Assembly (NCBI GenBank): GCA_013361095.1
Contig: JAATWA010000001.1
Coordinates: forward strand, 3,627,001-3,691,000
Direction of reading: 5' to 3'
Source of the DNA: Pseudanabaena biceps
Lineage (GTDB): Bacteria > Cyanobacteriota > Cyanobacteriia > Pseudanabaenales > Pseudanabaenaceae
DNA length: 64,000 nt
In this document: positions 1 to 64,000 of the stretch, piece by piece
Position numbering within the stretch: the first letter of the stretch is position 1
Layout: the number at the start of each line of letters is the position of its first letter
The notes under the pieces: model-generated
The model's input: the letters and a program-made list of their open reading frames with translations, nothing else
Databases searched by the model: none
Told to the model about the DNA's origin: nothing
Position numbers and translations under genes: made by a program

Positions 1-162
1 TTCTTTTTTGGTCAGTTTTTTGATGAAATGTGAATTGCTAAGACAATGCACTAAAGCCGCTTCAGCAACTTCACTGATGTTATTGATGTCATGCTCAACG
101 CTAAAGAGTCGGAGCTTTTTTTCGACCGATGGGGTCAAGCGAATCTGTACAGGGCTTTTCAT
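1..162 (-). CDS. Ribbon-helix-helix-like DNA-binding protein, partial at left edge
   Basis: Reading leftwards from an ATG at 162, the frame stays open for 54 codons to the window edge, so the gene is cut. The N-terminus MKSPVQIRLTPSVEKKLRLF followed by a SEVAEAAL helix fits the strand-helix-helix pattern of small ribbon-helix-helix regulators (CopG/ParG-type), which are usually 50-100 residues. It diverges from the HTH gene at 286, and its start codon touches the first of six palindromic sites (161-282), so it is likely autoregulated there. It could be an antitoxin, a plasmid-type partition protein or a phage regulator; the sequence does not decide between them. Confidence 0.6.
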   Translation of the reverse strand, partial: MKSPVQIRLTPSVEKKLRLFSVEHDINNISEVAEAALVHCLSNSHFIKKLTKKE

Positions 163-282
163 AAAACTATAGTTGCATGTCTAAAACTACAGTTGCGATC
201 ATACAACCATAGTTTTATAAATGCAACCATACTTTTGTCTTTTGCAACTATAGTTGTATTACTGTTTACAACCGTAGTTGCA
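161..282. promoter_or_regulatory. Array of six palindromic operator-like sites
   Basis: Six copies of a near-palindrome with core AACYATAGTT, often extended to GCAACTATAGTTGYA, have their shared AAC ending at 167, 187, 207, 227, 248 and 272. The spacing is 20, 20, 20, 21 and 24 bp, so about two helical turns apart and on one DNA face. The array fills the gap between the two divergent regulator genes. Possible roles are a cooperative operator, a partition centromere or replication iterons. Confidence 0.75.
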
Positions 283-285
283 AGC

Positions 286-639
286 ATGAACTTAGAAGCA
301 AGACAACGTTTAATAGATTTAATCAAGAAACTTCGAGGCGCTGAAAGCTATACAGCGTTTGGGAAGCGTTTTGAAGTTTCGTATATGGCTGTGTCCAAAT
401 GGGAAACTGGTCAATCGATTCCAGACAGAGAGCATTTAAGCAAAATAGGCAAGTTAGCTGGCTATAGTCTTGATGAGCTATTGGCTTATTTAGAGGGGAC
501 TGCACGGAAAAAATCAGACAAGATACCCTTGTCGCGGCTTATTACTGAGGCATCTCAGTTAAACATCAAGGAGACTACTGCTTTATACAGGGCTGTTAGT
601 GATAGGTTGGTTGCGATCGCGGAGAGTGCGGGAAGATGA
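286..639 (+). CDS. Cro/CI-type helix-turn-helix regulator
   Basis: I place the start at the ATG at 286, because the upstream in-frame stretch is the operator array and not protein-like. The 117-residue product has an N-terminal xre-type HTH: a helix with LIKKLRG, then YTAFGKRFEVSYMAVSKWETG (the SKWETG recognition-helix signature) and IPDREHLSKIGKLAGYSLDELLAYL. The C-terminal third is helical and unrecognised. It overlaps the next gene by 4 bp (ATGA), so the two are translationally coupled. It diverges from the ribbon-helix-helix gene over a shared operator array, an arrangement typical of phage or plasmid control circuits. Confidence 0.75.
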   Translation: MNLEARQRLIDLIKKLRGAESYTAFGKRFEVSYMAVSKWETGQSIPDREHLSKIGKLAGYSLDELLAYLEGTARKKSDKIPLSRLITEASQLNIKETTALYRAVSDRLVAIAESAGR

Positions 640-944
640 CGGAATTGAAAGACTTCGATCAACACAATGACATTTTCGAGATTACAGATCGAATACCTGA
701 ATGCCTGCAAGGGAAGCGCGTTCTTAGTGCTAATGATTTACTTCAAACTCTCAGGAGTGCGCTCGGCGCAAAAACGGGTTCATTCCTTGACTCTGGTGTG
801 CCTTGCAGGGTGATGGCAGCAGATAAGGCGGGTTGGCAGAAAGGAAGGATGGTAATCAAGCTGGAATTTGTTCCAGATCCACTTCCAGAACTTCAGGATA
901 AACAAATTGCGGATGAATTAAGCAGTATTAGAAATCAGTCTTAA
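636..944 (+). CDS. KGK-domain protein of unknown function
   Basis: This 102-residue protein starts inside the stop of the HTH gene. Its C-terminal half contains GWQKGRMVIKLEFVPDP, which matches my memory of the KGK domain, a cyanobacterial family whose function is unknown. The N-terminal half (DIFEITDRIPECLQGKRVLSAND) is unremarkable. There are no signal peptides or membrane segments. KGK genes commonly occur in several copies in cyanobacteria; the coupling to a repressor-like gene suggests an accessory or mobile context. The family call rests on recall of the motif only. Confidence 0.55.
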   Translation: MTELKDFDQHNDIFEITDRIPECLQGKRVLSANDLLQTLRSALGAKTGSFLDSGVPCRVMAADKAGWQKGRMVIKLEFVPDPLPELQDKQIADELSSIRNQS

Positions 945-949
945 AAAAG

Positions 950-974
950 CCCCTTCAGAATGACCTGTAAGGGG
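950..974 (+). terminator. Weak stem-loop after the KGK gene
   Basis: CCCCTT and AAGGGG pair around a 13-base loop immediately after the stop codon of the KGK gene. No clear T-run follows, so the call as a terminator is weak. Confidence 0.35.
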
Positions 975-1067
975 ATTGAAATTAGCTCTAGGTATGTTTC
1001 CACCTTCAAATTACGGCTATTTTGTGCGGTTGTTAATATTCCGATCTGAATTGCCACACCAAACGAG

Positions 1068-1098
1068 AAAGGCAATCGCTAACTCAGCGATCGCCTTT
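1068..1098 (-). terminator. Inverted-HIP1 hairpin, copy 1
   Basis: AAAGGCAATCGCT pairs with AGCGATCGCCTTT (13-base arms, one mismatch, 5-base loop) just downstream of the minus-strand gene ending at 1104. It is the first of four hairpins built from paired HIP1 octamers in this phage-like module. Read leftwards it ends in T residues. Confidence 0.6.
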
Positions 1099-1103
1099 AT
1101 TAT

Positions 1104-1361
1104 TTATTGATTTTGCAAAAACTCTTTACCTTTATCGGTAATCTGCCAATAAGTGTCTTCGGGTCTATCTATAAGTTGAAAGTCCATAACTACCAAACGC
1201 CTGTTTTTTAAGTCGAGCAAGTGCCGATAAACCTCGCCAATGCCTTTTGTGTAGTCATATCCAGCACATTTGCAAACATAGTTAATATGCTTTTTTGATC
1301 CCTCTTTCCAATTCAGCAGATCTAAAATCTTGCCATGAGTAGCGGTTAGTTTTTTAGCCAT
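1104..1361 (-). CDS. Small winged-helix-like protein
   Basis: This 85-residue protein starts MAKKLTATHGKILDLLNW and has the pattern of a winged-helix domain: helix (HGKILDLLN), helices around YTKGIGEVYRHLLDLKNRRLV, and a wing ending YWQITDKGKEFLQNQ. The ITDKGKEFL ending is typical of PadR/MarR-type winged helices. It is the last gene of the leftward phage-like module and lies between HIP1 hairpins at 1068-1098 and 1373-1403. A regulatory role is inferred from fold only. Confidence 0.55.
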   Translation of the reverse strand: MAKKLTATHGKILDLLNWKEGSKKHINYVCKCAGYDYTKGIGEVYRHLLDLKNRRLVVMDFQLIDRPEDTYWQITDKGKEFLQNQ

Positions 1362-1372
1362 ACCAAATTATA

Positions 1373-1403
1373 AAAGGCGATCGCTGAGTTAGCGATCGCC
1401 TTT
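1373..1403 (-). terminator. Inverted-HIP1 hairpin, copy 2
   Basis: Perfect 13-base arms AAAGGCGATCGCT / AGCGATCGCCTTT around a 5-base loop. The stop codon of the gene ending at 1389 lies inside the hairpin, so the HIP1 sequence also encodes its last residues. Confidence 0.65.
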
Positions 1404-1574
1404 CTCGTTTGAAAAATAATTTATAGCCCATTGATAAAGCTCATCATCGCTCATTTTAGGCTTACTCAATCTTTGCTGAATAGCCTGTATTTCCTTCTCT
1501 TCACGCATCGAAAGTACGCCTTTACTCAGGAGGTAAGTGTGTCTTGCGCGTAATTTTTTCCTAGTTTTTCTCAT
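1389..1574 (-). CDS. Small basic hypothetical protein of the phage-like module
   Basis: This 61-residue protein begins MRKTRKKLRARHTYLL and is strongly basic at the N-terminus and helical throughout. It ends in KGDR, encoded by a HIP1 site that also forms the downstream hairpin. I do not recognise a family. Its position behind the lysis genes, its small size and its individual hairpin terminator fit a phage accessory gene. Confidence 0.5.
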   Translation of the reverse strand: MRKTRKKLRARHTYLLSKGVLSMREEKEIQAIQQRLSKPKMSDDELYQWAINYFSNEKGDR

Positions 1575-1586
1575 GCTGAAATTATA

Positions 1587-1619
1587 AAAGGCGATCGCTG
1601 TTTTTTAGCGATCGCCTTT
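1587..1619 (-). terminator. Inverted-HIP1 hairpin, copy 3
   Basis: Perfect 13-base arms AAAGGCGATCGCT / AGCGATCGCCTTT around a 7-base T-rich loop. It overlaps the end of the 43-codon gene at 1605. Confidence 0.6.
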
Positions 1620-1736
1620 ATTCTTTGGTGAAAACCTACACACTATTGCGTCAATCTTGGCGGCGATTTGAACCCCCAGAATAATAGCCACTAGGATCAC
1701 AGTTAGGTTTTCTTTTATTTGGTCTGCTTCTTTCAT
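1605..1736 (-). CDS. 43-residue single-span membrane peptide, possible holin
   Basis: Reading leftwards from the ATG at 1736 gives 43 codons. The product is MKEADQIKENL, then a hydrophobic span TVILVAIILGVQIAAKI, then a short tail with basic residues ending KGDR. It lies directly downstream of the GH19 endolysin and carries its own HIP1 hairpin, like its neighbours. Size, single transmembrane span and position would suit a small holin or antiholin, but no family is recognised and the upstream AAGAA is only a weak ribosome site. Confidence 0.45.
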   Translation of the reverse strand: MKEADQIKENLTVILVAIILGVQIAAKIDAIVCRFSPKNKGDR

Positions 1737-1747
1737 TTCTTAATAAT

Positions 1748-1778
1748 AAATGCGATCGCTAAATTAGCGATCGCATTT
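1748..1778 (-). terminator. Inverted-HIP1 hairpin, copy 4
   Basis: Perfect arms AAATGCGATCGCT / AGCGATCGCATTT around a 5-base loop, immediately downstream of the endolysin stop codon at 1780. Confidence 0.6.
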
Positions 1779-1779
1779 G

Positions 1780-2337
1780 TTATAGAACCGACAAAGCACG
1801 TTGTAAATAAGCCAGCCTTTCATCCAAACCGTTTTCGCCACCATTCACAATCCTAGTAATTTGAATACAAGTATCAGTAGAGCTAAGAGTCGGATCATCA
1901 GCGATCGCATTTAATTTATTCTTGTCCCAGAACCAAGCGGCGCTTAGCGCCGCGTATTGACCACTTGCCAGTTGTTTAGGGTTATCAACAAAATCAACAC
2001 CTAAAGCCTCGCCGCACTCTTGGTAATTTGCCCTGCCAGTAACTTGGATTAGTCCGCGCCCTTTGAATCTCGCGCCATCGCCTTCTTGGGTATTCCCTAA
2101 TTCTGTCCATCCCTCGTAATCACTTCCGTCCGCATACTCTTCATTGGTATTGAACCCATCACTCTCATGAGCAGTTTGAGCCAAAAAATGAGCCTTGCGT
2201 ATCCGTGAACTAATATCAAATTTTGCCATCGCATCATTCAAATATGGCAGCAAACTAACCAACCTATCAGTAGGACAATTAGGCGCGATCGCAAATAGCT
2301 GCTCAGCGCTTATCAATTCAGACTTAAGAGTTTCCAT
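1780..2337 (-). CDS. GH19 (chitinase-like) phage endolysin
   Basis: The 185-residue product (METLKSELISAEQLF start) cleaves peptidoglycan or chitin-like glycan. Family features are AHFLAQTAHESDGF with the catalytic Glu in HES, then TNEEYADG with the second Glu, RFKGRGLIQVTGRANY, and AAWFWDKNKLNAIAD, all typical of GH19 lysozymes in phage lysis cassettes. The start at 2337 is chosen because AAGGGGAAATAATA precedes that ATG, inside the end of the upstream gene (14-bp overlap). No signal peptide is seen, so export would need a holin, which the small membrane proteins on either side could supply. Confidence 0.88.
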   Translation of the reverse strand: METLKSELISAEQLFAIAPNCPTDRLVSLLPYLNDAMAKFDISSRIRKAHFLAQTAHESDGFNTNEEYADGSDYEGWTELGNTQEGDGARFKGRGLIQVTGRANYQECGEALGVDFVDNPKQLASGQYAALSAAWFWDKNKLNAIADDPTLSSTDTCIQITRIVNGGENGLDERLAYLQRALSVL

Positions 2338-2665
2338 TATTATTTCCCCTTGAATAAGTAAGCGCCATACGAACCTCAATCATCTCAGCTACAATCTGTC
2401 GATCAACCTCGGCACTACGGTCGATCGACATACGCAATTCCAATAGAATTGCTTGAATGGTATCGCGTTCCTCATTCACCCTAGTTAGCAAGTTTTGAAA
2501 AACAATATCAAATTGTTCACGCTCACGATCCAACCTTTCCTGCTGGTTTTCATTCTCTTTTCGTTGCTTCTCAATAGCAATTTTTATCATCTCAGTAGAA
2601 TAATTGCGGGCTAGTATACCCAGCCAGCCCATTCCACCAATAACACCCAAAGCAGTCAGATCCAC
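2324..2665 (-). CDS. Membrane-anchored coiled-coil protein next to the endolysin
   Basis: This 113-residue protein starts with a hydrophobic segment (LTALGVIGGMGWLGILA) and then has a long charged helix (IAIEKQRKENENQQERLDRE and on), predicted as a coiled coil. It ends in an Asn/Gly tail containing the ribosome site of the endolysin. The topology and its place immediately before a GH19 endolysin suggest a holin, spanin-like or membrane-anchoring lysis protein. No specific family is recognised. Confidence 0.5.
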   Translation of the reverse strand: MDLTALGVIGGMGWLGILARNYSTEMIKIAIEKQRKENENQQERLDREREQFDIVFQNLLTRVNEERDTIQAILLELRMSIDRSAEVDRQIVAEMIEVRMALTYSRGNNNGNS

Positions 2666-2689
2666 TCCCTTGCTCTCCCAAAAAAAAAC

Positions 2690-3070
2690 TTAATTGGCAA
2701 TGTAGCCATCAATCTGCAACGAAATTTCTTGAAAATAATAGGGAATTACAGCCCTAACCTTGTATGTAGTTAGAAAAACTGGCTTGGGAATAATCGCCGC
2801 CTTGTTTACAGGAGCTAATATTCTCGCTACTTCTACAGCTGGGTTAGGTTCGTCCACATAGAACTCAATCCATGCACCCAATCGCCATCGCGCTTTAGCA
2901 TCTTGATAATTGGCAGCAACCCGCAAATATGCATAATCCAGCGAATTAGGTAAAGTGATTGGCGCAATTGGCACATAAACCAAGGGGCTACCTGCTACAC
3001 CCTGCGCCACACTCACCTGATCATAGATTGATAGCCAATTAGCCTCATTAGCAAAGTCAGGCATCACCAA
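2690..3070 (-). CDS. Phage-module hypothetical protein (126 aa)
   Basis: The protein begins MVMPDFANEANW and is rich in beta-type segments (SPLVYVPIAPITLP, PVFLTTYKVRAVIPYYF). It has no signal peptide or membrane span. It overlaps the previous gene by 7 bp and is followed by the lysis genes, so it belongs to one leftward transcription unit. A structural or baseplate role is an inference from position alone. Confidence 0.5.
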   Translation of the reverse strand: MVMPDFANEANWLSIYDQVSVAQGVAGSPLVYVPIAPITLPNSLDYAYLRVAANYQDAKARWRLGAWIEFYVDEPNPAVEVARILAPVNKAAIIPKPVFLTTYKVRAVIPYYFQEISLQIDGYIAN

Positions 3071-3291
3071 TCCTCGCCATACTCATCACAATCATCCGCC
3101 CAGTCATCAATAGAAATTTCTTGCGCCCTAATCAGTTCACAAAGCTCATCTATTGGCATATTCCCAGATATAGCCTGAGATATTGCGCTAGAGCGCTGAA
3201 ACATAAGCTCCATCTCTAACGCAATATCAGCTTCAGACATATCCGCGAAGATCTGAGCAGGTAGTACCAAAGGTGACTGCCAAATGCTCAC
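3064..3291 (-). CDS. Small acidic phage-module protein (GTG start)
   Basis: I start this 75-residue protein at the GTG at 3291, since GGAG lies 8 bases upstream and everything earlier in the frame overlaps the 3296-3871 gene. The product VSIWQSPLVLPAQIFADMSE is followed by helical, strongly acidic sequence ending DDWADDCDEYGEDW. The stop overlaps the next start. The layout (5-bp gap before, overlap after) is that of compact phage tail genes, perhaps an assembly chaperone, but no family is recognised. Confidence 0.5.
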   Translation of the reverse strand: MSIWQSPLVLPAQIFADMSEADIALEMELMFQRSSAISQAISGNMPIDELCELIRAQEISIDDWADDCDEYGEDW

Positions 3292-3295
3292 AAGG

Positions 3296-3871
3296 TTACT
3301 CCAAAGGAACGTTGTATTCTTCGGAAGTAAACCAGATGCGTCCATAGCCGCCGGGAATCGCGTTGAAAGCTGCTTTTTGAGCGCCGGCAATCTCAGAAGC
3401 CTTAGCTCTTTGCGTTTCATTTGTAGCAGTGGAGCCACCAGTAGAAACGGGAGCCGTAAAGCTAGCCTGTGCCGCGCCCGCCGCCGCCGCGCCATACTTG
3501 ATATAACGCCGTCCAGAACCCTTAGCAACACCGACGGTTGGAGTGGTGACACCAACTAGTCCATGAACTTGCGCTGGCTTAAAAGCCCTTGGCTCTTTGA
3601 TCGCTGAGATTAAATTTTCGCCTTCCGCAACAATCAGCCCTAACGCTGATATAGTGCCAAATTTTAAAATAGCGTCTGCTGATGCCTGTAGCTCGATCAA
3701 AACGTTCGCACCCGCAATCTTGACAAGTGACGAGCGATAACCCACCAAAGTCTTGACGCGCTTGTCAACGGTTTGCTTCACTGGACGATCTGTGCGAGAC
3801 AGATAAGTATTCCTTTTTTGTGCGTATTCAAGCTCGCGTTGCAGCTTCCACACGGGAGAAACTCTACCCAT
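3296..3871 (-). CDS. Phage-module hypothetical protein (191 aa)
   Basis: The product begins MGRVSPVWKLQRELEYAQKR, has a positively charged first third, a central hydrophobic/helical part and a low-complexity Ala/Gly/Thr stretch (KYGAAAAGAAQASF), and ends GRIWFTSEEYNVPLE. No known domain is recognised. The stop is four bases from the GTG of the next gene, so they are cotranscribed. The Ala-rich part is GC-rich compared with neighbours. Confidence 0.5.
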   Translation of the reverse strand: MGRVSPVWKLQRELEYAQKRNTYLSRTDRPVKQTVDKRVKTLVGYRSSLVKIAGANVLIELQASADAILKFGTISALGLIVAEGENLISAIKEPRAFKPAQVHGLVGVTTPTVGVAKGSGRRYIKYGAAAAGAAQASFTAPVSTGGSTATNETQRAKASEIAGAQKAAFNAIPGGYGRIWFTSEEYNVPLE

Positions 3872-3977
3872 TAGATTTACACTGAATTAAAAAGATTTAC
3901 CCCTAAATAAAAGCACATAAATATACTCAAATTTTTAAGCGGGAACCCTATAGGGTACTGGAAAATTTTTGTCAATT

Positions 3978-4823
3978 TTAGTCATGTAGCAAAGATTTTT
4001 TATAGTGCTGAGTCTTGTCGTAAAGTACCACGGGCTTGGGTAAACCCTCGACATGCAAGAAGGCTGTACGAAAGCGAATTGTTGTAACGGGGCGAAGATG
4101 GAAAGCTCGGACAGACTTCCCTAAGATCGTCTTATTTGGCGGACTCGTGGGATAAGCGTCAGTCGCCTCTAAATTCTTTTTATAGTTTGCAAATTTCCAG
4201 TCAGGTGTGTGGTCTTGAATGGAAAGCACTTTTTCTACAATAAGCCTCCCAGCCGCCTCGTTCTGAACAAGTAACTGCATGTTATAACCACGCACTTGAT
4301 CGGCATAGGTAAACATGTCTTTACCTCTTGCCCAAGCTAGACCATTGCCCGATCCAAATATAGTTTTTATTTTGTTCGCATACTTAAGTGAATCTGCTTG
4401 ACTCAGTGTCGCCGTCGTCTCAGTCATCAGGCGAAATTTAATCTGCGACTCAACGGGCGTTACCCCGTCTCTAATGTCCCTAGCATTTTCCCTAAATTGC
4501 AAATGTATTTGTGGTTTATATCGCAGCCCTTCATTGACCGTGCTAATAGGAACGCTGTATACCTCAGGCAATCCAAATCCCTTAATCACAACATGATAGA
4601 GAATCAATCGGATCACTACCATCATCGCGCTGTCATTGTCCTGAATCAAGCAAGCTAGCTTCAGCGAACTACGCGGCGCTTTTAGGTCATTATCTACTTC
4701 AACATCAATAAACTCTGTCTGAACCTGTTGATTGTGAGCTAATCGCAAAGTGTCCTGTAGATGTTCCCAAGGAGAGAAATCAGCAGGCAAAGCAAGCGGC
4801 GCGGGTGGTGGAGTATCGGACAT
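3978..4823 (-). CDS. Phage-module hypothetical protein (281 aa)
   Basis: The protein starts with a Pro-rich leader (MSDTPPPAPLALPADFSPWE), followed by a mixed alpha/beta region with FIDVEVDNDLKAPRSSLKLA and several aromatic-rich strands. It has no signal peptide. It sits 3 bp after the 843-residue-frame gene, so is cotranscribed with it. I recognise no family; location suggests a tail or baseplate component. The gap after it (3872-3977) holds a 12-bp perfect palindrome ACCCTATAGGGT at 3945-3956 of unknown use. Confidence 0.5.
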   Translation of the reverse strand: MSDTPPPAPLALPADFSPWEHLQDTLRLAHNQQVQTEFIDVEVDNDLKAPRSSLKLACLIQDNDSAMMVVIRLILYHVVIKGFGLPEVYSVPISTVNEGLRYKPQIHLQFRENARDIRDGVTPVESQIKFRLMTETTATLSQADSLKYANKIKTIFGSGNGLAWARGKDMFTYADQVRGYNMQLLVQNEAAGRLIVEKVLSIQDHTPDWKFANYKKNLEATDAYPTSPPNKTILGKSVRAFHLRPVTTIRFRTAFLHVEGLPKPVVLYDKTQHYKKSLLHD

Positions 4824-4826
4824 ATT

Positions 4827-7331
4827 TTAATCGGGCTTAACCAAGTCTGTGGTTGAGAGTGGGGGCGATGGACTAGCTAGTTTCTTCGCGGCTGCGTCAG
4901 CAGTTGCCGCTTTATTCTCTATCCCTTTCTTAAGCGGACTGTCTTCTACTAACTTATCAAAAGCGGCTTTATCATCTTTAATCTGTTTAACAGTTTCCGT
5001 AATTCCGTAAGCATTAGAAGAGATAGAATTAAGATGCGAAGCGGCACTCTCTAAATTCTGTAATCTATCCATTAAAGAGTTAACTTGTGATGGAGATTCC
5101 GACTTATTAGGATAAGCAGATTCTGTCACAACTCCGTCCTTCTTTAATGCATTCATCAATTGTCCAACATTAGCCCCTGTAAGCTCTGCGGTCGCTTTCC
5201 CAGAATCATAGAGAGAACGAACTTGATAGAGAAGATTAGCACCTGATTGATAGATTTTGTTTGCTGATTTCCATGCAGTATCGAACTCGTTATATCTAGT
5301 TTCTCCCAAAATAGATTTCAATAAATCAGTAGTGGATTTATTGATAATTGCATTTATGTCTATTGGATTATCGCCGTCTTTAATTCCAAATACAGCCAAG
5401 CCTTGAGAGATAGTACTCTCCAAAGTCTGAAGCAAATTATTAGAGAGCATTTGAGCATTATGGATAACAGTTAGGAAGGTGAGAAAGTTGTAAATTTTAT
5501 CCAGCTTTGCAGCCTCTGAGACTTTTTCCAAGAAAGTCCTAATCCCGTCGAGCTTGCCCAAAACATTCCCAAAAAAGGTGGCGATCGTACTGGCTAAATT
5601 AGCGATCGCCGCCAGAATATTTCCCAACAAGCCAGCATTGGCAACAGTCTGATCCTTGATCGGGTTAGTGGCTTCAGTAGTCGCTTGTTTCACCCCCTCA
5701 AAACCACACTGATCGGGTTGCATCGCATCGCACACCCCTTGCTTAGCATTAGTTTGCTGTGCCTGTGGCGTGGTTTGATTATCAATTTTTGTAGACTTGT
5801 TAACCAGAAAGTCACTGCCAATTTTTAAGGCTGTGAGTCCAGCTAAAGCTAATCCAATCTTTTCAAGTATGTTCTGTGAATCTTGCGTATTCCCTTGCGT
5901 TGGTGTATTGGGCGTAGTTTGAGGTTTAGCAACCACAGGAGGGGTTAATGGGTTAGTTAGAGGGTTCTGATTCTGGCTAGGCTTAAGCGTAGGATCTGTA
6001 GGTGTAGTGGTAACAGGTACTCTAGGCTTACCAGTAGCATTGTCTATTTCTTTACCATAATCAGCAGGATTACTTACACCTGATACATAAGGTTTAGAAA
6101 CAAAAGATGGTGACTCAAAAGCAGGGCTAGCAAAAGCGGGTTTAGCACCACTATTAGGATTAGAAGCGGGGCTAGCATCTTTAGGACTGGTAGTTAATGG
6201 ATTAGTACCTTTATCACCTGTAGGAGTAGGTGCTACAGGGCTAGGAGTAGGAGCAAATGAAGGTTTTACAGGCTCTTTAAAAGGTCTATTGTCATAGTTA
6301 GGTTGAGACTTAATATCAGGTTGGAATTTTGGATAGACTGATGTACTGCCATCAGGATTAAAAGTAATAGTAGGGAAATAAGGATCATCACCTGTAGGGT
6401 TAGAGCTAACTTTAGGTGAATCTAATGGCGGTGCGTATGATGTGCCATAAATAGGCTCTGGCTGTCCATCAGTCCTAGCAATTCTAAATACTTCTATACT
6501 CGTTACTACACTATTCCTACCGTCTAAAGCTTGAAATGAGCTTTGTAATTCACCATTAATGTAATAACCGACAGTCTGAAAAGGATCTATAAAGCCAAAA
6601 GATACACCCCCAATTGGTGCTACTACTACTTTTGCTTGCGCTTGTAACTCTGCTTCTGTATAAGCTGGGTTATAGCCCTTGGAATATTGAACTTGACCAC
6701 CGCTAAAAGTAGCCTTAACCGTAACGTAATAACTTACTCCTGTAGTTCCTGTTAATTGAGTATTTTCGCTACTACCACCTGATGAACCACTACCCTTAGA
6801 ATTAGCAGGGTTAGCTGATTGCCTATCTTTTAATGCTTTGTCATACCTTTTGTTAGCATCATCTAAAGCTTTTTTATATCTAGGATCAGGCAATTGACCA
6901 TCTCTTTCTAACTCTCTCTTTAGTAAAGGTGCTAAAGCATTACCTAAAGCAGTGCCAGCAGCAGCTACAGGTATTTCAAGTAAAGCACCTACAACAGCAG
7001 GAATAGAAGCTTTAGCTAAAGGAGAACTTAAAGGAGAATTAGTAGGGCTAGCAGGTGTACTACTTGCAGAACTAGAAGCACTATTGCTAACAGGTGTTAA
7101 TGCCCCTGTAGTTGGTGTAGGACTGCCGCCATACTTAAGGGCTTTGATGGCATCACCTGACATTGGACTAGGTGAAGATACTTGAGGGTTAGAGCTTCGA
7201 GTAGTTCTATTAGTGTTTGTTAGCTCAGATATTCTGCTTAAATCAGGTCGCTGATCCAATGATTTAGGTATCTGAGACACTTTACCTGTACTTATTCCAG
7301 ACTGTTGAAGCAATTCTAATGTAGTAGGCAT
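4827..7331 (-). CDS. Large Pro/Ser-rich protein with helical C-terminal half, phage module
   Basis: I start at the ATG at 7331 (MPTTLELLQQSG), leaving an 834-residue protein. The first half is low complexity, rich in Pro, Ser, Thr and Asn, interrupted by a folded-looking segment around YYVTVKATFSGGQVQYSKGY. The second half is helical and partly hydrophobic (LEKIGLALAGLTALKIGSDF, NILAAIANLASTIATFFGNV), ending in an Ala/Lys-rich helix. The size and helical half could suit a tape-measure or tail-sheath-associated protein, but the linker-rich half is unusual and no family is recognised. Confidence 0.55.
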   Translation of the reverse strand: MPTTLELLQQSGISTGKVSQIPKSLDQRPDLSRISELTNTNRTTRSSNPQVSSPSPMSGDAIKALKYGGSPTPTTGALTPVSNSASSSASSTPASPTNSPLSSPLAKASIPAVVGALLEIPVAAAGTALGNALAPLLKRELERDGQLPDPRYKKALDDANKRYDKALKDRQSANPANSKGSGSSGGSSENTQLTGTTGVSYYVTVKATFSGGQVQYSKGYNPAYTEAELQAQAKVVVAPIGGVSFGFIDPFQTVGYYINGELQSSFQALDGRNSVVTSIEVFRIARTDGQPEPIYGTSYAPPLDSPKVSSNPTGDDPYFPTITFNPDGSTSVYPKFQPDIKSQPNYDNRPFKEPVKPSFAPTPSPVAPTPTGDKGTNPLTTSPKDASPASNPNSGAKPAFASPAFESPSFVSKPYVSGVSNPADYGKEIDNATGKPRVPVTTTPTDPTLKPSQNQNPLTNPLTPPVVAKPQTTPNTPTQGNTQDSQNILEKIGLALAGLTALKIGSDFLVNKSTKIDNQTTPQAQQTNAKQGVCDAMQPDQCGFEGVKQATTEATNPIKDQTVANAGLLGNILAAIANLASTIATFFGNVLGKLDGIRTFLEKVSEAAKLDKIYNFLTFLTVIHNAQMLSNNLLQTLESTISQGLAVFGIKDGDNPIDINAIINKSTTDLLKSILGETRYNEFDTAWKSANKIYQSGANLLYQVRSLYDSGKATAELTGANVGQLMNALKKDGVVTESAYPNKSESPSQVNSLMDRLQNLESAASHLNSISSNAYGITETVKQIKDDKAAFDKLVEDSPLKKGIENKAATADAAAKKLASPSPPLSTTDLVKPD

Positions 7332-7368
7332 AATCTTTTTTAAATACAGGTAAAGCAATCAAACAGAA

Positions 7369-7731
7369 TTAGAAATTAAAAGCACTGGTAGCAGCTTCAT
7401 TAGGCAATCTCTCAAACACTTGCTTATGCAACTTCTTGCCATCGGGAAACATTGCATAATCGCTGTTTAAAGGAATACGGGCGACAATTTCCAAGAATTT
7501 AACACCCTTGGATGTTTCCACAGTGTTTACACTTGCCATTGGTAAAACACCAACAATTCCACCAAAGTTAATTTCTTCTGATTCATTGCAGTTTGCATAA
7601 GCCAAACCAAAATAAGCCAAACCCTCAGCATGATTAGTAATAGCTTGTGTACCCTCGATTGGTACGGTATTGCCATTAGTAGGAATAGTGTTAGCAATCG
7701 CTGATGTGGTAGGAAAAACTACGTTAGCCAT
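7369..7731 (-). CDS. Phage-module hypothetical protein (120 aa)
   Basis: The protein begins MANVVFPTTSAIANTIPTNG and appears to be a small beta-rich protein with no signal peptide or membrane span (AYFGLAYANCNESEEINFGG, VKFLEIVARIPLN). It lies between the fibre-like gene and the large Pro/Ser-rich gene on the same strand. A virion component such as a tail tube is possible from size and position, but I recognise no family. Confidence 0.5.
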   Translation of the reverse strand: MANVVFPTTSAIANTIPTNGNTVPIEGTQAITNHAEGLAYFGLAYANCNESEEINFGGIVGVLPMASVNTVETSKGVKFLEIVARIPLNSDYAMFPDGKKLHKQVFERLPNEAATSAFNF

Positions 7732-7784
7732 GATATTTAGTCCTTTGTTTATTAGTTAATTAATGTTTGAAATTTGAGTAGAAA

Positions 7785-9194
7785 TTAAGTTGCTAACACC
7801 TCACCATCGACAGAAGTTCTGCCAAAAATATCTAGTTCTAGCACACCCACGCTAGTACCACCTGTTCTAATGAACTCAAAAATATAATTGCTGTACTTTT
7901 CGTTAGGGGCGGGTAGGTTAAATGTCTGCTTAACACCGTTAGTAACTATAGGGTTAAAAGTACCTATAAGGTTGCTTAGATTGTTGCCAGAATAAACATT
8001 AACAATGCTAGTCCTATAGTCTGGTGTAGCGTAGCCAGCAGAATAATAACCCTGACCATTATAAAAATCAAAACTATCTAAAAGAATTGATTCTGAGAAA
8101 GTAACTAATCCTTGAACTATAGTGCTGTTTGAGTTCATACCGTCTCCATTACCATTACCTGTATTTAACAGATTGTTGTTAATGTTCTGGATGTTTGTAC
8201 CATCTTCAAAAGTTGCACTGTTAAACAAACTAACCGTATAGCTCTTTAATACAGGTGTAGATTCTGATTGCGGCGCTAACCAATTGTTAACAGTCCTAGC
8301 TCTAAACCTACTTACCCATAACCCTGACGCAAGGTAGATTAAATCAATAGATGAGTAAGGTTTTAGGATTAAACCATTGCCATCACCACTAGGCGTTTGA
8401 GTAGCTAGATTTAAAACTTGCTGTGAAGTATTTTGATAAACTTTAGTATCAAAGTTACCAGTAGAAACCATTAGCACATCACCTATAGAGGGGCTGCTAG
8501 GTAATAGTAAAGTTAAGCCTGTAGCTGTAGCTAAATACTTTTTGTTAGCCTCTAATGTCTGGTTAGCTGATACCAGTGTATAGAGCGAACTCGCAGAATT
8601 AGTTACAGGTGAAGCAGTTTCTAAGGTGTCGATCCTTGAATCCAAACTATCAAGATTAGTTTGTAAGCCTATAACATCAGCTATGACGTGATTGTGAGCA
8701 TCAGGCGCAAATACTAATGGCTTATCAGTAATGTCCCCCCATGCTACAGCGATCGCTACATCAGATTCTAAAATATCAATCCTAGAATCCAGGCTGTCTA
8801 ACTTATTTTGAACAAGATTATATAATTCTGGTAATTCTAGAATTTGTTCTGGTAAAGATAAAGCATTAGATCCATCGATAACACTGCCAACGTTAGTAAA
8901 ATCAATCGTTAAAGTGTAGATGTCAGAAAGAAATGGCGTTGGAGCAAACCATAACTTATCTGTTTCTGGTAACTCTAGTTTGACGATATCTTTACCCGAA
9001 AATAGAGCATAAGCTTTACTCGCAGTACCGTAAAACTGAAACAATGTACCGATACGTTGGTTTGTATTTGCGTATTCTGGTTTTGTTGTTAACTCAATCG
9101 CAAGGATATTCCCTGTGAATGGGATATCAATTTTAATCAAACCATCGGCAAATGGTTGCGATCCTGTGTACAGCCTAGTTAAATTAATCGTCAC
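7785..9194 (-). CDS. Tail-fibre-like protein
   Basis: This 469-residue beta-rich protein has two short coiled-coil units with the same phrase, NKLDSLDSRIDILES and TNLDSLDSRIDTLET, separated by VAWGDITDKPLVFAPDAHNH, a pattern common in trimeric phage tail fibres. A central segment (KKYLATATGLTLLLPSSPSI) resembles the surface-domain repeats of fibre proteins, and the C-terminal 150 residues look like a carbohydrate-binding jelly roll (FDFYNGQGYYSAGY, IVNVYSGNNLSNLIG). It is the first gene of the leftward module. Host receptor binding is inferred. Confidence 0.6.
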   Translation of the reverse strand: MTINLTRLYTGSQPFADGLIKIDIPFTGNILAIELTTKPEYANTNQRIGTLFQFYGTASKAYALFSGKDIVKLELPETDKLWFAPTPFLSDIYTLTIDFTNVGSVIDGSNALSLPEQILELPELYNLVQNKLDSLDSRIDILESDVAIAVAWGDITDKPLVFAPDAHNHVIADVIGLQTNLDSLDSRIDTLETASPVTNSASSLYTLVSANQTLEANKKYLATATGLTLLLPSSPSIGDVLMVSTGNFDTKVYQNTSQQVLNLATQTPSGDGNGLILKPYSSIDLIYLASGLWVSRFRARTVNNWLAPQSESTPVLKSYTVSLFNSATFEDGTNIQNINNNLLNTGNGNGDGMNSNSTIVQGLVTFSESILLDSFDFYNGQGYYSAGYATPDYRTSIVNVYSGNNLSNLIGTFNPIVTNGVKQTFNLPAPNEKYSNYIFEFIRTGGTSVGVLELDIFGRTSVDGEVLAT

Positions 9195-9209
9195 AAAGAA
9201 AATAAGTCC

Positions 9210-9244
9210 TATAACTAGATCAACAATCTAATTATAGGACTTAT
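9210..9244. terminator. Inverted repeat before the phage-like module
   Basis: AATAAGTCCTATAA and TTATAGGACTTATT form 14-base perfect arms. The hairpin separates the amino-acid binding protein gene from the fibre gene. It could end transcription from the right, or be an operator. Confidence 0.5.
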
Positions 9245-9445
9245 TTAGAGTCTCGTATTCTATTTTTGATAACAGTGCAAATAACTAAAGCTAGCTTATA
9301 CAGGCACTTCTAGGGAAGCGATGGCTCTTTACGCAAGCGGCGCAAATTCGTAGGCTAGTTGCGGGTAATCATGCGACTTCTTGACCGAGTTTGCTCAGGT
9401 CGTTATTTGATATTTTCTACTTCATTTTAAAGAAGATGGCTTCTT
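9245..9445. other. Intergenic stretch without recognisable gene
   Basis: About 200 bp between the module boundary and the binding-protein stop. I see no tRNA, open frame of useful length or attachment-site duplication; a small GAAGATGGCTTCTTC hairpin lies near 9431-9445. Confidence 0.4.
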
Positions 9446-10729
9446 CTAACGAAAGGGCATTGCATAGAGAAGTCCACCTTGCTTCCAATTACGATTTAGA
9501 CCACGGGGAATATCTAAGGGTGTGAGATTCCGTTTGTAGATGTCACTATAATTTCCAACTTGCTTGAGAATTTGGGTAGTCCAGTCAGGTGCTAGTCCTA
9601 GCTCAATGCCGAGAGAGTCTGATGTCCCCAAAAACTTAGCAACTTCAGGATTTTTAGTATCCTTAAAGATTGTGTAATTGTCTGTGCTAATTCCTAACTC
9701 TTCAGCATAAAAAGTGGCATAAATTACCCAAGTCACAATATCTCGCCAGCGATCGTCATTCCCTACCAACGCAGGGCTAAGCGGTTCTTTGGATAGACTC
9801 AAGTCGAGAATTTTATGATCGGCAGGACGAGGTAGTTTACTTCTCCATGCTGCTAGTTGTGATTTTTCTGAAGAAACTGCTTCACACTCTCCCTTAACGT
9901 AGGCATTTAAGACTCCATCTAGATCGGGCAGAACTACAGAATTAAACTGGATGTTTGCTTCTGTGAATGCTGATTCTAAATTTGTGGCATTGATTCCCGT
10001 TTCCACACAGATTTTTTTATTCGCAAGATCTTTAATTACGATCGCACTTTCATCAGGACTTTTTGAAATTAAAGATTTATCAAAAGATTTATCATTTTTA
10101 TCACTGCTAACGTTGCTTGCGGGGCTAGTAGTGGGACTCGGTGATGGTGAACTAGTTGGGCTAGGAGAACTAGAAGTGGTTGTGGGTTTTGCGCCAATTC
10201 TGAGCATGATCCCTTGACCATCAAAAAATGTTGTTGGGGCAAAAGAAATATTTTTAGCAATATCACGGGTGAGTGTGCGGGTGGTATTTCTCATTAAAAT
10301 GTCCACCTCACCATTTTGGATAGCAGTAAATCGATCCTTTGCAAGCAATGGTTTAAACTCGATCGCGCCTGCGTCACCCAATACCGCCGCCGCGATCGCC
10401 TTGCAGTAGTCCACATCTAAGCCACTCCATCCGCCCTTCTCATCTACATAACTAAAGCCGATTAACTTGCCATTGACTCCACAAATTAGTTTGCCACGAG
10501 CTTTGACACGCTCCAAAATCCCCTCTGGCTCTGCTGGTGCGATCGCTGATGATGTCGTTGGGGTGGCAGTCACGGTTGGTGACGGGTTAGGATTTGCGGC
10601 TGGTTGTCCCTGACAGCCACACAGTAGACTGATCGTAAAGCCCACCAACCAAGAAAAATGCGTAGTCAAGATTGTTTGTTTGTTTGCGGAGGCTTTAGAT
10701 TTAGGTAAATGATTGGGCATTAAGCTCAT
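9446..10729 (-). CDS. Polar amino-acid ABC transporter substrate-binding lipoprotein
   Basis: This is a periplasmic solute-binding protein of the AapJ/BztA/NatF type. An N-terminal signal ends in a lipobox (SLLCGC), followed by a Pro/Thr linker. The lobes carry ILERVKARGKLICGVNGKL, GLDVDYCKAIAAAVLGD and a C-terminal GGLLYAMPFR. About 45 residues of Ser/Pro low complexity are inserted between the two lobes, where family members have a short loop. I start at the ATG at 10729; an upstream TTG at 10747 is possible. No permease or ATPase is adjacent. Upstream lies psbM, with a hairpin separating the two. Confidence 0.82.
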   Translation of the reverse strand: MSLMPNHLPKSKASANKQTILTTHFSWLVGFTISLLCGCQGQPAANPNPSPTVTATPTTSSAIAPAEPEGILERVKARGKLICGVNGKLIGFSYVDEKGGWSGLDVDYCKAIAAAVLGDAGAIEFKPLLAKDRFTAIQNGEVDILMRNTTRTLTRDIAKNISFAPTTFFDGQGIMLRIGAKPTTTSSSPSPTSSPSPSPTTSPASNVSSDKNDKSFDKSLISKSPDESAIVIKDLANKKICVETGINATNLESAFTEANIQFNSVVLPDLDGVLNAYVKGECEAVSSEKSQLAAWRSKLPRPADHKILDLSLSKEPLSPALVGNDDRWRDIVTWVIYATFYAEELGISTDNYTIFKDTKNPEVAKFLGTSDSLGIELGLAPDWTTQILKQVGNYSDIYKRNLTPLDIPRGLNRNWKQGGLLYAMPFR

Positions 10730-10795
10730 AGGTCTACTGGCGATCAATCTTTAATATTGCATTTGTTAGCTTACAGCGCTTTATCGCTAAAACTC

Positions 10796-10832
10796 AAAAG
10801 AGAGTGGTAACACTTCGCTACCACTCTCTTTT
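10796..10832. terminator. Stem-loop between psbM and the binding-protein gene
   Basis: AAAAGAGAGTGGT pairs with ACCACTCTCTTTT around an 11-base loop. Located about 65 bp after the psbM stop, it fits a rho-independent terminator usable in both directions. Confidence 0.7.
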
Positions 10833-10898
10833 AGATTTTAGTTATAACCAAATTTTTGGAAACTAGCTTTAAGCTAGCTTTCAAAAACTAATTTTCAT

Positions 10899-11018
10899 TT
10901 AGCGATTGCTTTGACCTTCTTCTCGGCTAGCAGTTTGAATATACAAGGTTAGCAAGAAGACGGTAGGTACAAATACGGCTAAGACAGTAGCAAGCAGACC
11001 AAGAAAGTTAACTTCCAT
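10899..11018 (-). CDS. psbM: Photosystem II reaction centre protein M
   Basis: A 39-residue protein read leftwards from the ATG at 11018. It starts [20 protein letters not shown] and continues with [16 protein letters not shown], which is the hallmark PsbM sequence: a single thylakoid membrane span with the conserved P-x-V-F-L-x-x-L-Y-x-Q-T. PsbM sits at the dimer interface of photosystem II. Length matches the family (33-40 residues). It is monocistronic, followed by the hairpin at 10796-10832. Confidence 0.93.
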
Positions 11019-11162
11019 AATTTTGTTTGTATGTAATTTATTTTAAATATTTGCAGAACTACTAATATATTAAGCGAAAGGATTGCTTAACGAGCTTTGC
11101 AATTGATCAAAACTCAATATCTTTGTTAAATCTAGTCTGTTGAGCATTTATGTAGTTCACCT

Positions 11163-11203
11163 AAGCATTGAATGGCGGCGCTTTGCGCCGCCATTCAATG
11201 CTT
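11163..11203. repeat. 19-bp-arm palindrome, TTT loop
   Basis: AAGCATTGAATGGCGGCGC and its exact complement flank a TTT loop, directly after the stop of the S1-domain gene. A probable terminator and a member of the dispersed palindromes with GGCGGCGC-type cores. Confidence 0.75.
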
Positions 11204-11206
11204 GGG

Positions 11207-12100
11207 TTAGACTTCCCAAAGTTTGCTGATGTTCTTTTCGAGACGCTCTTCAGCTTCGGCAAATACCTGTACTGAGTTGTCGAGCATTTCTCCACTGCTC
11301 AGCTCTAGAATTTTAGTCGATAGGGCAATGCGATCGCGAGACTCATCAATATCTACGACGACTACCTTAATCTGATCATTGATTTGAAAAACGCGGGTGG
11401 GATCGCTAACAGGCTTTTGGCTGATTTCTTTGTTGTGGAGCAGCCCTGAAACTCCTGCGAACTCTACAAATACACCAAATGGGCGAATATTGCTGACCCG
11501 ACCATTGACTAACTGCCCCTTGGACAACTGACTCATGGCGGCGATTTTAGCGGCTTGACGATTGGATAGCACTAATTTTTTTCGTGTTTCGTCTGCCTCT
11601 AAAACCATCACAGGCAGCTTTTTGCCAATCAACTTAGCAAGATCAGAAGAGTCGGCAAGGTGCGATCGCGGCACAAATCCGCGCAACCCCACACAATCAA
11701 CCGTAACACCACCGCTATTTGTGCCAATAACCTTAGTTTCAAAAACTTTAGACTCGGCTTGATAGTCGCGGAGGGTCTGCCAAGCTTGCTTAAATAAAAG
11801 GCGACGGACAGATAGTTTGACTTCACCATCGGCATTTTGATTACTAATAATCAAAAATTCATATTCATTGCCGACAGGAAAAGCATCTTCATTAGCGCGA
11901 GAAGATCCACTGAGTGTGGCTTCCTCAATGGGTAGAAATCCTAACGATTTAGCGCCAATATCGACATAAATGCCACTGCTTTCCACCGACACGACTTTAC
12001 CCTTGACGATCTTTCCTACCGAAAATTCGTAGTTATGTTCGGCGAGAGCATTGGCAAAGTCATCAGCAGAGAAGGGTTGAATATTAGTTGTGGCGTTCAT
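11207..12100 (-). CDS. S1-domain RNA-binding protein, ribosomal protein S1 paralogue
   Basis: The 297-residue protein starts MNATTNIQPFSADDFANALA, as cyanobacterial short S1 (Rps1B-type) proteins do. It has three S1 OB-fold repeats: around KIVKGKVVSVESSGIYVDIG, then VFETKVIGTNSGGVTVDCVG, then KGQLVNGRVSNIRPFGVFVE. The third is the best conserved, as usual. It binds mRNA, with roles in translation initiation. I start at 12100, since the frame upstream is not S1-like. It is flanked by palindromes at 11163 and 12275. Confidence 0.85.
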   Translation of the reverse strand: MNATTNIQPFSADDFANALAEHNYEFSVGKIVKGKVVSVESSGIYVDIGAKSLGFLPIEEATLSGSSRANEDAFPVGNEYEFLIISNQNADGEVKLSVRRLLFKQAWQTLRDYQAESKVFETKVIGTNSGGVTVDCVGLRGFVPRSHLADSSDLAKLIGKKLPVMVLEADETRKKLVLSNRQAAKIAAMSQLSKGQLVNGRVSNIRPFGVFVEFAGVSGLLHNKEISQKPVSDPTRVFQINDQIKVVVVDIDESRDRIALSTKILELSSGEMLDNSVQVFAEAEERLEKNISKLWEV

Positions 12101-12274
12101 GGATAAAGAGATAAATTTGTTGAAAAAAATAGTTAGCGTTATTGCGTGTATTTTAGTGTATTCTTTCACACCGTCATAAAGTGTATGCAGTAACTCTTAT
12201 TTTCTTTACAATTTGATTCACAAAAGTGGTGGCGCAATCTGGTGAATTGGCATTACAGCAATTTCCGAGCAAAC

Positions 12275-12345
12275 AAACCCGAACCAAGAATTTTTTTAAA
12301 AGTGTTGCTTTGCAACACTTTTAAAAAAATTCTTGGTTCGGGTTT
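12275..12345. repeat. 34-bp-arm perfect palindrome, TTT loop
   Basis: Two exact 34-base arms running from AAACCCGAACCAAGAA to AAAAGTGTTGC flank a TTT loop. Continuing right, GAGCGCAAAGCGC forms a further small hairpin. The same element, with one base change per arm, occurs at 58985-59045, and diverged or half copies lie at 15190-15245, 21181-21272 and 43971-44021. Confidence 0.85.
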
Positions 12346-12382
12346 GAGCGCAAAGCGCCTACCTACAGCGTTTTTCTAACGA

Positions 12383-13675
12383 TTACTTTTTGGGTAAGTT
12401 TTTAACCATTAAATATCGCATCTCCCGACGAAAGCCTAACTTGGTATAAAGAGCTTCGGCTGGCTCGTTCCAGTGATCAACGACCAGAGACAGCGATCGC
12501 ATGTTTTGACTTTGCAAATATTCTTCAATAATTGGAAATACTTTTTTGGCAATACCCTTACCACGGTATTCTTCACGAATATACAACTCATCTAGCAATC
12601 CGCAACGTCCGTGGTATTCCATACTAAAAAAGAAGGTCAACGCGAAATAGCCAATGGGGCGATCGCGATCGCAAATCAGCCAAATTAATCCAAAAGTTTC
12701 ATCACTAAGCAGCGACGTAAAAGCTTTTAAGACTTCTTGACTAAAATCGATTTTTTCAAACTGATAGAATTCCTGTACCAGTTCTATTAGTGGATCAATA
12801 TCAATAAACTGGGCGAGTCGAAAGCTAATTTGGGATTCGGATTTTGACTCAATTTGGGGTTTATCTATTAAATAAGAACACCAGTCACTCCAGCTACCTG
12901 CATAGAGCTTAGCTCCCTCAATTCCCGCTAATTTTAGTGATAGCAAATTTACGCAAGCAGTTACACCTGAACCGCAGTAAACAATTATCTCTTCAGCATT
13001 GCGAATGTCTTGCCAGCGATCGCCTTGGTTGATCACAAATCCTTGCTCATTAGTGACTTCCATCCAAGGATAATTTACTGCTCCTGCGATATGCCCTGCG
13101 ATCGGATCAATTGGTTCACGCTCACCTCGATAGCGATCGCCTTCCCTTGAGTCCACAAGCACCACTGCGGGTAAGTCTTTACGCGCTTTTATATCTTGAA
13201 TGTCAACTATCCATTCTGTCTGTAAATTGAGAACAAAGTTACCTATTTTGGATGGAGGTATTTGATCACTAACTGGATAATTTTGGGCTTGCCAGTTCGC
13301 AAAACCGCCATCTAGTAAAACTACTCGCTCATGTCCCATGTATCGCAATAACCACCATAACCGCGCTGCAAATCCAAAACGCGAGTCATCATAAATGGCT
13401 ACCATTGTTTTTCCTGACACAATCCCCATTTGAGAAAGCTTTGTGGCTAACTGCTCTATATCTGGTAAGGGATGGCGACCACCATGTTTTTGCGCTGGTC
13501 TAGACAAATCTAAATTTAAGTCTAAATGGTAAGCGCCTACGATGTGGCTATTTTGATATTGCTTACGCCCTAAAGCTGCATCCATCAAAGAAAAGCGACA
13601 GTCCACAATAACCAGTTGTGGATCATCAAGATGGTCAGAAAGCCATGTGGCAGAAACATTAGGAGAGTTATTCAT
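12383..13675 (-). CDS. Rhodanese-type sulfurtransferase fused to GNAT acetyltransferase
   Basis: Residues 1-275 are a two-domain rhodanese/3-mercaptopyruvate sulfurtransferase: the inactive domain with VDCRFSL and the GRHPLP linker, and the active domain with CGSGVTA (Cys234), the loop typical of mercaptopyruvate sulfurtransferases. Residues about 284-430 are a GNAT N-acetyltransferase with YIREEYRGKGIAKKVFP (acetyl-CoA pyrophosphate loop) and NEPAEALYTKLGFRRE near the end. Normal sulfurtransferases stop at about 280 residues, so this is a true fusion, with no stop or frame change between. The acetylated substrate is unknown. Confidence 0.88.
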   Translation of the reverse strand: MNNSPNVSATWLSDHLDDPQLVIVDCRFSLMDAALGRKQYQNSHIVGAYHLDLNLDLSRPAQKHGGRHPLPDIEQLATKLSQMGIVSGKTMVAIYDDSRFGFAARLWWLLRYMGHERVVLLDGGFANWQAQNYPVSDQIPPSKIGNFVLNLQTEWIVDIQDIKARKDLPAVVLVDSREGDRYRGEREPIDPIAGHIAGAVNYPWMEVTNEQGFVINQGDRWQDIRNAEEIIVYCGSGVTACVNLLSLKLAGIEGAKLYAGSWSDWCSYLIDKPQIESKSESQISFRLAQFIDIDPLIELVQEFYQFEKIDFSQEVLKAFTSLLSDETFGLIWLICDRDRPIGYFALTFFFSMEYHGRCGLLDELYIREEYRGKGIAKKVFPIIEEYLQSQNMRSLSLVVDHWNEPAEALYTKLGFRREMRYLMVKNLPKK

Positions 13676-13860
13676 AGTTTTTTGGGCGTTGCAGAGTTAA
13701 GTATAAGCCAAAGATTTCTTGAAGGTTAAGAATAAAAGCCAGCATACTCGCTTCCGAGTAAACTCTAATTTCTAGGGCTTGTATATTTCATACCTAAATC
13801 TGCAACGCCAAAAAAAATTACATGACGAACTCTGCGCGTGCGCCCTAATTCTAGCTATAT

Positions 13861-14943
13861 TTAGAGACTGGGATAGTCTGTATAACCTTTCTCATCACCA
13901 CCATAGAAAGTATTGCGATCAGGAGTGTTTAAAGAAGCATTGGTCGCAAAGCGTTCCACCAAGTCGGGATTGGCGATGTATAGACGACCAAAGGCAACTA
14001 GATCTGCGCTTCCTGATGCGATCGCGGCATTTCCTGTCTCCAAGTTATAACCACCCGCCGTCATAATCGTACCGTTATAAATCTGACGAAAGAACTCAGC
14101 GCCGAGTTCAGGTTGACCTTCCGCAGTACCAAATCCCTCAACTCTAGGCGCAACCAAATGTAAATAGGCAAGATTAAATCGATTTAGCTCCTTAACAGCA
14201 TAGCCAAAGATAGCGACTCGATTAGAGTCGTACATACTGTTAAATGTGCCGCTAGGAGATAGTCTGATGCCGACGCGATCGCTACCCCATACTTCAACAA
14301 CTGCTTCAGTTACTTCCATCAACAGTCTGGCGCGGTTTTCTAGCGAGCCGCCATAGATATCATCACGATGATTGGTATTGTCCTGCAAGAATTGATCCAA
14401 TAAATATCCATTTGCCGCATGAATCTCTACTCCATCAAATCCAGCTTCTAGCGCATTCTTCGCGCCAAGGCGATATTGCTCAATGATTTGTGGGATTTCT
14501 GACAAATCCAAAGCACGAGGAGTGACAAAGGGTTGCATACCTGTATAAGTAGCGGCTTCGCCTTCAGGTGCGATCGCGGATGGAGCAACAGGTATTTCGC
14601 CATTGGGCTGCAAATCTGGATGCGAAATTCTACCCACATGCCAAAGCTGCAAAAAGATCTTGCCACCCTTTGCATGGACAGTATCAGTAACTAACCGCCA
14701 TCCTGCCACCTGTTCCGCAGAATAAATTCCTGGAGTATTGGGATATCCCATACCCTGCGGCGAAACTTGCGAAGCCTCGGTGATTAATAAGCCTGCGGTT
14801 GCTCTTTGCTCATAATACAAAGCATTTAAATCGTTGGGAGCTAAGCCCACGCCAGCACGATTGCGGGTGAGAGGAGCTAACACTATTCGATTAGGTAAAG
14901 TATACCGACCAAGTTTGAAGGGAGAAAGAAGAGTGTCGCTCAT
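13861..14943 (-). CDS. Old-yellow-enzyme family NADH:flavin oxidoreductase
   Basis: A flavoprotein ene-reductase reducing activated C=C bonds with NAD(P)H. FMN-binding features include SPFKLGRYTLPNRIVLAPLT, the G-x-I-F-L-Q-L-W-H-V-G-R strand, the substrate-binding HAANGYLLDQFL, DDIYGGSLENRARL, and GRLYIANPDLVERF near the C-terminus. I prefer the ATG at 14943 because family members begin there; an ATG at 14964 is in frame. The promoter and a 23-bp-arm operator lie immediately upstream, with a divergent ArsR-type gene beyond, suggesting inducible control. Confidence 0.88.
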   Translation of the reverse strand: MSDTLLSPFKLGRYTLPNRIVLAPLTRNRAGVGLAPNDLNALYYEQRATAGLLITEASQVSPQGMGYPNTPGIYSAEQVAGWRLVTDTVHAKGGKIFLQLWHVGRISHPDLQPNGEIPVAPSAIAPEGEAATYTGMQPFVTPRALDLSEIPQIIEQYRLGAKNALEAGFDGVEIHAANGYLLDQFLQDNTNHRDDIYGGSLENRARLLMEVTEAVVEVWGSDRVGIRLSPSGTFNSMYDSNRVAIFGYAVKELNRFNLAYLHLVAPRVEGFGTAEGQPELGAEFFRQIYNGTIMTAGGYNLETGNAAIASGSADLVAFGRLYIANPDLVERFATNASLNTPDRNTFYGGDEKGYTDYPSL

Positions 14944-14957
14944 GGGTTTAATAGGTT

Positions 14958-15011
14958 GTTGCATAAATCTCTATTGTTCGATTATACGCGAACAATAGAA
15001 ATTTATGCAAC
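14958..15011 (-). promoter_or_regulatory. Promoter embedded in a 54-bp operator palindrome
   Basis: GTTGCATAAATCTCTATTGTTCG-N8-CGAACAATAGAAATTTATGCAAC forms 23-base arms with one mismatch. On the minus strand, TTGCAT (15005-15010), an 18-base gap and TATAAT (14981-14986, inside the spacer) make a good sigma-70 promoter for the ene-reductase gene. A repressor bound here would block it; the ArsR-type gene at 15272 is the natural candidate. Confidence 0.78.
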
Positions 15012-15063
15012 ATTATGAGATGATTAGTGTAATTACAGCAATATCACCCGACGGAAGGGGTTT

Positions 15064-15179
15064 TATAGCTATCGCCAAGTGTAACAGGACAAATCAAAAC
15101 CCAATAGTTAGCTGGAGGCGCTCAACGCTGCCAGCTAACTATTGGGTTTCATATCCTATTACACTTGGCGATAGCTATA
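15064..15179. repeat. 116-bp compound palindrome
   Basis: Outer 26-base arms (TATAGCTATCGCCAAGTG and on; one mismatch) enclose a second palindrome with 19-base arms AAACCCAATAGTTAGCTGG at 15097-15115 and 15131-15149. The inner unit matches the type at 57278-57332, so one element may have inserted in another. It is followed at 15190-15245 by a half copy of the 12275-type element. Confidence 0.75.
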
Positions 15180-15271
15180 GAAGTGATGTAAAGCACCACT
15201 TTTAAAAATCCTTCAGTCGGATTTGAGCGCAAAACGCTGTATGGCGTTTCACCAAAGCTAGCTAACTTTTA

Positions 15272-15574
15272 ATGCGTCAATATCAACATCCCGATCGCGA
15301 AAATATTGTTTTAACAGAAGTCCTTTATGCACTTAGCGATCCGACACGCTTACAAATTGTGAAAATGTTAGCGACAAAACCAGAGATTACCTGTAGCGAA
15401 TTTTGTTTGGAAATGAGTAAGTCCACACAGTCTCACCATTTCAAAGTTCTACGCGACACAGGAATTATGTACACTCGCTTGGAGGGAACTCAGCATCACA
15501 ACTCATTGCGTCGAAAAGACCTAGACGCAAGGTTTCCTAACTTGCTCGATGCAGTTTTAAATGGAATTCAATAA
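15272..15574 (+). CDS. ArsR-family winged-helix repressor
   Basis: A 100-residue single-domain regulator. The sequence YALSDPTRLQIVKMLA is the ArsR first-helix signature, and CSEFCLEMSKSTQSHHFKVL with RDTGIMYTRLEGTQHH are the recognition helix and wing. Cys residues at the alpha-3 position (ITCSEFC) could bind a ligand or sense electrophiles, but the classical ELCVCDL metal motif is not present. Divergent from the ene-reductase gene, whose promoter carries a large palindrome, so it probably represses that gene. Quinones or other electrophiles as inducers are a guess from ene-reductase biology. Confidence 0.85.
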   Translation: MRQYQHPDRENIVLTEVLYALSDPTRLQIVKMLATKPEITCSEFCLEMSKSTQSHHFKVLRDTGIMYTRLEGTQHHNSLRRKDLDARFPNLLDAVLNGIQ

Positions 15575-15616
15575 TTGGCGATTTCCCTAAAGAAATTTTC
15601 ATTATAAAAATTAGTT

Positions 15617-15690
15617 TTTTGCCGCGCCTTCGGTGCGGCAAAATCCATGATTCTCCTAACAAAAAAGCGGCGCGAAGCGCCGCTTTTTTG
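15617..15690. terminator. Two stem-loops between convergent genes
   Basis: TTTTGCCGCGCC-TTC-GGTGCGGCAAAA (15617-15643) and CAAAAAAGCGGCGC-GAA-GCGCCGCTTTTTTG (15660-15690) lie between the convergent ArsR-type and carbonic anhydrase genes. Both have flanking A/T runs, so each may terminate one or both transcripts. Confidence 0.85.
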
Positions 15691-16473
15691 TTATTTTGTA
15701 GAGCCGCGATAGATTCGTTCAGCTTGAGAATAGGGTAGCCATGAAGGCAAGTCACCCGAATTTTTTCTTGGCGATGGAGATGTATTGTCTTGATAGGCAG
15801 ACGTAGGCGGAGCGCTGGTAGTCACATATAGTTCATCTTGGACATTTGAGAGAAGACTTTGAGGAACATCAAACTCATCGGTAACAGAATTGTAAGACAA
15901 AACTTCACCCGTCTCAATATCGAAGAGCCAGCCATAGATTGCCATTTTATTTTGATGAAGTTTAGATCGCACCACAGGATAAGTTTTGAGGTTCTCAATC
16001 TGAGTGACAACATTTTCTGCCATTGTCATCGCTAGCAACTCATCACCCTTTAGGTCAGAATAATTTTCTTGGATGAGGCGGCGCGTTGCCTCAGCGTGTT
16101 GCAACCATTCATAAACTAGAGGCATCTCGGTACGCAGTTTCTCCAGCTTGAGCAGCCCTTTCATCGCGCCACAATTAGAATGTCCGCAGATAATTACCTG
16201 CTCAATGCCGAGGGCATGGATCGCGTATTCGATCGCAGCCCCTTCTCCGCCATTAGCCGATCCAAAGGGTGGAACCAAGTTTCCTGCATTACGAATAATA
16301 AATAAGTCACCTACGCCTGACTGTGTGATCAAATGTGGCACAATCCGCGAGTCAGAACAGGTGATAAATAGCACTCGTGGCTTCTGATCATCGGCGAGCT
16401 GTTCAAAAAGTTCTTGGTTAGCAGGGAAATAGGAAGATTGAAACTTGTGTAAACCCTTTAGTAGCTTTCTCAT
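15691..16473 (-). CDS. ccaA: Carboxysomal beta-carbonic anhydrase CcaA
   Basis: It interconverts bicarbonate and CO2 for Rubisco. Zinc ligands and catalytic dyad are visible: C39-S-D41-S-R43 in FITCSDSR, and H98-x2-C101 in CGHSNCGAM. The N-terminus and central region read as Synechocystis CcaA does from memory (MRKL..L..F, NAGNLVPPFG, ENVVTQIENLKTYPVVRSKL). The 260-residue length includes a C-terminal extension ending SWLPYSQAERIYRG, like the CcaA tail. That tail sets it apart from non-carboxysomal beta enzymes. It converges on the ArsR-type gene over two terminators. Confidence 0.92.
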   Translation of the reverse strand: MRKLLKGLHKFQSSYFPANQELFEQLADDQKPRVLFITCSDSRIVPHLITQSGVGDLFIIRNAGNLVPPFGSANGGEGAAIEYAIHALGIEQVIICGHSNCGAMKGLLKLEKLRTEMPLVYEWLQHAEATRRLIQENYSDLKGDELLAMTMAENVVTQIENLKTYPVVRSKLHQNKMAIYGWLFDIETGEVLSYNSVTDEFDVPQSLLSNVQDELYVTTSAPPTSAYQDNTSPSPRKNSGDLPSWLPYSQAERIYRGSTK

Positions 16474-16534
16474 ATGCTGATATTGACTAGGATGCTGCGA
16501 TTTATGGCTATGGTGATGTCTAGCTTTTTATAGA

Positions 16535-17608
16535 CTACTGTTTAGTGTATAGCGCTTTGCACCACCAAGAGGCGATCGCATCGGTTGATTTAACTAAATG
16601 CATTCCCGCTGCGGCAAATCGCTGAAAAGCTGCGTCGGCTTGATTGGTGTAGTCCACCACATCAGGAACGACCACAGGAGAAGTGCAATCTTCAAGGAGA
16701 TAGACTTTCTTGGCTAATTGAGGATCTTTAATCAAAATCTCATTGAGTAAATCCTGAATCGTCCAAGCGACACAATGGCTTTTCGCTTGTCCCGCAATAA
16801 TTACTGCGTCAAAATCTAGTAATTTTTGTAATAGGTGACTATTCTTTTGCGCGATCGCTTTACCATCCGCACCATCGATTACTTCGGGTCGCAGTACCGA
16901 ATAATTTTCGGTAAGGGGATTTCCACCTTTGAGCTGAAAATCTGTCTGGCTATGCCTCGCAATATTATGAAAAAATATCGCCTCTTCCACTGAAGAAACT
17001 AAGGCATGACCAATGCCGCCCAGCATCGAGTGATAAGCCCACACCGTAAGCGGAAATTTGCCATCATTGCTCAATTTTTTTACATAGTGCAGAGCATGGT
17101 TTTGGATAGCTGGGTAATTGCCTCCCGCCAAGTTATCAGCGATCGCAGGATTAACTTTCCACTTACCCAATTGCACATCATCTAGAGTAATGGAAGTCGC
17201 ATTGGGAGTAGGATGATGTCCCGCCGCATCTATCCAAAAGATAGGATGAAATATCTGCATGGCTGTGTGAGTATCCATCGTAGCGATAATCTCGGTAAGA
17301 TGATCTAAGTTGCGATAGATAAATTCACAAAGACGGAGATTATCTGCGATCGCGCCATTGCCTGAACGACCACCCACAAACAATTCAAATTCAGGAATAC
17401 AAAAGGTATTCTGCACATCGATCGCCACTAGACAGATCCTCTTGCGATCGCCTGCCGCAGGTGTAATTCCATACTGTTCCGCCCATGCTTCTGCTTGAGC
17501 TGCACGCTCTTGATAGGGAACTCTCCAGACCTCACCAACTCGATTAGGATCAAAAAAGTTAGGAATTGGAAGTTGCTTAACTGATGGATTATTTGTAGAA
17601 GTAGCCAT
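16535..17608 (-). CDS. Nicotinamidase/isochorismatase-family cysteine hydrolase
   Basis: A 357-residue protein of the isochorismatase fold. The catalytic triad candidates are D64 ([10 protein letters not shown]), a Lys near 177-178 (HYVKKLS) and C279 ([11 protein letters not shown]). [13 protein letters not shown] (D112, H114, H121) resembles the metal site of nicotinamidases. It is longer than PncA (about 200 residues) by an N-terminal stretch and a central insertion. It lies 19 bp after the ADP-ribosylglycohydrolase gene, in the same operon, so action on nicotinamide in NAD salvage is a reasonable but unproven reading. Confidence 0.78.
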
Positions 17609-17627
17609 AATTACCGACCTCTTTTAA

Positions 17628-18404
17628 TTAGACACAGACACTTACTTGAGCATAGAACTTCTTTATAACTTCGCACATCTGCTCATCTAGATAACTCAGA
17701 GCTTTTGTCGCGATATCTTGGGGTACACCACCATAAAAAGCTTCGGCAATACTACCTGTAATGCAAGCCAATGTATCACTATCGCCACCTAAAGAAATTG
17801 CATTCCGAATCGCGTCTTCAAAATTATGGGACTCTAAAAAAGCGATAATTGCTTCTGGTACAGTTTCCTGACAGGACTCATTAAATACATAAACGGGACG
17901 AATCTCGTCTAAGGTTCTATTTAAGTTATATCCAAAGGAATTGACAATTTCGTCTTTAATATCTTGCTGACTTTTACCTTGACGCGCCATCAAAATTGCG
18001 ATCGCGGTAGCCTGCGCTCCCTTAATTCCTTCAGGATGATTATGCGTGACTTCCGCAGAGCGTTGAGCTTCCTGCATAACGCGATCGCGATCGTTATAGG
18101 CAAAACCAACCGCACTTACCCGCATTGCCGAGCCATTCCCCCAACTACCGTAAGGCTCCATACTTTCTGACTGAATCCATTGCTGAAACCTGCCGCCATA
18201 GCCACGCCCTTGATAGCGCCGAGCATAATTTTTGACATATTCTGCATAGTTGCCTTTACTAAGCAAACAGACTGCGATCGCCACAGTCAGCACTGTATCG
18301 TCAGTAAAATCAGATTTTTCATTAAAAAGAAGGAATTCCTTAGAGCGATGATTATCAAATTCATAAACAGACCCGACAATATCGCCAACAATTGCACCTA
18401 ACAT
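17628..18404 (-). CDS. ADP-ribosylglycohydrolase (DraG/ARH family)
   Basis: It removes ADP-ribose from modified proteins or small molecules. The dimagnesium site motifs are present: FTDDTVLTVA (T34-D35-D36-T37) near the N-terminus and SLGGDSDTLACITG near the C-terminus, with GSWGNGSAMRVSAVG between. At 258 residues the length fits the family. AAAGGA precedes the ATG. It is the first gene of a two-gene operon with a nicotinamidase-like gene, and its promoter region holds a double palindromic operator shared with the divergent NrtR-like regulator. No DraT partner is in the window. Confidence 0.88.
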   Translation of the reverse strand: MLGAIVGDIVGSVYEFDNHRSKEFLLFNEKSDFTDDTVLTVAIAVCLLSKGNYAEYVKNYARRYQGRGYGGRFQQWIQSESMEPYGSWGNGSAMRVSAVGFAYNDRDRVMQEAQRSAEVTHNHPEGIKGAQATAIAILMARQGKSQQDIKDEIVNSFGYNLNRTLDEIRPVYVFNESCQETVPEAIIAFLESHNFEDAIRNAISLGGDSDTLACITGSIAEAFYGGVPQDIATKALSYLDEQMCEVIKKFYAQVSVCV

Positions 18405-18431
18405 ACTTTTTCCTTTACAGGCTTCAAACAG

Positions 18432-18481
18432 AGTATAGTGTAATAATTACACTATACTAATTTAGTGTAATTATTACACTA
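18432..18481. promoter_or_regulatory. Tandem NrtR-type operators
   Basis: Two copies of TAGTGTAA-N3-TTACACTA: the first extended to 12-base arms (AGTATAGTGTAA, 18432-18458), the second at 18463-18481, centres 27 bp apart. They sit between the ADP-ribosylglycohydrolase operon and the NrtR-like gene. The TAGTGT/ACACTA half-sites and the location suggest the sites bound by the neighbouring regulator. Confidence 0.8.
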
Positions 18482-18516
18482 TGTCAACGATATAAATTAA
18501 ATAGCGACTCCAAAAC

Positions 18517-18563
18517 CCAAGAATTAGTAGTGCGGCGCGAAGCGCCGCACTACTAATTCTTGG
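18517..18563. repeat. 22-bp-arm perfect palindrome, GAA loop
   Basis: CCAAGAATTAGTAGTGCGGCGC, GAA loop, exact complement. A member of the dispersed palindromes; it lies between the operators and the regulator gene, so it would be transcribed in the 5' leader of that gene. Confidence 0.85.
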
Positions 18564-18595
18564 ATGAGAAAGCAGTAAACGCAATTAAATATAAA

Positions 18596-18646
18596 ACCCC
18601 AAGGATCTGGTTCGCCCGCGAAGCGGGCGAACCAGATCCTTGGGGT
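18596..18646. repeat. 24-bp-arm perfect palindrome, GAA loop
   Basis: ACCCCAAGGATCTGGTTCGC to the GAA loop, exact complement on the other side. It ends 28 bp before the regulator start codon, so in mRNA it could affect translation. Confidence 0.85.
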
Positions 18647-18673
18647 CATTAAACTGAGGTGCTTATCAAACTA

Positions 18674-19363
18674 ATGCCAACTTACGAATATCCTCGACCT
18701 GCTCTAACCGTTGACTGTATCGTGTTTGGACTTGATGCAGAACTGAAGCTCAAAGTCATGCTAATTAAGCGCGATATTCCTCCCTTTATAGGTCAATGGG
18801 CTATCCCTGGGGGCTTTGTCCGCATCGACGAAACTCTGGGAGAGGCGGCTTTGCGGGAACTACAAGAAGAAACGGGGATTAGGAATGTTTTCTTGGAACA
18901 GCTCTATACCTTTGGCGACTTGGGGCGTGATCCTCGCGATCGCACAATTACGGTTGCTTACTATGCCCTCATTAATCTTATTGATCAGAATATTCACGCC
19001 ACGACTGACGCAAGGGAAGCTAACTGGTTTACATTGACGCAGATTCCTCAACTTGCCTTTGATCACAATCAAATTTTAGAAGTAGCGATCGCGCGAATCA
19101 GAGGCAAAATTCGCTATCAGCCCATCGGATTTGAGTTACTGCCTACTCAATTTACCCTCACACAACTACAAAATCTCTACGAAACTTTGCTAGATCGACC
19201 ACTTGACAAACGTAACTTTCGTAAAAAAATCTTAGGTATGGATTTACTAATTGATACAGGTAAATTACAGAGCAATGTTTCCCATCGCGCCGCCAAACTT
19301 TATCAATTTGATCAGCCTAAATACCTACAACTCAAACAAAAAGGTTTTAATTTTGAAATTTAA
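18674..19363 (+). CDS. NrtR-like Nudix-domain transcriptional regulator
   Basis: Residues about 1-140 are a Nudix domain with a complete Nudix box ([20 protein letters not shown] followed by ETGI, matching G-x5-E-x7-REUxEExGU), so ADP-ribose pyrophosphatase activity may be retained. Residues about 145-229 form a winged-helix ([37 protein letters not shown]). This is the NrtR architecture, a repressor of NAD metabolism genes that responds to NAD-derived metabolites. The ATG at 18674 is preferred to an in-frame GTG at 18659. It is divergent from the ADP-ribosylglycohydrolase operon across two palindromic sites. Confidence 0.86.
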
Positions 19364-19515
19364 ACTTTGAAAGTATTGGTTTGTAACACTTTCAAAAATA
19401 CGGTAATACAAAGTTTGCGATCATAAACTGAGTATTACCATTACGATGTATAAGTACAGTAATTAGCAAATCCTCAAAGTCATTGATTTGCTAGCCCCAT
19501 TCTGAGCCAAACTTT

Positions 19516-20223
19516 ATGTATAAAAGGGAACTCAAGCTTTCAAATCAATATGTAAACAACTTTTACAACGGCTCAATCTACGATCTGGTTTTTTTGGATT
19601 TGGAATGGTGTCGAGATTTTCATAAAGACGGGACGGTACAAAAAATATTTGGTTATACCTTAACTCGCATACTAGAAGATACTAATGAGCAGTATATAAA
19701 AATTCAGTTTATTGAATCAGGTACTCAAGAAAAGAAAATCATTCAAGATATCTTAAATGATTTACATAGTTTGCGTGGTAAATATTTTATTGGTTATGGC
19801 TTATCAACCAGTGATATGTTCTGTCTACGTCAAAGACTCACAGCTTTAGATTTCATTCCTAAAGTAGAGAATATTAAAATTCTTGATTTACAAAAAATTA
19901 TTCAACGTAATGATCTTAATCAGGGCTTAAATAATTTATTTGCTTATCTAAAAATTCCAATCTATAAAAAAATTAAAGGATATTATGTTTTTCGGAATGG
20001 AGCTAAAGTATTAAGAAAAGAGAGGGGATATGAAACAGTTCTCAATGAAATCTATGAATATTGTTTAGAAGATGCCGTTAATTATTTTCAAATTATCCAT
20101 AATTGGCATTCACAATTTTCTCCCATTGATTGCCGTAAATGTCAAACTATCGATCTCAAAATTGATCAACGTCTAGAAGATAGAATCAGATCAAAACGGG
20201 GAGCAGCTTTGCAAAGACCTTAG
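19516..20223 (+). CDS. Ribonuclease H-like/DEDD exonuclease-fold protein
   Basis: A 235-residue protein with features of a DEDD-type 3'-5' exonuclease fold: YDLVFLDLEWCRDF (first acidic strand, D-x-E), YFIGYGLSTSDMFCLRQRL (second Asp), and YEYCLEDAVNYFQI (final D). In the middle, LNNLFAYLKIPIYKK resembles the linker helix seen in predicted RNase H-like proteins such as the YprB type. The stretch is AT-richer than its neighbours and stands alone, so it may be acquired. The exact substrate is unknown. Confidence 0.6.
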   Translation: MYKRELKLSNQYVNNFYNGSIYDLVFLDLEWCRDFHKDGTVQKIFGYTLTRILEDTNEQYIKIQFIESGTQEKKIIQDILNDLHSLRGKYFIGYGLSTSDMFCLRQRLTALDFIPKVENIKILDLQKIIQRNDLNQGLNNLFAYLKIPIYKKIKGYYVFRNGAKVLRKERGYETVLNEIYEYCLEDAVNYFQIIHNWHSQFSPIDCRKCQTIDLKIDQRLEDRIRSKRGAALQRP

Positions 20224-20300
20224 TAATTTACATCCTAAAATTATTACTTAGGCAAAGGTCGTTTGATTTATATTGGTAGAGATGTCGCATTTGGTTAGCA

Positions 20301-20954
20301 ATGTTTCCTTTACATGACGATAATCCCACTCAAGATACATCCATCGTTGTTTATACGATAATTTTGATCAATGTCTTGATTTTTGGCTACCAAACTAGCC
20401 TACCAAACTTTCAACTAGGGCAGTGGCTAAATACTTGGGCAGTGATTCCACAGGAACTAATTGCTAATCCTTCCAAACAGGCGATCGCGCTAATTTCCTC
20501 ACAGTTTCTCCATGCCAATATTTTCCATCTCGCTGGAAATATGTGGTTTCTCTATCTATTTGGCAATAATATCGAAGACCAATTAGGGCATTGGAAGTTT
20601 TTGTTTTTTTACTTGCTTTGTGGCGCAGTTGCCGCAGGTGCGCAGGTTATGACTGCGCCGATGTCAAATGTACCAATGATAGGCGCAAGTGGAGCTATCT
20701 CAGGAGTAATGGGAGCATATTTGATCAGGTTTCCCCGTGCCAGAATTTTGAGCTTGGTCTTTTTAGGGATTTTTATTACTGCTATTCCCATACCTGCGGC
20801 AGTATTTTTAGGTCTGTGGATTGCTGGACAAACGGTTTACGCGGCAATAGCTAATCCTAATTTACCAGGAGTAGCGTACCTCGCTCATATTGGCGGTTTT
20901 GTAGTGGGTATGCTCGCTATATATCTTCTTCCTAAACGTTCAGAAAGACTTTAG
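20301..20954 (+). CDS. Rhomboid-family intramembrane serine protease
   Basis: A 217-residue polytopic membrane protein. The catalytic Ser lies in GASGAISGVMGAYL, the catalytic His in LAHIGGFVVGMLAIY, and the HLAGNMWFLYLFGNNIEDQL loop is the rhomboid L1/TM2 signature. The N-terminus MFPLHDDNPTQDTS is typical of bacterial rhomboids. A palindromic mobile-looking element flanked by a 10-bp direct repeat sits exactly at the stop codon (CTTTAGAAGC includes the TAG). Confidence 0.9.
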   Translation: MFPLHDDNPTQDTSIVVYTIILINVLIFGYQTSLPNFQLGQWLNTWAVIPQELIANPSKQAIALISSQFLHANIFHLAGNMWFLYLFGNNIEDQLGHWKFLFFYLLCGAVAAGAQVMTAPMSNVPMIGASGAISGVMGAYLIRFPRARILSLVFLGIFITAIPIPAAVFLGLWIAGQTVYAAIANPNLPGVAYLAHIGGFVVGMLAIYLLPKRSERL

Positions 20955-21098
20955 AAGCAGCAATTCTCATTATGAAACCAATTTTTGGGTTTGCAGCGCC
21001 GAAGGCGCTGCAAACCCAAAAATTGGTTTTTTGAAAGTTAGATGTAGGCTGGCTTTCAAAAAACCAATTTTTATAATGAGAATTGCTGCTTTAGAAGC
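20949..21098. mobile_element. MITE-like palindromic element with 10-bp direct repeats
   Basis: CTTTAGAAGC at 20949-20958 and 21089-21098 flank a 130-bp element whose ends are inverted (AGCAATTCTCATTAT and ATAATGAGAATTGCT). Inside is a long hairpin with core GGTTTGCAGCGCC-GAA-GGCGCTGCAAACC and a second copy of the CCAATTTTT arm. End-like sequences recur near 35099, 37256-37287 and 60736. There is no transposase, as expected for a miniature element. Confidence 0.75.
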
Positions 21099-21180
21099 AC
21101 TATATGTACTCTCCTATCGCAAAGCAAATTTTGCTAAAACTAAGAAGGAAGTTGCGCCGCAACTCCCTTCAAAGAATCCC

Positions 21181-21272
21181 AATAATTTTTTAAAAGGCGT
21201 TGCAAAGCAACACTTTTTAAAAAATTATTGTTAAAAAATTCTTGGTTTGGGTTTGAGCGCAAAGCGCTGTAA
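21181..21272. repeat. Diverged 12275-type palindrome
   Basis: AATAATTTTTTAAAAGGCGTTGC-AAA- and a near-complement (21181-21229), followed by AAATTCTTGGTTTGGGTTTGAGCGCAAAGCGCTGT in parts, the right side of the 12275-type element. Any short frames here are by-products. Confidence 0.65.
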
Positions 21273-21335
21273 GTCGTATAGCGATCGCTTTGAAGAAGAA
21301 AGATTACAGCACTTTGCGCTCAAACTATTGGCTCA

Positions 21336-21374
21336 CATAAAAAAGCACCGCGCTTTGCGCGATGCTTTTTTTAT
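21336..21374 (-). terminator. uvrA terminator
   Basis: ATAAAAAAGCACCGCGC, TTT loop and GCGCGATGCTTTTTTTAT form a strong GC stem flanked by A/T runs, overlapping the uvrA stop codon. Confidence 0.85.
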
Positions 21375-24256
21375 GGAGTGCGTGGATATTCTGCGAGAAC
21401 TTGCTTGAGATATTTGCCAGTGTAAGAACCTGTAACTTCAGCAACTTGTTCAGGCGTTCCTTCAGCTACAATTTCGCCGCCGCGATCGCCGCCTTCTGGT
21501 CCCAAATCAACAACCCAGTCTGCACAGCGAATTACATCTAAATTATGCTCAATTGTGATGATGCTATTGCCCTTATCGACAAGTCTTTGCATCACATCTA
21601 GCAGCTTATGGACATCGTAAAAACTTAATCCCGTAGTTGGTTCATCGATCAGATAAAGAGTTTTGCCCGTAGCCCGTTTTGCTAGCTCCGTCGCTAACTT
21701 AACCCTTTGAGCCTCACCGCCTGAGAGGGTGGGCGCAGACTGACCGAGACGAACATAACCTAAACCCACATCAACCAACATTCCCAATTTAGTATGGGCT
21801 GAAGGAATATTCTCAAAGAAGTGCATCGCTTCTTCGATGGTCATCTCTAGTACGTCAGCGATCGTCTTCTCTTTGTACTTAACTTGCAAACTTTCTCGAT
21901 TATATCTCGCGCCTTTACAGACATCACACTGCACATAAACATCAGGCAAAAAATTCATTGAGATTACATTGACTCCTTGACCAGAGCAAGCTTCACAGCG
22001 CCCACCCTTGACATTAAAAGAGAACTGTCCTGCTTTGTATCCCCTAGTTTTTGCGGCTGTGGTCAAGGCAAAGGTTTCTCTAATTACGTCAAATAATCCT
22101 GTGTAAGTCGCAGGATTGGAACGTGGCGTGCGCCCGATCGGAGACTGGTCAATGACGATAAATTTATCAAGAGCCTGAAGCCCCTTAATTTCATCAATTC
22201 CTTTAGGTTTAGGCACTTTGCGCGAAAAATGATGATCGAGGGCATGGTGTAACAGATCATTTATTAATGTGGATTTGCCTGAACCTGATACGCCTGTGAT
22301 ACAGACAAGCTTACCTAAGGGAAGTTGCACATTAATATTTTTGAGATTATTGAGATAGGCATTACAAATCTCTAAATACTTGCCATTTCCTTCACGGCGA
22401 TCGCTAGGAGTATAAATCTGCTTTTGCTTAGATAGATAAGCACCTGTGAGCGAGTCTGGATGTTTTTCGATATCTTTGACAGTGCCTTGAGCGACAACTC
22501 TACCGCCATGTACTCCCGCCCCTGGCCCTATATCGACTAGATAATCAGCAGCACGAATGGTTTCCTCATCATGTTCCACTACGATCAGAGTATTGCCAAG
22601 ATCTCGTAATTTTGTCAGAGTTCCCAATAAACGAAAATTGTCACGCTGATGTAATCCAATACTCGGCTCATCTAACACATAAAGAACGCCTGTCAGCCCT
22701 GAACCGATTTGCGTGGCAAGGCGAATTCGCTGAGATTCGCCACCAGAGAGGGACATCGTAGAACGATCAAGAGTGAGATAGTCTAAGCCAACATCGAGTA
22801 AGAATTGTAATCTTGATTCAATTTCTTGTAAGACCCGATCGCCTATTTGTCTGGTGCGATGATCAAGATCGAGATTTTTTAATTGGTCTAAACAAGTCCC
22901 AATGGGAGCGGAGACAAACTCGATGATATTGTAGCCGCCAATGCGAACAGCAAGGGATTCGGGTTTTAGTCTTGCCCCGTCACAAATTGAACAGGGCTGC
23001 TCGATCAAGTAGTTTTCTAGCTTTTGTTTTTGTGACTCTCCTGCCTCCGCATATTGCTGCTCTAGCATGGCGATCGCGCCTTCAAAGCGTTTGTAATATC
23101 CTTCACTGCGATCGCGATAGAGAGAGTCTGGTTTAATTAAAATTTTCTCGGTTGTACCGTGCAAAATGATGTCAATCTGCGATTGAGAAAGTTGTTCCCA
23201 AGGTGTGGTAATTTCAAAGCCAGCATATTCACCCACACTGGATAGAAGTGAGATGTAATAAGTATGGCTTTTGTCTGCCCAAGGCGCGATCGCAGCGTAA
23301 ACTGGTAGGGTGGGATTAGGAACTAATAATTCTGGATTAAAGGTTTTGATACTGCCCAATCCATGACAGGCAGGGCAAGCACCATAGGGAGAGTTAAAGG
23401 AAAACATTCGCGGTGAGAGTTCTTCCATCACCGCGCCATGTTCGGGACAGGCAAAGTTTTCCGAGAAAGTTAAGATAGAGTTTTTACTTACTTCTTTCTT
23501 AGTAGATTTAGACTTTCCATCGGTGTCAGATGCAGTCAAGATTTCTACCATCGCGATTCCTTCCGATCGCTTGAGGCAAGTCGCTAGAGAATCGGTCAAA
23601 CGCTCTTGAATATCTCCTTTGCGAACTAAGCGGTCAACTACAATCTCAATATCATGGGTCTTATTCTTTTCAAGTTCGATATTGTCACTAAGTTCACGGA
23701 CTTCGCCATTAATCCGTACTCGCGCAAATCCTTCAGAAGCGAGGCTCGTCAATAATTTTTTGTGGGTTCCCTTTTTGCCACGAATTACGGGAGCTAGTAA
23801 TTGGAAGCGCGTGCGATCGCTTAATTCCATAATCGAATCCACCATCCGATCAATCGTCTGTGGTGCAATATTGCGATCGCAGATCGGGCAGTGCGGCGAA
23901 CCTGCGCGTCCAAACAACAACCGCAAGTAATCGTAAATCTCAGTAACTGTGCCGACTGTGGAACGTGGATTGTGAGAAGTTGATTTTTGATCTATAGAAA
24001 TAGCGGGACTTAGACCTTCGATGTAGTCTACATCGGGCTTATCAATCTGTCCTAAAAACTGACGCGCATAGGCACTCAGGGACTCGACATAGCGGCGCTG
24101 TCCCTCCGCAAAAATAGTGTCAAATGCTAGCGATGACTTGCCAGAGCCAGACACACCCGTAAACACGATCAACTGATCACGGGGAATTGTAAGGTCAACA
24201 TTCTTAAGATTGTGCTGTTTAGCACCCCTGACATGGATATGGGTATGGTCTGGCAT
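21371..24256 (-). CDS. uvrA: UvrABC excinuclease subunit A
   Basis: The 961-residue DNA damage-recognition ATPase of nucleotide excision repair. Two ABC modules are visible: Walker A GVSGSGKSSLAF near residue 34 and GVSGSGKSTLIND in the second half, ABC signatures SLSGGESQRIRLAT and TLSGGEAQRVKLAT, and zinc-finger Cys pairs (CPICDR, CEACSGQG, CDVCKGARYN). QYRAYVESLSAYARQ-type N-terminal sequence (RRYVESLSAYARQFLGQ) is classical. The length is normal. It is flanked downstream by a terminator and upstream, 9 bp away, by a methyltransferase gene, so it may share its transcript. Confidence 0.97.
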   Translation of the reverse strand: MPDHTHIHVRGAKQHNLKNVDLTIPRDQLIVFTGVSGSGKSSLAFDTIFAEGQRRYVESLSAYARQFLGQIDKPDVDYIEGLSPAISIDQKSTSHNPRSTVGTVTEIYDYLRLLFGRAGSPHCPICDRNIAPQTIDRMVDSIMELSDRTRFQLLAPVIRGKKGTHKKLLTSLASEGFARVRINGEVRELSDNIELEKNKTHDIEIVVDRLVRKGDIQERLTDSLATCLKRSEGIAMVEILTASDTDGKSKSTKKEVSKNSILTFSENFACPEHGAVMEELSPRMFSFNSPYGACPACHGLGSIKTFNPELLVPNPTLPVYAAIAPWADKSHTYYISLLSSVGEYAGFEITTPWEQLSQSQIDIILHGTTEKILIKPDSLYRDRSEGYYKRFEGAIAMLEQQYAEAGESQKQKLENYLIEQPCSICDGARLKPESLAVRIGGYNIIEFVSAPIGTCLDQLKNLDLDHRTRQIGDRVLQEIESRLQFLLDVGLDYLTLDRSTMSLSGGESQRIRLATQIGSGLTGVLYVLDEPSIGLHQRDNFRLLGTLTKLRDLGNTLIVVEHDEETIRAADYLVDIGPGAGVHGGRVVAQGTVKDIEKHPDSLTGAYLSKQKQIYTPSDRREGNGKYLEICNAYLNNLKNINVQLPLGKLVCITGVSGSGKSTLINDLLHHALDHHFSRKVPKPKGIDEIKGLQALDKFIVIDQSPIGRTPRSNPATYTGLFDVIRETFALTTAAKTRGYKAGQFSFNVKGGRCEACSGQGVNVISMNFLPDVYVQCDVCKGARYNRESLQVKYKEKTIADVLEMTIEEAMHFFENIPSAHTKLGMLVDVGLGYVRLGQSAPTLSGGEAQRVKLATELAKRATGKTLYLIDEPTTGLSFYDVHKLLDVMQRLVDKGNSIITIEHNLDVIRCADWVVDLGPEGGDRGGEIVAEGTPEQVAEVTGSYTGKYLKQVLAEYPRTP

Positions 24257-24265
24257 TCGAGCAGG

Positions 24266-24919
24266 TTAATCGTAAAGATTTGTTACTAGTGTAGGCGATT
24301 TTAGTCGCGATCGCAAAATCTGCAAACTTCCACCTGCATAGAGTTGAGATGACTCGACTTGCAAGCCAAATTGATTAAGGAGTTGCGGAAGATCGGTATT
24401 GATCAACGCCCAAGCGGTTTCTGTTTCAAATAGCCACAAAAAAGTAGCAATCGGCGGCCAAAAAAGTGGATTGATCGGACGATGAAAATCCACGATGATA
24501 AATTGCCCTGCGGGAGTCAAAATGCGACTAACCTCTTGAAATATTTGCGACAATTGCTCAGCATCCATTTCATGCATCGCCGTATTGGTAATCACTAGAT
24601 CGAAACTGCGATCGCTAAAGGGCATTTTTTCAGCAAAAGACTCCACATATCTGGCTTGTGGCACATTCTGCTTAGCGCGTTTGATGGCAATAGGTGAAGC
24701 ATCTAAACCAGTCACGTCATGGAAATGCTTAACTAATTCCTGTGTAGCTTGTCCTGCGCCACAACAAAGATCGAGAACTTTGGCTTCAGGATTAATTTGT
24801 AAGTCTTTTAAAAAGAGTTGCCGAAATCGCTTTTCACCGCCTACGCTCAGCGCCGCCAAGGCAGACACCGTGTCATAAAACCATTGATAGCGATAACTCC
24901 AATCACGCAAAATTGTAGT
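24266..24919 (-). CDS. Class I SAM-dependent methyltransferase, MenG candidate
   Basis: The protein begins MTTILRDWSYRYQWFYDTVS. Rossmann methyltransferase motifs are VLDLCCGAGQATQEL (motif I), VTGLDASPIAIKRAKQ (motif II) and SFDLVITNTAMHEMD. It resembles the cyanobacterial enzyme proposed to methylate demethylphylloquinone. Its start overlaps the stop of the hotdog thioesterase gene in TAATG, so the two are translationally coupled; since that neighbour is probably the DHNA-CoA thioesterase, a phylloquinone pathway pair is likely. The methyltransferase fold is certain, the substrate is inferred. Confidence 0.7.
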   Translation of the reverse strand, partial: TTILRDWSYRYQWFYDTVSALAALSVGGEKRFRQLFLKDLQINPEAKVLDLCCGAGQATQELVKHFHDVTGLDASPIAIKRAKQNVPQARYVESFAEKMPFSDRSFDLVITNTAMHEMDAEQLSQIFQEVSRILTPAGQFIIVDFHRPINPLFWPPIATFLWLFETETAWALINTDLPQLLNQFGLQVESSQLYAGGSLQILRSRLKSPTLVTNLYD

Positions 24920-24921
24920 CA

Positions 24922-25341
24922 TTAGTTAAACTCTATCCATTTTAAAAGTTCAGGCGATAAGGGGACTTTCTTGCGGGTGCTGCTATCAATACAAACATGT
25001 TTAGTCTGCGCGATCGCGATCGCCTTTTTATCTTCTCCTGCATCTCTCGCAAAAAAGATTTGATAGGCAACCTGAAAAGAATCAGAGCTTAACAAACTTG
25101 AATCAAGCAAAATTTTTATGCGATCGCCGCAAAACATCGGCTTAAAAAAATCAATCTTAGCACTGGCGATCGGTACTGCGATTACATCGCCTGAGAAGAA
25201 GGATTTAAGCACGATTCCTGACGCGGCAAGGGAGGCTTCATAGGCTTCATGGCAAATTGCCAGTGCATTAGCAAAGTAAACTACGCCTGCGGCATCAGTA
25301 TCGCGAAAGTTAATCACGCGATCGCAAACAAAATTTCTCAT
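24922..25341 (-). CDS. Hotdog-fold 1,4-dihydroxy-2-naphthoyl-CoA thioesterase
   Basis: A 139-residue 4-hydroxybenzoyl-CoA-thioesterase-type hotdog protein. RDTDAAGVVYFANALAI contains the catalytic Asp of the family, and the C-terminal VPLSPELLKW is typical of the cyanobacterial DHNA-CoA hydrolase (Slr0204 type) needed for phylloquinone. It overlaps the next methyltransferase start codon by one base. I rate the fold certain and the pathway likely. Confidence 0.8.
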   Translation of the reverse strand: MRNFVCDRVINFRDTDAAGVVYFANALAICHEAYEASLAASGIVLKSFFSGDVIAVPIASAKIDFFKPMFCGDRIKILLDSSLLSSDSFQVAYQIFFARDAGEDKKAIAIAQTKHVCIDSSTRKKVPLSPELLKWIEFN

Positions 25342-25468
25342 GTTGCTTAATTTTTTTTATATAGCTAGGTAAGCAAGTAATGCCATCATACCAATGAAAG
25401 TAATAGCTACTCCTTTCTACTCCAATGATTAGGAAAACGTTTTGTGGTTACAAATCCACTAAGGCGAA

Positions 25469-27607
25469 TTAAGCTACTGAAATTGCAACTGCACAAGCTT
25501 TTAACTCTGGTTGTTTTGAGTCGGGACAGGCTTCAGGATGGGTAAGGGCATTGGCTTCCGCATTATTTGCCCAGAGTGTTCCCCAATGCATTGGTACAAA
25601 CACAACACCACGGGCGATCGCCTCTGTGACCAGTGCAGGAAACTTAGAAGAACCACGGCGCGATCGCACTGCCACTAGATCGCCATTATTAATTCCCAAT
25701 TTATTAGCATCTTTGGGATGGATTTCAATAAAGGGATGAGGATGCATTTGTCGGATTTTGTCGATACGCCCCGTGCGAGTTTGTGTATGCCAATGTCCGT
25801 AAAGTCTTCCAGTAGTCAAGACAAAAGGATATTCATGGTTAGGAGCTTCAAACACGCCTTGAGAATGGTAAGCGGCAAACTTGGCTTTGCGATCGCTAGT
25901 ATGGAATTGTAAATCTTCATATAGCCGCTTGTTGTGAGTCCGATCTAGCTCTGATTGGCTATCCCGTGCTGGCCATTGCATCACACCCAATTCTGTCAAC
26001 TTAGCATGGCTAATTCCTGTAATTTCACAGGGGCGATCGCGAGTGATTTGAGCAAATTCAGCGTAAACATCCGCAGAATCATTAAAGAGAAACTGCTCCT
26101 CAAAACCCAGACGGCGACCAACTTCAGCAAAAATCTCCCAATCTGCAAGAGCCTCTCCCAAGGGGATTTGGAATGCTTGGCAAAGGGTGACACAGCGCTC
26201 AGAGTTAGTCATTGTGCCAGTTTTTTCGCTCCATTGCGTCGCTGGCAAAAGGATATGGGCAAATGCTGAAGTTTCCGTGGGGTAGTAGGCATCTTGATAA
26301 ACAGTAAAAGGCGATCGCTGGAGGGCTTTTTTAGTTCTACCCAAATCAGGAAAACTGACGGCGGGATTAGTAGCTGCAATCCACAAAAAGTCCACCTCAT
26401 CAGCTTCTAATCCACGCACTATATCCCAAGCTGTGCGACCGACATTAGCAGAAATTTGTCCCGAAGGTAAATTCCATGCAGTTTCTAGCTCCGCTCGATG
26501 CTGAGGATTGGAGACAAATCGATAACCTGGTAATAAATGGGATAAACCACCTGCTTCGCGCCCACCCATAGCATTGGGTTGCCCCGTTAACGAGAAAGGA
26601 CCAGAGCCAGCCTTGCCAATCTGAGCCGTGAGTAGATGGAGATTAATAATGGATTGAACTTTAGCTGTTCCTTGAATAGACTGATTAACGCCCATCGACC
26701 AAATCGACAGTACTTTTGATGATTCAGCCCAATATTTAGCAGCTTGGTGTAAATTTTCAGTGCTAATGCCGCAGCGTTGGGCAACAAATTCAGGGGTATA
26801 AAGTTGACTTATCTCTTGAAATTCGGCAAATCCTGTAGTGTGTTTTTCAATAAACTCGCGATCGCATTTGTCCCAACTCAATAGTAAATGAGCAATTCCA
26901 TTTAACAAATCAATATCTGTACCAGGTTGAATCGCTAGATGTAAGTCAGCAACCTCGGCGGTTTGAGTACGGCGTGGATCAACGACGATGAGCTTGACAT
27001 GGGGATTCTTTTTGTGGCGCTTCCGAAAGCGATTGAAGATGATTGGATGACATTCGGCGGTATTAGTACCGATCGCAAATAGACAATTAGTTTCATCCAA
27101 GTCTTCATAGCAGCAGGGAGGACCATCGGAGCCAAGACTTTTGATATAGCCCGACACAGCGGAAGACATACACAGTCGCGAATTAGCATCGAAGTTATTA
27201 GTTCCTAAACAGCCTTTAAATAACTTCTGAGCCGTGTAATAATCCTCTGTTTGAAATTGTCCAGAACCATACATACAGATCGCATCCGCTCCCTTAGTAG
27301 CTAGAACCTCCTTAATTCGATTGGCGATCGCATTTAGGGCTTCATCCCAACTCACCTGTCGAAATTCATCGCCAAGGCGATCGCGCATCATCGGATGTAA
27401 AAGACGATCTTTTTGAATGGACTCCGCCACAGTCGCGCCTTTTACACAGACCATTCCTTGACTCGATGGATGAGCGCGATCGCCCCTGATTTTAAAGCGA
27501 TCGGGAAATTTGACTGTCGGCTCTTTATTTGTTTCTACCACTTCCAAGCCACAGCCAACACCACAATAGGGGCAAAGAGTTTTGACAATTTCGGAAGGAT
27601 GTGACAT
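25469..27607 (-). CDS. narB: Ferredoxin-dependent assimilatory nitrate reductase
   Basis: The 712-residue molybdopterin enzyme reduces nitrate to nitrite. The N-terminal 4Fe-4S ligands are C12, C15 and C19 ([12 protein letters not shown]), with the fourth in GMVCVKG. Molybdopterin-binding landmarks include [49 protein letters not shown] and the C-terminal [16 protein letters not shown]. It is the last gene of the nirA-nrtABCD-narB operon. No FAD or cytochrome domain is fused, which is right for the cyanobacterial enzyme. Confidence 0.97.
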
Positions 27608-27646
27608 AGAGGATTAAAGGATTAAGAATTTTCATAAGAAGAAAGA

Positions 27647-27693
27647 TTATCAGCAAGAAGGGCGGCACTTAGTGCCACCCTTCTTGCTGATAA
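27647..27693. repeat. 22-bp-arm palindrome between nrtC and narB
   Basis: TTATCAGCAAGAAGGGCGGCAC, TTA loop, near-exact complement (mismatches near the loop). It is part of the operon mRNA and may modulate narB level or protect the upstream message. Confidence 0.75.
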
Positions 27694-27727
27694 GTTAGAA
27701 GTCCAGCACTAAGCTAATCTCATTGTC

Positions 27728-29749
27728 TTAGCTTCTAACAACAGATTTTCTATGGGCAAAGCCTTTGGCGGAGTCAAAATGGAGAGCTTCCTGAAATTGG
27801 GAATAGGGCAAAGACTGTAGCGACGAGATCGGATCAGCAGCATCAAAAACTGTCCCATCACTCAAAACAATTGGGGATTTATCTTCATCACTAATCGGAA
27901 TATCTAACTCCTTGGCTGCCTGTTGATAGACATCGGTAGCTAGCAAGTTGTAAATGACCTCTGGATAATTTTCAGGGAAATTGACCATTCCCCAACGAGC
28001 CATCTGCGTTAGCACCCATAGATGCTCCTTACGAGATGGCATATTCCCAATTCCAAACTGGCAGAAATCATTCTCATACTTAGATTCCATTGTATTGACT
28101 CGATAGGGACCTGCAAAACCTGGGCGAATATAAACAGGATCGAGATTTAGATACTCTCGCTTTGCCAAGGTCAAAACAATTTCATCACGGTTTTGAATCG
28201 GCTCACAGAACTGAGCTGCTTCTAACAAGGCTTTTACTAGTTCTAAATGGGTATTGGGATATTGTTCTGCCCAATCTTTCCTCACGCCTAGCACTTTTTC
28301 GGGATGCCCTCGCCAAATATCAAGGTCGGTCGCCACCACAAATCCCACATTGCTAATCACAGCGCGAACATTCCAAGGCTCACCGACACAATAGCCGATG
28401 ATGTTATTTGCCATCAAATTAGAAACCATCTGCGGCGGTGGAATCACAATTACATCCACATCTTTGTCGGGTTGAATGCCACCACTAGCTAACCAATGCC
28501 GTAGTAGTAAATTGTGCATTGAAGCATGGTGTACCATCCCCAAAGCAGGATTGTAGGAATCTTTAAAATTATTTTCAATATATTCCTTCAAGGATGCGAG
28601 ATCACGAACTCCCTCATCTTGTAGTTTTTTGCTGAGGGTAATCGCGTTGCCATTACGACTCAAGGTAAGAGATGTCACTACAGGCACAGGGATTTTGTTA
28701 CCCATACCTAGTGTGATCGCAAGAGGCATTCCTGTGACCATCTGCGCCGCATCTAGACGACCTTCACGAATACCTTCCGCCAGATCATTCCAGCTATTTT
28801 CTTTGGATAGAGTTACATCTAGTCCATATTTGGCAAACAAGCCTTTTTCTTTGGCAATAATAAAGGGAGCGCAATCCGTAAGAGCAATGTAGCCAATCGT
28901 GAGATTTGTTTTTTCAATATTGCCTATGCTGATAACAGAGCTTGCTTGGACTTTCGCCTTTTCCAATTTAATCTTTTTCTGGCGATCAAGGAAATTGACC
29001 GCTTCTCCCCTGAGGCGATAGTAATTGGGATGATTGACAGCTTCAAGTCGTTTACGAGGATGGGGCAGATCTACAGTCAATACCTGACCAATTTTGGCTT
29101 CGGGTCCATTGGTCATCATGATAATGCGATCGCTTAGCAGCAAAGCCTCATCGATATCGTGGGTAATCATTACCGCCGAAATTTTGTTTTCAGCACAAAT
29201 ATGCATTAACTTTTCTTGCAAACGACCTCTGGTCAATGCATCTAACGCGCCAAAGGGTTCGTCTAGCAATAAAATTTTGGGCTTAATCGACAAAGCACGA
29301 GCTATCCCCACCCGTTGCTTCATACCACCAGAAATTTCTCTAGGATACTTGTCAGCCGCGTGACTTAATCCTACTAAGTCAATATTTTCTTGAATAATCC
29401 GATGACGCTCTTCTTTAGATAAATCTTTCAAAACCCGATTCACCGCCAAACCAATATTTTGTCGCACCGTTAACCAAGGCAATAGCGAATGATTTTGGAA
29501 CACCAACATGCGATCGGGACCTGGTTCATTTATTTCCCTACCTTCCAACACAATACCGCCAGCACTGGCTTTGTCTAGACCAGATAGAATATTTAAAACC
29601 GTTGACTTGCCACAGCCTGAATGTCCAATAATTGAGACAAATTCGCCTTCTTTCATCTCAAAGTAAACATCTTTGACCGCAACGTAGGGTTTCCCATTTT
29701 GGGTTTTAAAAACACGACTGACGTGATCGATTTCTAGAAATTTAGACAT
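27728..29749 (-). CDS. nrtC: Nitrate ABC transporter ATP-binding protein with regulatory domain
   Basis: Residues 1-260 are an ABC ATPase (Walker A GHSGCGKSTVLN, signature EISGGMKQRVGIARALS, Walker B ILLLDEPFGALDAL). Residues about 275-660 are a substrate-binding-like domain homologous to the neighbouring NrtA (IGYIALTDCAPFIIAKEKGL), the regulatory nitrate-sensing domain special to NrtC. This two-part layout (673 residues) identifies NrtC against NrtD. Confidence 0.96.
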   Translation of the reverse strand: MSKFLEIDHVSRVFKTQNGKPYVAVKDVYFEMKEGEFVSIIGHSGCGKSTVLNILSGLDKASAGGIVLEGREINEPGPDRMLVFQNHSLLPWLTVRQNIGLAVNRVLKDLSKEERHRIIQENIDLVGLSHAADKYPREISGGMKQRVGIARALSIKPKILLLDEPFGALDALTRGRLQEKLMHICAENKISAVMITHDIDEALLLSDRIIMMTNGPEAKIGQVLTVDLPHPRKRLEAVNHPNYYRLRGEAVNFLDRQKKIKLEKAKVQASSVISIGNIEKTNLTIGYIALTDCAPFIIAKEKGLFAKYGLDVTLSKENSWNDLAEGIREGRLDAAQMVTGMPLAITLGMGNKIPVPVVTSLTLSRNGNAITLSKKLQDEGVRDLASLKEYIENNFKDSYNPALGMVHHASMHNLLLRHWLASGGIQPDKDVDVIVIPPPQMVSNLMANNIIGYCVGEPWNVRAVISNVGFVVATDLDIWRGHPEKVLGVRKDWAEQYPNTHLELVKALLEAAQFCEPIQNRDEIVLTLAKREYLNLDPVYIRPGFAGPYRVNTMESKYENDFCQFGIGNMPSRKEHLWVLTQMARWGMVNFPENYPEVIYNLLATDVYQQAAKELDIPISDEDKSPIVLSDGTVFDAADPISSLQSLPYSQFQEALHFDSAKGFAHRKSVVRS

Positions 29750-29781
29750 ATTGGTTCGGTGATTTTGGGTTTGATTTTTGA

Positions 29782-29908
29782 TGGTTAGCTATTAGCATTT
29801 AGCTGTTAGCATTTAGCCGTTAGCTGTTGGATAGAATGATTGATCTTGTGAAGTTACTCTTTTTATACTTACTGCTTCAAAAAGCTAACAGCTAACGGCT
29901 AAATGCTA
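29782..29908. repeat. TTAGC-type short repeats and inverted repeat after nrtD
   Basis: Between nrtD and nrtC, GTTAGCTATTAGCATTTAGCTGTTAGCATTTAGCCGTTAGC in repeats of TTAGC units (29784-29825), and a 21-base inverted partner AACAGCTAACGGCTAAATGCT at 29887-29907, which runs into the nrtD stop codon, with a 58-base loop. The units resemble the heptamer repeats common in cyanobacterial genomes. Confidence 0.7.
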
Positions 29909-30742
29909 CTCAGCCTCATCCGCAAGGGCAAAACGACTATATAGAAATTCAAGAATGTAGTTGCGGAGTGTGTAATAGCGGGGATCGTCAGAAATTGCTT
30001 TGCGATCGCGAGGACGGGCGAAAGGTATTTCCACTACTTCGGCAATATTAGCGGCGGGACCGTTGCTCATCAGGACAATGCGATCGGCTAAGAACAAAGC
30101 CTCATCGATATCATGGGTGATCATCAACGCCGTAACTCGATTAGCTCGCCAAATTGAGAGTAGTTCTTCTTGCAACTCTTCGCGGGTCATCACATCCAAC
30201 GCGCCGAAGGGTTCGTCAAGGATGAGAACTTCAGGACGAATGGATAATGCACGGGCGATCGATACTCTTTGACGCATACCGCCAGAGAGTTCTTTTGGTC
30301 GTTTGTTCATCGCTTCGGTTAGACCCACCAAGGCGAGGCTATCTTTAGTGATCTTGGTCTTTTCTTCTTTGGATTTGTCGGTATAAACTTGCTTTACGGC
30401 AAGGTAGACATTCTCAAAAGCACTCATCCAAGGTAATAGAGAATAGTTTTGAAATACCACCATGCGATCGGGACCTGGACGCAGGATTGGTTTCGACTTT
30501 AAGCAAATCTCTCCAGATGTAGGTCTGTTAAAACCTGCAACCATATTTAGCAATGTTGATTTACCGCAACCAGAGTGACCGATCACGCAAATAAATTCGC
30601 CTTCATATACCGTTAAGTTCACATTTTCGAGAACGGTATAGGGACCTCTGGCGGTTTGGTAAACTTTGGAAACTCCATCAATCACCAAAAAAGGATCTTG
30701 ATTTTTTTTCTGGTTGTTATCGGTAAGATCTAGTGTCTGCAT
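29906..30742 (-). CDS. nrtD: Nitrate ABC transporter ATP-binding protein
   Basis: A 278-residue ABC ATPase without the extra domain of NrtC. Walker A GHSGCGKSTLLNMVAGF, ABC signature ELSGGMRQRVSIARALS, Walker B VLILDEPFGALDVM and the H-loop TALMITHDIDEALFLAD are intact. It forms the nitrate importer with NrtA, NrtB and NrtC. The order here is nrtA, nrtB, nrtD, nrtC by position of transcription, i.e. the single-domain ATPase precedes the two-domain one, contrary to the usual A-B-C-D order. Confidence 0.93.
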   Translation of the reverse strand: MQTLDLTDNNQKKNQDPFLVIDGVSKVYQTARGPYTVLENVNLTVYEGEFICVIGHSGCGKSTLLNMVAGFNRPTSGEICLKSKPILRPGPDRMVVFQNYSLLPWMSAFENVYLAVKQVYTDKSKEEKTKITKDSLALVGLTEAMNKRPKELSGGMRQRVSIARALSIRPEVLILDEPFGALDVMTREELQEELLSIWRANRVTALMITHDIDEALFLADRIVLMSNGPAANIAEVVEIPFARPRDRKAISDDPRYYTLRNYILEFLYSRFALADEAE

Positions 30743-30771
30743 ATTGCTACTTTGATTAATTTTGAAGATGT

Positions 30772-30808
30772 GGAGTTTTGCTTTTGCCTACAGCAAAAGC
30801 AAAACTCC
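30772..30808 (-). terminator. Intercistronic hairpin between nrtB and nrtD
   Basis: GGAGTTTTGCTTTTGC and its exact complement flank CTACA. It sits inside an operon, so attenuation or mRNA end protection is more likely than full termination. Confidence 0.7.
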
Positions 30809-30815
30809 TATATGT

Positions 30816-31745
30816 TTACGAATCTGACTGAACAGCGAACTTACTGATGTAATAAACCAGTTTGTCAAGCAACAGCCCAACTAAGCCGATATATAACAGC
30901 GCCAGAATCAGTTCGCTCTGTTTGCCGCTATTGTAACTATCCCAAATAAAGAAGCCGATACCACCACCAGCGGTCAACATTTCCGCAGCCACGATCGCCA
31001 ACCAAGACAAACCAACCGCAATGCGTAAACCTGTGAAGATGTAGGGCGCGGCTGATGGCATCAGGATCGTGATGAAGTAATCAAATTTGCCGAGACGTAA
31101 AACTCTCGATACGTTGCGATAATCCTGAGGAACCTGCTGCACACCCACCGCTGTGTTCATTAAGATCGGCCAAATCGAAGTGACAAAAATCACGAATAGT
31201 CCCGCCGCTTCGTTGACGTTTAGCCCAATGCTTTGGAGAGAATCATTCATTCCACTAAAACCTGCCAAAGCGATCGGCAACCATGCGAGAGGAGGGATTG
31301 TCCGTAACACTTGAAAAATTGGGTCAAAAGCAAGATAAAGAAAAGCATTTGTGCCGATCGCAATGCCCAATGCGATCCCCACGAGCGCTGAGGCAGTATA
31401 ACCGATCGCCACACGGCGAACGCTGATCATGGTTTTGACACCTAAGCCCTGTTCGATCGTTACTTTCTCTTTGAGTTCTTTGCGAGCAGGACTATCAATT
31501 TTTTCTTTAGCGTTAACATCGTAATATTCGCGATCGAAGAATGGATGCCAAATATATGGCTGAGTTTCTTCCCAAACTTTGGAAGGTGGTGGGAGGGGTG
31601 GTTTCTTTCCAGAACAGATTACTTGCCAAGCCGCTAAAAGTAAGATTAGCGCTAACAATGGTGGAATAAAAGATTTTGCTTGCTGTTGAAACCATTCACC
31701 TAAGCCGTTAAGAGTGAATTTAGAAGTTATGCTGCCTGCCGCCAT
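30816..31745 (-). CDS. nrtB: Nitrate ABC transporter permease
   Basis: A 309-residue integral membrane permease of the NrtB/SsuC/TauC class. It has an N-terminal span (FIPPLLALILLLAAWQVI), a periplasmic stretch, and several more spans. The cytoplasmic EAA loop reads VPQDYRNVSRVLRLGKFDYF, contacting the ATPases. C-terminal spans include LSWLAIVAAEMLTAGGGIGFFIW, abbreviated here. The position between nrtA and nrtD confirms its role. Confidence 0.94.
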   Translation of the reverse strand: MAAGSITSKFTLNGLGEWFQQQAKSFIPPLLALILLLAAWQVICSGKKPPLPPPSKVWEETQPYIWHPFFDREYYDVNAKEKIDSPARKELKEKVTIEQGLGVKTMISVRRVAIGYTASALVGIALGIAIGTNAFLYLAFDPIFQVLRTIPPLAWLPIALAGFSGMNDSLQSIGLNVNEAAGLFVIFVTSIWPILMNTAVGVQQVPQDYRNVSRVLRLGKFDYFITILMPSAAPYIFTGLRIAVGLSWLAIVAAEMLTAGGGIGFFIWDSYNSGKQSELILALLYIGLVGLLLDKLVYYISKFAVQSDS

Positions 31746-31828
31746 TTTTTTGTCTCCTAAATTAGAGGTAGTTATTTTTTGCGCTAATTTTCACTAAGTG
31801 AAACTTTTGGCTGTAGCCAGTCATAGAA

Positions 31829-31849
31829 CAAGGGGTTTAAGCCCCCTTG
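31829..31849 (-). terminator. Intercistronic hairpin between nrtA and nrtB
   Basis: CAAGGGGTTTAAGCCCCCTTG forms a short stem with a one-base asymmetry. As nrtA encodes the abundant binding protein, a partial terminator or stabilising hairpin here would raise its level over the rest. Confidence 0.6.
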
Positions 31850-31863
31850 CCTATCACAATCGA

Positions 31864-33201
31864 TTATGCTTTCTTGATCTTCAGTTCCTTTAGGTATTCG
31901 CTAGGATTTTCGGGATCGAACTTAACTCCATCAAAGAAGGTCTCGATACCGCGAGATGTACTCTTCGGAATTGCAGCCTCTTCACCGATCATCTTCGCGG
32001 CTTCTTTCCAGATATCTTCACGGTTGACCTTGTCAACCAACTTCTTAGAATCTGTGGCAGCGTCAAGATAGCCCCAACGCATATCTTCAGTCACAAACCA
32101 AAGATCGTGACTCTTGTAGGGATAGGAAGCGCTATCTTTCCAGAACTTCATCGCGAGATCAGGGTTGTCAAGAGTTCTACCATCGCCGTAGTCAACCTTA
32201 CCTTGCTGTCTACCCAAAATCTCAGCCGCAGGGACTTTTAGCCACTTATCAGCACCGATAATCTTGCACATCTCTTCTTTGTTCTCAGGCTTATCACACC
32301 AGACTTGAGCTTCGAGAACCGCTGCAAGCATTGCCTTAGCCGCTTTAGGATTCTTATCAACCCAATCTGCACGCATAGAAAACGCCTTTTCTGGATGATC
32401 TTTCCAAAGTTCGCCTGTGATCAGAGCGCTATAGCCAGTATTTTGAGCGACTAGTCTTGCATTCCAAGGTTCACCAACACAGAATGCTTGCATGTTACCT
32501 GCTTTCATATTGGCAACCATTTGTGGTGGTGGCACAACGATCGTGCTGACATCTTTATCGGGATCGACACCATTGGCAGCAAGCCAATAACGCATCCAGA
32601 GATCATGGGTTCCACCAGGGAAGGTCACCGCGCACTTGATTTCTTTACCACCAGCTTTGATTTTGGCAAAACCTTCTTTGAGTGAATCACTCTTGAGCGC
32701 AATCTTCAGTTCTTTAAATTCATTAGCGATCGAAATGGCTTGACCATTGGTGTTCAACCTAGCCAAGATATACATCGGCACTTTATTACCGTTGGTGATT
32801 TTGCCCTCATTAAGCAAGTAAGCTATGGGCGTCAAAAGATGCGCGCCGTCAATACCACCTGCTTCCGAGCCAAGTACGATATTGTCGCGGGTAGTTCCCC
32901 AAGAAGCTTGCTTGAGGACTTCGACATCCTTCATGCCGTACTTCTCAAACAAACCTTTCTCTTTAGCAATGATCAGAGGTGCGGAGTCGGTTAGGGCAAT
33001 GAATCCAAGCTTTGCTTTGGTGGTTTCTGGAGCGTCGGCAGCACTGACCTTAGGGGTAGATGTTGCCGTAGCCGAAGCACTTGCCTTGGTGGTAGCTTCG
33101 GTTTTAGGTGCTTCAGGGCTTGTACAAGCATTTAGGGCGATCGCACCGACAGTCGAGAGTCCAGCAGTGGTTAAGAATTTGCGACGAGAGAACATACCCA
33201 T
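31864..33201 (-). CDS. nrtA: Nitrate-binding lipoprotein of the ABC importer
   Basis: A 445-residue periplasmic nitrate/nitrite binding protein. The N-terminus has twin arginines (FSRRKFLTTAG) and a lipobox (ALNAC, Cys26), so it may use the Tat route and be lipid anchored. The mature part begins after a Thr/Ala/Pro linker with KLGFIALTDSAPLIIAKEKG, and contains FPGGTHDLWMRYWLA and FCVGEPWNARL, typical of NrtA/CmpA. Association with nitrate genes supports nitrate rather than bicarbonate. Confidence 0.95.
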   Translation of the reverse strand: MGMFSRRKFLTTAGLSTVGAIALNACTSPEAPKTEATTKASASATATSTPKVSAADAPETTKAKLGFIALTDSAPLIIAKEKGLFEKYGMKDVEVLKQASWGTTRDNIVLGSEAGGIDGAHLLTPIAYLLNEGKITNGNKVPMYILARLNTNGQAISIANEFKELKIALKSDSLKEGFAKIKAGGKEIKCAVTFPGGTHDLWMRYWLAANGVDPDKDVSTIVVPPPQMVANMKAGNMQAFCVGEPWNARLVAQNTGYSALITGELWKDHPEKAFSMRADWVDKNPKAAKAMLAAVLEAQVWCDKPENKEEMCKIIGADKWLKVPAAEILGRQQGKVDYGDGRTLDNPDLAMKFWKDSASYPYKSHDLWFVTEDMRWGYLDAATDSKKLVDKVNREDIWKEAAKMIGEEAAIPKSTSRGIETFFDGVKFDPENPSEYLKELKIKKA

Positions 33202-33275
33202 TGATTTTTTGATTTCCTTAAATTGTGACTAAATTTGATTAATGAAATATTTTGCAAAGCAGAACATTTCGTTAA

Positions 33276-34844
33276 TTAGCTAACCGAGATTAGCTCGGCG
33301 GGATCGGCGATCGCCTTTCCATGACTTGCTTTAGCAACTGCACCAAAGCGATCGACTAAAAGCTTGCCGACCACTTCGTACAAGTCCTCACAGGGAACCT
33401 TCTCCATTACACAAGTACCAAGATGAGCATCTTTGCCCACCGTACCACCCATGTAAATGTCAACCCCATCGACGACCTTACCGTCTTTACGAGTCTTGCA
33501 ACCCGTAAAGCCAATGTCGGCAACTTGTGGTTGAGCGCAAGAATTAGGGCAGCCACTCCAGTGAATTCTGACAACTTGAGGAACATCGTAAGCTTCACTA
33601 AGTTGCTTAGTAAGAACGAGGGAACGATTTTTCGTTTCCACGATCGCTACAGGACAGAATTGACTTCCAGTGCAGGAAACCAATCCCCGTAAGAGATTAT
33701 CAGGGCAAGCGGGAAACTTCTGTAATAAAGGTTCCTTTAGAAGTATGGGTACAAATCGATCGCTGACATTAGTAATGATGAGATTTTGCTCAACGGTGAG
33801 ACGCATATCGCCGTTACCATAGATGTCAGCGAGACGAGCAAATTCGTACATATCAGCGGCATACATTCTGCCAACAGGAATCTGGATGCCAACGTAATTT
33901 AGCCCTGCTTGCTTTTGAGGATGCACACCGATATGGTCGCGCTTTTCCCATTCAATTTCGTCTTTTAAGGCTGCGATCGCGAGAGGCTTGCCCATTTGTT
34001 TCTCGACTTCAGCACGGAATTTCTCAATTCCCCACTCATCAATTAAAAACATCAGTCGAGATTTAGCACGGTTATCACGCAATCCATTGTCTCGATATAC
34101 GATAAGTAGAGCTTCGCAGAGTGCAACCACATCTTCAGGTGCAACCCATACATTAAGAGGAATTGCTGCCGCGATCCGCTTCGCAGAAAAGAAGCCGCCA
34201 ACTAGTACATTAAATCCAAAGGTTTCCTTTGACTCTTCTTTAAAAGCAGGAACAAAGGCTAAATCATTGATTTCAGCATGGGTGGAATTATCGCGACAAC
34301 CAGCGATCGCGATGTTAAATTTACGCGGTAGATTCGTAAAAGCGGGATTACCTTGCCCATTATTGGTGAGCAAATTCTGGACTTGAATCGCGAGTTCGCG
34401 GGTATCATATAGCTCGTTAGCATCGATCCCAGCCACAGGAGAACCCGTAATATTGCGAATATTATCCATCGCTGACTGCACGCTAGTTAAGCCCACAGAG
34501 CGAAATTTTTCAAACATTTCAGGGACATCTTCTATGGGAAAGCTGCGAATTTGAATATTCTGACGAGTAGTGATATCGGCAACTCCATGTTGTTCACCAC
34601 ACTTCTCGACCACGGATGCTAAGACCCGCATTTGATCGCTAGTTAGCAATCCATTAGGAATCCGCATTCTTACCATAAAGCGCCCAGGGGTACTCTTGCG
34701 AAAGAATACTCCTAACCACTTGAGTCGATGTTGTAAGTCATCATCATCGATCGCTTCCCAACCAATTTCTGCAAAGCGTTGGATCTCAGCCTTGACCGCT
34801 AGACCATCTTTTTCTGCTTTGAGGGCTTCAATTTTGTTTGCCAT
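33276..34844 (-). CDS. nirA: Ferredoxin-nitrite reductase
   Basis: The enzyme reduces nitrite to ammonium with six ferredoxin electrons. The sirohaem/4Fe-4S ligands are visible as SCTGSQFCPVAI (C-x5-C) and HWSGCPNSCAQPQ (C-x3-C). Two ferrodoxin-reductase repeats with GRFMVRMRIPNGLLT and GLNYVGIQIPVGRM are typical. I start at the ATG at 34844 (MANKIEALKAEKDGL); the frame upstream is leader. The product is about 522 residues, normal for cyanobacteria. It is the first gene of the operon, about 113 bp behind the NtcA-type promoter. Confidence 0.96.
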   Translation of the reverse strand: MANKIEALKAEKDGLAVKAEIQRFAEIGWEAIDDDDLQHRLKWLGVFFRKSTPGRFMVRMRIPNGLLTSDQMRVLASVVEKCGEQHGVADITTRQNIQIRSFPIEDVPEMFEKFRSVGLTSVQSAMDNIRNITGSPVAGIDANELYDTRELAIQVQNLLTNNGQGNPAFTNLPRKFNIAIAGCRDNSTHAEINDLAFVPAFKEESKETFGFNVLVGGFFSAKRIAAAIPLNVWVAPEDVVALCEALLIVYRDNGLRDNRAKSRLMFLIDEWGIEKFRAEVEKQMGKPLAIAALKDEIEWEKRDHIGVHPQKQAGLNYVGIQIPVGRMYAADMYEFARLADIYGNGDMRLTVEQNLIITNVSDRFVPILLKEPLLQKFPACPDNLLRGLVSCTGSQFCPVAIVETKNRSLVLTKQLSEAYDVPQVVRIHWSGCPNSCAQPQVADIGFTGCKTRKDGKVVDGVDIYMGGTVGKDAHLGTCVMEKVPCEDLYEVVGKLLVDRFGAVAKASHGKAIADPAELISVS

Positions 34845-34963
34845 ATTTGTCTGCCGCTCACTATCTTTAGCTTTTATCTCAAACTTCGATATTGATGATT
34901 TTTGCCTTGACAAAATCCAAAATCTTTTATTTGTAAGCTTTTGTGTAAATTTGTATGTTCTTT

Positions 34964-35005
34964 ACACTACTTAACGTGTCCATCCTAATTCGTATAAAGA
35001 ACTAC
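34964..35005 (-). promoter_or_regulatory. NtcA-activated promoter of the nir operon
   Basis: GTAGTTCTTTATAC on the minus strand (35005-34992) is a perfect GTA-N8-TAC NtcA site. Exactly 22 bp downstream lies TAGTGT (34969-34964), a TAN3T -10 box. This spacing is the canonical class II NtcA promoter, activated under nitrogen limitation through 2-oxoglutarate. Transcription would start near 34957. Confidence 0.9.
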
Positions 35006-35073
35006 ATATTTTTAAACTTTATTTAATAAATGCAATCAAGACATGCAGTTAATGCATTGATTGGGTCGTTAAG

Positions 35074-35170
35074 AGTTGCGACGCGAAGCGCCGCAACTAA
35101 GCAATTCTCATCACAAAAACAATTGTGGGGTTTTCAGCGCCTTCGGCGCTGAAAACCCCACAATTGTTTT
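35074..35170. repeat. Two palindromes upstream of the nir promoter
   Basis: AGTTGCGACGC-GAA-GCGCCGCAACT (35074-35098, one mismatch) and, with exact 26-base arms, AAAACAATTGTGGGGTTTTC to the TTC loop (35116-35170). Between them, AGCAATTCTCAT resembles the end of the element at 20959. They separate the divergent nirA and pseudouridine synthase genes. Confidence 0.8.
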
Positions 35171-35201
35171 TTTTGGCTGGTGACAGCTATACTTGCTAAT
35201 C

Positions 35202-35942
35202 ATGCTTGAGCGTTTACAAAAAATTTTATCTAGGTATGGCATCGCTTCACGCCGAGCGTCTGAGGAAATTATCTTGGCAGGAAAAGTTGCCGTAAATGGA
35301 AAGATAGTTAGGGAACTAGGAACTAAAGTTGATCCTGAGCAAGATCGAATTACCGTAGATGGTAAGCCTCTCAATAAAGATGAACTCGAATTTAGTTATC
35401 TACTCTTAAATAAACCTACAGAAATAGTTTGCACCTGTGATGACCCCCAAGGTCGGCAAACAGTATTAGATTTATTGCCATCAAAATATCAACATCTATA
35501 CCCAGTGGGCAGGCTAGATTACAACAGTAGCGGGGCGCTCATATTAACTAATGATGGTGATTTTGCCAATCGACTTATGCATCCCCGTCACCATGTTGCT
35601 AAAACGTATCAGATTTGGGTTAAAGATATTCCAGACACGTTAACTCTTCAAAATTGGCGAGCAGGAATTTTACTAGATGAAAAATATACTCTTCCTGCGA
35701 TCGTGGATATCTTAAAAATTGAAAAAAATGCACATCTGAGATACCCGCAACCCAAAACGTTATTACAAATCATCCTTTCTGAAGGTCGCAATCGTCAGAT
35801 TCGGCGTGTAGCCGAACAGTTGGGACATCCAGTCCTGAAATTGCATCGCGTGGCGATCGCGACAATTTCAGTAGATGCGCTCAAGTTAGGCGAATATCGC
35901 CTTTTGAGTAAAAAAGAAGTTACAGGACTATACAAAAATTAG
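35202..35942 (+). CDS. RsuA/RluB-family pseudouridine synthase
   Basis: It isomerises a uridine in rRNA. Residues 1-60 form an S4 RNA-binding domain (MLERLQKILSRYGIASRRAS, VAVNGKIVRELGTKVD). The catalytic core has YPVGRLDYNSSGALILTNDGD with the catalytic Asp in GRLD, and ILSEGRNRQIRRVAEQLGHPV, the classical RsuA/RluB/E/F motif. I choose the ATG at 35202 over an in-frame TTG at 35193. Which position of 23S or 16S rRNA is modified cannot be told, although cyanobacterial proteins of this length are usually RluB-type. Confidence 0.92.
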   Translation: MLERLQKILSRYGIASRRASEEIILAGKVAVNGKIVRELGTKVDPEQDRITVDGKPLNKDELEFSYLLLNKPTEIVCTCDDPQGRQTVLDLLPSKYQHLYPVGRLDYNSSGALILTNDGDFANRLMHPRHHVAKTYQIWVKDIPDTLTLQNWRAGILLDEKYTLPAIVDILKIEKNAHLRYPQPKTLLQIILSEGRNRQIRRVAEQLGHPVLKLHRVAIATISVDALKLGEYRLLSKKEVTGLYKN

Positions 35943-36096
35943 ATCAAAAACTAAACTGAACTCAAATCAAGTAGAGTTAGATTGAATGAACTAAGTTGAG
36001 TTCAACCCAAACTCGAATAAGCAAATTAAAGTAGCATTGCTTTTAGATTGCTTAAAAAATCTCCAAGTTCACAACGTCAGCCAAACTTCTTTCTAA

Positions 36097-37128
36097 ATGT
36101 CTGTGACTAATACAACATCGAAGCAAGCAGAGAAATTAGCAGAAATCGGAGCGCAATTTAAGCGGATTCGAGAAGATAAGGAGTTGTCGATTCCCCATCT
36201 AACTGCAACAACACTAATTTCTGAGCGCTATCTACGCGCGATCGAAGATGGGGAAATAGATTCTTTGCCTGAGCCTATTTATGTGCGTGGATTTATCCGC
36301 AAGTATGGAACTGCATTGGGCGTGGGCGATCTTTCAGAAGACTTCCCCCTTAATTCTGCATTGCCTGAACGTAAGTGGGCTGGCAGTGCAGCGGCAGAGC
36401 TTCGTCCTCTACACCTCTATGCCCTATATATTGGTGTAATCGCTGGAGCCGTTGGTTTACTTGCCACATTTTTAAACTCACCAGACTCCAACAGAATTAA
36501 TGATAATCAGACTAATTTTGGCAAAGCGGCTCAGTTAGGCTCCAGTAAGCCTACTAAAAGCCCTGTTGCTAACTCGCTACTACCAAAAATTGGTGGATTA
36601 GCCATATTAAAGCAAGATCCAGTTAAGCCCTTAGTGACAGCAAGCCCCAATGTCTCTGCGGTTAATATACCAACACAGCTTCCGTCTCAGCCCAGCACTC
36701 AAGGGGGACTCAATGGCTCTCAGTCTGAAGTCGTCTTTGCTGAAGTTAATGCCAAACTTGGTAACACGATTCAGGCTTGGGCTGACAGTACTAGTTTATT
36801 GGCAAATTCGGCGATCGCTGCCGATGGCAACTTTAAATTTATAGGAAATAAACCTGTAAATGTGGGTATCGTGATGCAGGGACAATCTTGGTTACGCATC
36901 GAGGTGGATGGAAGGACTGAGTTTGAAGGTGTTTTAGAGGAAGGCAAAAAACTTGCATGGTCAGGCGATCGCCAAATATCGATACGCGCTGGTAATGCCT
37001 CATCTGTTGCTCTCAGTTACAACAACCAACCCATTAAGGTCTTGGGCAAAGAAGGCGAGGTAACTGAAAGGTTATTTAGCGCCACCCAAACGAGCAATTT
37101 AGACACAATAAATAAGGTCGCTCGCTAG
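36097..37128 (+). CDS. RodZ-like membrane protein with HTH domain
   Basis: The 343-residue protein has the RodZ layout: a cytoplasmic helix-turn-helix (IGAQFKRIREDKELSIPHLT, SERYLRAIEDGEIDSLPEP, VRGFIRKYGTALGV), one membrane span (LYALYIGVIAGAVGLLATFL), a Ser/Pro linker, and a C-terminal DUF4115 beta domain (SWLRIEVDGRTEFEGVLEEG, IRAGNASSVALSYNNQPIKV). RodZ links MreB to the wall-synthesis complex; no mreB is present here. The last codons run into a palindromic repeat complex. Confidence 0.85.
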   Translation: MSVTNTTSKQAEKLAEIGAQFKRIREDKELSIPHLTATTLISERYLRAIEDGEIDSLPEPIYVRGFIRKYGTALGVGDLSEDFPLNSALPERKWAGSAAAELRPLHLYALYIGVIAGAVGLLATFLNSPDSNRINDNQTNFGKAAQLGSSKPTKSPVANSLLPKIGGLAILKQDPVKPLVTASPNVSAVNIPTQLPSQPSTQGGLNGSQSEVVFAEVNAKLGNTIQAWADSTSLLANSAIAADGNFKFIGNKPVNVGIVMQGQSWLRIEVDGRTEFEGVLEEGKKLAWSGDRQISIRAGNASSVALSYNNQPIKVLGKEGEVTERLFSATQTSNLDTINKVAR

Positions 37129-37327
37129 CAGTAAGGCGGCGCTTTGCGCCACCTTACGGTTATGCGATTTAATAAGGAACCAAATTTTTGATGGCGCGGC
37201 TTCGCCGCGGCATCAAAAATTTGGTTTCTTATTTTACGGCGAAGCCCTTACTGCTTATTGTGAAACCGATTTTCATAATAGCAATTAAACAAAAAAGCTG
37301 GCAGCGCCAGCTTTTTTGTTTAATTGC
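37128..37327. repeat. Nested palindromes and bidirectional terminator
   Basis: AGCAGTAAGG (37128) and CCCTTACTGCTT (37245) enclose a 30-base-arm palindrome with TTC loop (37171-37233, two mismatches). Then GCAATTAAACAAAAAAGCTGG with its exact complement (37281-37327) makes a perfect terminator between convergent genes and includes the stop codon of the nuclease-family gene. TGTGAAACCGATTTTCATAATAGCAATT parts resemble the ends of the 20959 element. Confidence 0.8.
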
Positions 37328-37817
37328 TTTCCAGTCCACTATTTTTGACTAAATCTTCGGGAGTGAGCTTGGCTAAAAACTCCCGAAAAGCTCGTCTCTC
37401 GGCCTCATCAGCATCTTGATCAACAGGAATTGAAGCCTCTAGGATTACTTCCTCCATCACCCAAATAGGACATTTTGCCCTCACCGCCAAAGCGATCGCA
37501 TCGCTAGGACGAGCATCCATTTCTTTTTTGATGTCTCCCTGTAAGACGGTAATTACGGCATAAAAAGTACTGTTTTTGAGGGCATGAACAACAATGCGCT
37601 CAACGGTTATCCCCCACGAATCCAAAAAATTGAGCATTAAATCATGAGTCATGGGACGCTCTAAAGGTCTACCCTCTAGCGCCCCAATTATTGCCTTAGC
37701 TTCCGCCTCACCAATCCAAATCGGCAATGCTCTACGTTCTAGGGTATCCCGCAATAGAACTATAGGATTTCGGCTGACTGCATCAATGGCAATTCCAGCC
37801 ACTTTCATTTCGATCAT
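37320..37817 (-). CDS. Bifunctional nuclease family protein
   Basis: A 165-residue BFN/DUF151 protein. The family core is present: VAGIAIDAVSRNPIVLLRD, LPIWIGEAEAKAIIGALEG, RPMTHDLMLNFLDSWGI, and ARPSDAIALAVRAKCPIW. Plant homologues have reported RNase and DNase activity; the bacterial role is unclear. A C-terminal UVR-type acid-rich tail (DADEAERRAFREFLAKL) follows. It lies convergent to the RodZ-like gene across a strong terminator. Confidence 0.88.
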   Translation of the reverse strand: MIEMKVAGIAIDAVSRNPIVLLRDTLERRALPIWIGEAEAKAIIGALEGRPLERPMTHDLMLNFLDSWGITVERIVVHALKNSTFYAVITVLQGDIKKEMDARPSDAIALAVRAKCPIWVMEEVILEASIPVDQDADEAERRAFREFLAKLTPEDLVKNSGLESN

Positions 37818-37897
37818 TGTTGCCCGCCTTCTTCCAGAAATGAGCGTTTGGTTATTGTAACATCGACTGGGTGGAGAGGCTGGCTTCTAGTCTGCTT

Positions 37898-38611
37898 TTA
37901 TCGGCATTCTTGGCAAATTTGATCCCACGCCGCCACAGGATCGTTAGCAGTTGTAATGGGGCGACCGATTACTAAATAATCAGCACCTACTGCGATCGCC
38001 TGTTGTGGTGTCATCACCCGACTTTGATCGCCTGAGCTTGACCATGTGGGACGTACTCCTGGGGTGACAAGACAAAAATCATCACCTAAATGCGATCGCA
38101 AATTCGTGACTTCATGGGGTGAACATACTGCGCCTGTAAATCCACTGGCTTGAGCAAGCTGCACCATTTGTAAGGCATAGCTAGCGACAGGTATATTCAC
38201 CTTGAGATCGGACGCTAACTCGGAAGCTGAAATGCTAGTTAATAAAGAAATTGCTAACAATTGGGTAGATGATCCCTCGACTTCGGACTGAGCTGCTTGC
38301 ATCATTGCCTTACCCCCAGAGGCATGAATTGTTAGGAAATCTGCACCATACTTAGTTGCTGCTCGACAAGCACAACCAACCGTATTGGGAATGTCGTGGA
38401 GTTTTAGATCGAGAAATATCTTTTTATTTCGTGACTTTAACTCTCGCAAAATCGTACTGCCATCCGCAACAAACAGCTCTAGCCCCACTTTCCAAAAACT
38501 TACTTGGGGTAAACGATCGCATAGTGCGATCGCCTGATTTACAGAAGGTACATCCATCGCCACAATGATCCGTGATTGGGGATCGCGATCAGGATTAAGG
38601 TTTATTTTCAT
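37898..38611 (-). CDS. pyrF: Orotidine 5'-phosphate decarboxylase
   Basis: It makes UMP in the last step of pyrimidine synthesis. At 237 residues this is the bacterial short type. The catalytic Lys-Asp-x-Lys-x-x-Asp network is visible in FLDLKLHDIPNTV, and the phosphate-binding end in VTPGVRPTWSS and VIGRPITTANDPVAAW. RIIVAMDVPSVNQA is the typical N-terminus. The stand-alone gene is divergent from the nucleotidyltransferase fusion gene. Confidence 0.96.
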   Translation of the reverse strand: MKINLNPDRDPQSRIIVAMDVPSVNQAIALCDRLPQVSFWKVGLELFVADGSTILRELKSRNKKIFLDLKLHDIPNTVGCACRAATKYGADFLTIHASGGKAMMQAAQSEVEGSSTQLLAISLLTSISASELASDLKVNIPVASYALQMVQLAQASGFTGAVCSPHEVTNLRSHLGDDFCLVTPGVRPTWSSSGDQSRVMTPQQAIAVGADYLVIGRPITTANDPVAAWDQICQECR

Positions 38612-38677
38612 GACTTTATCGCAGATTTGAACGATACTAGAGCCTAATCCTATTACGTATTGACGTTCGGAGGATCT

Positions 38678-41236
38678 ATGCGAGCGGTATTGATGGCAGG
38701 TGGATCAGGAACGCGATTACGTCCGTTGACTTGTGATATGCCAAAACCGATGGTGTCAGTACTTAACCGTCCTATCACCGAACATATTCTCAATTTGCTC
38801 AAGCGTCATGGCATCCGTGAGGTAATTGCAACACTGCATTACCTGCCCGATGTGATTCGTGAGCATTTTGGCGATGGGACGGACTTTGGTGTGAATATGA
38901 TGTACGTGGTGGAGGAGGATCAACCACTCGGTACAGCAGGCTGTGTCAAAAATGTAGAAAATCTCCTTGAGAGTACTTTTTTGGTAATTAGCGGGGACTG
39001 CATTACTGATTTTGATCTGACCGCAGCCATTAAATTTCACCGCGATCGCCAGTCAAAAGCTACTTTAATTTTGCGCCGCGTCACTGATCCGATGGCTTTT
39101 GGGGTAGTAATCACCGATGAAAAGGATCGCATTAAAAGATTTTTAGAAAAACCATCCACCAGCGAAGTTTTCTCTGATACCGTCAACACGGGTATTTATA
39201 TCCTTGAACCTGAAGTTTTAGATTTGTTGACTGCTAATCAGCCCAGTGATTTTTCTACCGATTTATTTCCGCTTTTATTAGCCAAACAAATTCCCATGTA
39301 TGGCTACATTGCCAGTGGCTATTGGTGCGACATTGGCTCCCTAGAAGCCTATCGCCAAGCTCAATATGACGCGATCCGAGGACGAGTACATCTCGATTTG
39401 GACTATGTGCAATTACGCACAGGGCTTTGGATTGGCAAGCATACGGTGATATCACCCACTGTCCAAATTGAGCCACCTGTATTAATCGGCAGTAACTGCT
39501 CCATCGGCGATCGCACTAAAATTTCCGCAGGCACTATCATCGGCGATCGCGTTACCATTGGCTCTGACTGTGATCTTCAGCGCCCAATCATTGGTAACAG
39601 CGTCATGATCAGCGAAGAATGTCACCTCTGGGCTTGCACGATCTCGCGTAATGCGCGGGTGAGTCGCCGCGCCCATGTCATGGAAGGCTCGGTCGTTGGC
39701 TCAAATTCTGTGATTGGTGAAGAGGCAAGAATATTCCCCAATGTGAGGATCTGGCCAAGCAAGCATGTGGAGTCGGGGGCAACCTTGACCACAAACTTGA
39801 TCTGGGGAGCGATAGCATCCCGCAATTTGTTTGGGCAGCATAGTGTATCTGGCTTAGCGAATATCGATATTACCCCTGAATTTGCGGTAAAGCTGGGTGC
39901 AGCCTATGGGGCAACCTTGCGCCCCAACTCCCATGTGATGGTATCGCGAGATCAACGCACGATTTGTCGGATGCTGACGCGATCGTTAATTTCTGGGTTA
40001 ATGTCCGTCGGCATTAATGTAGAAAACCTTGAAGCCACCGCGATTCCTATTTCTCGATTTATTGCGCCTAGTTTGGGCGTGGTCGGCGGCATCCATGTGC
40101 GCGTCCATCCCGATCGCAATGACTGTGTGATGATTGAGTTTTTAGACAGCAATGGTATCAACATCAATAAAGCGGCTGAGAAAAAAATTGAAGGTACGTT
40201 TTTTAAAGAGGATTTTCGCCGCGCTCGCATTGAAGAAATTGGGGAGATTAGCTATCCCACAAGAGTATTGGACTATTACAATAGCGGCTTTGCCAAAAAT
40301 ATTGATGTAGAAGCGATTAGATTTAGCGATTGCAAAAAAATCGTGATTGATTATGTCTATGCAGTCTCAGGTGCGGTTTTACCAAGGATTTTAGGCAAGT
40401 TTAGTACCGATGTCGTGGTGCTAAATGCTAGCCTCAATGAAGTTGCGCCTGCGCCCGTCGATCGCGAAAAAATGTTGTCGCAACTGACTGATGTGGTCAA
40501 GGCTGTCAAAGCTAATTTTGGGGTGCAGGTCTATGCCAATGGCGAAAAATTCATTTTAATTGACGAATCAGGAAAATCGATCAGAGATGAGATTCTGACG
40601 GGATTGATGACAGAAATGGTGCTGATGTCACAACCTAAAGGCACGATTGTTGTACCTGTTTCGGCTTCGGGCATGGTAGAACTGATTGCCGAAAAACATG
40701 GCGGCAAAGTAATTCGCACTCGCGCTAATCCCACCGCTTTGATGGCGGCTTGCCATCAAAATGAAGGCGTTGTACTTGGTGGATCGGCGGAGATGGGCTT
40801 TATTTTTCCGCAACTGCATCCGGGATTTGATGCCATGTTTAGCATTGCCAAGATTATGGAATGGATTACCCTCCAAAAGCGATCGCTATCACAAGTACGT
40901 TCCCATTTACCTCGTTGCCATTTCCGCAAACGTGTAGTTCGTTGTCCGTGGAGTATTAAGGGAACTCTAATGCGCCACTTAGTAGAATCCTACGGTCATC
41001 AAACGGTAGAACTAATTGATGGAATTAAGGTTTTTTATAGCGATCTTGATTGGGTATTAGTATTGCCTGATGCCAGTGATCCCTTAATTAGAGTATTTGC
41101 CAATGGGCTGGACACGCCATCAAGCAATGGACAAGCGTGGGCAGATCAACATATAGAAGAGTTTTGTAGTCATATTGAGGGCTTTTGCAAACTACAAATT
41201 GCCTTATCAAAGGACTCTGTGCTACTTGATAATTAG
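38678..41236 (+). CDS. Sugar nucleotidyltransferase / phosphomutase-like fusion
   Basis: An 852-residue fusion with three parts: an NTP-transferase domain (MRAVLMAGGSGTRLRPLT, residues 1-235), a left-handed beta-helix (VLIGSNCSIGDRTKISAGTI, about 260-365), and a phosphoglucomutase/phosphomannomutase-like domain (about 385-850). In the last, the phosphoserine loop TASHNP is replaced by a stretch near VRVHPDRNDCVMIEFLDSNG without the active-site Ser, so mutase activity is doubtful. GGAGG is located 4 bases before the ATG at 38678. It likely makes an activated hexose (GDP-mannose or ADP/UDP-glucose) for polysaccharide. Confidence 0.9.
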   Translation: MRAVLMAGGSGTRLRPLTCDMPKPMVSVLNRPITEHILNLLKRHGIREVIATLHYLPDVIREHFGDGTDFGVNMMYVVEEDQPLGTAGCVKNVENLLESTFLVISGDCITDFDLTAAIKFHRDRQSKATLILRRVTDPMAFGVVITDEKDRIKRFLEKPSTSEVFSDTVNTGIYILEPEVLDLLTANQPSDFSTDLFPLLLAKQIPMYGYIASGYWCDIGSLEAYRQAQYDAIRGRVHLDLDYVQLRTGLWIGKHTVISPTVQIEPPVLIGSNCSIGDRTKISAGTIIGDRVTIGSDCDLQRPIIGNSVMISEECHLWACTISRNARVSRRAHVMEGSVVGSNSVIGEEARIFPNVRIWPSKHVESGATLTTNLIWGAIASRNLFGQHSVSGLANIDITPEFAVKLGAAYGATLRPNSHVMVSRDQRTICRMLTRSLISGLMSVGINVENLEATAIPISRFIAPSLGVVGGIHVRVHPDRNDCVMIEFLDSNGININKAAEKKIEGTFFKEDFRRARIEEIGEISYPTRVLDYYNSGFAKNIDVEAIRFSDCKKIVIDYVYAVSGAVLPRILGKFSTDVVVLNASLNEVAPAPVDREKMLSQLTDVVKAVKANFGVQVYANGEKFILIDESGKSIRDEILTGLMTEMVLMSQPKGTIVVPVSASGMVELIAEKHGGKVIRTRANPTALMAACHQNEGVVLGGSAEMGFIFPQLHPGFDAMFSIAKIMEWITLQKRSLSQVRSHLPRCHFRKRVVRCPWSIKGTLMRHLVESYGHQTVELIDGIKVFYSDLDWVLVLPDASDPLIRVFANGLDTPSSNGQAWADQHIEEFCSHIEGFCKLQIALSKDSVLLDN

Positions 41237-41275
41237 AAAAATAGGGTCGGCGCATTGCACCGACCCTATTCTTTT
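41237..41275. terminator. Bidirectional terminator between convergent genes
   Basis: AATAGGGTCGG and CCGACCCTATT with flanking AAAA and TTTT around a 9-base loop, between the fusion gene and the VIT/VWA gene. Confidence 0.85.
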
Positions 41276-43814
41276 AGTTCACGCTGAGCGTTAGTCGTAT
41301 TGTGCCTTTAGCCGTTGTCGGAAGCACGATATTTTGGAGCGATCGCTTGAGCGCTTCCAAGAAATTCGTATCCTTCAAAGTCGAAGCCGAATCATCTAAG
41401 ACAATTCTGGTCAATCTGCCATTCTGGATGGAAATCTCTAGAATGACGTTCCCGTTAATGCCATTAGGAAAATTGAGCGATCGCAATTGTTGGGCGACCA
41501 TCTGCTGAGCATCACTGACACTCATACCTGTCAAGCCAGTAATGCTAACCACCTGAATTCTTGATGGCGCAGCCGTTGGTTGAGATAACTTTTGATCAGA
41601 TTCTTCAGCATCAAGACTAGGTTTAACCTTAGCTTCATAGCGAGCTGTGCTTCTATCTTGCAAAGTTCCAACCATAGGTGCATTTCCAGACATCGCACCT
41701 GATGATCTCGTCAAACCTGTCATTTGCCTTTGAGCAGGAGCAGGAGGACTCATCACCGCATTAACATTGCTAGAGCCGTTATTAGCTCCACCAAATACAC
41801 CTTCATAGCTGACTCCTTCAGGCATCTCCACAGGTACTTGCACAGAGATCTTGCTGCCATCGGGGTTAACTCGCACTTCATCACTGACTGCGACAAACGC
41901 CGTGTATTGCGAGAGTAAGTGATAGCTAAGAGCGGTCTGGGTGACTGCATCCACTAAAGACTTCACCTCACCACCAAACATTTGATTCATCAAGTCCTTA
42001 ATGCGGGCGCGTCCCCATAGTTGAGCAATCCCGAGATTGCTATTGTTATTGTCAAAATTGACATTGAGGGTTTGTTCGTAGCGCTCACCACCTGCGGCAA
42101 TACCAGTTATCTTGAGCTTGCCATTACTGCGATCGCCTTTTTTGCCAAACAGAACTAGAGGCTGCTCGGCAAATAGGTCAGGAGCATTGCTGGGATAGAT
42201 TTCAGGCGCTTTACCACTACCTTCCCATTGAACTTGAATATTGGTAAGAACAGGATTATTAATCTGACGGAAGAATTTCTCGGCGACTTCCTGAGTCGGC
42301 TCATCCTGACGCACTACTCTAGATGTACCGCGCCCCATCTCAGCAACGCGATCTAGTAAATATCTATTAACAGAGCTGCCTACTCCAAAGCTGTAGAGAC
42401 GATTGCCCGATTTGAGATTTTTTTGTACCGCCGCAATCACTTCATTGTCATTGCCAATGTATCCATCCGTAATCAATACGACGCTGCGAAGCCTACCATC
42501 TTTTGAGGAAGGGAAGTTATTCACAGCCTTAATTCCATTCATTAGCTCCGTGCCGCCATTAGCATCCACTTGATCGATGTATCTCATCGCTTTTTGGCGA
42601 TTAGCGACGGTATTGGCTAAGGGAGTCGATGAAAGCTGACGGGTAGTATTGGAGAAATCAATAATCGTAAAGGTGTCGTTGGGATTTAAGCCATTGATAA
42701 AGCGGCGCATCAGTTCCCGCGACTTAAGGATGGGATCGCCTGACTGTGAACCCGATGTATCCATCAAAAACACAACATCTTTTGACACGACTTGATCGGC
42801 GCGATAGGAAATCGCAGGGATCAGATAGGTAGCAAAATGTCCACCTTGATCGGTATTAGTGGTGAGAATTGTCGGTTCTGTGCGATCGCCACTGACTTTG
42901 TAGCGCACAATCAAATCTTTATTAGGAATGTTATCGCCCTTTGCCAATTTTAGCTGTACCGACTCGCCTTCAGCATTATTTTGGACATCAATGCGATGAG
43001 AAGTCGAATAGAGATTGCGAATAGGAACTCCTGCGTCAATCTGTAAACTCACGGTGATGTCATTGCCCGATCGCGTAGCAGGTTTGACTACTGGTGGATT
43101 AATTCGAGATGCGTCAGGAAATTGCAGTGTATTGCTTTGAGCATCGATCGCTTGCCCCGGAATATAGCGAGGACCTACCACCATTGGAAATACAAATTCA
43201 TAATCTCCCTTCTCAAATTTCAAGCTTTCTGTGTAGCGAATGGTAACTTTAATCTGTTCGCCAGGTTTGATATTGGCTAGGGACTGCGTAAAAATATTGT
43301 CCCGTTCCTGCTCTAATAAACCTGCGGTGCGTCCCTCTTGGCGAGCGCGTTCATAGATTTGTTTTGCCTCTTCCCGTTTTTTAATGTCACCTTTAATCAC
43401 GCGATCGCCGATCTTAATTTCCATGTCGTCAACGGCAGCTTGATCGGGTAGAGGAAACACATAGATTGCCTCTAGTGGCTGATCATAGGGATTTTGAAAA
43501 GTTTGAGTAACCTCTACCCGCGAAATATTGCCAGATATTTTGCCCTTAACATCGGTATTGGTAAGCGTAAAAGGCTGCTGCTGTCGCTCACGACTCTGTA
43601 CATACAGCCCGCCCACAGGACGCTTATCATTGCTTGTTTGGGAGGTAGAACTGCGATCGCTAACTGGTTCGATGAGTCCTGATCTAATCATGGCACTAGA
43701 ATTTGTTTGAGGTTTGATGATGGGGGAAGACTGGGCGAAGGTGCGGTGTGCGATCGCTCCTGCAAGGATCATGGCAGTAGGGATCGCGATATAGATTGGC
43801 TTAATTAATTTCAT
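41274..43814 (-). CDS. VIT and von Willebrand A domain surface protein
   Basis: An 846-residue exported protein. The signal peptide is MKLIKPIYIAIPTAMILAGA ending HRTFAQ; GAGGAGAG precedes this ATG. A VIT domain (SRVEVTQTFQNPYDQPLEAI, VYVFPLPDQAAVDDMEIKIG) is followed by a VWA domain with MIDAS motif VVFLMDTSGSQSGDP, and TELMNGIKAVN. The C-terminal 100 residues, after a low-complexity linker, resemble a TonB/AgmX-type domain (VILEISIQNGRLTRIVLDDS). Proteins with this layout bind other proteins at the envelope; the partner is unknown. Confidence 0.85.
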   Translation of the reverse strand: MKLIKPIYIAIPTAMILAGAIAHRTFAQSSPIIKPQTNSSAMIRSGLIEPVSDRSSTSQTSNDKRPVGGLYVQSRERQQQPFTLTNTDVKGKISGNISRVEVTQTFQNPYDQPLEAIYVFPLPDQAAVDDMEIKIGDRVIKGDIKKREEAKQIYERARQEGRTAGLLEQERDNIFTQSLANIKPGEQIKVTIRYTESLKFEKGDYEFVFPMVVGPRYIPGQAIDAQSNTLQFPDASRINPPVVKPATRSGNDITVSLQIDAGVPIRNLYSTSHRIDVQNNAEGESVQLKLAKGDNIPNKDLIVRYKVSGDRTEPTILTTNTDQGGHFATYLIPAISYRADQVVSKDVVFLMDTSGSQSGDPILKSRELMRRFINGLNPNDTFTIIDFSNTTRQLSSTPLANTVANRQKAMRYIDQVDANGGTELMNGIKAVNNFPSSKDGRLRSVVLITDGYIGNDNEVIAAVQKNLKSGNRLYSFGVGSSVNRYLLDRVAEMGRGTSRVVRQDEPTQEVAEKFFRQINNPVLTNIQVQWEGSGKAPEIYPSNAPDLFAEQPLVLFGKKGDRSNGKLKITGIAAGGERYEQTLNVNFDNNNSNLGIAQLWGRARIKDLMNQMFGGEVKSLVDAVTQTALSYHLLSQYTAFVAVSDEVRVNPDGSKISVQVPVEMPEGVSYEGVFGGANNGSSNVNAVMSPPAPAQRQMTGLTRSSGAMSGNAPMVGTLQDRSTARYEAKVKPSLDAEESDQKLSQPTAAPSRIQVVSITGLTGMSVSDAQQMVAQQLRSLNFPNGINGNVILEISIQNGRLTRIVLDDSASTLKDTNFLEALKRSLQNIVLPTTAKGTIRLTLSVN

Positions 43815-44468
43815 AGTAACTACTCTCCTCTTTGCCTGCTTGCATCCTCGATTAGATGTCACAAGCTTTATATTTCTTGAGTTTGAGTCTCTCACTAATC
43901 ATAAGATTTAACTTTCCAGTTGCAATTTTAGTAACAAAGGACAACGCAAGCGCTTCGCGCTCAAACAAATTCCCAGAATTTTTAAAAGTGCTGCTTTGCC
44001 GCACTTTTAAAAATTCTGGGAACGAGTATAGCTACAGTCATTTGTTTTATCCCAAGAATTGGCTGGCGGCGAGGATCGCCGCCAGCCAATTCTTGGTTTT
44101 TATGTCTTGGAACATTTGGCGATCGCTATAAAAGGTGACGCGCCGCGTCACCTTTTACTTCTTACTCCCTTCCCAGTGAAAAATTAGACGTTGCGGCGCG
44201 AAGCGCCGCAACGCTAGTTCTTGGTTTTTAATGTTTATTTTGATAGTGGGAAGGGAGTATGATCAAAATTAAGCCTAAAGAGAGAGAAACCTCTGGACTC
44301 ACTCTCTGTTAGAGGATTAGGAAACATTCCATAACACACCTAAAGAAGTTATCAGACATTCACAGTAGCAAGAACTACAGAATTTAAAAGCGAGATCAAC
44401 ACAATTGGGATAGCAAAAGGTTGCTCATGCCCTTGCAAAATGTTCCATATATTTTTAGGAGGAGCCAT
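43815..44468. repeat. Cluster of at least four palindromes
   Basis: No gene is seen in 43815-44468. It holds a degenerate 12275-type palindrome (43971-44021), a 21-base-arm palindrome CCAAGAATTGGCTGGCGGCG (44052-44096), AAAAGGTGACGCG with its complement (44130-44156), and CGTTGCGGCGC-GAA-GCGCCGCAACG (44189-44213) enclosed by outer arms TACTCCCTTCCCA (44163) and TGGGAAGGGAGTA (44247). TATAGCTACAGTCATTT (44027) recurs inverted at 57348-57364. The region looks like repeated insertion of small elements. Confidence 0.8.
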
Positions 44469-44675
44469 ATGTCTGATATTCAATCTGGCGGTCAAATGAT
44501 TTGGAAACTAGAAGACGGCAGTCGTGTTCTCCATTTGCGCCACAGTCCTGCTGAAAGATGGCGACCCTATGAAGAATTTCCTGAATATGTTTTAGAAGAC
44601 CCTGTTGGTTTTTCTAAGGGAATTACGACTTTTGTTTCTCTACTAAAAAAAGATTGGATTTCGATTAAGTCATAG
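44469..44675 (+). CDS. Conserved small hypothetical protein (68 aa)
   Basis: The frame is open further upstream but the ATG at 44469 has AGGAGGAGCC immediately before it, a near-perfect ribosome site. The product MSDIQSGGQMIWKLEDGSRV, HLRHSPAERWRPYEEFPEYV and ending KDWISIKS is a single-domain soluble protein, aromatic rich, without Cys. I recognise no function. It is followed by the perfect palindromic terminator at 44692. Confidence 0.65.
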   Translation: MSDIQSGGQMIWKLEDGSRVLHLRHSPAERWRPYEEFPEYVLEDPVGFSKGITTFVSLLKKDWISIKS

Positions 44676-44691
44676 GTAGTTGGGTATAATT

Positions 44692-44735
44692 AAAGCCCTA
44701 AAACCTGTGGCGATCGCCACAGGTTTTAGGGCTTT
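44692..44735. terminator. 44-bp loopless palindrome centred on HIP1
   Basis: AAAGCCCTAAAACCTGTGG CGATCG and the exact complement; the centre is GGCGATCGCC. It lies between convergent genes (44675 and 44750) and would act as a terminator for both. Confidence 0.8.
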
Positions 44736-44749
44736 TAGGTGATAGAAGT

Positions 44750-47700
44750 CTAGGCTGAGGCTCCTAGAACTTTTAAGGTGTCGATTTCAGCTTGGGTTAA
44801 ACCTGTGACATCGTTGATGATCATGCCTTTGTAGGGAGAGAGCGATCGCAAGGTTTGTAAACACTTCCCTGTGGCGATATCCCAACATCTGATCGTCTCA
44901 TCCCAACTGCCACTAATGAGCGTTTTGACATCTTGACTTAGCGCCAGTGACGCGACCCAGTGACCATGCCCTTGTAATGTCTCAAGACAATCTCCCGTCA
45001 ATACATCCCAAATTTTGATCGTGCGATCGCTGCTACCACTAATCAGGCGATCGCCATTCGGTGTAAATATGACCGAGACAACTGGATGGTAATGTCCAGA
45101 AAATATGCGTAAACATTCTCTTGTCTCCATGTCCCATAGTTTTACAGAGGTATCATCGCCACCAGTTGCCAAATGTTGCGAATTGGGACTAATCGCCATT
45201 GCCCAAACACGGTTACTAGAGTCCGCTTCCCAAGTGTGTAGACATTCACCTGTTTCTAGATGCCAATGTTTTACGAGCTTGTCATAGCCACCACTAAAGA
45301 GCGTCTTGCCATCGTGACTAAAGATAACCGATAGAACAGAACTAGGATGACCTTGCAAGGTTTGTAAGCATTCACCAGATTCTAGATTCCACAACTTAAC
45401 GGTGTGGTCATAGCTGCCACTCGCTAAGAATTTGCTGTCGGGACTAATGGCAATCCCCCAAACCCAACTGCGATGACCATGAAGGGTCTTCATGAGTTTA
45501 CCTGTGTGAGCATCCCAAAGTTTAATCGTGCGATCGGCGCTACCACTGGCGAGAATCTGTCCATTAGGACTGAAAGCAATGGAGAGAATGCGATCGCTAT
45601 GTCCTCGGAGTATTTGAAAGGGCTGAAGGTCAGATTCTAAGGTTTGAGGTGTATTAATGTTGACATTCCAGAGTTTAATCGTCTGGTCTTCATGCCCACT
45701 AGCGAGTAAATTTTGCTGGTTACTATAGGCGATCGCATAAATTGCATTGCTATTTCCTTGGAGAGTTTTGATACATTTGCCCCTTTGTAGTTCCCATATT
45801 TTGATCCCGTGATCATCACCACCGCTCACCACTAAATTTCCTTGGGGATGGAAGGCAACTGACCACACTCGATTAGTGTGCTTGTGCAGAGTGTCCAGAC
45901 ATTTCCCTGTGGCGATATCCCAAATCTTGACAGATTGATCGTAGCTACCTGTCACAAGGCGATCGCCTTGAGGACTAAAGTCTAAAGAGGTCACAACCGA
46001 GTTATGTCCTAGCAAAGTTTTGAGACATTCGCCAGTTTGCAAATCCCATAGTTTCACAGTGTAATCAAAGCTACCACTAGCTAATATTTCGCCATCGGGA
46101 CTGAATGCGATCGCCTTCACCCATAGTTGATGTCCTTGCAGAGTTTGCACACAGCAACCCGTTTTGAGATTCCATAACTTGATCGTGTTATCTTCTCCAG
46201 CCGACGCTAAAAGCTGTCCTTTGGGATGAAAACCAACCGACCAAACACAAGCATTATGTCCTTCTAGCGTTTGAATAGATTCTCCTGTGACTAAGTTCCA
46301 AATTTTAATGGTGCGATCGGTGCTACTACTGGCGAGGAGTTGACCATCGGGACTAAAGGCGATCGCGGTGACAATGTTGGTATGTCCATTTAAGGTTCGG
46401 AAACATTCTCCATTATTCGTATTCCAGAGTTTAATCGTATGATCTTGACCACAACTGGCGAGAATTGGAGATTTCGGACTAAAAGCAACATTCCAAACCC
46501 AACTATTATGACCTTGGCAAATAAAAAGTTGCTGACCATTAACAGCATCCCAAATCTGAATCTCACCATTGGTATCACTACTGGCAAGAGCAAGTCCATC
46601 GGGGCTAAAGGCAACGCTGGTAATACCGCCAAAGGTGGCTGCAAACAGGCAATCTCGAAAATGAGATTGAGTAAAGTTGACGAGATGTAAATTTAGTGAT
46701 CGCAAGTCACAGTCACGAATCGTCAGCCGCGAGAAGTCATAGCCTGTTAAATCAGTTCCCAAATGAACCAATAAATAAATAAGATTTGCACCTCCGTAAT
46801 TATCTGAGGCTATTAATTCATTTTGCAGCTTGATAATCAGTCTGCCGAATTTATGTGCGAGTTGATCTGTAGAGCCAAGACAAGTTTGTAATCGCTGAAG
46901 GATAGGCTGCACAATCAATTGGATTTGACTGTCCCGAATGTAATCCTTAGATTGAGCTTGAACTAAAGCATGAGTCAACAAATACTGCGGTGATTCGGTA
47001 ATTATCTCTTGACAAGTTAGTTCAATCAACCGCTCCGTTACATATTCCATCACCATAGGTTGCTGCGTAAATCCATAGCGATCGCGTTCAATTAAATTGC
47101 GATTTACTAAAGAATTCAAAACCTCCATTAACTTCAATTTAGGTGTAGATGGCGTAAAAGCACTATGCAAATCTGTTAAAGAAATACTCTCGCGATGGAT
47201 CACGAGCCAATGCATGACTTGATTTTGCAGATCTGACAACCTCTTTAATTGTTGAGATAGCAGATTGCTGATACCATTAAATAGAGTGATGCCACTGGCT
47301 AAAAAATGATTGACATTGCCGCCATACAAGTCACGAATGGAAGTAGCGGCAATCTTTAACGCGAAAGGATTACCACTGTAACAATTCACTAATTGCCGAG
47401 CATCTGTATCACAGATGAATAAGCCTTTGAGATCTAGGATTGTTTTTGCTGCCTCAAGTTCCAATCCAGATAGAGCCAGAGTCCTTACTGCCAAGCCATC
47501 TCCTTCAAGAGCCACAATTTCCGATGGTTTTTCGCGGCTGGTAATCAGCACACAACTCTGATGATTAGTTTCTCCCACTCGCCACAAAAGTTCGCCATAG
47601 GCTTCGTAATCATCAAGATAAGTTCCTGTCCCTTGACCATGCTCTAATAACGTATCGAAGTTATCCAAAACCAACAAACATTGAGATTTACGGAAGTATT

Positions 47701-48301
47701 CGATTAAACAAGTGATTTGCTCATGAGAGTTAGCCGGTAAAGCCGTAATTTGCTGCTGTGACAGGATTTTAAGGCATTCGCCCATCTTGTCTCCAAAAGT
47801 TGGTGCATGGCGTAACGATCGCCAAATCACATAATCAAATTCGCTTTGTAATTCTTCAGCAAGCCTCACCGAAAGCGAAGTTTTACCTATACCGCCCATA
47901 CCGAGAATCGTCACCACCCGACAGCGATCGCCTAAAATCCATTCCCTAAGAGTCTCTAATTCCTGAATTCGTCCACAGAACTTGGAAACATCAATCGCTT
48001 CACCCATGTGAATCTGACTCATTATTGAGTTCGCACTTAAAACTGCCTGTTGCTGGGCATATCTCTCCAATACTCCATGCAAATTATTTTTGGTAACCTT
48101 TTCGTTTAAAGCTTTAGACAGCGATCGCCACAACCCTGAGCCAACATCCTTGATATAGCCAAGATCGTAACCCTTTTCAATAGCCATATCTGAGTATTTA
48201 TTACCAGTCCATGATTGACTAAATACAAGTTCTTGGACTTCTTTTAAGCGTCCATCTCCTAATAATTTTCTGACTAGTGCGATCGCCTCTTTATCTGTCA
48301 T
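44750..48301 (-). CDS. STAND NTPase with NB-ARC and 14 WD40 repeats
   Basis: The 1183-residue protein has three parts. Residues 1-100 are a helical N-terminal domain (MTDKEAIALVRKLLGDGRLK, AIEKGYDLGYIKDVGSGLWR) like those found in large cyanobacterial signalling ATPases. Residues about 105-420 form an NB-ARC STAND ATPase: Walker A GMGGIGKTSL (134-143), Walker B LLVLDNFD, RVGETNHQSCVLITSREKP sensor region, then a winged helix. The rest has 14 WD40 units (each ending like IKLWDAHTGK), enough for two seven-bladed propellers. Such proteins sense ligands by the propeller and signal by oligomerising; roles in programmed cell death or phage sensing are possible. Confidence 0.9.
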   Translation of the reverse strand: MTDKEAIALVRKLLGDGRLKEVQELVFSQSWTGNKYSDMAIEKGYDLGYIKDVGSGLWRSLSKALNEKVTKNNLHGVLERYAQQQAVLSANSIMSQIHMGEAIDVSKFCGRIQELETLREWILGDRCRVVTILGMGGIGKTSLSVRLAEELQSEFDYVIWRSLRHAPTFGDKMGECLKILSQQQITALPANSHEQITCLIEYFRKSQCLLVLDNFDTLLEHGQGTGTYLDDYEAYGELLWRVGETNHQSCVLITSREKPSEIVALEGDGLAVRTLALSGLELEAAKTILDLKGLFICDTDARQLVNCYSGNPFALKIAATSIRDLYGGNVNHFLASGITLFNGISNLLSQQLKRLSDLQNQVMHWLVIHRESISLTDLHSAFTPSTPKLKLMEVLNSLVNRNLIERDRYGFTQQPMVMEYVTERLIELTCQEIITESPQYLLTHALVQAQSKDYIRDSQIQLIVQPILQRLQTCLGSTDQLAHKFGRLIIKLQNELIASDNYGGANLIYLLVHLGTDLTGYDFSRLTIRDCDLRSLNLHLVNFTQSHFRDCLFAATFGGITSVAFSPDGLALASSDTNGEIQIWDAVNGQQLFICQGHNSWVWNVAFSPKSPILASCGQDHTIKLWNTNNGECFRTLNGHTNIVTAIAFSPDGQLLASSSTDRTIKIWNLVTGESIQTLEGHNACVWSVGFHPKGQLLASAGEDNTIKLWNLKTGCCVQTLQGHQLWVKAIAFSPDGEILASGSFDYTVKLWDLQTGECLKTLLGHNSVVTSLDFSPQGDRLVTGSYDQSVKIWDIATGKCLDTLHKHTNRVWSVAFHPQGNLVVSGGDDHGIKIWELQRGKCIKTLQGNSNAIYAIAYSNQQNLLASGHEDQTIKLWNVNINTPQTLESDLQPFQILRGHSDRILSIAFSPNGQILASGSADRTIKLWDAHTGKLMKTLHGHRSWVWGIAISPDSKFLASGSYDHTVKLWNLESGECLQTLQGHPSSVLSVIFSHDGKTLFSGGYDKLVKHWHLETGECLHTWEADSSNRVWAMAISPNSQHLATGGDDTSVKLWDMETRECLRIFSGHYHPVVSVIFTPNGDRLISGSSDRTIKIWDVLTGDCLETLQGHGHWVASLALSQDVKTLISGSWDETIRCWDIATGKCLQTLRSLSPYKGMIINDVTGLTQAEIDTLKVLGASA

Positions 48302-48425
48302 CTAAATCCTCAAACAAACCGACATTCCTACAGTATCGATAGTACAGGCTCTATATTTTAAAAAAGTTCATATAAATACACTAAAAATATCTGACCTTGT
48401 TCCGACCTTTTCTGACCAATAAAAA
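48302..48425 (-). promoter_or_regulatory. Upstream region of the STAND gene, duplicated at 49390-49500
   Basis: GACATT..CAGTATC..ATAGTA and further TTCATATAAA..ACTAAAA..TTCCGACC blocks occur both here and upstream of a 15-codon remnant at 49342-49389. Either an ancestral duplication or conserved control sites. No clear promoter is identified. Confidence 0.5.
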
Positions 48426-48534
48426 CTAGATCGTATCATCTTGAAAAATCTGGACTGCGGTGAGGTTTAGTTCGGGAAAGGTTTGAGAAATCAGGCGATC
48501 GCTATTCAGCACATTGTCGAGTGATCGCTTATTT
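48426..48534 (-). pseudogene. Uma2-family gene remnant (C-terminus only)
   Basis: Reading leftwards, NKRSLDNVLNSDRLISQTFP and ELNLTAVQIF before a stop at 48426 is homologous to the C-terminus of the intact Uma2 gene at 56600-57226 (DRLISQTFPELNLTVNQIF). It is cut at 48534 exactly by the end of an IS1-family element. The rest of the gene is absent; the far side of the element resembles sequence upstream of the intact copy, so the N-terminal part was deleted. Confidence 0.75.
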
Positions 48535-49311
48535 GGCGTTGCACAAATGAAGGATGAATGAGTAAATAAAAGACAACGAGTTTAAGCAATGAAACATAAT
48601 GAAATGTCCAAAGTGCGGATCATCACATATTCGTAAGAATGGGAAACGAGGAGACAAGCAAAATCATATTTGCGCTGATTGTGGTCGTCAGTTCATCGAT
48701 AGCTACTCAGTACTTGGGTATTCTCAAGATATCAAGAAAATATGTCTAAAAATGTACTGTAACGGCATGGGATTTAGACAGATCGAGAGATGCACCGATG
48801 TTAGCCATAATTCAGTTATCAACTGGGTGAGAGAAGTAGCCAAACCATTACCCGAGCATCCACCGATTGAGACTATTCCTGATGTTGGTGAACTAGATGA
48901 ACTCCAGACTTTTGTTGGGTCAAAAAAAACTTGATTTGGCTATGGACTGCGGTGAATCATTTTAGCCAAGGTATATTGGTTTGGGTATTAGGCGATAGGA
49001 GTAGTCAAACCTTTAAAACTCTATGGACATTGATTAAAGTTTGGCAATGCTATTTCTGGGTTACCGATGGCTACTGTGTCTATAAAATGTTTGTTAACTC
49101 GGAAGATCAAATTATTAGCAAAACCTACATGACTAGAGTTGAGGGTGAAAATACAAGACTGAGACATTATCTTGCCCGATTGCATCGCAAAACTTTATGT
49201 TATTCAAAATCGGAAGAAATGTTGAGACATTCAATTCGTTTGTTAATTCACTATCTTAAGTACAAATCGATTCCTAGCTTTTCTTGATTCATCTTTCATT
49301 TGTGCAATGCC
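48535..49311 (+). mobile_element. IS1-family insertion sequence, 777 bp
   Basis: Terminal inverted repeats GGCGTTGCACAAATGAAGGA (left, 25 bases in all) and the complement on the right differ at two positions of 25. The size is that of IS1. Inside is a transposase in two frames joined at A8. No target duplication is evident (flanks GATCGCTTATTT and AAAAATATGAC), in line with loss of part of the interrupted gene. Confidence 0.85.
48599..49287 (+). CDS. IS1-family transposase, two frames joined by -1 frameshift
   Basis: The first frame (48599-48934) gives the zinc-finger InsA-like part: MKCPKCGSSHIRKNGKRGDK, with CPKC and CADCGRQF, then an HTH. The second frame (to 49287) gives the DDE catalytic part: WVLGDRSSQTFKTLWTLI, WVTDGYC, and RVEGENTRLRHYLARLHRKT. 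The A8-C run at 48922-48930 lies at the junction, and a -1 slip yields GSKKNLIWLWTAVN in one protein of about 230 residues. IS1 is known to use an A-rich programmed -1 slip at this place, so the gene is probably functional. Confidence 0.85.
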
Positions 49312-49341
49312 AAAAATATGACTTCTATGTTAACTCTAATC

Positions 49342-49389
49342 TTACGGGCGTATTTTTTTGTTAAAGGCGATCGCTTCTTCTTCTGTCAT
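49342..49389 (-). pseudogene. Remnant of the first codons of a STAND paralogue
   Basis: Fifteen codons, MTEEEAIAFNKKIRP, resemble the STAND N-terminus MTDKEAIALVRKLL. The upstream 110 bases (49390-49500) match the upstream region of the intact gene in several blocks. The reading frame ends at once, so this is a decayed fragment and not a gene. Confidence 0.6.
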
Positions 49390-49595
49390 TTGATACCTTA
49401 AAATCTTGACATTTTTCCAGTATCAAATAGTATAGAATTTTTGTAACAAAAATTCATATAAAACCAATTAAAAGATCCGACTTTTTCCGACCTACAAAAC
49501 TTATGTTGATATCTATTATTAAATAATTATCAAGAAACTTTTGTGGCTTTGAGTTGTTGCTTTGAGAAATGTAATTTCATATCTTGAAATTATAT

Positions 49596-49714
49596 TCGCT
49601 CATCTGGGGAAATAGGTGAAGTCACCTAAATGATCTGACATAAATTCGTGTGGCTACAAAGTGTGACTTTTTGATGAAATAGGGTCTTCACCCAACAAAT
49701 CCCTACATGAGCGA
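49596..49714. repeat. Weak inverted repeat upstream of the lysozyme gene
   Basis: TCGCTCAT (49596) and ATGAGCGA (49707) with inner GGTGAAG / CTTCACC could fold a 119-base structure. Nothing else is recognised in 49501-49742. It may be a leader or remnant of an element. Confidence 0.35.
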
Positions 49715-49742
49715 AAAATTCAAATTTTGAGGACTAAACTAA

Positions 49743-51048
49743 ATGGCTACAGCTAAAGTGCCCAGTAAAGATTGCTTTGAGTTGATTAAGGAAGCAGAAG
49801 GTCTAGAGCGGAAGCTTTCTGATGGCAATATAGGAGCTTATTTGGATCCAGTTGGAATACCAACTATCGGTTTCGGTTCAATTTTTAATATTGACAAAAA
49901 AAAGACCTGTAGTAATGGGAGACATTATTTCTAGGGCTGATGCTTCAAATTGGTTAGACGTAGAGGTAAGTAAAGTAGTCAAACGTGTCAATCAATTGTG
50001 TACAGTTGATTTGACTCAAGGTATGCTTGATGCACTGGTTTCATTTTCGTACAATGTTGGAACGGAAGAGGATGGACTAAAGACTTCAACTCTTCTTAGA
50101 AAACTTAACAATAATGATTACGAGGGAGCAGCGAATGAATTTGGTCGTTGGATTCATGGAGAAGGACAAGTTCTGCCTGGGCTAGTCATCCGTCGCAAAA
50201 ACGAAGAAGCCTTATTCCGTCGAGATGGATTTCTTGGTGATGATAGCGAAAATCCTGTACCTTCTGTTAGTTCTGTAACTAAAACCTTTGAAAAGGTAAA
50301 AGTTCCTCTGGAAATTACACGGACTTTGGAGTTAAACTCTGTTGGCGATGATTGTTATATTCTCAACTGTGCATTGGCAGAACTTGGCTTTTTGGCAACT
50401 GGTACTCAACCAAATAACTTTACTTCTGTAACTCAAGATGCCATCAATTGGTTCCAAAGTGAAAACAACCTTACGGTTGATGGAAAATTTGGTCCTAGCA
50501 CCAAAAGATTATTATCGACAAAACTCACGAATTATCGGAAACGTGCTCCTGAGCCTATAGATGGTCATGCTTACTGCCGTTTAACTCGTACACTCAACGT
50601 AGATTCTGATGGTCTTCAGATATTACTCCTTGAGTTTATTAGTGGACAAGGAAATGTTGTTGACAAACTTGAAAATATTATTTCAGGTGCACCTGGAAAC
50701 CAGAATTTCAGACTTCCCGAAGATCCAAACAGCTTTCCAGGCAATTTAGAACCTATCCCCCAAGGTCGCTACACGATTGGTGATATCCAGTGGGCAGGAG
50801 GTAAGGATAATTACACAATTGTCCATACTCACCCAACTAATGGTATTGGTCCAGTTTTTGTTCCTTTTATTAAAACCTTTGTAGATGATCGTGATGCATT
50901 TGGCTTTCATGTCGATTGGAATGCATCAACCTCTCCAGGTAGTGCAGGATGTGTTTGCGTAAAAACTATATCTGAGCTACAAAAACTGGTTGCACTTTTA
51001 CGCCTTTATGATCCTCGCGACCTTTATGTAGATTGGGATCTTCGGTAA
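49743..51048 (+). pseudogene. Frameshifted GH24 lysozyme with PG-binding and transpeptidase-like domains
   Basis: The first frame (49743-49934) gives the GH24 lysozyme N-terminus: CFELIKEAEGLERKLSDGN with catalytic Glu19 and GAYLDPVGIPTIGFGS. It is broken at an A8 run (49896-49903); removing one A restores IDKKRPVVMGDIISRADASN in the second frame, which continues to 51048. Then follow a peptidoglycan-binding domain (NCALAELGFLATGTQ, DGKFGPSTKRLLS) and a C-terminal domain with FGFHVDWNASTSPGSAGCVC, like the H-x-D and S-x-G-C of L,D-transpeptidase or DUF2778 enzymes. Possible causes are sequencing error, phase variation or decay; all domains are otherwise intact. Confidence 0.75.
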
Positions 51049-51113
51049 TTTAAGTGTGACCACCAAATCGTATGAGGGTGCATTACATTTTATTAACGCA
51101 CCGTATTTTTGTG

Positions 51114-51271
51114 GCTCAATAGGTGTTTTGGGGAGGTCAAACCTCATAAACAGTGCAATGCTTTTGATGACGAACGTTTCAGATATCGAAGACCTCCGGG
51201 GCTGAAACCATTGTGTGCCAAGTATTTTAGCCATTTAAGCCCAAGCACCTCCCCGAAACACCTATTGAGCC
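51114..51271. repeat. 158-bp element with 25-bp terminal inverted repeats
   Basis: GGCTCAATAGGTGTTTTGGGG to GGAGGT at 51114-51138 and its complement at 51247-51271 match at 24 of 25 positions, with about 108 bases between. No open frame exists. It could be a miniature transposon or a structured RNA with a long closing stem. The adjacent IS1 element inserted at its right edge. Confidence 0.65.
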
Positions 51272-51277
51272 TAAATT

Positions 51278-52054
51278 GGTAGTCCGCGAGATGTAAGGAT
51301 AAAATCATAAAAGAACTCTAAGACACTTAATTACCAATGCCAAATTGTCCAAACTGTAACTCAAAAGATGTGGTCAAAAATGGTTTTATTCATAACGGGA
51401 ATCAAAATCATAAATGTAAAGCCTGTGGTCGCCAGTTTGTTGAAGCACCACGGCAAAAACTAATCTCTGAAGAAACCAAAGCCTTGATTGACAAACTCTT
51501 ACTTGAGAAGATTCCTCTTGCAGGTATTGCCAGAGTTTGTGACGTTTCTGAAACTTGGTTGCAGAATTATGTCAATCGTAAATACGAGGCGATTCCTCAA
51601 CAAGTAAATGTATCCGCTAAAAAAAAAGGAAGACTAACGATTCAGTGTGATGAAATGTGGTCTTTTGTTGGCAATAAAGGCAATAAACAGTGGATTTGGC
51701 TTGCCATTGATGTTGATACTCGCGAAATTGTTGGCGTTCATATCGGCGATCGCTCCGCACAAGGAGCGCAAAAGCTTTGGAATTCTTTGCCCAGTGTTTA
51801 TCGTCAGTGTGCTGTTGCTTATACAGATTTTTGGAATGCATATTCTGTTGTGTTCCCAGACATGCGGCATATCGCGGTTGGAAAGGAAACAGGGAAAACC
51901 AATTATATTGAACGTTTTAACTGTACGATGCGACAACGAATCTCTCGACTAGTTCGTAAAACTCTCTCTTTCTCTAAAAAAATAGAAAATCATATTGGTG
52001 CTATCTGGTTTTTTATTCACCACTACAACTCATCCTTACTTGTTTAGGACTACC
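51278..52054 (+). mobile_element. IS1-family insertion sequence, 777 bp, with 8-bp target duplication
   Basis: GGTAGTCC..TAAGGAT at the left end and its complement (ATCCTTA..GGACTACC) at the right are the terminal inverted repeats. CCTAAATT occurs at 51270-51277 and at 52055-52062 immediately outside the ends: a perfect 8-bp target duplication. With an intact single-frame transposase inside, the insertion looks recent. Confidence 0.93.
51337..52047 (+). CDS. IS1-family transposase, single intact frame
   Basis: A 236-residue transposase. The N-terminal zinc finger is NCPNCNSKDVVKNGF with KCKACGRQF, followed by an HTH (IPLAGIARVCDVSETWLQNY). The catalytic DDE domain has CDEMWSFVGNKGNKQWIWLA, VHIGDRSAQGAQKLW, AYTDFWNAY and GKTNYIERFNCTMRQRISRL with the final Glu. 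Unlike the element at 48535 no frameshift is needed. The two IS are different IS1 subgroups. Confidence 0.95.
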   Translation: MPNCPNCNSKDVVKNGFIHNGNQNHKCKACGRQFVEAPRQKLISEETKALIDKLLLEKIPLAGIARVCDVSETWLQNYVNRKYEAIPQQVNVSAKKKGRLTIQCDEMWSFVGNKGNKQWIWLAIDVDTREIVGVHIGDRSAQGAQKLWNSLPSVYRQCAVAYTDFWNAYSVVFPDMRHIAVGKETGKTNYIERFNCTMRQRISRLVRKTLSFSKKIENHIGAIWFFIHHYNSSLLV

Positions 52055-52200
52055 CCTAAATTTTTAGTCAAAAAACACTACCTGTAACATTTGTCCAAAG
52101 TCCAATTGGTAGGTGAGGATAGTTATTACTTCCCTAGCAAGGATCGTTAAACAACGGTTTTAAGCTCACTTTATACTCATTCCATTTGGAGTTAAATTCT

Positions 52201-53853
52201 ATGTCACGAAAACTAGCGATCGCAATCAGTGGTGCTGTCTCTTTAGGAAGCTACGAATCAGGTGTAATGTATGAGATGTTGGAGGCTATTTCAGTACACA
52301 ATAGAAACTTGTCAGACGAGGATGATAGGCGTGTTGAGATAGATGTAATTACAGGCGCTTCAGCAGGTGGAATGACAGCTTGTATGCTAGCCCAACATCT
52401 TCTGTGTGATGATGGTACTTTAAGCGATCCATACAACAATCCACTTTATAATTCATGGGTCAGAAAAGTTGATATTCTCGAATTGCTCAAAGTTTCACGA
52501 GAAAATCAAAAGTATTCACTATTAGACTCTAATGCTGTGGACAAAATCGGAACTACATATATTCCCGACCAACCGAAAGAACCACATAACTTACACCCCT
52601 CTGCTGCTTCTAAAATTCAAGTTGGTATTGCGATGTCAAACTTGAATGGCTTCACTTATGACGTTCCAATAAGAAATTCACCTTTGAACAGTAATAGTAT
52701 TGGTTATACGCGCTACAAGGATCAGTTTGTCTGTGTTGTTAACCGTCTTGCAACGGGTGAGGTAACACTTATGGAAAAATCATTGGAATTAGCGGAAGAA
52801 GCAAGAGAAACCTCTTGGCGAGATTTCAGAACAACAAGTTGGTCTGAGCTGCGTGAAATAGCAATATCTTCTGGCGCTTTCCCTTTAGCATTTCGAGCTA
52901 AAGCTATTTTTCGGATCGGAGCAGGAAAATTTTTAAAACGAGATAGTGAGCGCCAGAAGAAAGTTAAAGGAGACATAGATCGAGAAGGCAAGTTTTTATA
53001 TAGCGACGGAGGCATTTTTGACAATGAGACTATAGGTTTATCTAAATCCCTTGTCGATCAGACCGATCAGAATAACGATTCATCTAATAGATATTATCTG
53101 TTTGTAGCACCTGGTAAACGTGAGGCTGCTAAAGATCCATTTCTAAATCGAGATGATAATCTCTTTACAACAGCTATTGGAATTTTCGGCGCTATTTTTG
53201 GGCAATCTCGCTTTCAAGATTGGAGCATGGATATTCTAAAGCCACCTGTTTACTCTATCACTTCTACTGACACTAAGCTAATCGGTGATGTTTTTTCTGC
53301 CTTTGCTGGTTTCTTAGAAGAAAAGTTTCGAGCTTATGATTACAATATTGGGAGAGAAAATGCTCGAAATGAACTAATGAATGGCAGTCTAACAAATCTC
53401 CTTACATACGATCTGGCAAAAATGCCTCCTATTGAATGGAAGGTTACAGGAGAGAAAGGGCAGATCAAAGGAAAATCTGTAAAATCTTGGGAAGAAGCCA
53501 AAACGCTACTGAGTCCATTCGCAGAGGTCATAATAGATGAAAAGAAAAAGCAAAGAAATCAACTTAAAGAGCTACAAAATTTAATGCAGGAAGTTAACAA
53601 AGATACTCGGCATGAAATTGCTAAACAGTTAACATCCCGTCTTGACTATTTGATCGATTTTATCAATGATGAATATCTAAAGCCACTTGATAAGAAAAAT
53701 GACGGTTCAGTCTTATCCAAACTTGGTAGTTGGCTGAAGGTAATAAGGAGAGAATGGATTGGACGACCAATTATCAAAATTGTTTTGTGGTATTTCCTTG
53801 AGACTTGGTTAGAAAAAAATATTCTCCATCCGTCTATTCAAGAAAAGAGGTAA
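52201..53853 (+). CDS. Patatin-like phospholipase
   Basis: The 550-residue protein has a patatin domain at its N-terminus: AIAISGAVSLGSYESGVMYE (oxyanion region), VITGASAGGMTACML (nucleophile Ser in G-x-S-x-G) and FLYSDGGIFDNETIGLSK (catalytic Asp in D-G-G). The last 150 residues are helical and charged (EVIIDEKKKQRNQLKELQNL), ending in a hydrophobic segment (IIKIVLWYFLETWLEKN) that could bind membrane. GGAG lies 9 bases before the ATG at 52201. It probably hydrolyses membrane lipids. Location in an accessory island makes an effector role (as in CBASS-type lipases) worth considering, but no cyclase is near. Confidence 0.85.
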   Translation: MSRKLAIAISGAVSLGSYESGVMYEMLEAISVHNRNLSDEDDRRVEIDVITGASAGGMTACMLAQHLLCDDGTLSDPYNNPLYNSWVRKVDILELLKVSRENQKYSLLDSNAVDKIGTTYIPDQPKEPHNLHPSAASKIQVGIAMSNLNGFTYDVPIRNSPLNSNSIGYTRYKDQFVCVVNRLATGEVTLMEKSLELAEEARETSWRDFRTTSWSELREIAISSGAFPLAFRAKAIFRIGAGKFLKRDSERQKKVKGDIDREGKFLYSDGGIFDNETIGLSKSLVDQTDQNNDSSNRYYLFVAPGKREAAKDPFLNRDDNLFTTAIGIFGAIFGQSRFQDWSMDILKPPVYSITSTDTKLIGDVFSAFAGFLEEKFRAYDYNIGRENARNELMNGSLTNLLTYDLAKMPPIEWKVTGEKGQIKGKSVKSWEEAKTLLSPFAEVIIDEKKKQRNQLKELQNLMQEVNKDTRHEIAKQLTSRLDYLIDFINDEYLKPLDKKNDGSVLSKLGSWLKVIRREWIGRPIIKIVLWYFLETWLEKNILHPSIQEKR

Positions 53854-53922
53854 CCTTATACAAGGATCGCACTCTCCAAAATTACTACATCGCTATCAAA
53901 CGAATTTGTTAAGGATTTTCTT

Positions 53923-54051
53923 ATGTCTAATAGTGCTATTAAGCGATCGCTGTTAGAAAGTCTTAATGCCTATGTCAAGCATTTTGAAACACCTAACACT
54001 CGTGAAGACCTTCTTGCGATCGCTGGTTCAATTCTAACATTTCATCCTTGA
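53923..54051 (+). pseudogene. N-terminal half of a broken small gene
   Basis: 42 codons starting at an ATG with AAGGA 7 bases upstream: MSNSAIKRSLLESLNAYVKH, then FETPNTREDLLAIAGSILTF and HP stop. The segment VKHFETPNTxEDLLAI and on is repeated at 55810-55880, where it continues with QQKQGSLAITTKLWIYEIRD. The two copies are thus the N- and C-terminal parts of the same small protein, flanking the lipoprotein gene pair. It may still be expressed as a short protein. Confidence 0.55.
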
Positions 54052-54172
54052 ATTGGCGAAACTTGCTAATCAAGAGCAATCTGACAATTAGATTTAGTTA
54101 CGTCTAAATAATTATATTTTGAAATTCGAGAGATTCCTTTTAGTCAAAGAAACTGCAACCAAGTGAAATAAT

Positions 54173-55330
54173 ATGTCATCAATATACAAACTTTTTAAAT
54201 TAATAGCTTTTGCCTCACCTATCGCTTTAATGACAATTGCTTGTCAAGAGGATTTAACCTCCGTTGAGAAATTCGGTACTACATCGGTATCGATTCAAGA
54301 AACATCCACTAAGATGATTCAAGATATTTATGACTCATGCACGAGAAAAGAATACGTGCAGATTCAATATGATAATGCTCGTAAGATGGCAGCACCGAGA
54401 GCCGATATCACTCCAGACAATCCTAGAGATAGTTTGCCAGCAATGCCTAATCTTTCAAGTTTAAAACCAAGGTTCAATCTTCGTTCTTCACCGTATGAAT
54501 TTCCGCCTGCAAAAATTCGATTTAAATGTCTGCCCAAGACAAACCAAGCACAAGTCATGCAAAATATGAACGATGTACTAGCGATCTATGTAGCAACTTT
54601 GGGTCGATTAGCTAGCCCCAATACAGTGACTTTCGATCAGAATTTGAAGGCGATTGGAGAATCAATTAAAAGCCTCAATAAAGAAGTTAGAGGATCTATT
54701 TCATCTCCAACACCAGAAGTACTCCAAACTTTTGATAATGGTATCAATAATGGTATCAATATCGCTACTTCGCTGCTAAATTTGTTTGCCAATCAGCAGC
54801 GACAAGAAAAGCTCAAACCAATTATCATTTGTAGTAACGATAATGTAACTAAATACATTGATGATTTGCAAAAACTAATCCAATTGTTTTATATCACTGG
54901 AGTTTTGAAAGAAGAAGAGGATGTGAATCTTCAGTATATTGAAGAATTGTATAGCTCTTACCTTGCCGATGCATCTGCCAGTAAACCTGAGACCAATACT
55001 GAAGTATATATGTTGTTAGAAAACGATTACAGGCAACGTATCGATGGTATTGAAACTCGAAGAGCATCTGCTCAAGCCTATATTAATATTCTTGAGAAAA
55101 CTTCGCGAACCCATCAGGCATTAGCCAAGACATTTCGAGGAGATATGGCTCCAGCAGATCAAAAAATCTTGTGTCAAAATGAAGGTTATATTTCAGACCC
55201 TTCTATACAACAAAGTTCGCTTGATTTAACACCCCAACAAGTTCAGAAAGCTCAACAAATCTTATCTGACTATGAGGTCAGCATCCAGCCTTCTCTAAAA
55301 GTCCTCAAAAAACCTTTCGCTAAGGACTAA
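54173..55330 (+). CDS. Helical lipoprotein of unknown function
   Basis: The 385-residue protein has a lipoprotein signal (MSSIYKLFKLIAFASPIALM then TIAC, Cys24 as lipidation site). The mature protein is mostly helical with a few Cys (DSCTRKEY, FKCLPKT, IIICSNDN, ILCQNEGYI), a 15-residue Asn/Gly-rich stretch (FDNGINNGINIATSLLNLFA) and no known domain. A second gene 51 bp downstream encodes a hydrophobic helical protein, so the two may form one complex at the envelope. I recognise neither family. Confidence 0.65.
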   Translation: MSSIYKLFKLIAFASPIALMTIACQEDLTSVEKFGTTSVSIQETSTKMIQDIYDSCTRKEYVQIQYDNARKMAAPRADITPDNPRDSLPAMPNLSSLKPRFNLRSSPYEFPPAKIRFKCLPKTNQAQVMQNMNDVLAIYVATLGRLASPNTVTFDQNLKAIGESIKSLNKEVRGSISSPTPEVLQTFDNGINNGINIATSLLNLFANQQRQEKLKPIIICSNDNVTKYIDDLQKLIQLFYITGVLKEEEDVNLQYIEELYSSYLADASASKPETNTEVYMLLENDYRQRIDGIETRRASAQAYINILEKTSRTHQALAKTFRGDMAPADQKILCQNEGYISDPSIQQSSLDLTPQQVQKAQQILSDYEVSIQPSLKVLKKPFAKD

Positions 55331-55381
55331 CTTGAGTTTTGTATTTTACACCTAACAATATCTAGATGAGAGGATTTTCTA

Positions 55382-55804
55382 ATGAGTGCTAAAGAAACCA
55401 TAACCCTTGATGAATTGAAGCTACTGCGAGAAAATTTGCGTGATTTACGCCGCACGATCGCTAGCCGCCGTCGCCAATTAAATCGAGAACGCACGATCGG
55501 GATAGTTGAATACAATCAAATGATTGCTTCTGAAGACCTGATTAGCGATTTAATTGATGCTATTGCCGATGAGATTTTCAGTTCTATTATTGTCGATCTA
55601 AACCAAGGGGTAGCCAAAATTCAGACTGCAATTGATAAAGCTAATGAAGCTATTGCTCAATTACAAAAATTGAATAATATCTTGAGATATATCAATTTGA
55701 TTATTGGCTTAGTACAGAATATTCTGTTCATCGCTAACACTGGAGATGTAGCTAGAATTGCAATTATTCTGGATCAAATTGATCAGTTACCAAAAACTGA
55801 ATAA
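55382..55804 (+). CDS. Small helical, partly hydrophobic protein
   Basis: The 140-residue protein starts with a basic coiled-coil (DELKLLRENLRDLRRTIASR and RRQLNRERTIGIVEYN), then a helix (LISDLIDAIADEIFSSIIVD), another coiled-coil and a hydrophobic stretch (ILRYINLIIGLVQNILFIAN) that may insert in membrane. It has no signal peptide. The amphipathic-then-hydrophobic layout recalls small pore-forming or membrane-associated effector proteins, but no homologue is recognised. Partner of the lipoprotein gene at 54173 by spacing. Confidence 0.6.
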   Translation: MSAKETITLDELKLLRENLRDLRRTIASRRRQLNRERTIGIVEYNQMIASEDLISDLIDAIADEIFSSIIVDLNQGVAKIQTAIDKANEAIAQLQKLNNILRYINLIIGLVQNILFIANTGDVARIAIILDQIDQLPKTE

Positions 55805-55806
55805 AC

Positions 55807-55979
55807 CCGTGAAGCATTTTGAAACACCTAACACTCACGAAGACCTTCTCGCGATCACCAGTTCAATTCTAACGTTTCAGCAAAAACAAGGAAGCTTAGC
55901 GATCACTACTAAACTATGGATTTATGAAATAAGAGATCGCTATTTACTGCCTTTTGAAGCGATCGCTTTTTTGGCATAA
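55807..55979 (+). pseudogene. C-terminal half of the broken small gene
   Basis: Reading in frame from near 55807: VKHFETPNTHEDLLAITSSI, LTFQQKQGSLAITTKLWIYE, IRDRYLLPFEAIAFLA stop at 55979. It lacks its N-terminus; the matching N-terminal part is at 53923. The frame runs on from an unrelated sequence at the end of the 55382 gene (55758), so no true start is present. Confidence 0.55.
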
Positions 55980-56043
55980 TTGAAGTGAGCGAGTCACATA
56001 TTATGCTTTGCCCACAAATCCACCAAAATTCAGGTGAAATACG

Positions 56044-56622
56044 ATGACAGCCCAATTGGTTACGCCTAACGCTCACCTCAATCTCCATAAATTTACAACT
56101 AAGCAGTATCAGCTTATGTATGAATCGGGCGTATTTGCTGAAAGCGATCGCTATGAATTAATCAATGGAGAAATTAGAGAAATGTCACCCATTGGCAGAA
56201 AACACGTTGCTTGTATTATTCGGCTGGTTAAGTTATTTGAAAAGAAATTAGGCGATCGCGCGATGGTTTCTGCTCAAAATTCAATCCTCTTAGACAATCA
56301 TGCTCAGCCGCAACCAGATCTTGCGATCCTGAAGTGGCGTGATGATTTTTATGCTAGTGCTTTGCCAATACCAGATGATATTTTGTTGATTATCGAAGTT
56401 ACCGATAGCACGATCGCCTATGATCGCGATGTAAAAAGTCCACTCTATGCAGCTAATGGCATTCCCGAAATGTGGCTATTTGATGTGAATCAGCAAATTA
56501 TTGAAGGATATTCTCAACCTTCAGCATCGGGCTATAAGCGAGTTCAGCGCTACGAACAGGGTGATACTTTATCCATTAATGCTTTTCCTGAAGTGATTTT
56601 TAATTGGGAAGCTCTGTTTTAA
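56044..56622 (+). CDS. Uma2-family putative endonuclease
   Basis: A 192-residue DUF820/Uma2 protein with the PD-(D/E)xK-type core: YELINGEIREMSPIGRKH, QPQPDLAILKWRDDF (first Asp), DILLIIEVTDSTIAYDRDVK (E-x-Tail with Asp and Lys), YAANGIPEMWLFDVNQQII. The family is highly expanded in cyanobacteria and its DNA substrates are unknown. It overlaps the convergent second Uma2 gene by 23 bp. Confidence 0.9.
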   Translation: MTAQLVTPNAHLNLHKFTTKQYQLMYESGVFAESDRYELINGEIREMSPIGRKHVACIIRLVKLFEKKLGDRAMVSAQNSILLDNHAQPQPDLAILKWRDDFYASALPIPDDILLIIEVTDSTIAYDRDVKSPLYAANGIPEMWLFDVNQQIIEGYSQPSASGYKRVQRYEQGDTLSINAFPEVIFNWEALF

Positions 56623-57226
56623 AAATCTGATTTACGGTGAGATTTAGCTCAGGGAAGGTTTGTGAGATTAAGCGATCGCAATTTTGAAATTTACTAACTT
56701 GATATTCGCCATCCACCAAATTACAAACTAAAATAGTTGGCTGTTTGGGATTACCAATAAAGTTACGTCCACCCAACGCAGCGTAATCCACGAGCCAATA
56801 TTCAGCAATTCCCATTTCTTCGTAATCGGCATACTTTAAATGATAATCATCACGCCAATTAGTAGACACAATTTCGATCGCTAAAGGTATGGATGCACCC
56901 TGACTAAGAATCGATTCTTTTTTCCATCGTGGTTCGTTAGATAAGTTAGCGCGATTTACTACCAGTATGTCTGGGAAATAACCAGAATCTTTACCTTCTG
57001 GTCTGACTATAACTTGATTAGGAATACCATAGGGTAGCCCCAAACGCTTAATTTCAAAGGGGATTTCTACACCTAAAAAGCTTTTAACTTCTTCATGTTC
57101 TCCAACTGGTTGAGCTATTTCAATAATGTTTCCGTTATGTAGTTCGTAACGCACTCCAAGATTTTTAGGAAGAAATTCCACAAACTCATCAAAGGTCGTA
57201 ACTTTAGGTAAAGTTCGGAACATCAT
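56600..57226 (-). CDS. Uma2-family putative endonuclease
   Basis: A 208-residue Uma2 protein of a different subgroup. Core motifs are VRYELHNGNIIEIAQPVGEH, DSGYFPDILVVN (Asp), PLAIEIVSTNWRDDYHLKYA (E, Asp and Lys) and YEEMGIAEYWLVDYAALGGR. The C-terminus (DRLISQTFPELNLTVNQIF) matches the remnant at 48426. It overlaps the convergent Uma2 gene by 23 bp at the 3' ends, so antisense interference is possible. Confidence 0.9.
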   Translation of the reverse strand: MMFRTLPKVTTFDEFVEFLPKNLGVRYELHNGNIIEIAQPVGEHEEVKSFLGVEIPFEIKRLGLPYGIPNQVIVRPEGKDSGYFPDILVVNRANLSNEPRWKKESILSQGASIPLAIEIVSTNWRDDYHLKYADYEEMGIAEYWLVDYAALGGRNFIGNPKQPTILVCNLVDGEYQVSKFQNCDRLISQTFPELNLTVNQIFKTELPN

Positions 57227-57277
57227 GGCTGTTGTGCATTGCTTACGGCAAAAAACATGATTTTTATATTAACTCTA

Positions 57278-57332
57278 AAAACCCAATAATTGGCTGGCGG
57301 CGCGGAGCGCCGCCAGCCAATTATTGGGTTTT
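57278..57332. repeat. 26-bp-arm perfect palindrome, GGA loop
   Basis: AAACCCAATAATTGGCTGGC with GGCGC, loop GGA, exact complement. Same type as 44052-44096 and the inner unit of 15097-15149. AAATGACTGTAGCTATA to its right recurs inverted at 44027-44043. Confidence 0.85.
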
Positions 57333-57386
57333 GATTTGTTCTAAAATAAATGACTGTAGCTATACAGCCTGTTGATGCTGGGCGAT

Positions 57387-57446
57387 AGAACCCAAAATAG
57401 TAATGGCGGCGCATCGCGATGCGCCGCCATTACTATTTTGGGTTCT
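57387..57446. repeat. 60-bp perfect loopless palindrome
   Basis: AGAACCCAAAATAGTAATGG with CGGCGCATCG and its exact complement; no loop at all (centre ATCGCGAT). It lies just downstream of the pdhC end and may act as a terminator. No other copy has such symmetry except 44692-44735. Confidence 0.85.
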
Positions 57447-57492
57447 AATTCGCTATGAGAAAGCGTAAGGCGATCTCATTACTGCACTAGAT

Positions 57493-58794
57493 CTACAGAG
57501 TCAAAGATTGAGGATTAGTTTCGATTAATTTGGCAAGATCTTGTAAGAACTGAGCTGCATGAGCGCCATAAATGACGCGGTGATCGGCGGTGAGATTTAC
57601 TTGCATTTGGCTGCAAACCTTGATTGCGCCATCTTTAGTCGCGACTACTTGAGGGCGTGAACCACCAACAGCCAGAATTGCACCAGTACCAGGAGGTAAA
57701 ATTGCATCAAAGCGATCAACGCCAAACATACCCAAGTTAGAAATGGTGAATGTACCAGAGTTGTATTCTTCTGGTTGTAGTTGCTTAGCGCGAGCGCGTT
57801 CAACTAGGTTCTTCCAATTGCGAGATAGGCTATACAAATCAGTTTGATCGGCATTTTGCAACACAGGAGTAATCAAGCCACCGTCATCCATTGCAACTGC
57901 AATCGCAATATTAATATTGCTCTTATATTCAATCCCGCGATCGCTGAGGCTAGCATTTACTAAAGGATGCTTTTGCAAAGTTACCGCAACAGCCTTAGCC
58001 AAGAGCGCGGTCATGGTTACACCCTTAATTTTGACTTGTTTATACAAAGCATCAAGGGCATCGGTGGTGATAGTATAACCAACGCGGAAGGTAGGCACTG
58101 ACAGGCTTTGATTCATATTGTTGTTGACTGCTTTTTGTAGCGTAGTCAAAGCTTGTGTCGTTCCCGCCGCAGGTGTAGAGATTTTAGGGGCTGAGACAGA
58201 TGCAACGACAACAGGCGGCGCAACAGGAGCAGAGGTGGAAACAGGAACAGTTGCAGGATTTAAAAATCCTTCGACATCGGCGGCAGTGACTCGTCCATTT
58301 GGCCCCGTTCCTGAAATCTTGGCTAGATCGATACCGTTATCTTTGGCAATTCGTTTTGCCCTTGGGGAGACAATCTGACGACCCGATGATGGTGCGGGTG
58401 CAGAATTGCGGGGAGTAGAGGCAACTACATCGGGAATCGAGGCGACTGAAGCCACGGTTGGGGATGAAACTAATTTTGCAGGTGTTTCTTCAGGTCTTTG
58501 TGGAGCAGATTCACCTTGCCCAGATGCTTTTTTCTGTGCTTCGGCAATTTCTTCTTTGGTTTCAGCAACATAGGCGATCGCGGAGCCGACTGGCGCTGAC
58601 TCACCTGCGGGGGTAACGATCGCACCGAGATAGCCTTCATAAAAAGTTTCGACATCCATATCAGCTTTGTCAGACTCTACGATCACGACAGTTTCGCCCT
58701 TTTCTACTTTGTCGCCAGGAGACTTCACCCAAGAGGTGATTTTACCTTCGGTCATGGTGGAACTAAGCGCGGGCATGAAAATTTCGTAAATCAT
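57493..58794 (-). CDS. pdhC: Dihydrolipoamide acetyltransferase, E2 of pyruvate dehydrogenase
   Basis: The 433-residue E2 makes acetyl-CoA. Residues 1-80 form one lipoyl domain, lipoylated at K43 in ESDKADMD. After an Ala/Pro linker comes the peripheral subunit-binding domain (SPRAKRIAKDNGIDLAKISG, GPNGRVTAADVEGF), another linker, and the catalytic domain with LGMFGVDRFDAILPPGTGAI and the H-x3-x active-site motif ADHRVIYGAHAAQFL. The Tyr in place of Asp is as in cyanobacterial and plastid E2 from memory. Stand-alone gene. Confidence 0.94.
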   Translation of the reverse strand: MIYEIFMPALSSTMTEGKITSWVKSPGDKVEKGETVVIVESDKADMDVETFYEGYLGAIVTPAGESAPVGSAIAYVAETKEEIAEAQKKASGQGESAPQRPEETPAKLVSSPTVASVASIPDVVASTPRNSAPAPSSGRQIVSPRAKRIAKDNGIDLAKISGTGPNGRVTAADVEGFLNPATVPVSTSAPVAPPVVVASVSAPKISTPAAGTTQALTTLQKAVNNNMNQSLSVPTFRVGYTITTDALDALYKQVKIKGVTMTALLAKAVAVTLQKHPLVNASLSDRGIEYKSNINIAIAVAMDDGGLITPVLQNADQTDLYSLSRNWKNLVERARAKQLQPEEYNSGTFTISNLGMFGVDRFDAILPPGTGAILAVGGSRPQVVATKDGAIKVCSQMQVNLTADHRVIYGAHAAQFLQDLAKLIETNPQSLTL

Positions 58795-59159
58795 AGGAGG
58801 TTTATAAATTTCTAAATATTAAATACAAAGCTGTTATGGAAGTGGCAAAGTCAATAGCTGTCAACGGCTTAAATCGCAGTGCCATCATAAATCTTAACGT
58901 GTTTTTGCGATCGCGAAGCTTGTTTATGGTAACCCAAGAAATGGCTTTGCCATTTCTTGGGTTACAGCGCTTTGATTTCAAACCCGAACCAAGAATTTTT
59001 TTGAAAGTGTTGCTTTGCAACACTTTCAAAAAAATTCTTGGTTCGTTTGATCATAAATTGCTGTAGGGCTTTTACTATAGCAAGGCTAAAGTTAGCTAGT
59101 ACCCACCAAAACCGCAGAAGCGAGTTGCGGCGCTTCGCGCCGCAACTCGCTTCTGCGGT
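58795..59159. repeat. Gene-free stretch with three palindromes
   Basis: GTAACCCAAGAAATGGC-TTT-complement (58929-58965), a 29-base-arm copy of the 12275-type palindrome (58985-59045), and AAACCGCAGAAGCGAGTTGC-type 25-base arms with TTC loop (59109-59161) that contain the pxcA stop codon. 58795-58928 and 59046-59108 show nothing else. Confidence 0.82.
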
Positions 59160-60698
59160 TTATTCGTTCATTTCGCGATATATCGTGGCTGTGGCGGGAG
59201 ATGCTTGAGTGAGATATTGGAAAATCCAGAATTTGAATAATCCATCAAGAAATACGGGAACTGTGGAGATAAATAACTGGGCAAGGAGCTTGTTTTCAGG
59301 TAACCCAAAGTGCTGAAATATTGTTGTTATTAATGCATCCCAACCTTCGCTAGAGTGAAACCCTACAAAGGTGTCAGTAGAGACGATGATCAAAAAGGCT
59401 TTGGCATTGTCATTTAAGCTATACAAGACCTCATCTAAAAACTCTTTGATCGTCATCCATTCATTACGCCCTGAAATTAAAAACAGATAAAACACAAACG
59501 CAGCGCTAATATCAGATAGCAAGTTTTTTACACCATCTAGACTTTGGGCGTTGTATTTTTTAAGAATCCTCACCGACTCTTGTTGAATTAGGGATTCAAC
59601 CGATTCTTTTTCTGATAACTCTGGTTTATTAACTTCCGATTTGTTGGCTTCGGCAGGTTTATTGGTTACTGATTCCTTTGATTCTGGCTTATTTGTTTCT
59701 AGTTTCTTACCCTCTTCTTGATTCTGAGACTGCTCGCGGATAAATGATTTGATCGTAAAGTCAAACTCGATTCGTTCCTTGACCAGCCGTAGTTCTTCAA
59801 ATGCTCTTTCTTCGATCGCAGGGCTAAATCGCACTGACATATTGTTTACGTCAATCAAGCTATTAATCAAGGGACTAAAAACTAAGGCTTTTGACAAGAA
59901 ATGAACGGTAATAACAGTAATAATCAGCGCCACTATATAACGAGAAGCTTGTTTAATCCGCTCTCTTGATTGCCTGAGTTCTTCGACAATATCTTTTTCA
60001 TAGTCTGTATAACCTCCGCTCAGATTTCGCTTAACCCGATCAAAGGCTTTAAAAAACGAACCAGGAAGAATGCTTCTTTCTAATGTTGTGGCAGGTTGAG
60101 ACATCCTGCGTTTTTTAGGGCGATCGCTTTTAAAAAGCTGAAATTTATCTTCTTCTTCTGAGGGATTGTCAATTTCTGAATTTGTAGGAGGCTGGCTATT
60201 GCCATCGACCAATGGTTTAGTGGGAACATCAATGGTGCGATCGCTTGCCCTCTCATATCTATCAAGGGTGTAGTCGATAAAGGCTAATTTTTGGTAAATC
60301 GAGAATTTTTTAGCATTCCCCCCCAATTGATTTGCCGACAACTGCCCACTGCCCACAGGATCATTGTCAGAAGTATATTTAGCGATCGCTGTATTGGTGG
60401 AATTACTGGAGCTTTGGGGTTGTAAATAGGGTAATGAGGCACTTACCTTATAGAAATTGAGTTGAGTCTTAATGTTGCTGATATATTTCTGAAGCTGAAT
60501 CTCAAAAACGCTAAATACACTGCTGCTAAAACTGCCATTGTTAGCAATTTTATTGTTGCTAAAGTGTTCTTCTTCGATACGTTTGATGTTGACTGCTGAC
60601 TCAAAAGCCTCATTAATGGCTCGTTCAGGAGTATTCTTGACCCAAGAAAAGATATTTTGCAGAGATGAATTACTGTTGTCGGAGGGATTTGATTTCAT
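59160..60698 (-). CDS. pxcA: Proton extrusion protein PxcA (CemA family)
   Basis: The 512-residue inner-envelope protein is needed for light-induced proton release and for pH balance, as in Synechocystis. The CemA core is at the C-terminus: ALVFSPLINSLIDVNNMSVR, SLDGVKNLLSDISAAFVFYL, IVSTDTFVGFHSSEGWDALI, HFGLPENKLLAQLFISTVPV and FLDGLFKFWIFQYL. The N-terminal half is soluble and coiled-coil. A Glu/Lys/Ser/Asn-rich stretch (near NKPESKESVTNKPAEANKSE) is an insertion not seen in the family as I know it. Confidence 0.9.
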   Translation of the reverse strand: MKSNPSDNSNSSLQNIFSWVKNTPERAINEAFESAVNIKRIEEEHFSNNKIANNGSFSSSVFSVFEIQLQKYISNIKTQLNFYKVSASLPYLQPQSSSNSTNTAIAKYTSDNDPVGSGQLSANQLGGNAKKFSIYQKLAFIDYTLDRYERASDRTIDVPTKPLVDGNSQPPTNSEIDNPSEEEDKFQLFKSDRPKKRRMSQPATTLERSILPGSFFKAFDRVKRNLSGGYTDYEKDIVEELRQSRERIKQASRYIVALIITVITVHFLSKALVFSPLINSLIDVNNMSVRFSPAIEERAFEELRLVKERIEFDFTIKSFIREQSQNQEEGKKLETNKPESKESVTNKPAEANKSEVNKPELSEKESVESLIQQESVRILKKYNAQSLDGVKNLLSDISAAFVFYLFLISGRNEWMTIKEFLDEVLYSLNDNAKAFLIIVSTDTFVGFHSSEGWDALITTIFQHFGLPENKLLAQLFISTVPVFLDGLFKFWIFQYLTQASPATATIYREMNE

Positions 60699-60793
60699 GA
60701 TTTAACATCTATAGCCTTGATCAGCTATTTTTATTATGAAACCAATTTTGCAATTCGTAATAAGTTATCTAAGTATAAATCCTCAAACAAGTC

Positions 60794-60818
60794 GATGCGC
60801 CCGCAAAGCGGGCGCATC
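60794..60818. terminator. Terminator behind the histidine kinase gene
   Basis: GATGCGCCCGC-AAA-GCGGGCGCATC, exact 11-base arms, immediately after the stop codon. ATTATGAAACCAATTTT nearby (60736) resembles an end of the 20959 element. Confidence 0.75.
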
Positions 60819-60821
60819 AAC

Positions 60822-62777
60822 TCACAAAGACGGCAAACTCACGGGAATGGCAATCTGGAACTCAGAACCTTTGCCCACCTCAGAGAAACAATCTAGTTTA
60901 CCTTGATGTTTTTCGACCACGATTTGATAACTGATAGATAGTCCTAAGCCTGTGCCTTTGCCCACAGGCTTAGTCGTAAAGAAGGGATCAAATAATTTCT
61001 TGCGAATCTCTTCTGCAATACCCAGTCCATTATCACTAACTTTAACGACCACCATTTCTGGGGCATGGGGTGCTGATGCAGGGATTAGTTGGGTTGTAAT
61101 TGTTATTTCACCATTGATATTTTTTATCGCGATCGCTTCATCGATCGCATCGATCGCATTACTAATGATATTCATAAACACTTGATTGAGCTGTCCTGCA
61201 TTTGCTTTTACAGTGGGAATATTGCCATAGTGCTTGATCAGGTTAATTGCAGGATGATCACCAAAGGCTTTGAAGCGATTTTGCAGAATTAATAAGGTAC
61301 TATCCAAACCTTCATGAATATTGCAAGGCTTAAGTCCTTCTTGGTCGGTGCGCGAAAAATTGCGTAAGGACAAGACAATTTGCCGAATTCGCTCTGCGCC
61401 GATTTTCATAGATGACAGCATTTTCGGAAGATCTTGCTGCATAAATTCAAAGTCAATTTCGTCGAGAAACTCAGTTATTTGGGGATCAGGCTCAGGATAA
61501 TGTTGTTGATAGCGCCCGATCGCCGTCAGTAAATTCTCCACAAAGCGACTGGTATGGTTGAGGTTGCCATAGATAAAGTTGACAGGATTATTAATCTCAT
61601 GGGCTACTCCCGCCACCAGTTGACCGAGACTAGACATTTTTTCAGTTTGAATTAGTTGGCTTTGGGTTTTTTGTAAATCCGTGAGCGCTTGCTCTAGTTG
61701 TTGAGTTTGCGCTTTAGCCGCAGCCGCACTAGCCTTGGCGGAGTCAAATAATTCAGATTGGTCGATCGCGATCGCTAGTTGGTTTGCCACTGCTTGCAAT
61801 AGCTCAACTTCGTCGGCACTCCAAGGGCGGCTACCTTGACAATGGGCTGCCACAATCACTCCCAACTTTTGCGATCGGGTTTTGATTGGCACAAGTAATT
61901 GTGATGTAAATCCTCGCGCTACCAATAACTCACGGCTGGCATCATCAATTTGATCGTTGGTATAGATTGATTGGATTTGAACAATTTCTTGTTTGAGCAA
62001 TCTCTGACCTATTCCTTTTAAATGGGACAGAGGGTATCCAGACTCGTCTACAGGCAAATTTTTGCTAGTAGCAACATGGACTAACTGAAATTCGGGTGGA
62101 TTGGTATCGGGAATATGCCAAAAAAAGTCACACAGATCGATCTGCAATAAGTCCTGTACTTCATTAACCGCTGTCTCCAAAATTGTATCAAGATCAAGAG
62201 AATTACGAATTTGACTAGCCAATCGGCGATTAAGCATTTCTTCACGCCTAACTAGATCTTTATAGCTTTGACGCGATCGCTCTAGCTCTCGCTCAGCGCG
62301 GCGGCGTTCTGACTGTTCCATCTTGCGATCACTAATATCATGGGCAACAATCACAATATTTTGAACATGACCATGCTCATCCCGCATGACACTACCCGAC
62401 GACTCTAAAATCCGCCAACTGCCATTTTTATGACGCATTCGATATTCCAAGACCTTGCCTATTCCTGTTTTCAAGGTTTCTGCGGCGGCTTGGAGAACTC
62501 GCTCTTGATCATCGGGATGGATCTTGTCATAGGCCCAAGTTCCCTTTATCTCCGCTGGTGAATAGCCCAAAACTCTCTCATAGGAGGGACTGTTATAAAT
62601 GCGATGTCCCTTTGCATCTACGACAGCGATTAGGTCAGCCAAATTTTCCATAATCGCTCCAAACAAGCGATCGCTTTGTAAGGCTGACATATTGCCTTCA
62701 GACTCTGGTTGCAGTGATTCAGTAACTGAGCTATGACCTGATTCTTCAGGAAAGTTAGCAATACTTGCGTCCGTCAT
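60822..62777 (-). CDS. PAS-GAF sensor histidine kinase
   Basis: A soluble sensor kinase of about 650 residues. A PAS domain comes first ([20 protein letters not shown], then [15 protein letters not shown]), next a coiled-coil, a GAF domain ([34 protein letters not shown]), then a dimerisation helix with the phosphoacceptor His in [15 protein letters not shown] and an HATPase domain with [22 protein letters not shown] and [15 protein letters not shown]. No response regulator is near. No membrane span is present. I prefer the ATG at 62777; a GTG at 62804 is possible. The signal is unknown. Confidence 0.92.
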
Positions 62778-62881
62778 GGTGCTTTTTTGGTGGTGGGACT
62801 GCACGAAATCAAAATGAGTTTGCCTAACTGTGTAACCAAATGCAATAGCATCATTAAATAGCTAGTTTCGTTTTGGATGCA

Positions 62882-64000
62882 ATGTTAAATCTTAATTTAG
62901 ATCGTAATTCTGATTGTAATTTCCAAGGCTCTAAGTCGGCTACGCAAATGTTGCTTAGTTATGTGAAAAAGAGCTTGGCGATCGCCTTGACCTTGATATT
63001 TGTAGTTAGTTTGACGATGGGATTAGCGATCGCTCCAAGTATGGCAGCTTTGCCGACTAAAAGCGCGATCAAAGATGCTCGCGTCATTCTCCGTAATTCA
63101 CTCCCTATAGATAATGATGTGCTGCGTGATATTCAGCACAGCTTAGAGCAGATGCCCCGTCAAGCTAATTTAAAGCGTTGGGGCAACCTCAAAAAAGACA
63201 TCGAAATAATTAATCAAACCCTCGCTAACAATCAAACTTATCTGATTACAGAAGTAAAAAGTGAGCTTAAAGACTCCGTAACTGAGCATTTGAGCAGCCT
63301 TACCACAGCGCTTGTCCCTCTCCAAGAAGCGATCGCCATAAAAGATCGCAACAGTGTCAAAGCTCTGTCAGAAAAAGCTCTCGACTATGTGGGCTTGATA
63401 GAATCTGACTTCATTAAAGAATTTCCTTTCCAAGTACCTGCTCAATATGCCAATTTACCTCAACTCAAAGGTCGCGCTCTCGTGGAGCTATCGACAAATA
63501 AAGGTAATGCCATCATCACCCTCGACGGATACAACGCTCCCGTAAATGCAGGGCAATTTATGGATCTCGTTCAAAAGGGATTTTATGACGGCTTGAGCTT
63601 TACCCGCGCCGATGAAAATTACTATGTGCAGACGGGTGATCCCAAGGGAGATGCTGATGGATATATCGATCCCGCGACTGGCAAATATCGGACTGTCCCC
63701 ATTGAAGTTCGTCTCCCTGATCAAAAAGCGCCTACCTATGGCAAAACCTTTGAAGAAATGGGCTTGTCAGGAAGCTTGCCAGTACTTCCCTTTGCATCCT
63801 TCGGCACAGTGGCAATGGCGCATCCTAACGAAAACCCCAACGCTGGTTCATCGCAGTTTTTTATCTATCTATTTGAGTCCGACTTAACTCCCGCAGGCTT
63901 AAATCTTCTCGATGGCAACTATACCGTTTTTGGCTACGTCACCGAAGGCAAGGAAACTTTGGATAAACTAAGACTAGGTGATCAAGTTTTGTCTGCTCGC
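62882..64000 (+). CDS. Cyclophilin-38-like lumenal peptidyl-prolyl isomerase, partial
   Basis: The gene runs off the right edge; 373 codons are seen. A signal peptide is likely (YVKKSLAIALTLIFVVSLTM up to SMAALP). Then comes a helical N-terminal domain (AIKDARVILRNSLPIDNDVL, MPRQANLKRWGNLKKDIEII) and a cyclophilin domain (VELSTNKGNAIITLDGYNAP, FYDGLSFTRADENYYVQTGD, GTVAMAHPNENPNAGSSQFF). This architecture is that of plastid TLP40/CYP38 and cyanobacterial Sll0408, which help assemble photosystem II. The ATG at 62948 is an alternative start. Confidence 0.88.
   Translation, partial: MLNLNLDRNSDCNFQGSKSATQMLLSYVKKSLAIALTLIFVVSLTMGLAIAPSMAALPTKSAIKDARVILRNSLPIDNDVLRDIQHSLEQMPRQANLKRWGNLKKDIEIINQTLANNQTYLITEVKSELKDSVTEHLSSLTTALVPLQEAIAIKDRNSVKALSEKALDYVGLIESDFIKEFPFQVPAQYANLPQLKGRALVELSTNKGNAIITLDGYNAPVNAGQFMDLVQKGFYDGLSFTRADENYYVQTGDPKGDADGYIDPATGKYRTVPIEVRLPDQKAPTYGKTFEEMGLSGSLPVLPFASFGTVAMAHPNENPNAGSSQFFIYLFESDLTPAGLNLLDGNYTVFGYVTEGKETLDKLRLGDQVLSAR

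Follow-up and report, generated by a model that had tools for sequence, protein, structure and literature searches.

At the end of a rhomboid protease gene of Pseudanabaena biceps, in the 64,000-nucleotide stretch of DNA analysed here (hereafter, the window), the sequence CTTTAGAAGC occurs twice, at 20949-20958 and 21089-21098, bracketing a nested palindrome at the stop codon of the gene. The question raised by this locus is whether the palindrome is a mobile element that duplicated its target on insertion and, if so, to which group of elements it belongs and which transposase moves it. A preliminary description of the locus had reported a 10-bp direct repeat around a 130-bp palindrome and, on that ground, had proposed transposition.

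Boundaries and organization of the element

The outer arms of the palindrome extend over 20955-20977/21069-21091, and the two pairs of inner arms over 20975-21000/21004-21029 and 21018-21037/21053-21072. The exact direct match is 11 bp long (CTTTAGAAGCA), but comparison of family copies flanked by exact 9-bp duplications fixes the boundaries of an element of 131 bp, reading CAGCAATTCTCATTAT...ATAATGAGAATTGCTG (Table 1), with a true target site duplication (TSD) of 9 bp, CTTTAGAAG; the match exceeds 9 bp because the 5' CA of the element itself coincides with a CA in the right flank. The reported repeat is thus real, whereas its size and that of the element had to be corrected, and the start of the element, previously given as AGCAATTCTCATTAT, moves one base outward. 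The 16-bp terminal inverted repeats (TIRs), CAGCAATTCTCATTAT, match at 16 of the 16 positions. Given that the two inner hairpins, H1 and H2, overlap at 21018-21029, the middle segment AAAATTGGTTT has two alternative partners, the AAACCAATTTT on its left and the one on its right. The element has no coding capacity, the one listed open reading frame (ORF) that touches it (67 codons, TTG start) only exiting from its right half, and so has the small size (<500 bp) and noncoding character of MITEs.

The gene upstream matches the Pfam Rhomboid family (E=7e-35), and its stop codon falls within the left CTTTAGAAG copy (CTT TAG). As the stop lies inside the duplicated 9 bp, the gene retains it, in agreement with the earlier view that the insertion did not break the gene.

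Table 1. Features of the element and its surroundings (window coordinates)
Feature	Position	Strand	Remarks
Left TSD copy, CTTTAGAAG	20949-20957	.	Contains rhomboid stop TAG, 20952-20954
131-bp non-autonomous element (type II MITE)	20958-21088	+	Boundaries derived from family copies with exact 9-bp duplications
Left TIR, CAGCAATTCTCATTAT	20958-20973	+	Identical to TIR of the IS at G000:C5:584-2001
Right TIR	21073-21088	-	
Inner hairpin H1, 26-bp arms, 3-nt loop	20975-21029	+	
Inner hairpin H2	21018-21072	+	Segment 21018-21029 common to H1
Direct repeat AAACCAATTTTT	20975-20986; second copy 21061-21072	+	Spacing 86
Right TSD copy	21089-21097	.	
Rhomboid protease gene	20301-20954	+	Host gene with element at stop codon
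Convergent uvrA-like gene (excinuclease subunit A)	21371-24256	-	Named from translation

A high-copy family with 9-bp target duplications

A search of the same genome produced 193 matches, and its 16-bp end, with at most one mismatch allowed, was found at 210 sites compared to 0 for the reversed-pattern control. Among the 59 full copies examined (length 100-160 bp), 22 are flanked by exact 9-bp repeats and 39 by 9-bp repeats with at most one mismatch; the chance expectation, computed by combining left and right flanks taken from different copies, is 0.0 in both cases. Within this set of 59, there was no excess of repeats of 4-8, 11 or 12 bp, and a 10-bp repeat is present in three copies. The same duplication length was observed in four other Pseudanabaena species, where 36 of the 60 copies have exact 9-bp repeats and 48 have repeats with at most one mismatch. 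The sequences of the 9-bp repeats differ between unrelated sites.

Nearly all copies are intergenic or located at gene ends, a dispersed distribution that is expected of MITEs. Several copies seemingly located inside ORFs (L132, L146, L170 and L149) proved, when the frames were read, to precede the start codons, which lie beyond the element. By a rough ORF-based classification of gene context, 8 copies are found between convergent genes, 13 between divergent genes, and 20 between tandem genes, with 23 left unresolved.

The family also includes 45-bp elements (L142:1030-1074 and L150:1045-1089) that consist of the two TIRs and 13 bp and are flanked by exact 9-bp duplications. They correspond to the 131-bp element shortened by 86 bp between direct repeats, and deletion between the outer direct repeats, such as AAACCAATTTTT, accounts for the 45-bp copies, which occur at several sites.

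Several observations on related elements were made along the way. Partial or decayed family copies are present elsewhere in the window, at 35100-35173 (the left half of the element, with hairpin 1 intact), 15591-15642, 60722-60749 and 10853-10898. A MITE copy at L070:754-1038 carries a further short element (ends ATAGGACTTACGC), inserted just past the left TIR of the MITE. The same genome contains an unlike element of 141 bp that shares the TIRs (L071:594-734 and L162:908-1048), the 9-bp duplication being exact at the former locus and degraded at the latter; it represents a second MITE family with these ends. In the assembly of this genome (G000), one region recurs several times (C9, C13 and C17 start; C17:31000-36000), which fits the 5% contamination estimate.

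Hairpins drift but remain paired while the TIRs decay

Pairing was analyzed in 41 aligned copies from the window's genome and in about 97 copies from five species. Because pairing cells are non-independent and subfamily differences inflate some counts, the results are to be read for effect size rather than for P value: among the 41 copies, both sides changed in 13 of the 26 hairpin 1 pairs and in 6 of the 14 hairpin 2 pairs, compared to 1 of the 16 TIR pairs, each measure being higher than in any of the 500 shuffles; among the approximately 97 copies, 99.5% of the hairpin 1 mid-stem is paired and 65 cells, in at least 35 species-by-type combinations, are compensated, as opposed to 2 compensated and 119 mismatched cells in the TIRs; and, at the decay rate of the TIRs, 165 unpaired mid-stem cells would be expected, of which 30 were seen, along with 100 compensated ones. 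The tip pairs of the hairpins decay about as fast as the TIRs. The segments AAACCAATTTT, AAAATTGGTTT and AAACCAATTTT often change together (19 triple-concordant cells).

That the hairpins drift yet stay paired while the TIRs decay suggests that the two arms are either mutually corrected in place or selected. Many of the double changes in the stems are transversions, and the mismatches include 18 GT versus 5 AC when summed over both mid-stems, with about equal numbers elsewhere; given the many transversions and a G-U count that does not clearly exceed that of A-C, an RNA-only explanation is not favoured. Our preferred, albeit unproven, reading of the drift is in-place correction by template switching: it is conceivable, although we hold this only tentatively, that arm is corrected against arm, probably when the template is switched at replication hairpins, whereas the TIRs, being approximately 100 nt apart, decay freely.

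A further possibility for the copy at the rhomboid gene is that it was retained for an effect of its hairpins on the rhomboid mRNA, either by terminating transcription or by shielding the end of the message. The stop codon is immediately followed by terminator-like stems that have T-rich tails, and pairing is conserved family-wide, but the family occupies divergent and tandem sites as well, and G-U mismatches are not clearly favoured over A-C, contrary to what selection on RNA predicts; on balance, we consider such retention unlikely. A terminator role as the function of the entire family was rejected given that the copies are not concentrated at convergent gene ends. All matches of the element to RNA families were far below the gathering scores.

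An insertion sequence with the same ends

The preliminary description had pointed to a genome search for full transposons with the ends of the element, and such a search was productive. An intact insertion sequence (IS) of 1418 bp at locus L061 (C5:584-2001) has perfect ends identical to the 16-bp TIRs of the MITE and is flanked by an exact 9-bp TSD, GAGATTTAT; an open 444-codon frame between these ends encodes a DDE-type transposase. Only one intact copy of this IS was found in the window's genome; it disrupts the reverse-transcriptase frame of a group II intron that also has an HNH frame (L061:225-3428). The agreement between the MITE and the IS is confined to the 16 bp plus at most about 4 bp per end, and because the two share ends only, the MITE is of type II by the definition of PMC10969869.

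Relatives of the IS have in common ends of the form CAGCAATT... and a 9-bp duplication, and one of them is annotated ISNCY. The relative in G004 is 89% identical and has the same ends; those in G030 (42-53% amino acid identity) have CAGCARTTTYAATTTT at their ends, and exact 9-bp duplications flank 4 of 4 copies; plasmid relatives in Calothrix and Anabaena (51-52%) have the ends CAGCAATTCTCATTTT, and one in Saccharobesus (32%) the ends CAGCAATTATTGGT, each of these plasmid copies with an exact 9-bp duplication that was found de novo, the ends not being assumed. The Gloeothece verrucosa protein WP_013335080.1 ('ISNCY family transposase') is 46% identical to the partner transposase over 96% of the query, and its gene is flanked by CAGCAATTCTCATTTT ends, with no TSD found for this copy in the end/TSD scan.

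The partner transposase shows weak but consistent, sub-threshold matches to DDE_Tnp_1_assoc and DDE_Tnp_1, and no match among solved structures. The former similarity and the comparable size of the IS are reminiscent of the ISAs1 family, and the MITE could conceivably be moved by another transposase, such as that of a multicopy ISAs1-family IS, given that at least 11 ISAs1-type copies, with an open frame of 376 codons, are present in the genome and that the partner transposase weakly resembles the ISAs1 N-terminal domain. This appears most improbable because the ISAs1 copies of this genome end in AGCAGGGTGGTTTCATTTTC rather than CAGCAATTCTCATTAT, and the exact ends and the TSD length belong to the 1418-bp IS. 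ISAs1 was also rejected as the identity of the partner itself, the ends being different and the NCBIfam ISAs1 model producing no match to the partner transposase up to E=10, compared to 235 bits for the ISAs1 copies of the same genome.

By the identity of its ends, the 1418-bp IS is most likely the element that moves the 131-bp one. Most genomes of the genus that carry dozens of MITEs produced no transposase match; together with the single intact IS, this implies that mobilisation may be past, or that the IS may have been lost or may be a later arrival.

Empty sites in related genomes

The rhomboid gene is present in each of the other 25 genomes from the genus. The element is absent at this locus from every relative that is readable downstream, where the DNA is not conserved, and with the downstream DNA being different, no clean empty allele was found among these 25 genomes. 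Empty sites were found for two other insertions. The flanks of the L018 insertion align unbroken to two places in G021 (89%), with a single GAGCAATGG-type target, and those of the L145 insertion can be aligned to G011, G006 and G014, where only a single target copy is present and the alignment gap is the 9-bp duplicate. This is the pattern expected for insertion with a 9-bp stagger.

A stem-loop that arose in place (a terminator or a REP-like sequence), with the direct repeat coincidental or a part of the palindrome, would be in line with the three overlapping terminator-like matches within the element, the RNA fold z-score of -16 and the location at a convergent gene end, but the different 9-bp repeats at unrelated sites, the lack of one repeat copy in the empty sites, and the lack of concentration of the family at convergent gene ends render it extremely implausible, and for the family, the 9-bp repeats together with the empty sites refute it.

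The transposition originally deduced from the direct repeat is thus borne out: the 9-bp duplications recur in five species, sister species have empty sites, and the same genome contains a full IS whose ends are identical and whose 9-bp duplication is exact. The broader claim that this class of palindromes is mobile holds for the 131-bp family only and is not shown for the many other 3-nt-loop palindromes of the window. Near-perfect palindromes of this kind, with differing sequences, are found, for example, at 12274-12346, 58985-59045, 57278-57332 and 59109-59161. A second palindromic family, TACTCCCTTCC...GGAAGGGAGTA, is represented at 44160-44262 by an element of about 100 bp that contains a hairpin with a 3-nt loop; copies are nested inside hairpin 2 of two MITE copies (L066 and L160), on which ground this family is probably mobile too.

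Short elements with the same ends beyond Pseudanabaena

The exact two-TIR pattern recovers short elements in Pseudanabaena species, Phormidesmis and other cyanobacterial bins, and also in bins labelled Verrucomicrobia, Kiritimatiellae, Rhizobiales and Gammaproteobacteria; viral contigs yielded 0 matches to this pattern. The interiors of the elements in the cross-phylum bins are unrelated, yet many have exact 9-bp duplications. For single contigs, the bin label may be wrong. Transposase relatives that are 41-45% identical over parts are also encoded in a Rhizobiales bin, and one of them has similar ends close by. The constant length of 117-146 bp in other phyla was dismissed as an artefact of the search pattern. 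Pseudanabaena 'Roaring Creek' has a tandem arrangement (L181:6690-6980) of two unlike elements, each 141 bp long and with the same ends, in which the shared target CTTTAATAT is present three times.

Classification and implications

The combination of TIRs, a TSD, many dispersed copies and an autonomous partner with the same ends is typical of MITEs, and we are highly confident, from sequence comparison, in assigning the element in the window to a high-copy type II MITE family that would be moved in trans by a DDE transposase of the ISNCY-annotated group. The partner transposase is homologous to an ISNCY-annotated protein, ISNCY being a holding class that defines no family. The transposase would bind the 16-bp ends CAGCAATTCTCATTAT, as their identity in the MITE and the IS suggests, and join the 131-bp element to target DNA whose strands are cut 9 nt apart, repair then leaving the 9-bp direct repeats; this step is shown by the duplications and by the empty sites at two other insertions. 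At the locus considered here, the duplicated 9 bp span the rhomboid stop codon, which is kept. After insertion, as observed for the family, the TIRs and the duplications decay, and the inner hairpins remain paired. Between the rhomboid gene and the convergent uvrA, the hairpins would form a strong terminator, as a side effect of the insertion site.

Type II MITEs, such as the Coxiella QMITE families and the Correia element (reviewed in PMC10969869), share with the present element the size below 500 bp, the noncoding character, TIRs, a TSD, AT-rich intergenic sites, a very stable fold and similarity to the partner IS at the ends only. The present element differs in that two hairpins are nested within it, three of its segments can exchange pairing partners, and its arms show strong compensatory drift; these features were not found described in the library searched. 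REP sequences and tagged palindromic repeats (PMC3733652) are likewise short, dispersed intergenic palindromes, but the present element has TIRs, a 9-bp TSD, a DDE-type partner and a length of 131 bp; the duplications set it apart from REP/RAYT palindromes, which lack them. Nezha is likewise a cyanobacterial MITE for which, as cited in PMC3049150 and PMC10969869, ISNpu3-like elements acting in trans have been proposed as movers. In the library literature, no paper contains the TIR sequence and none on Pseudanabaena MITEs was found. We consider the present elements to be a new MITE family with a candidate partner, of a known kind, and do not assign them to Nezha.

One class of palindromes in the window is settled as mobile, and since its ends, the length of its duplication and a candidate transposase can be named, the family can now be annotated across Pseudanabaena. 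The IS group to which the candidate transposase belongs is invisible at the curated cut-offs of Pfam and NCBIfam and has unusually conserved ends; the occurrence of these ends in unrelated short elements, in bins labelled as several phyla, is worth following up. The contrast, within single copies, between hairpins that seem corrected and TIRs that decay likewise deserves follow-up and provides a data set on how bacterial palindromes stay perfect; if in-place correction is indeed at work, the family would document palindrome correction in nature and not selection on an RNA.
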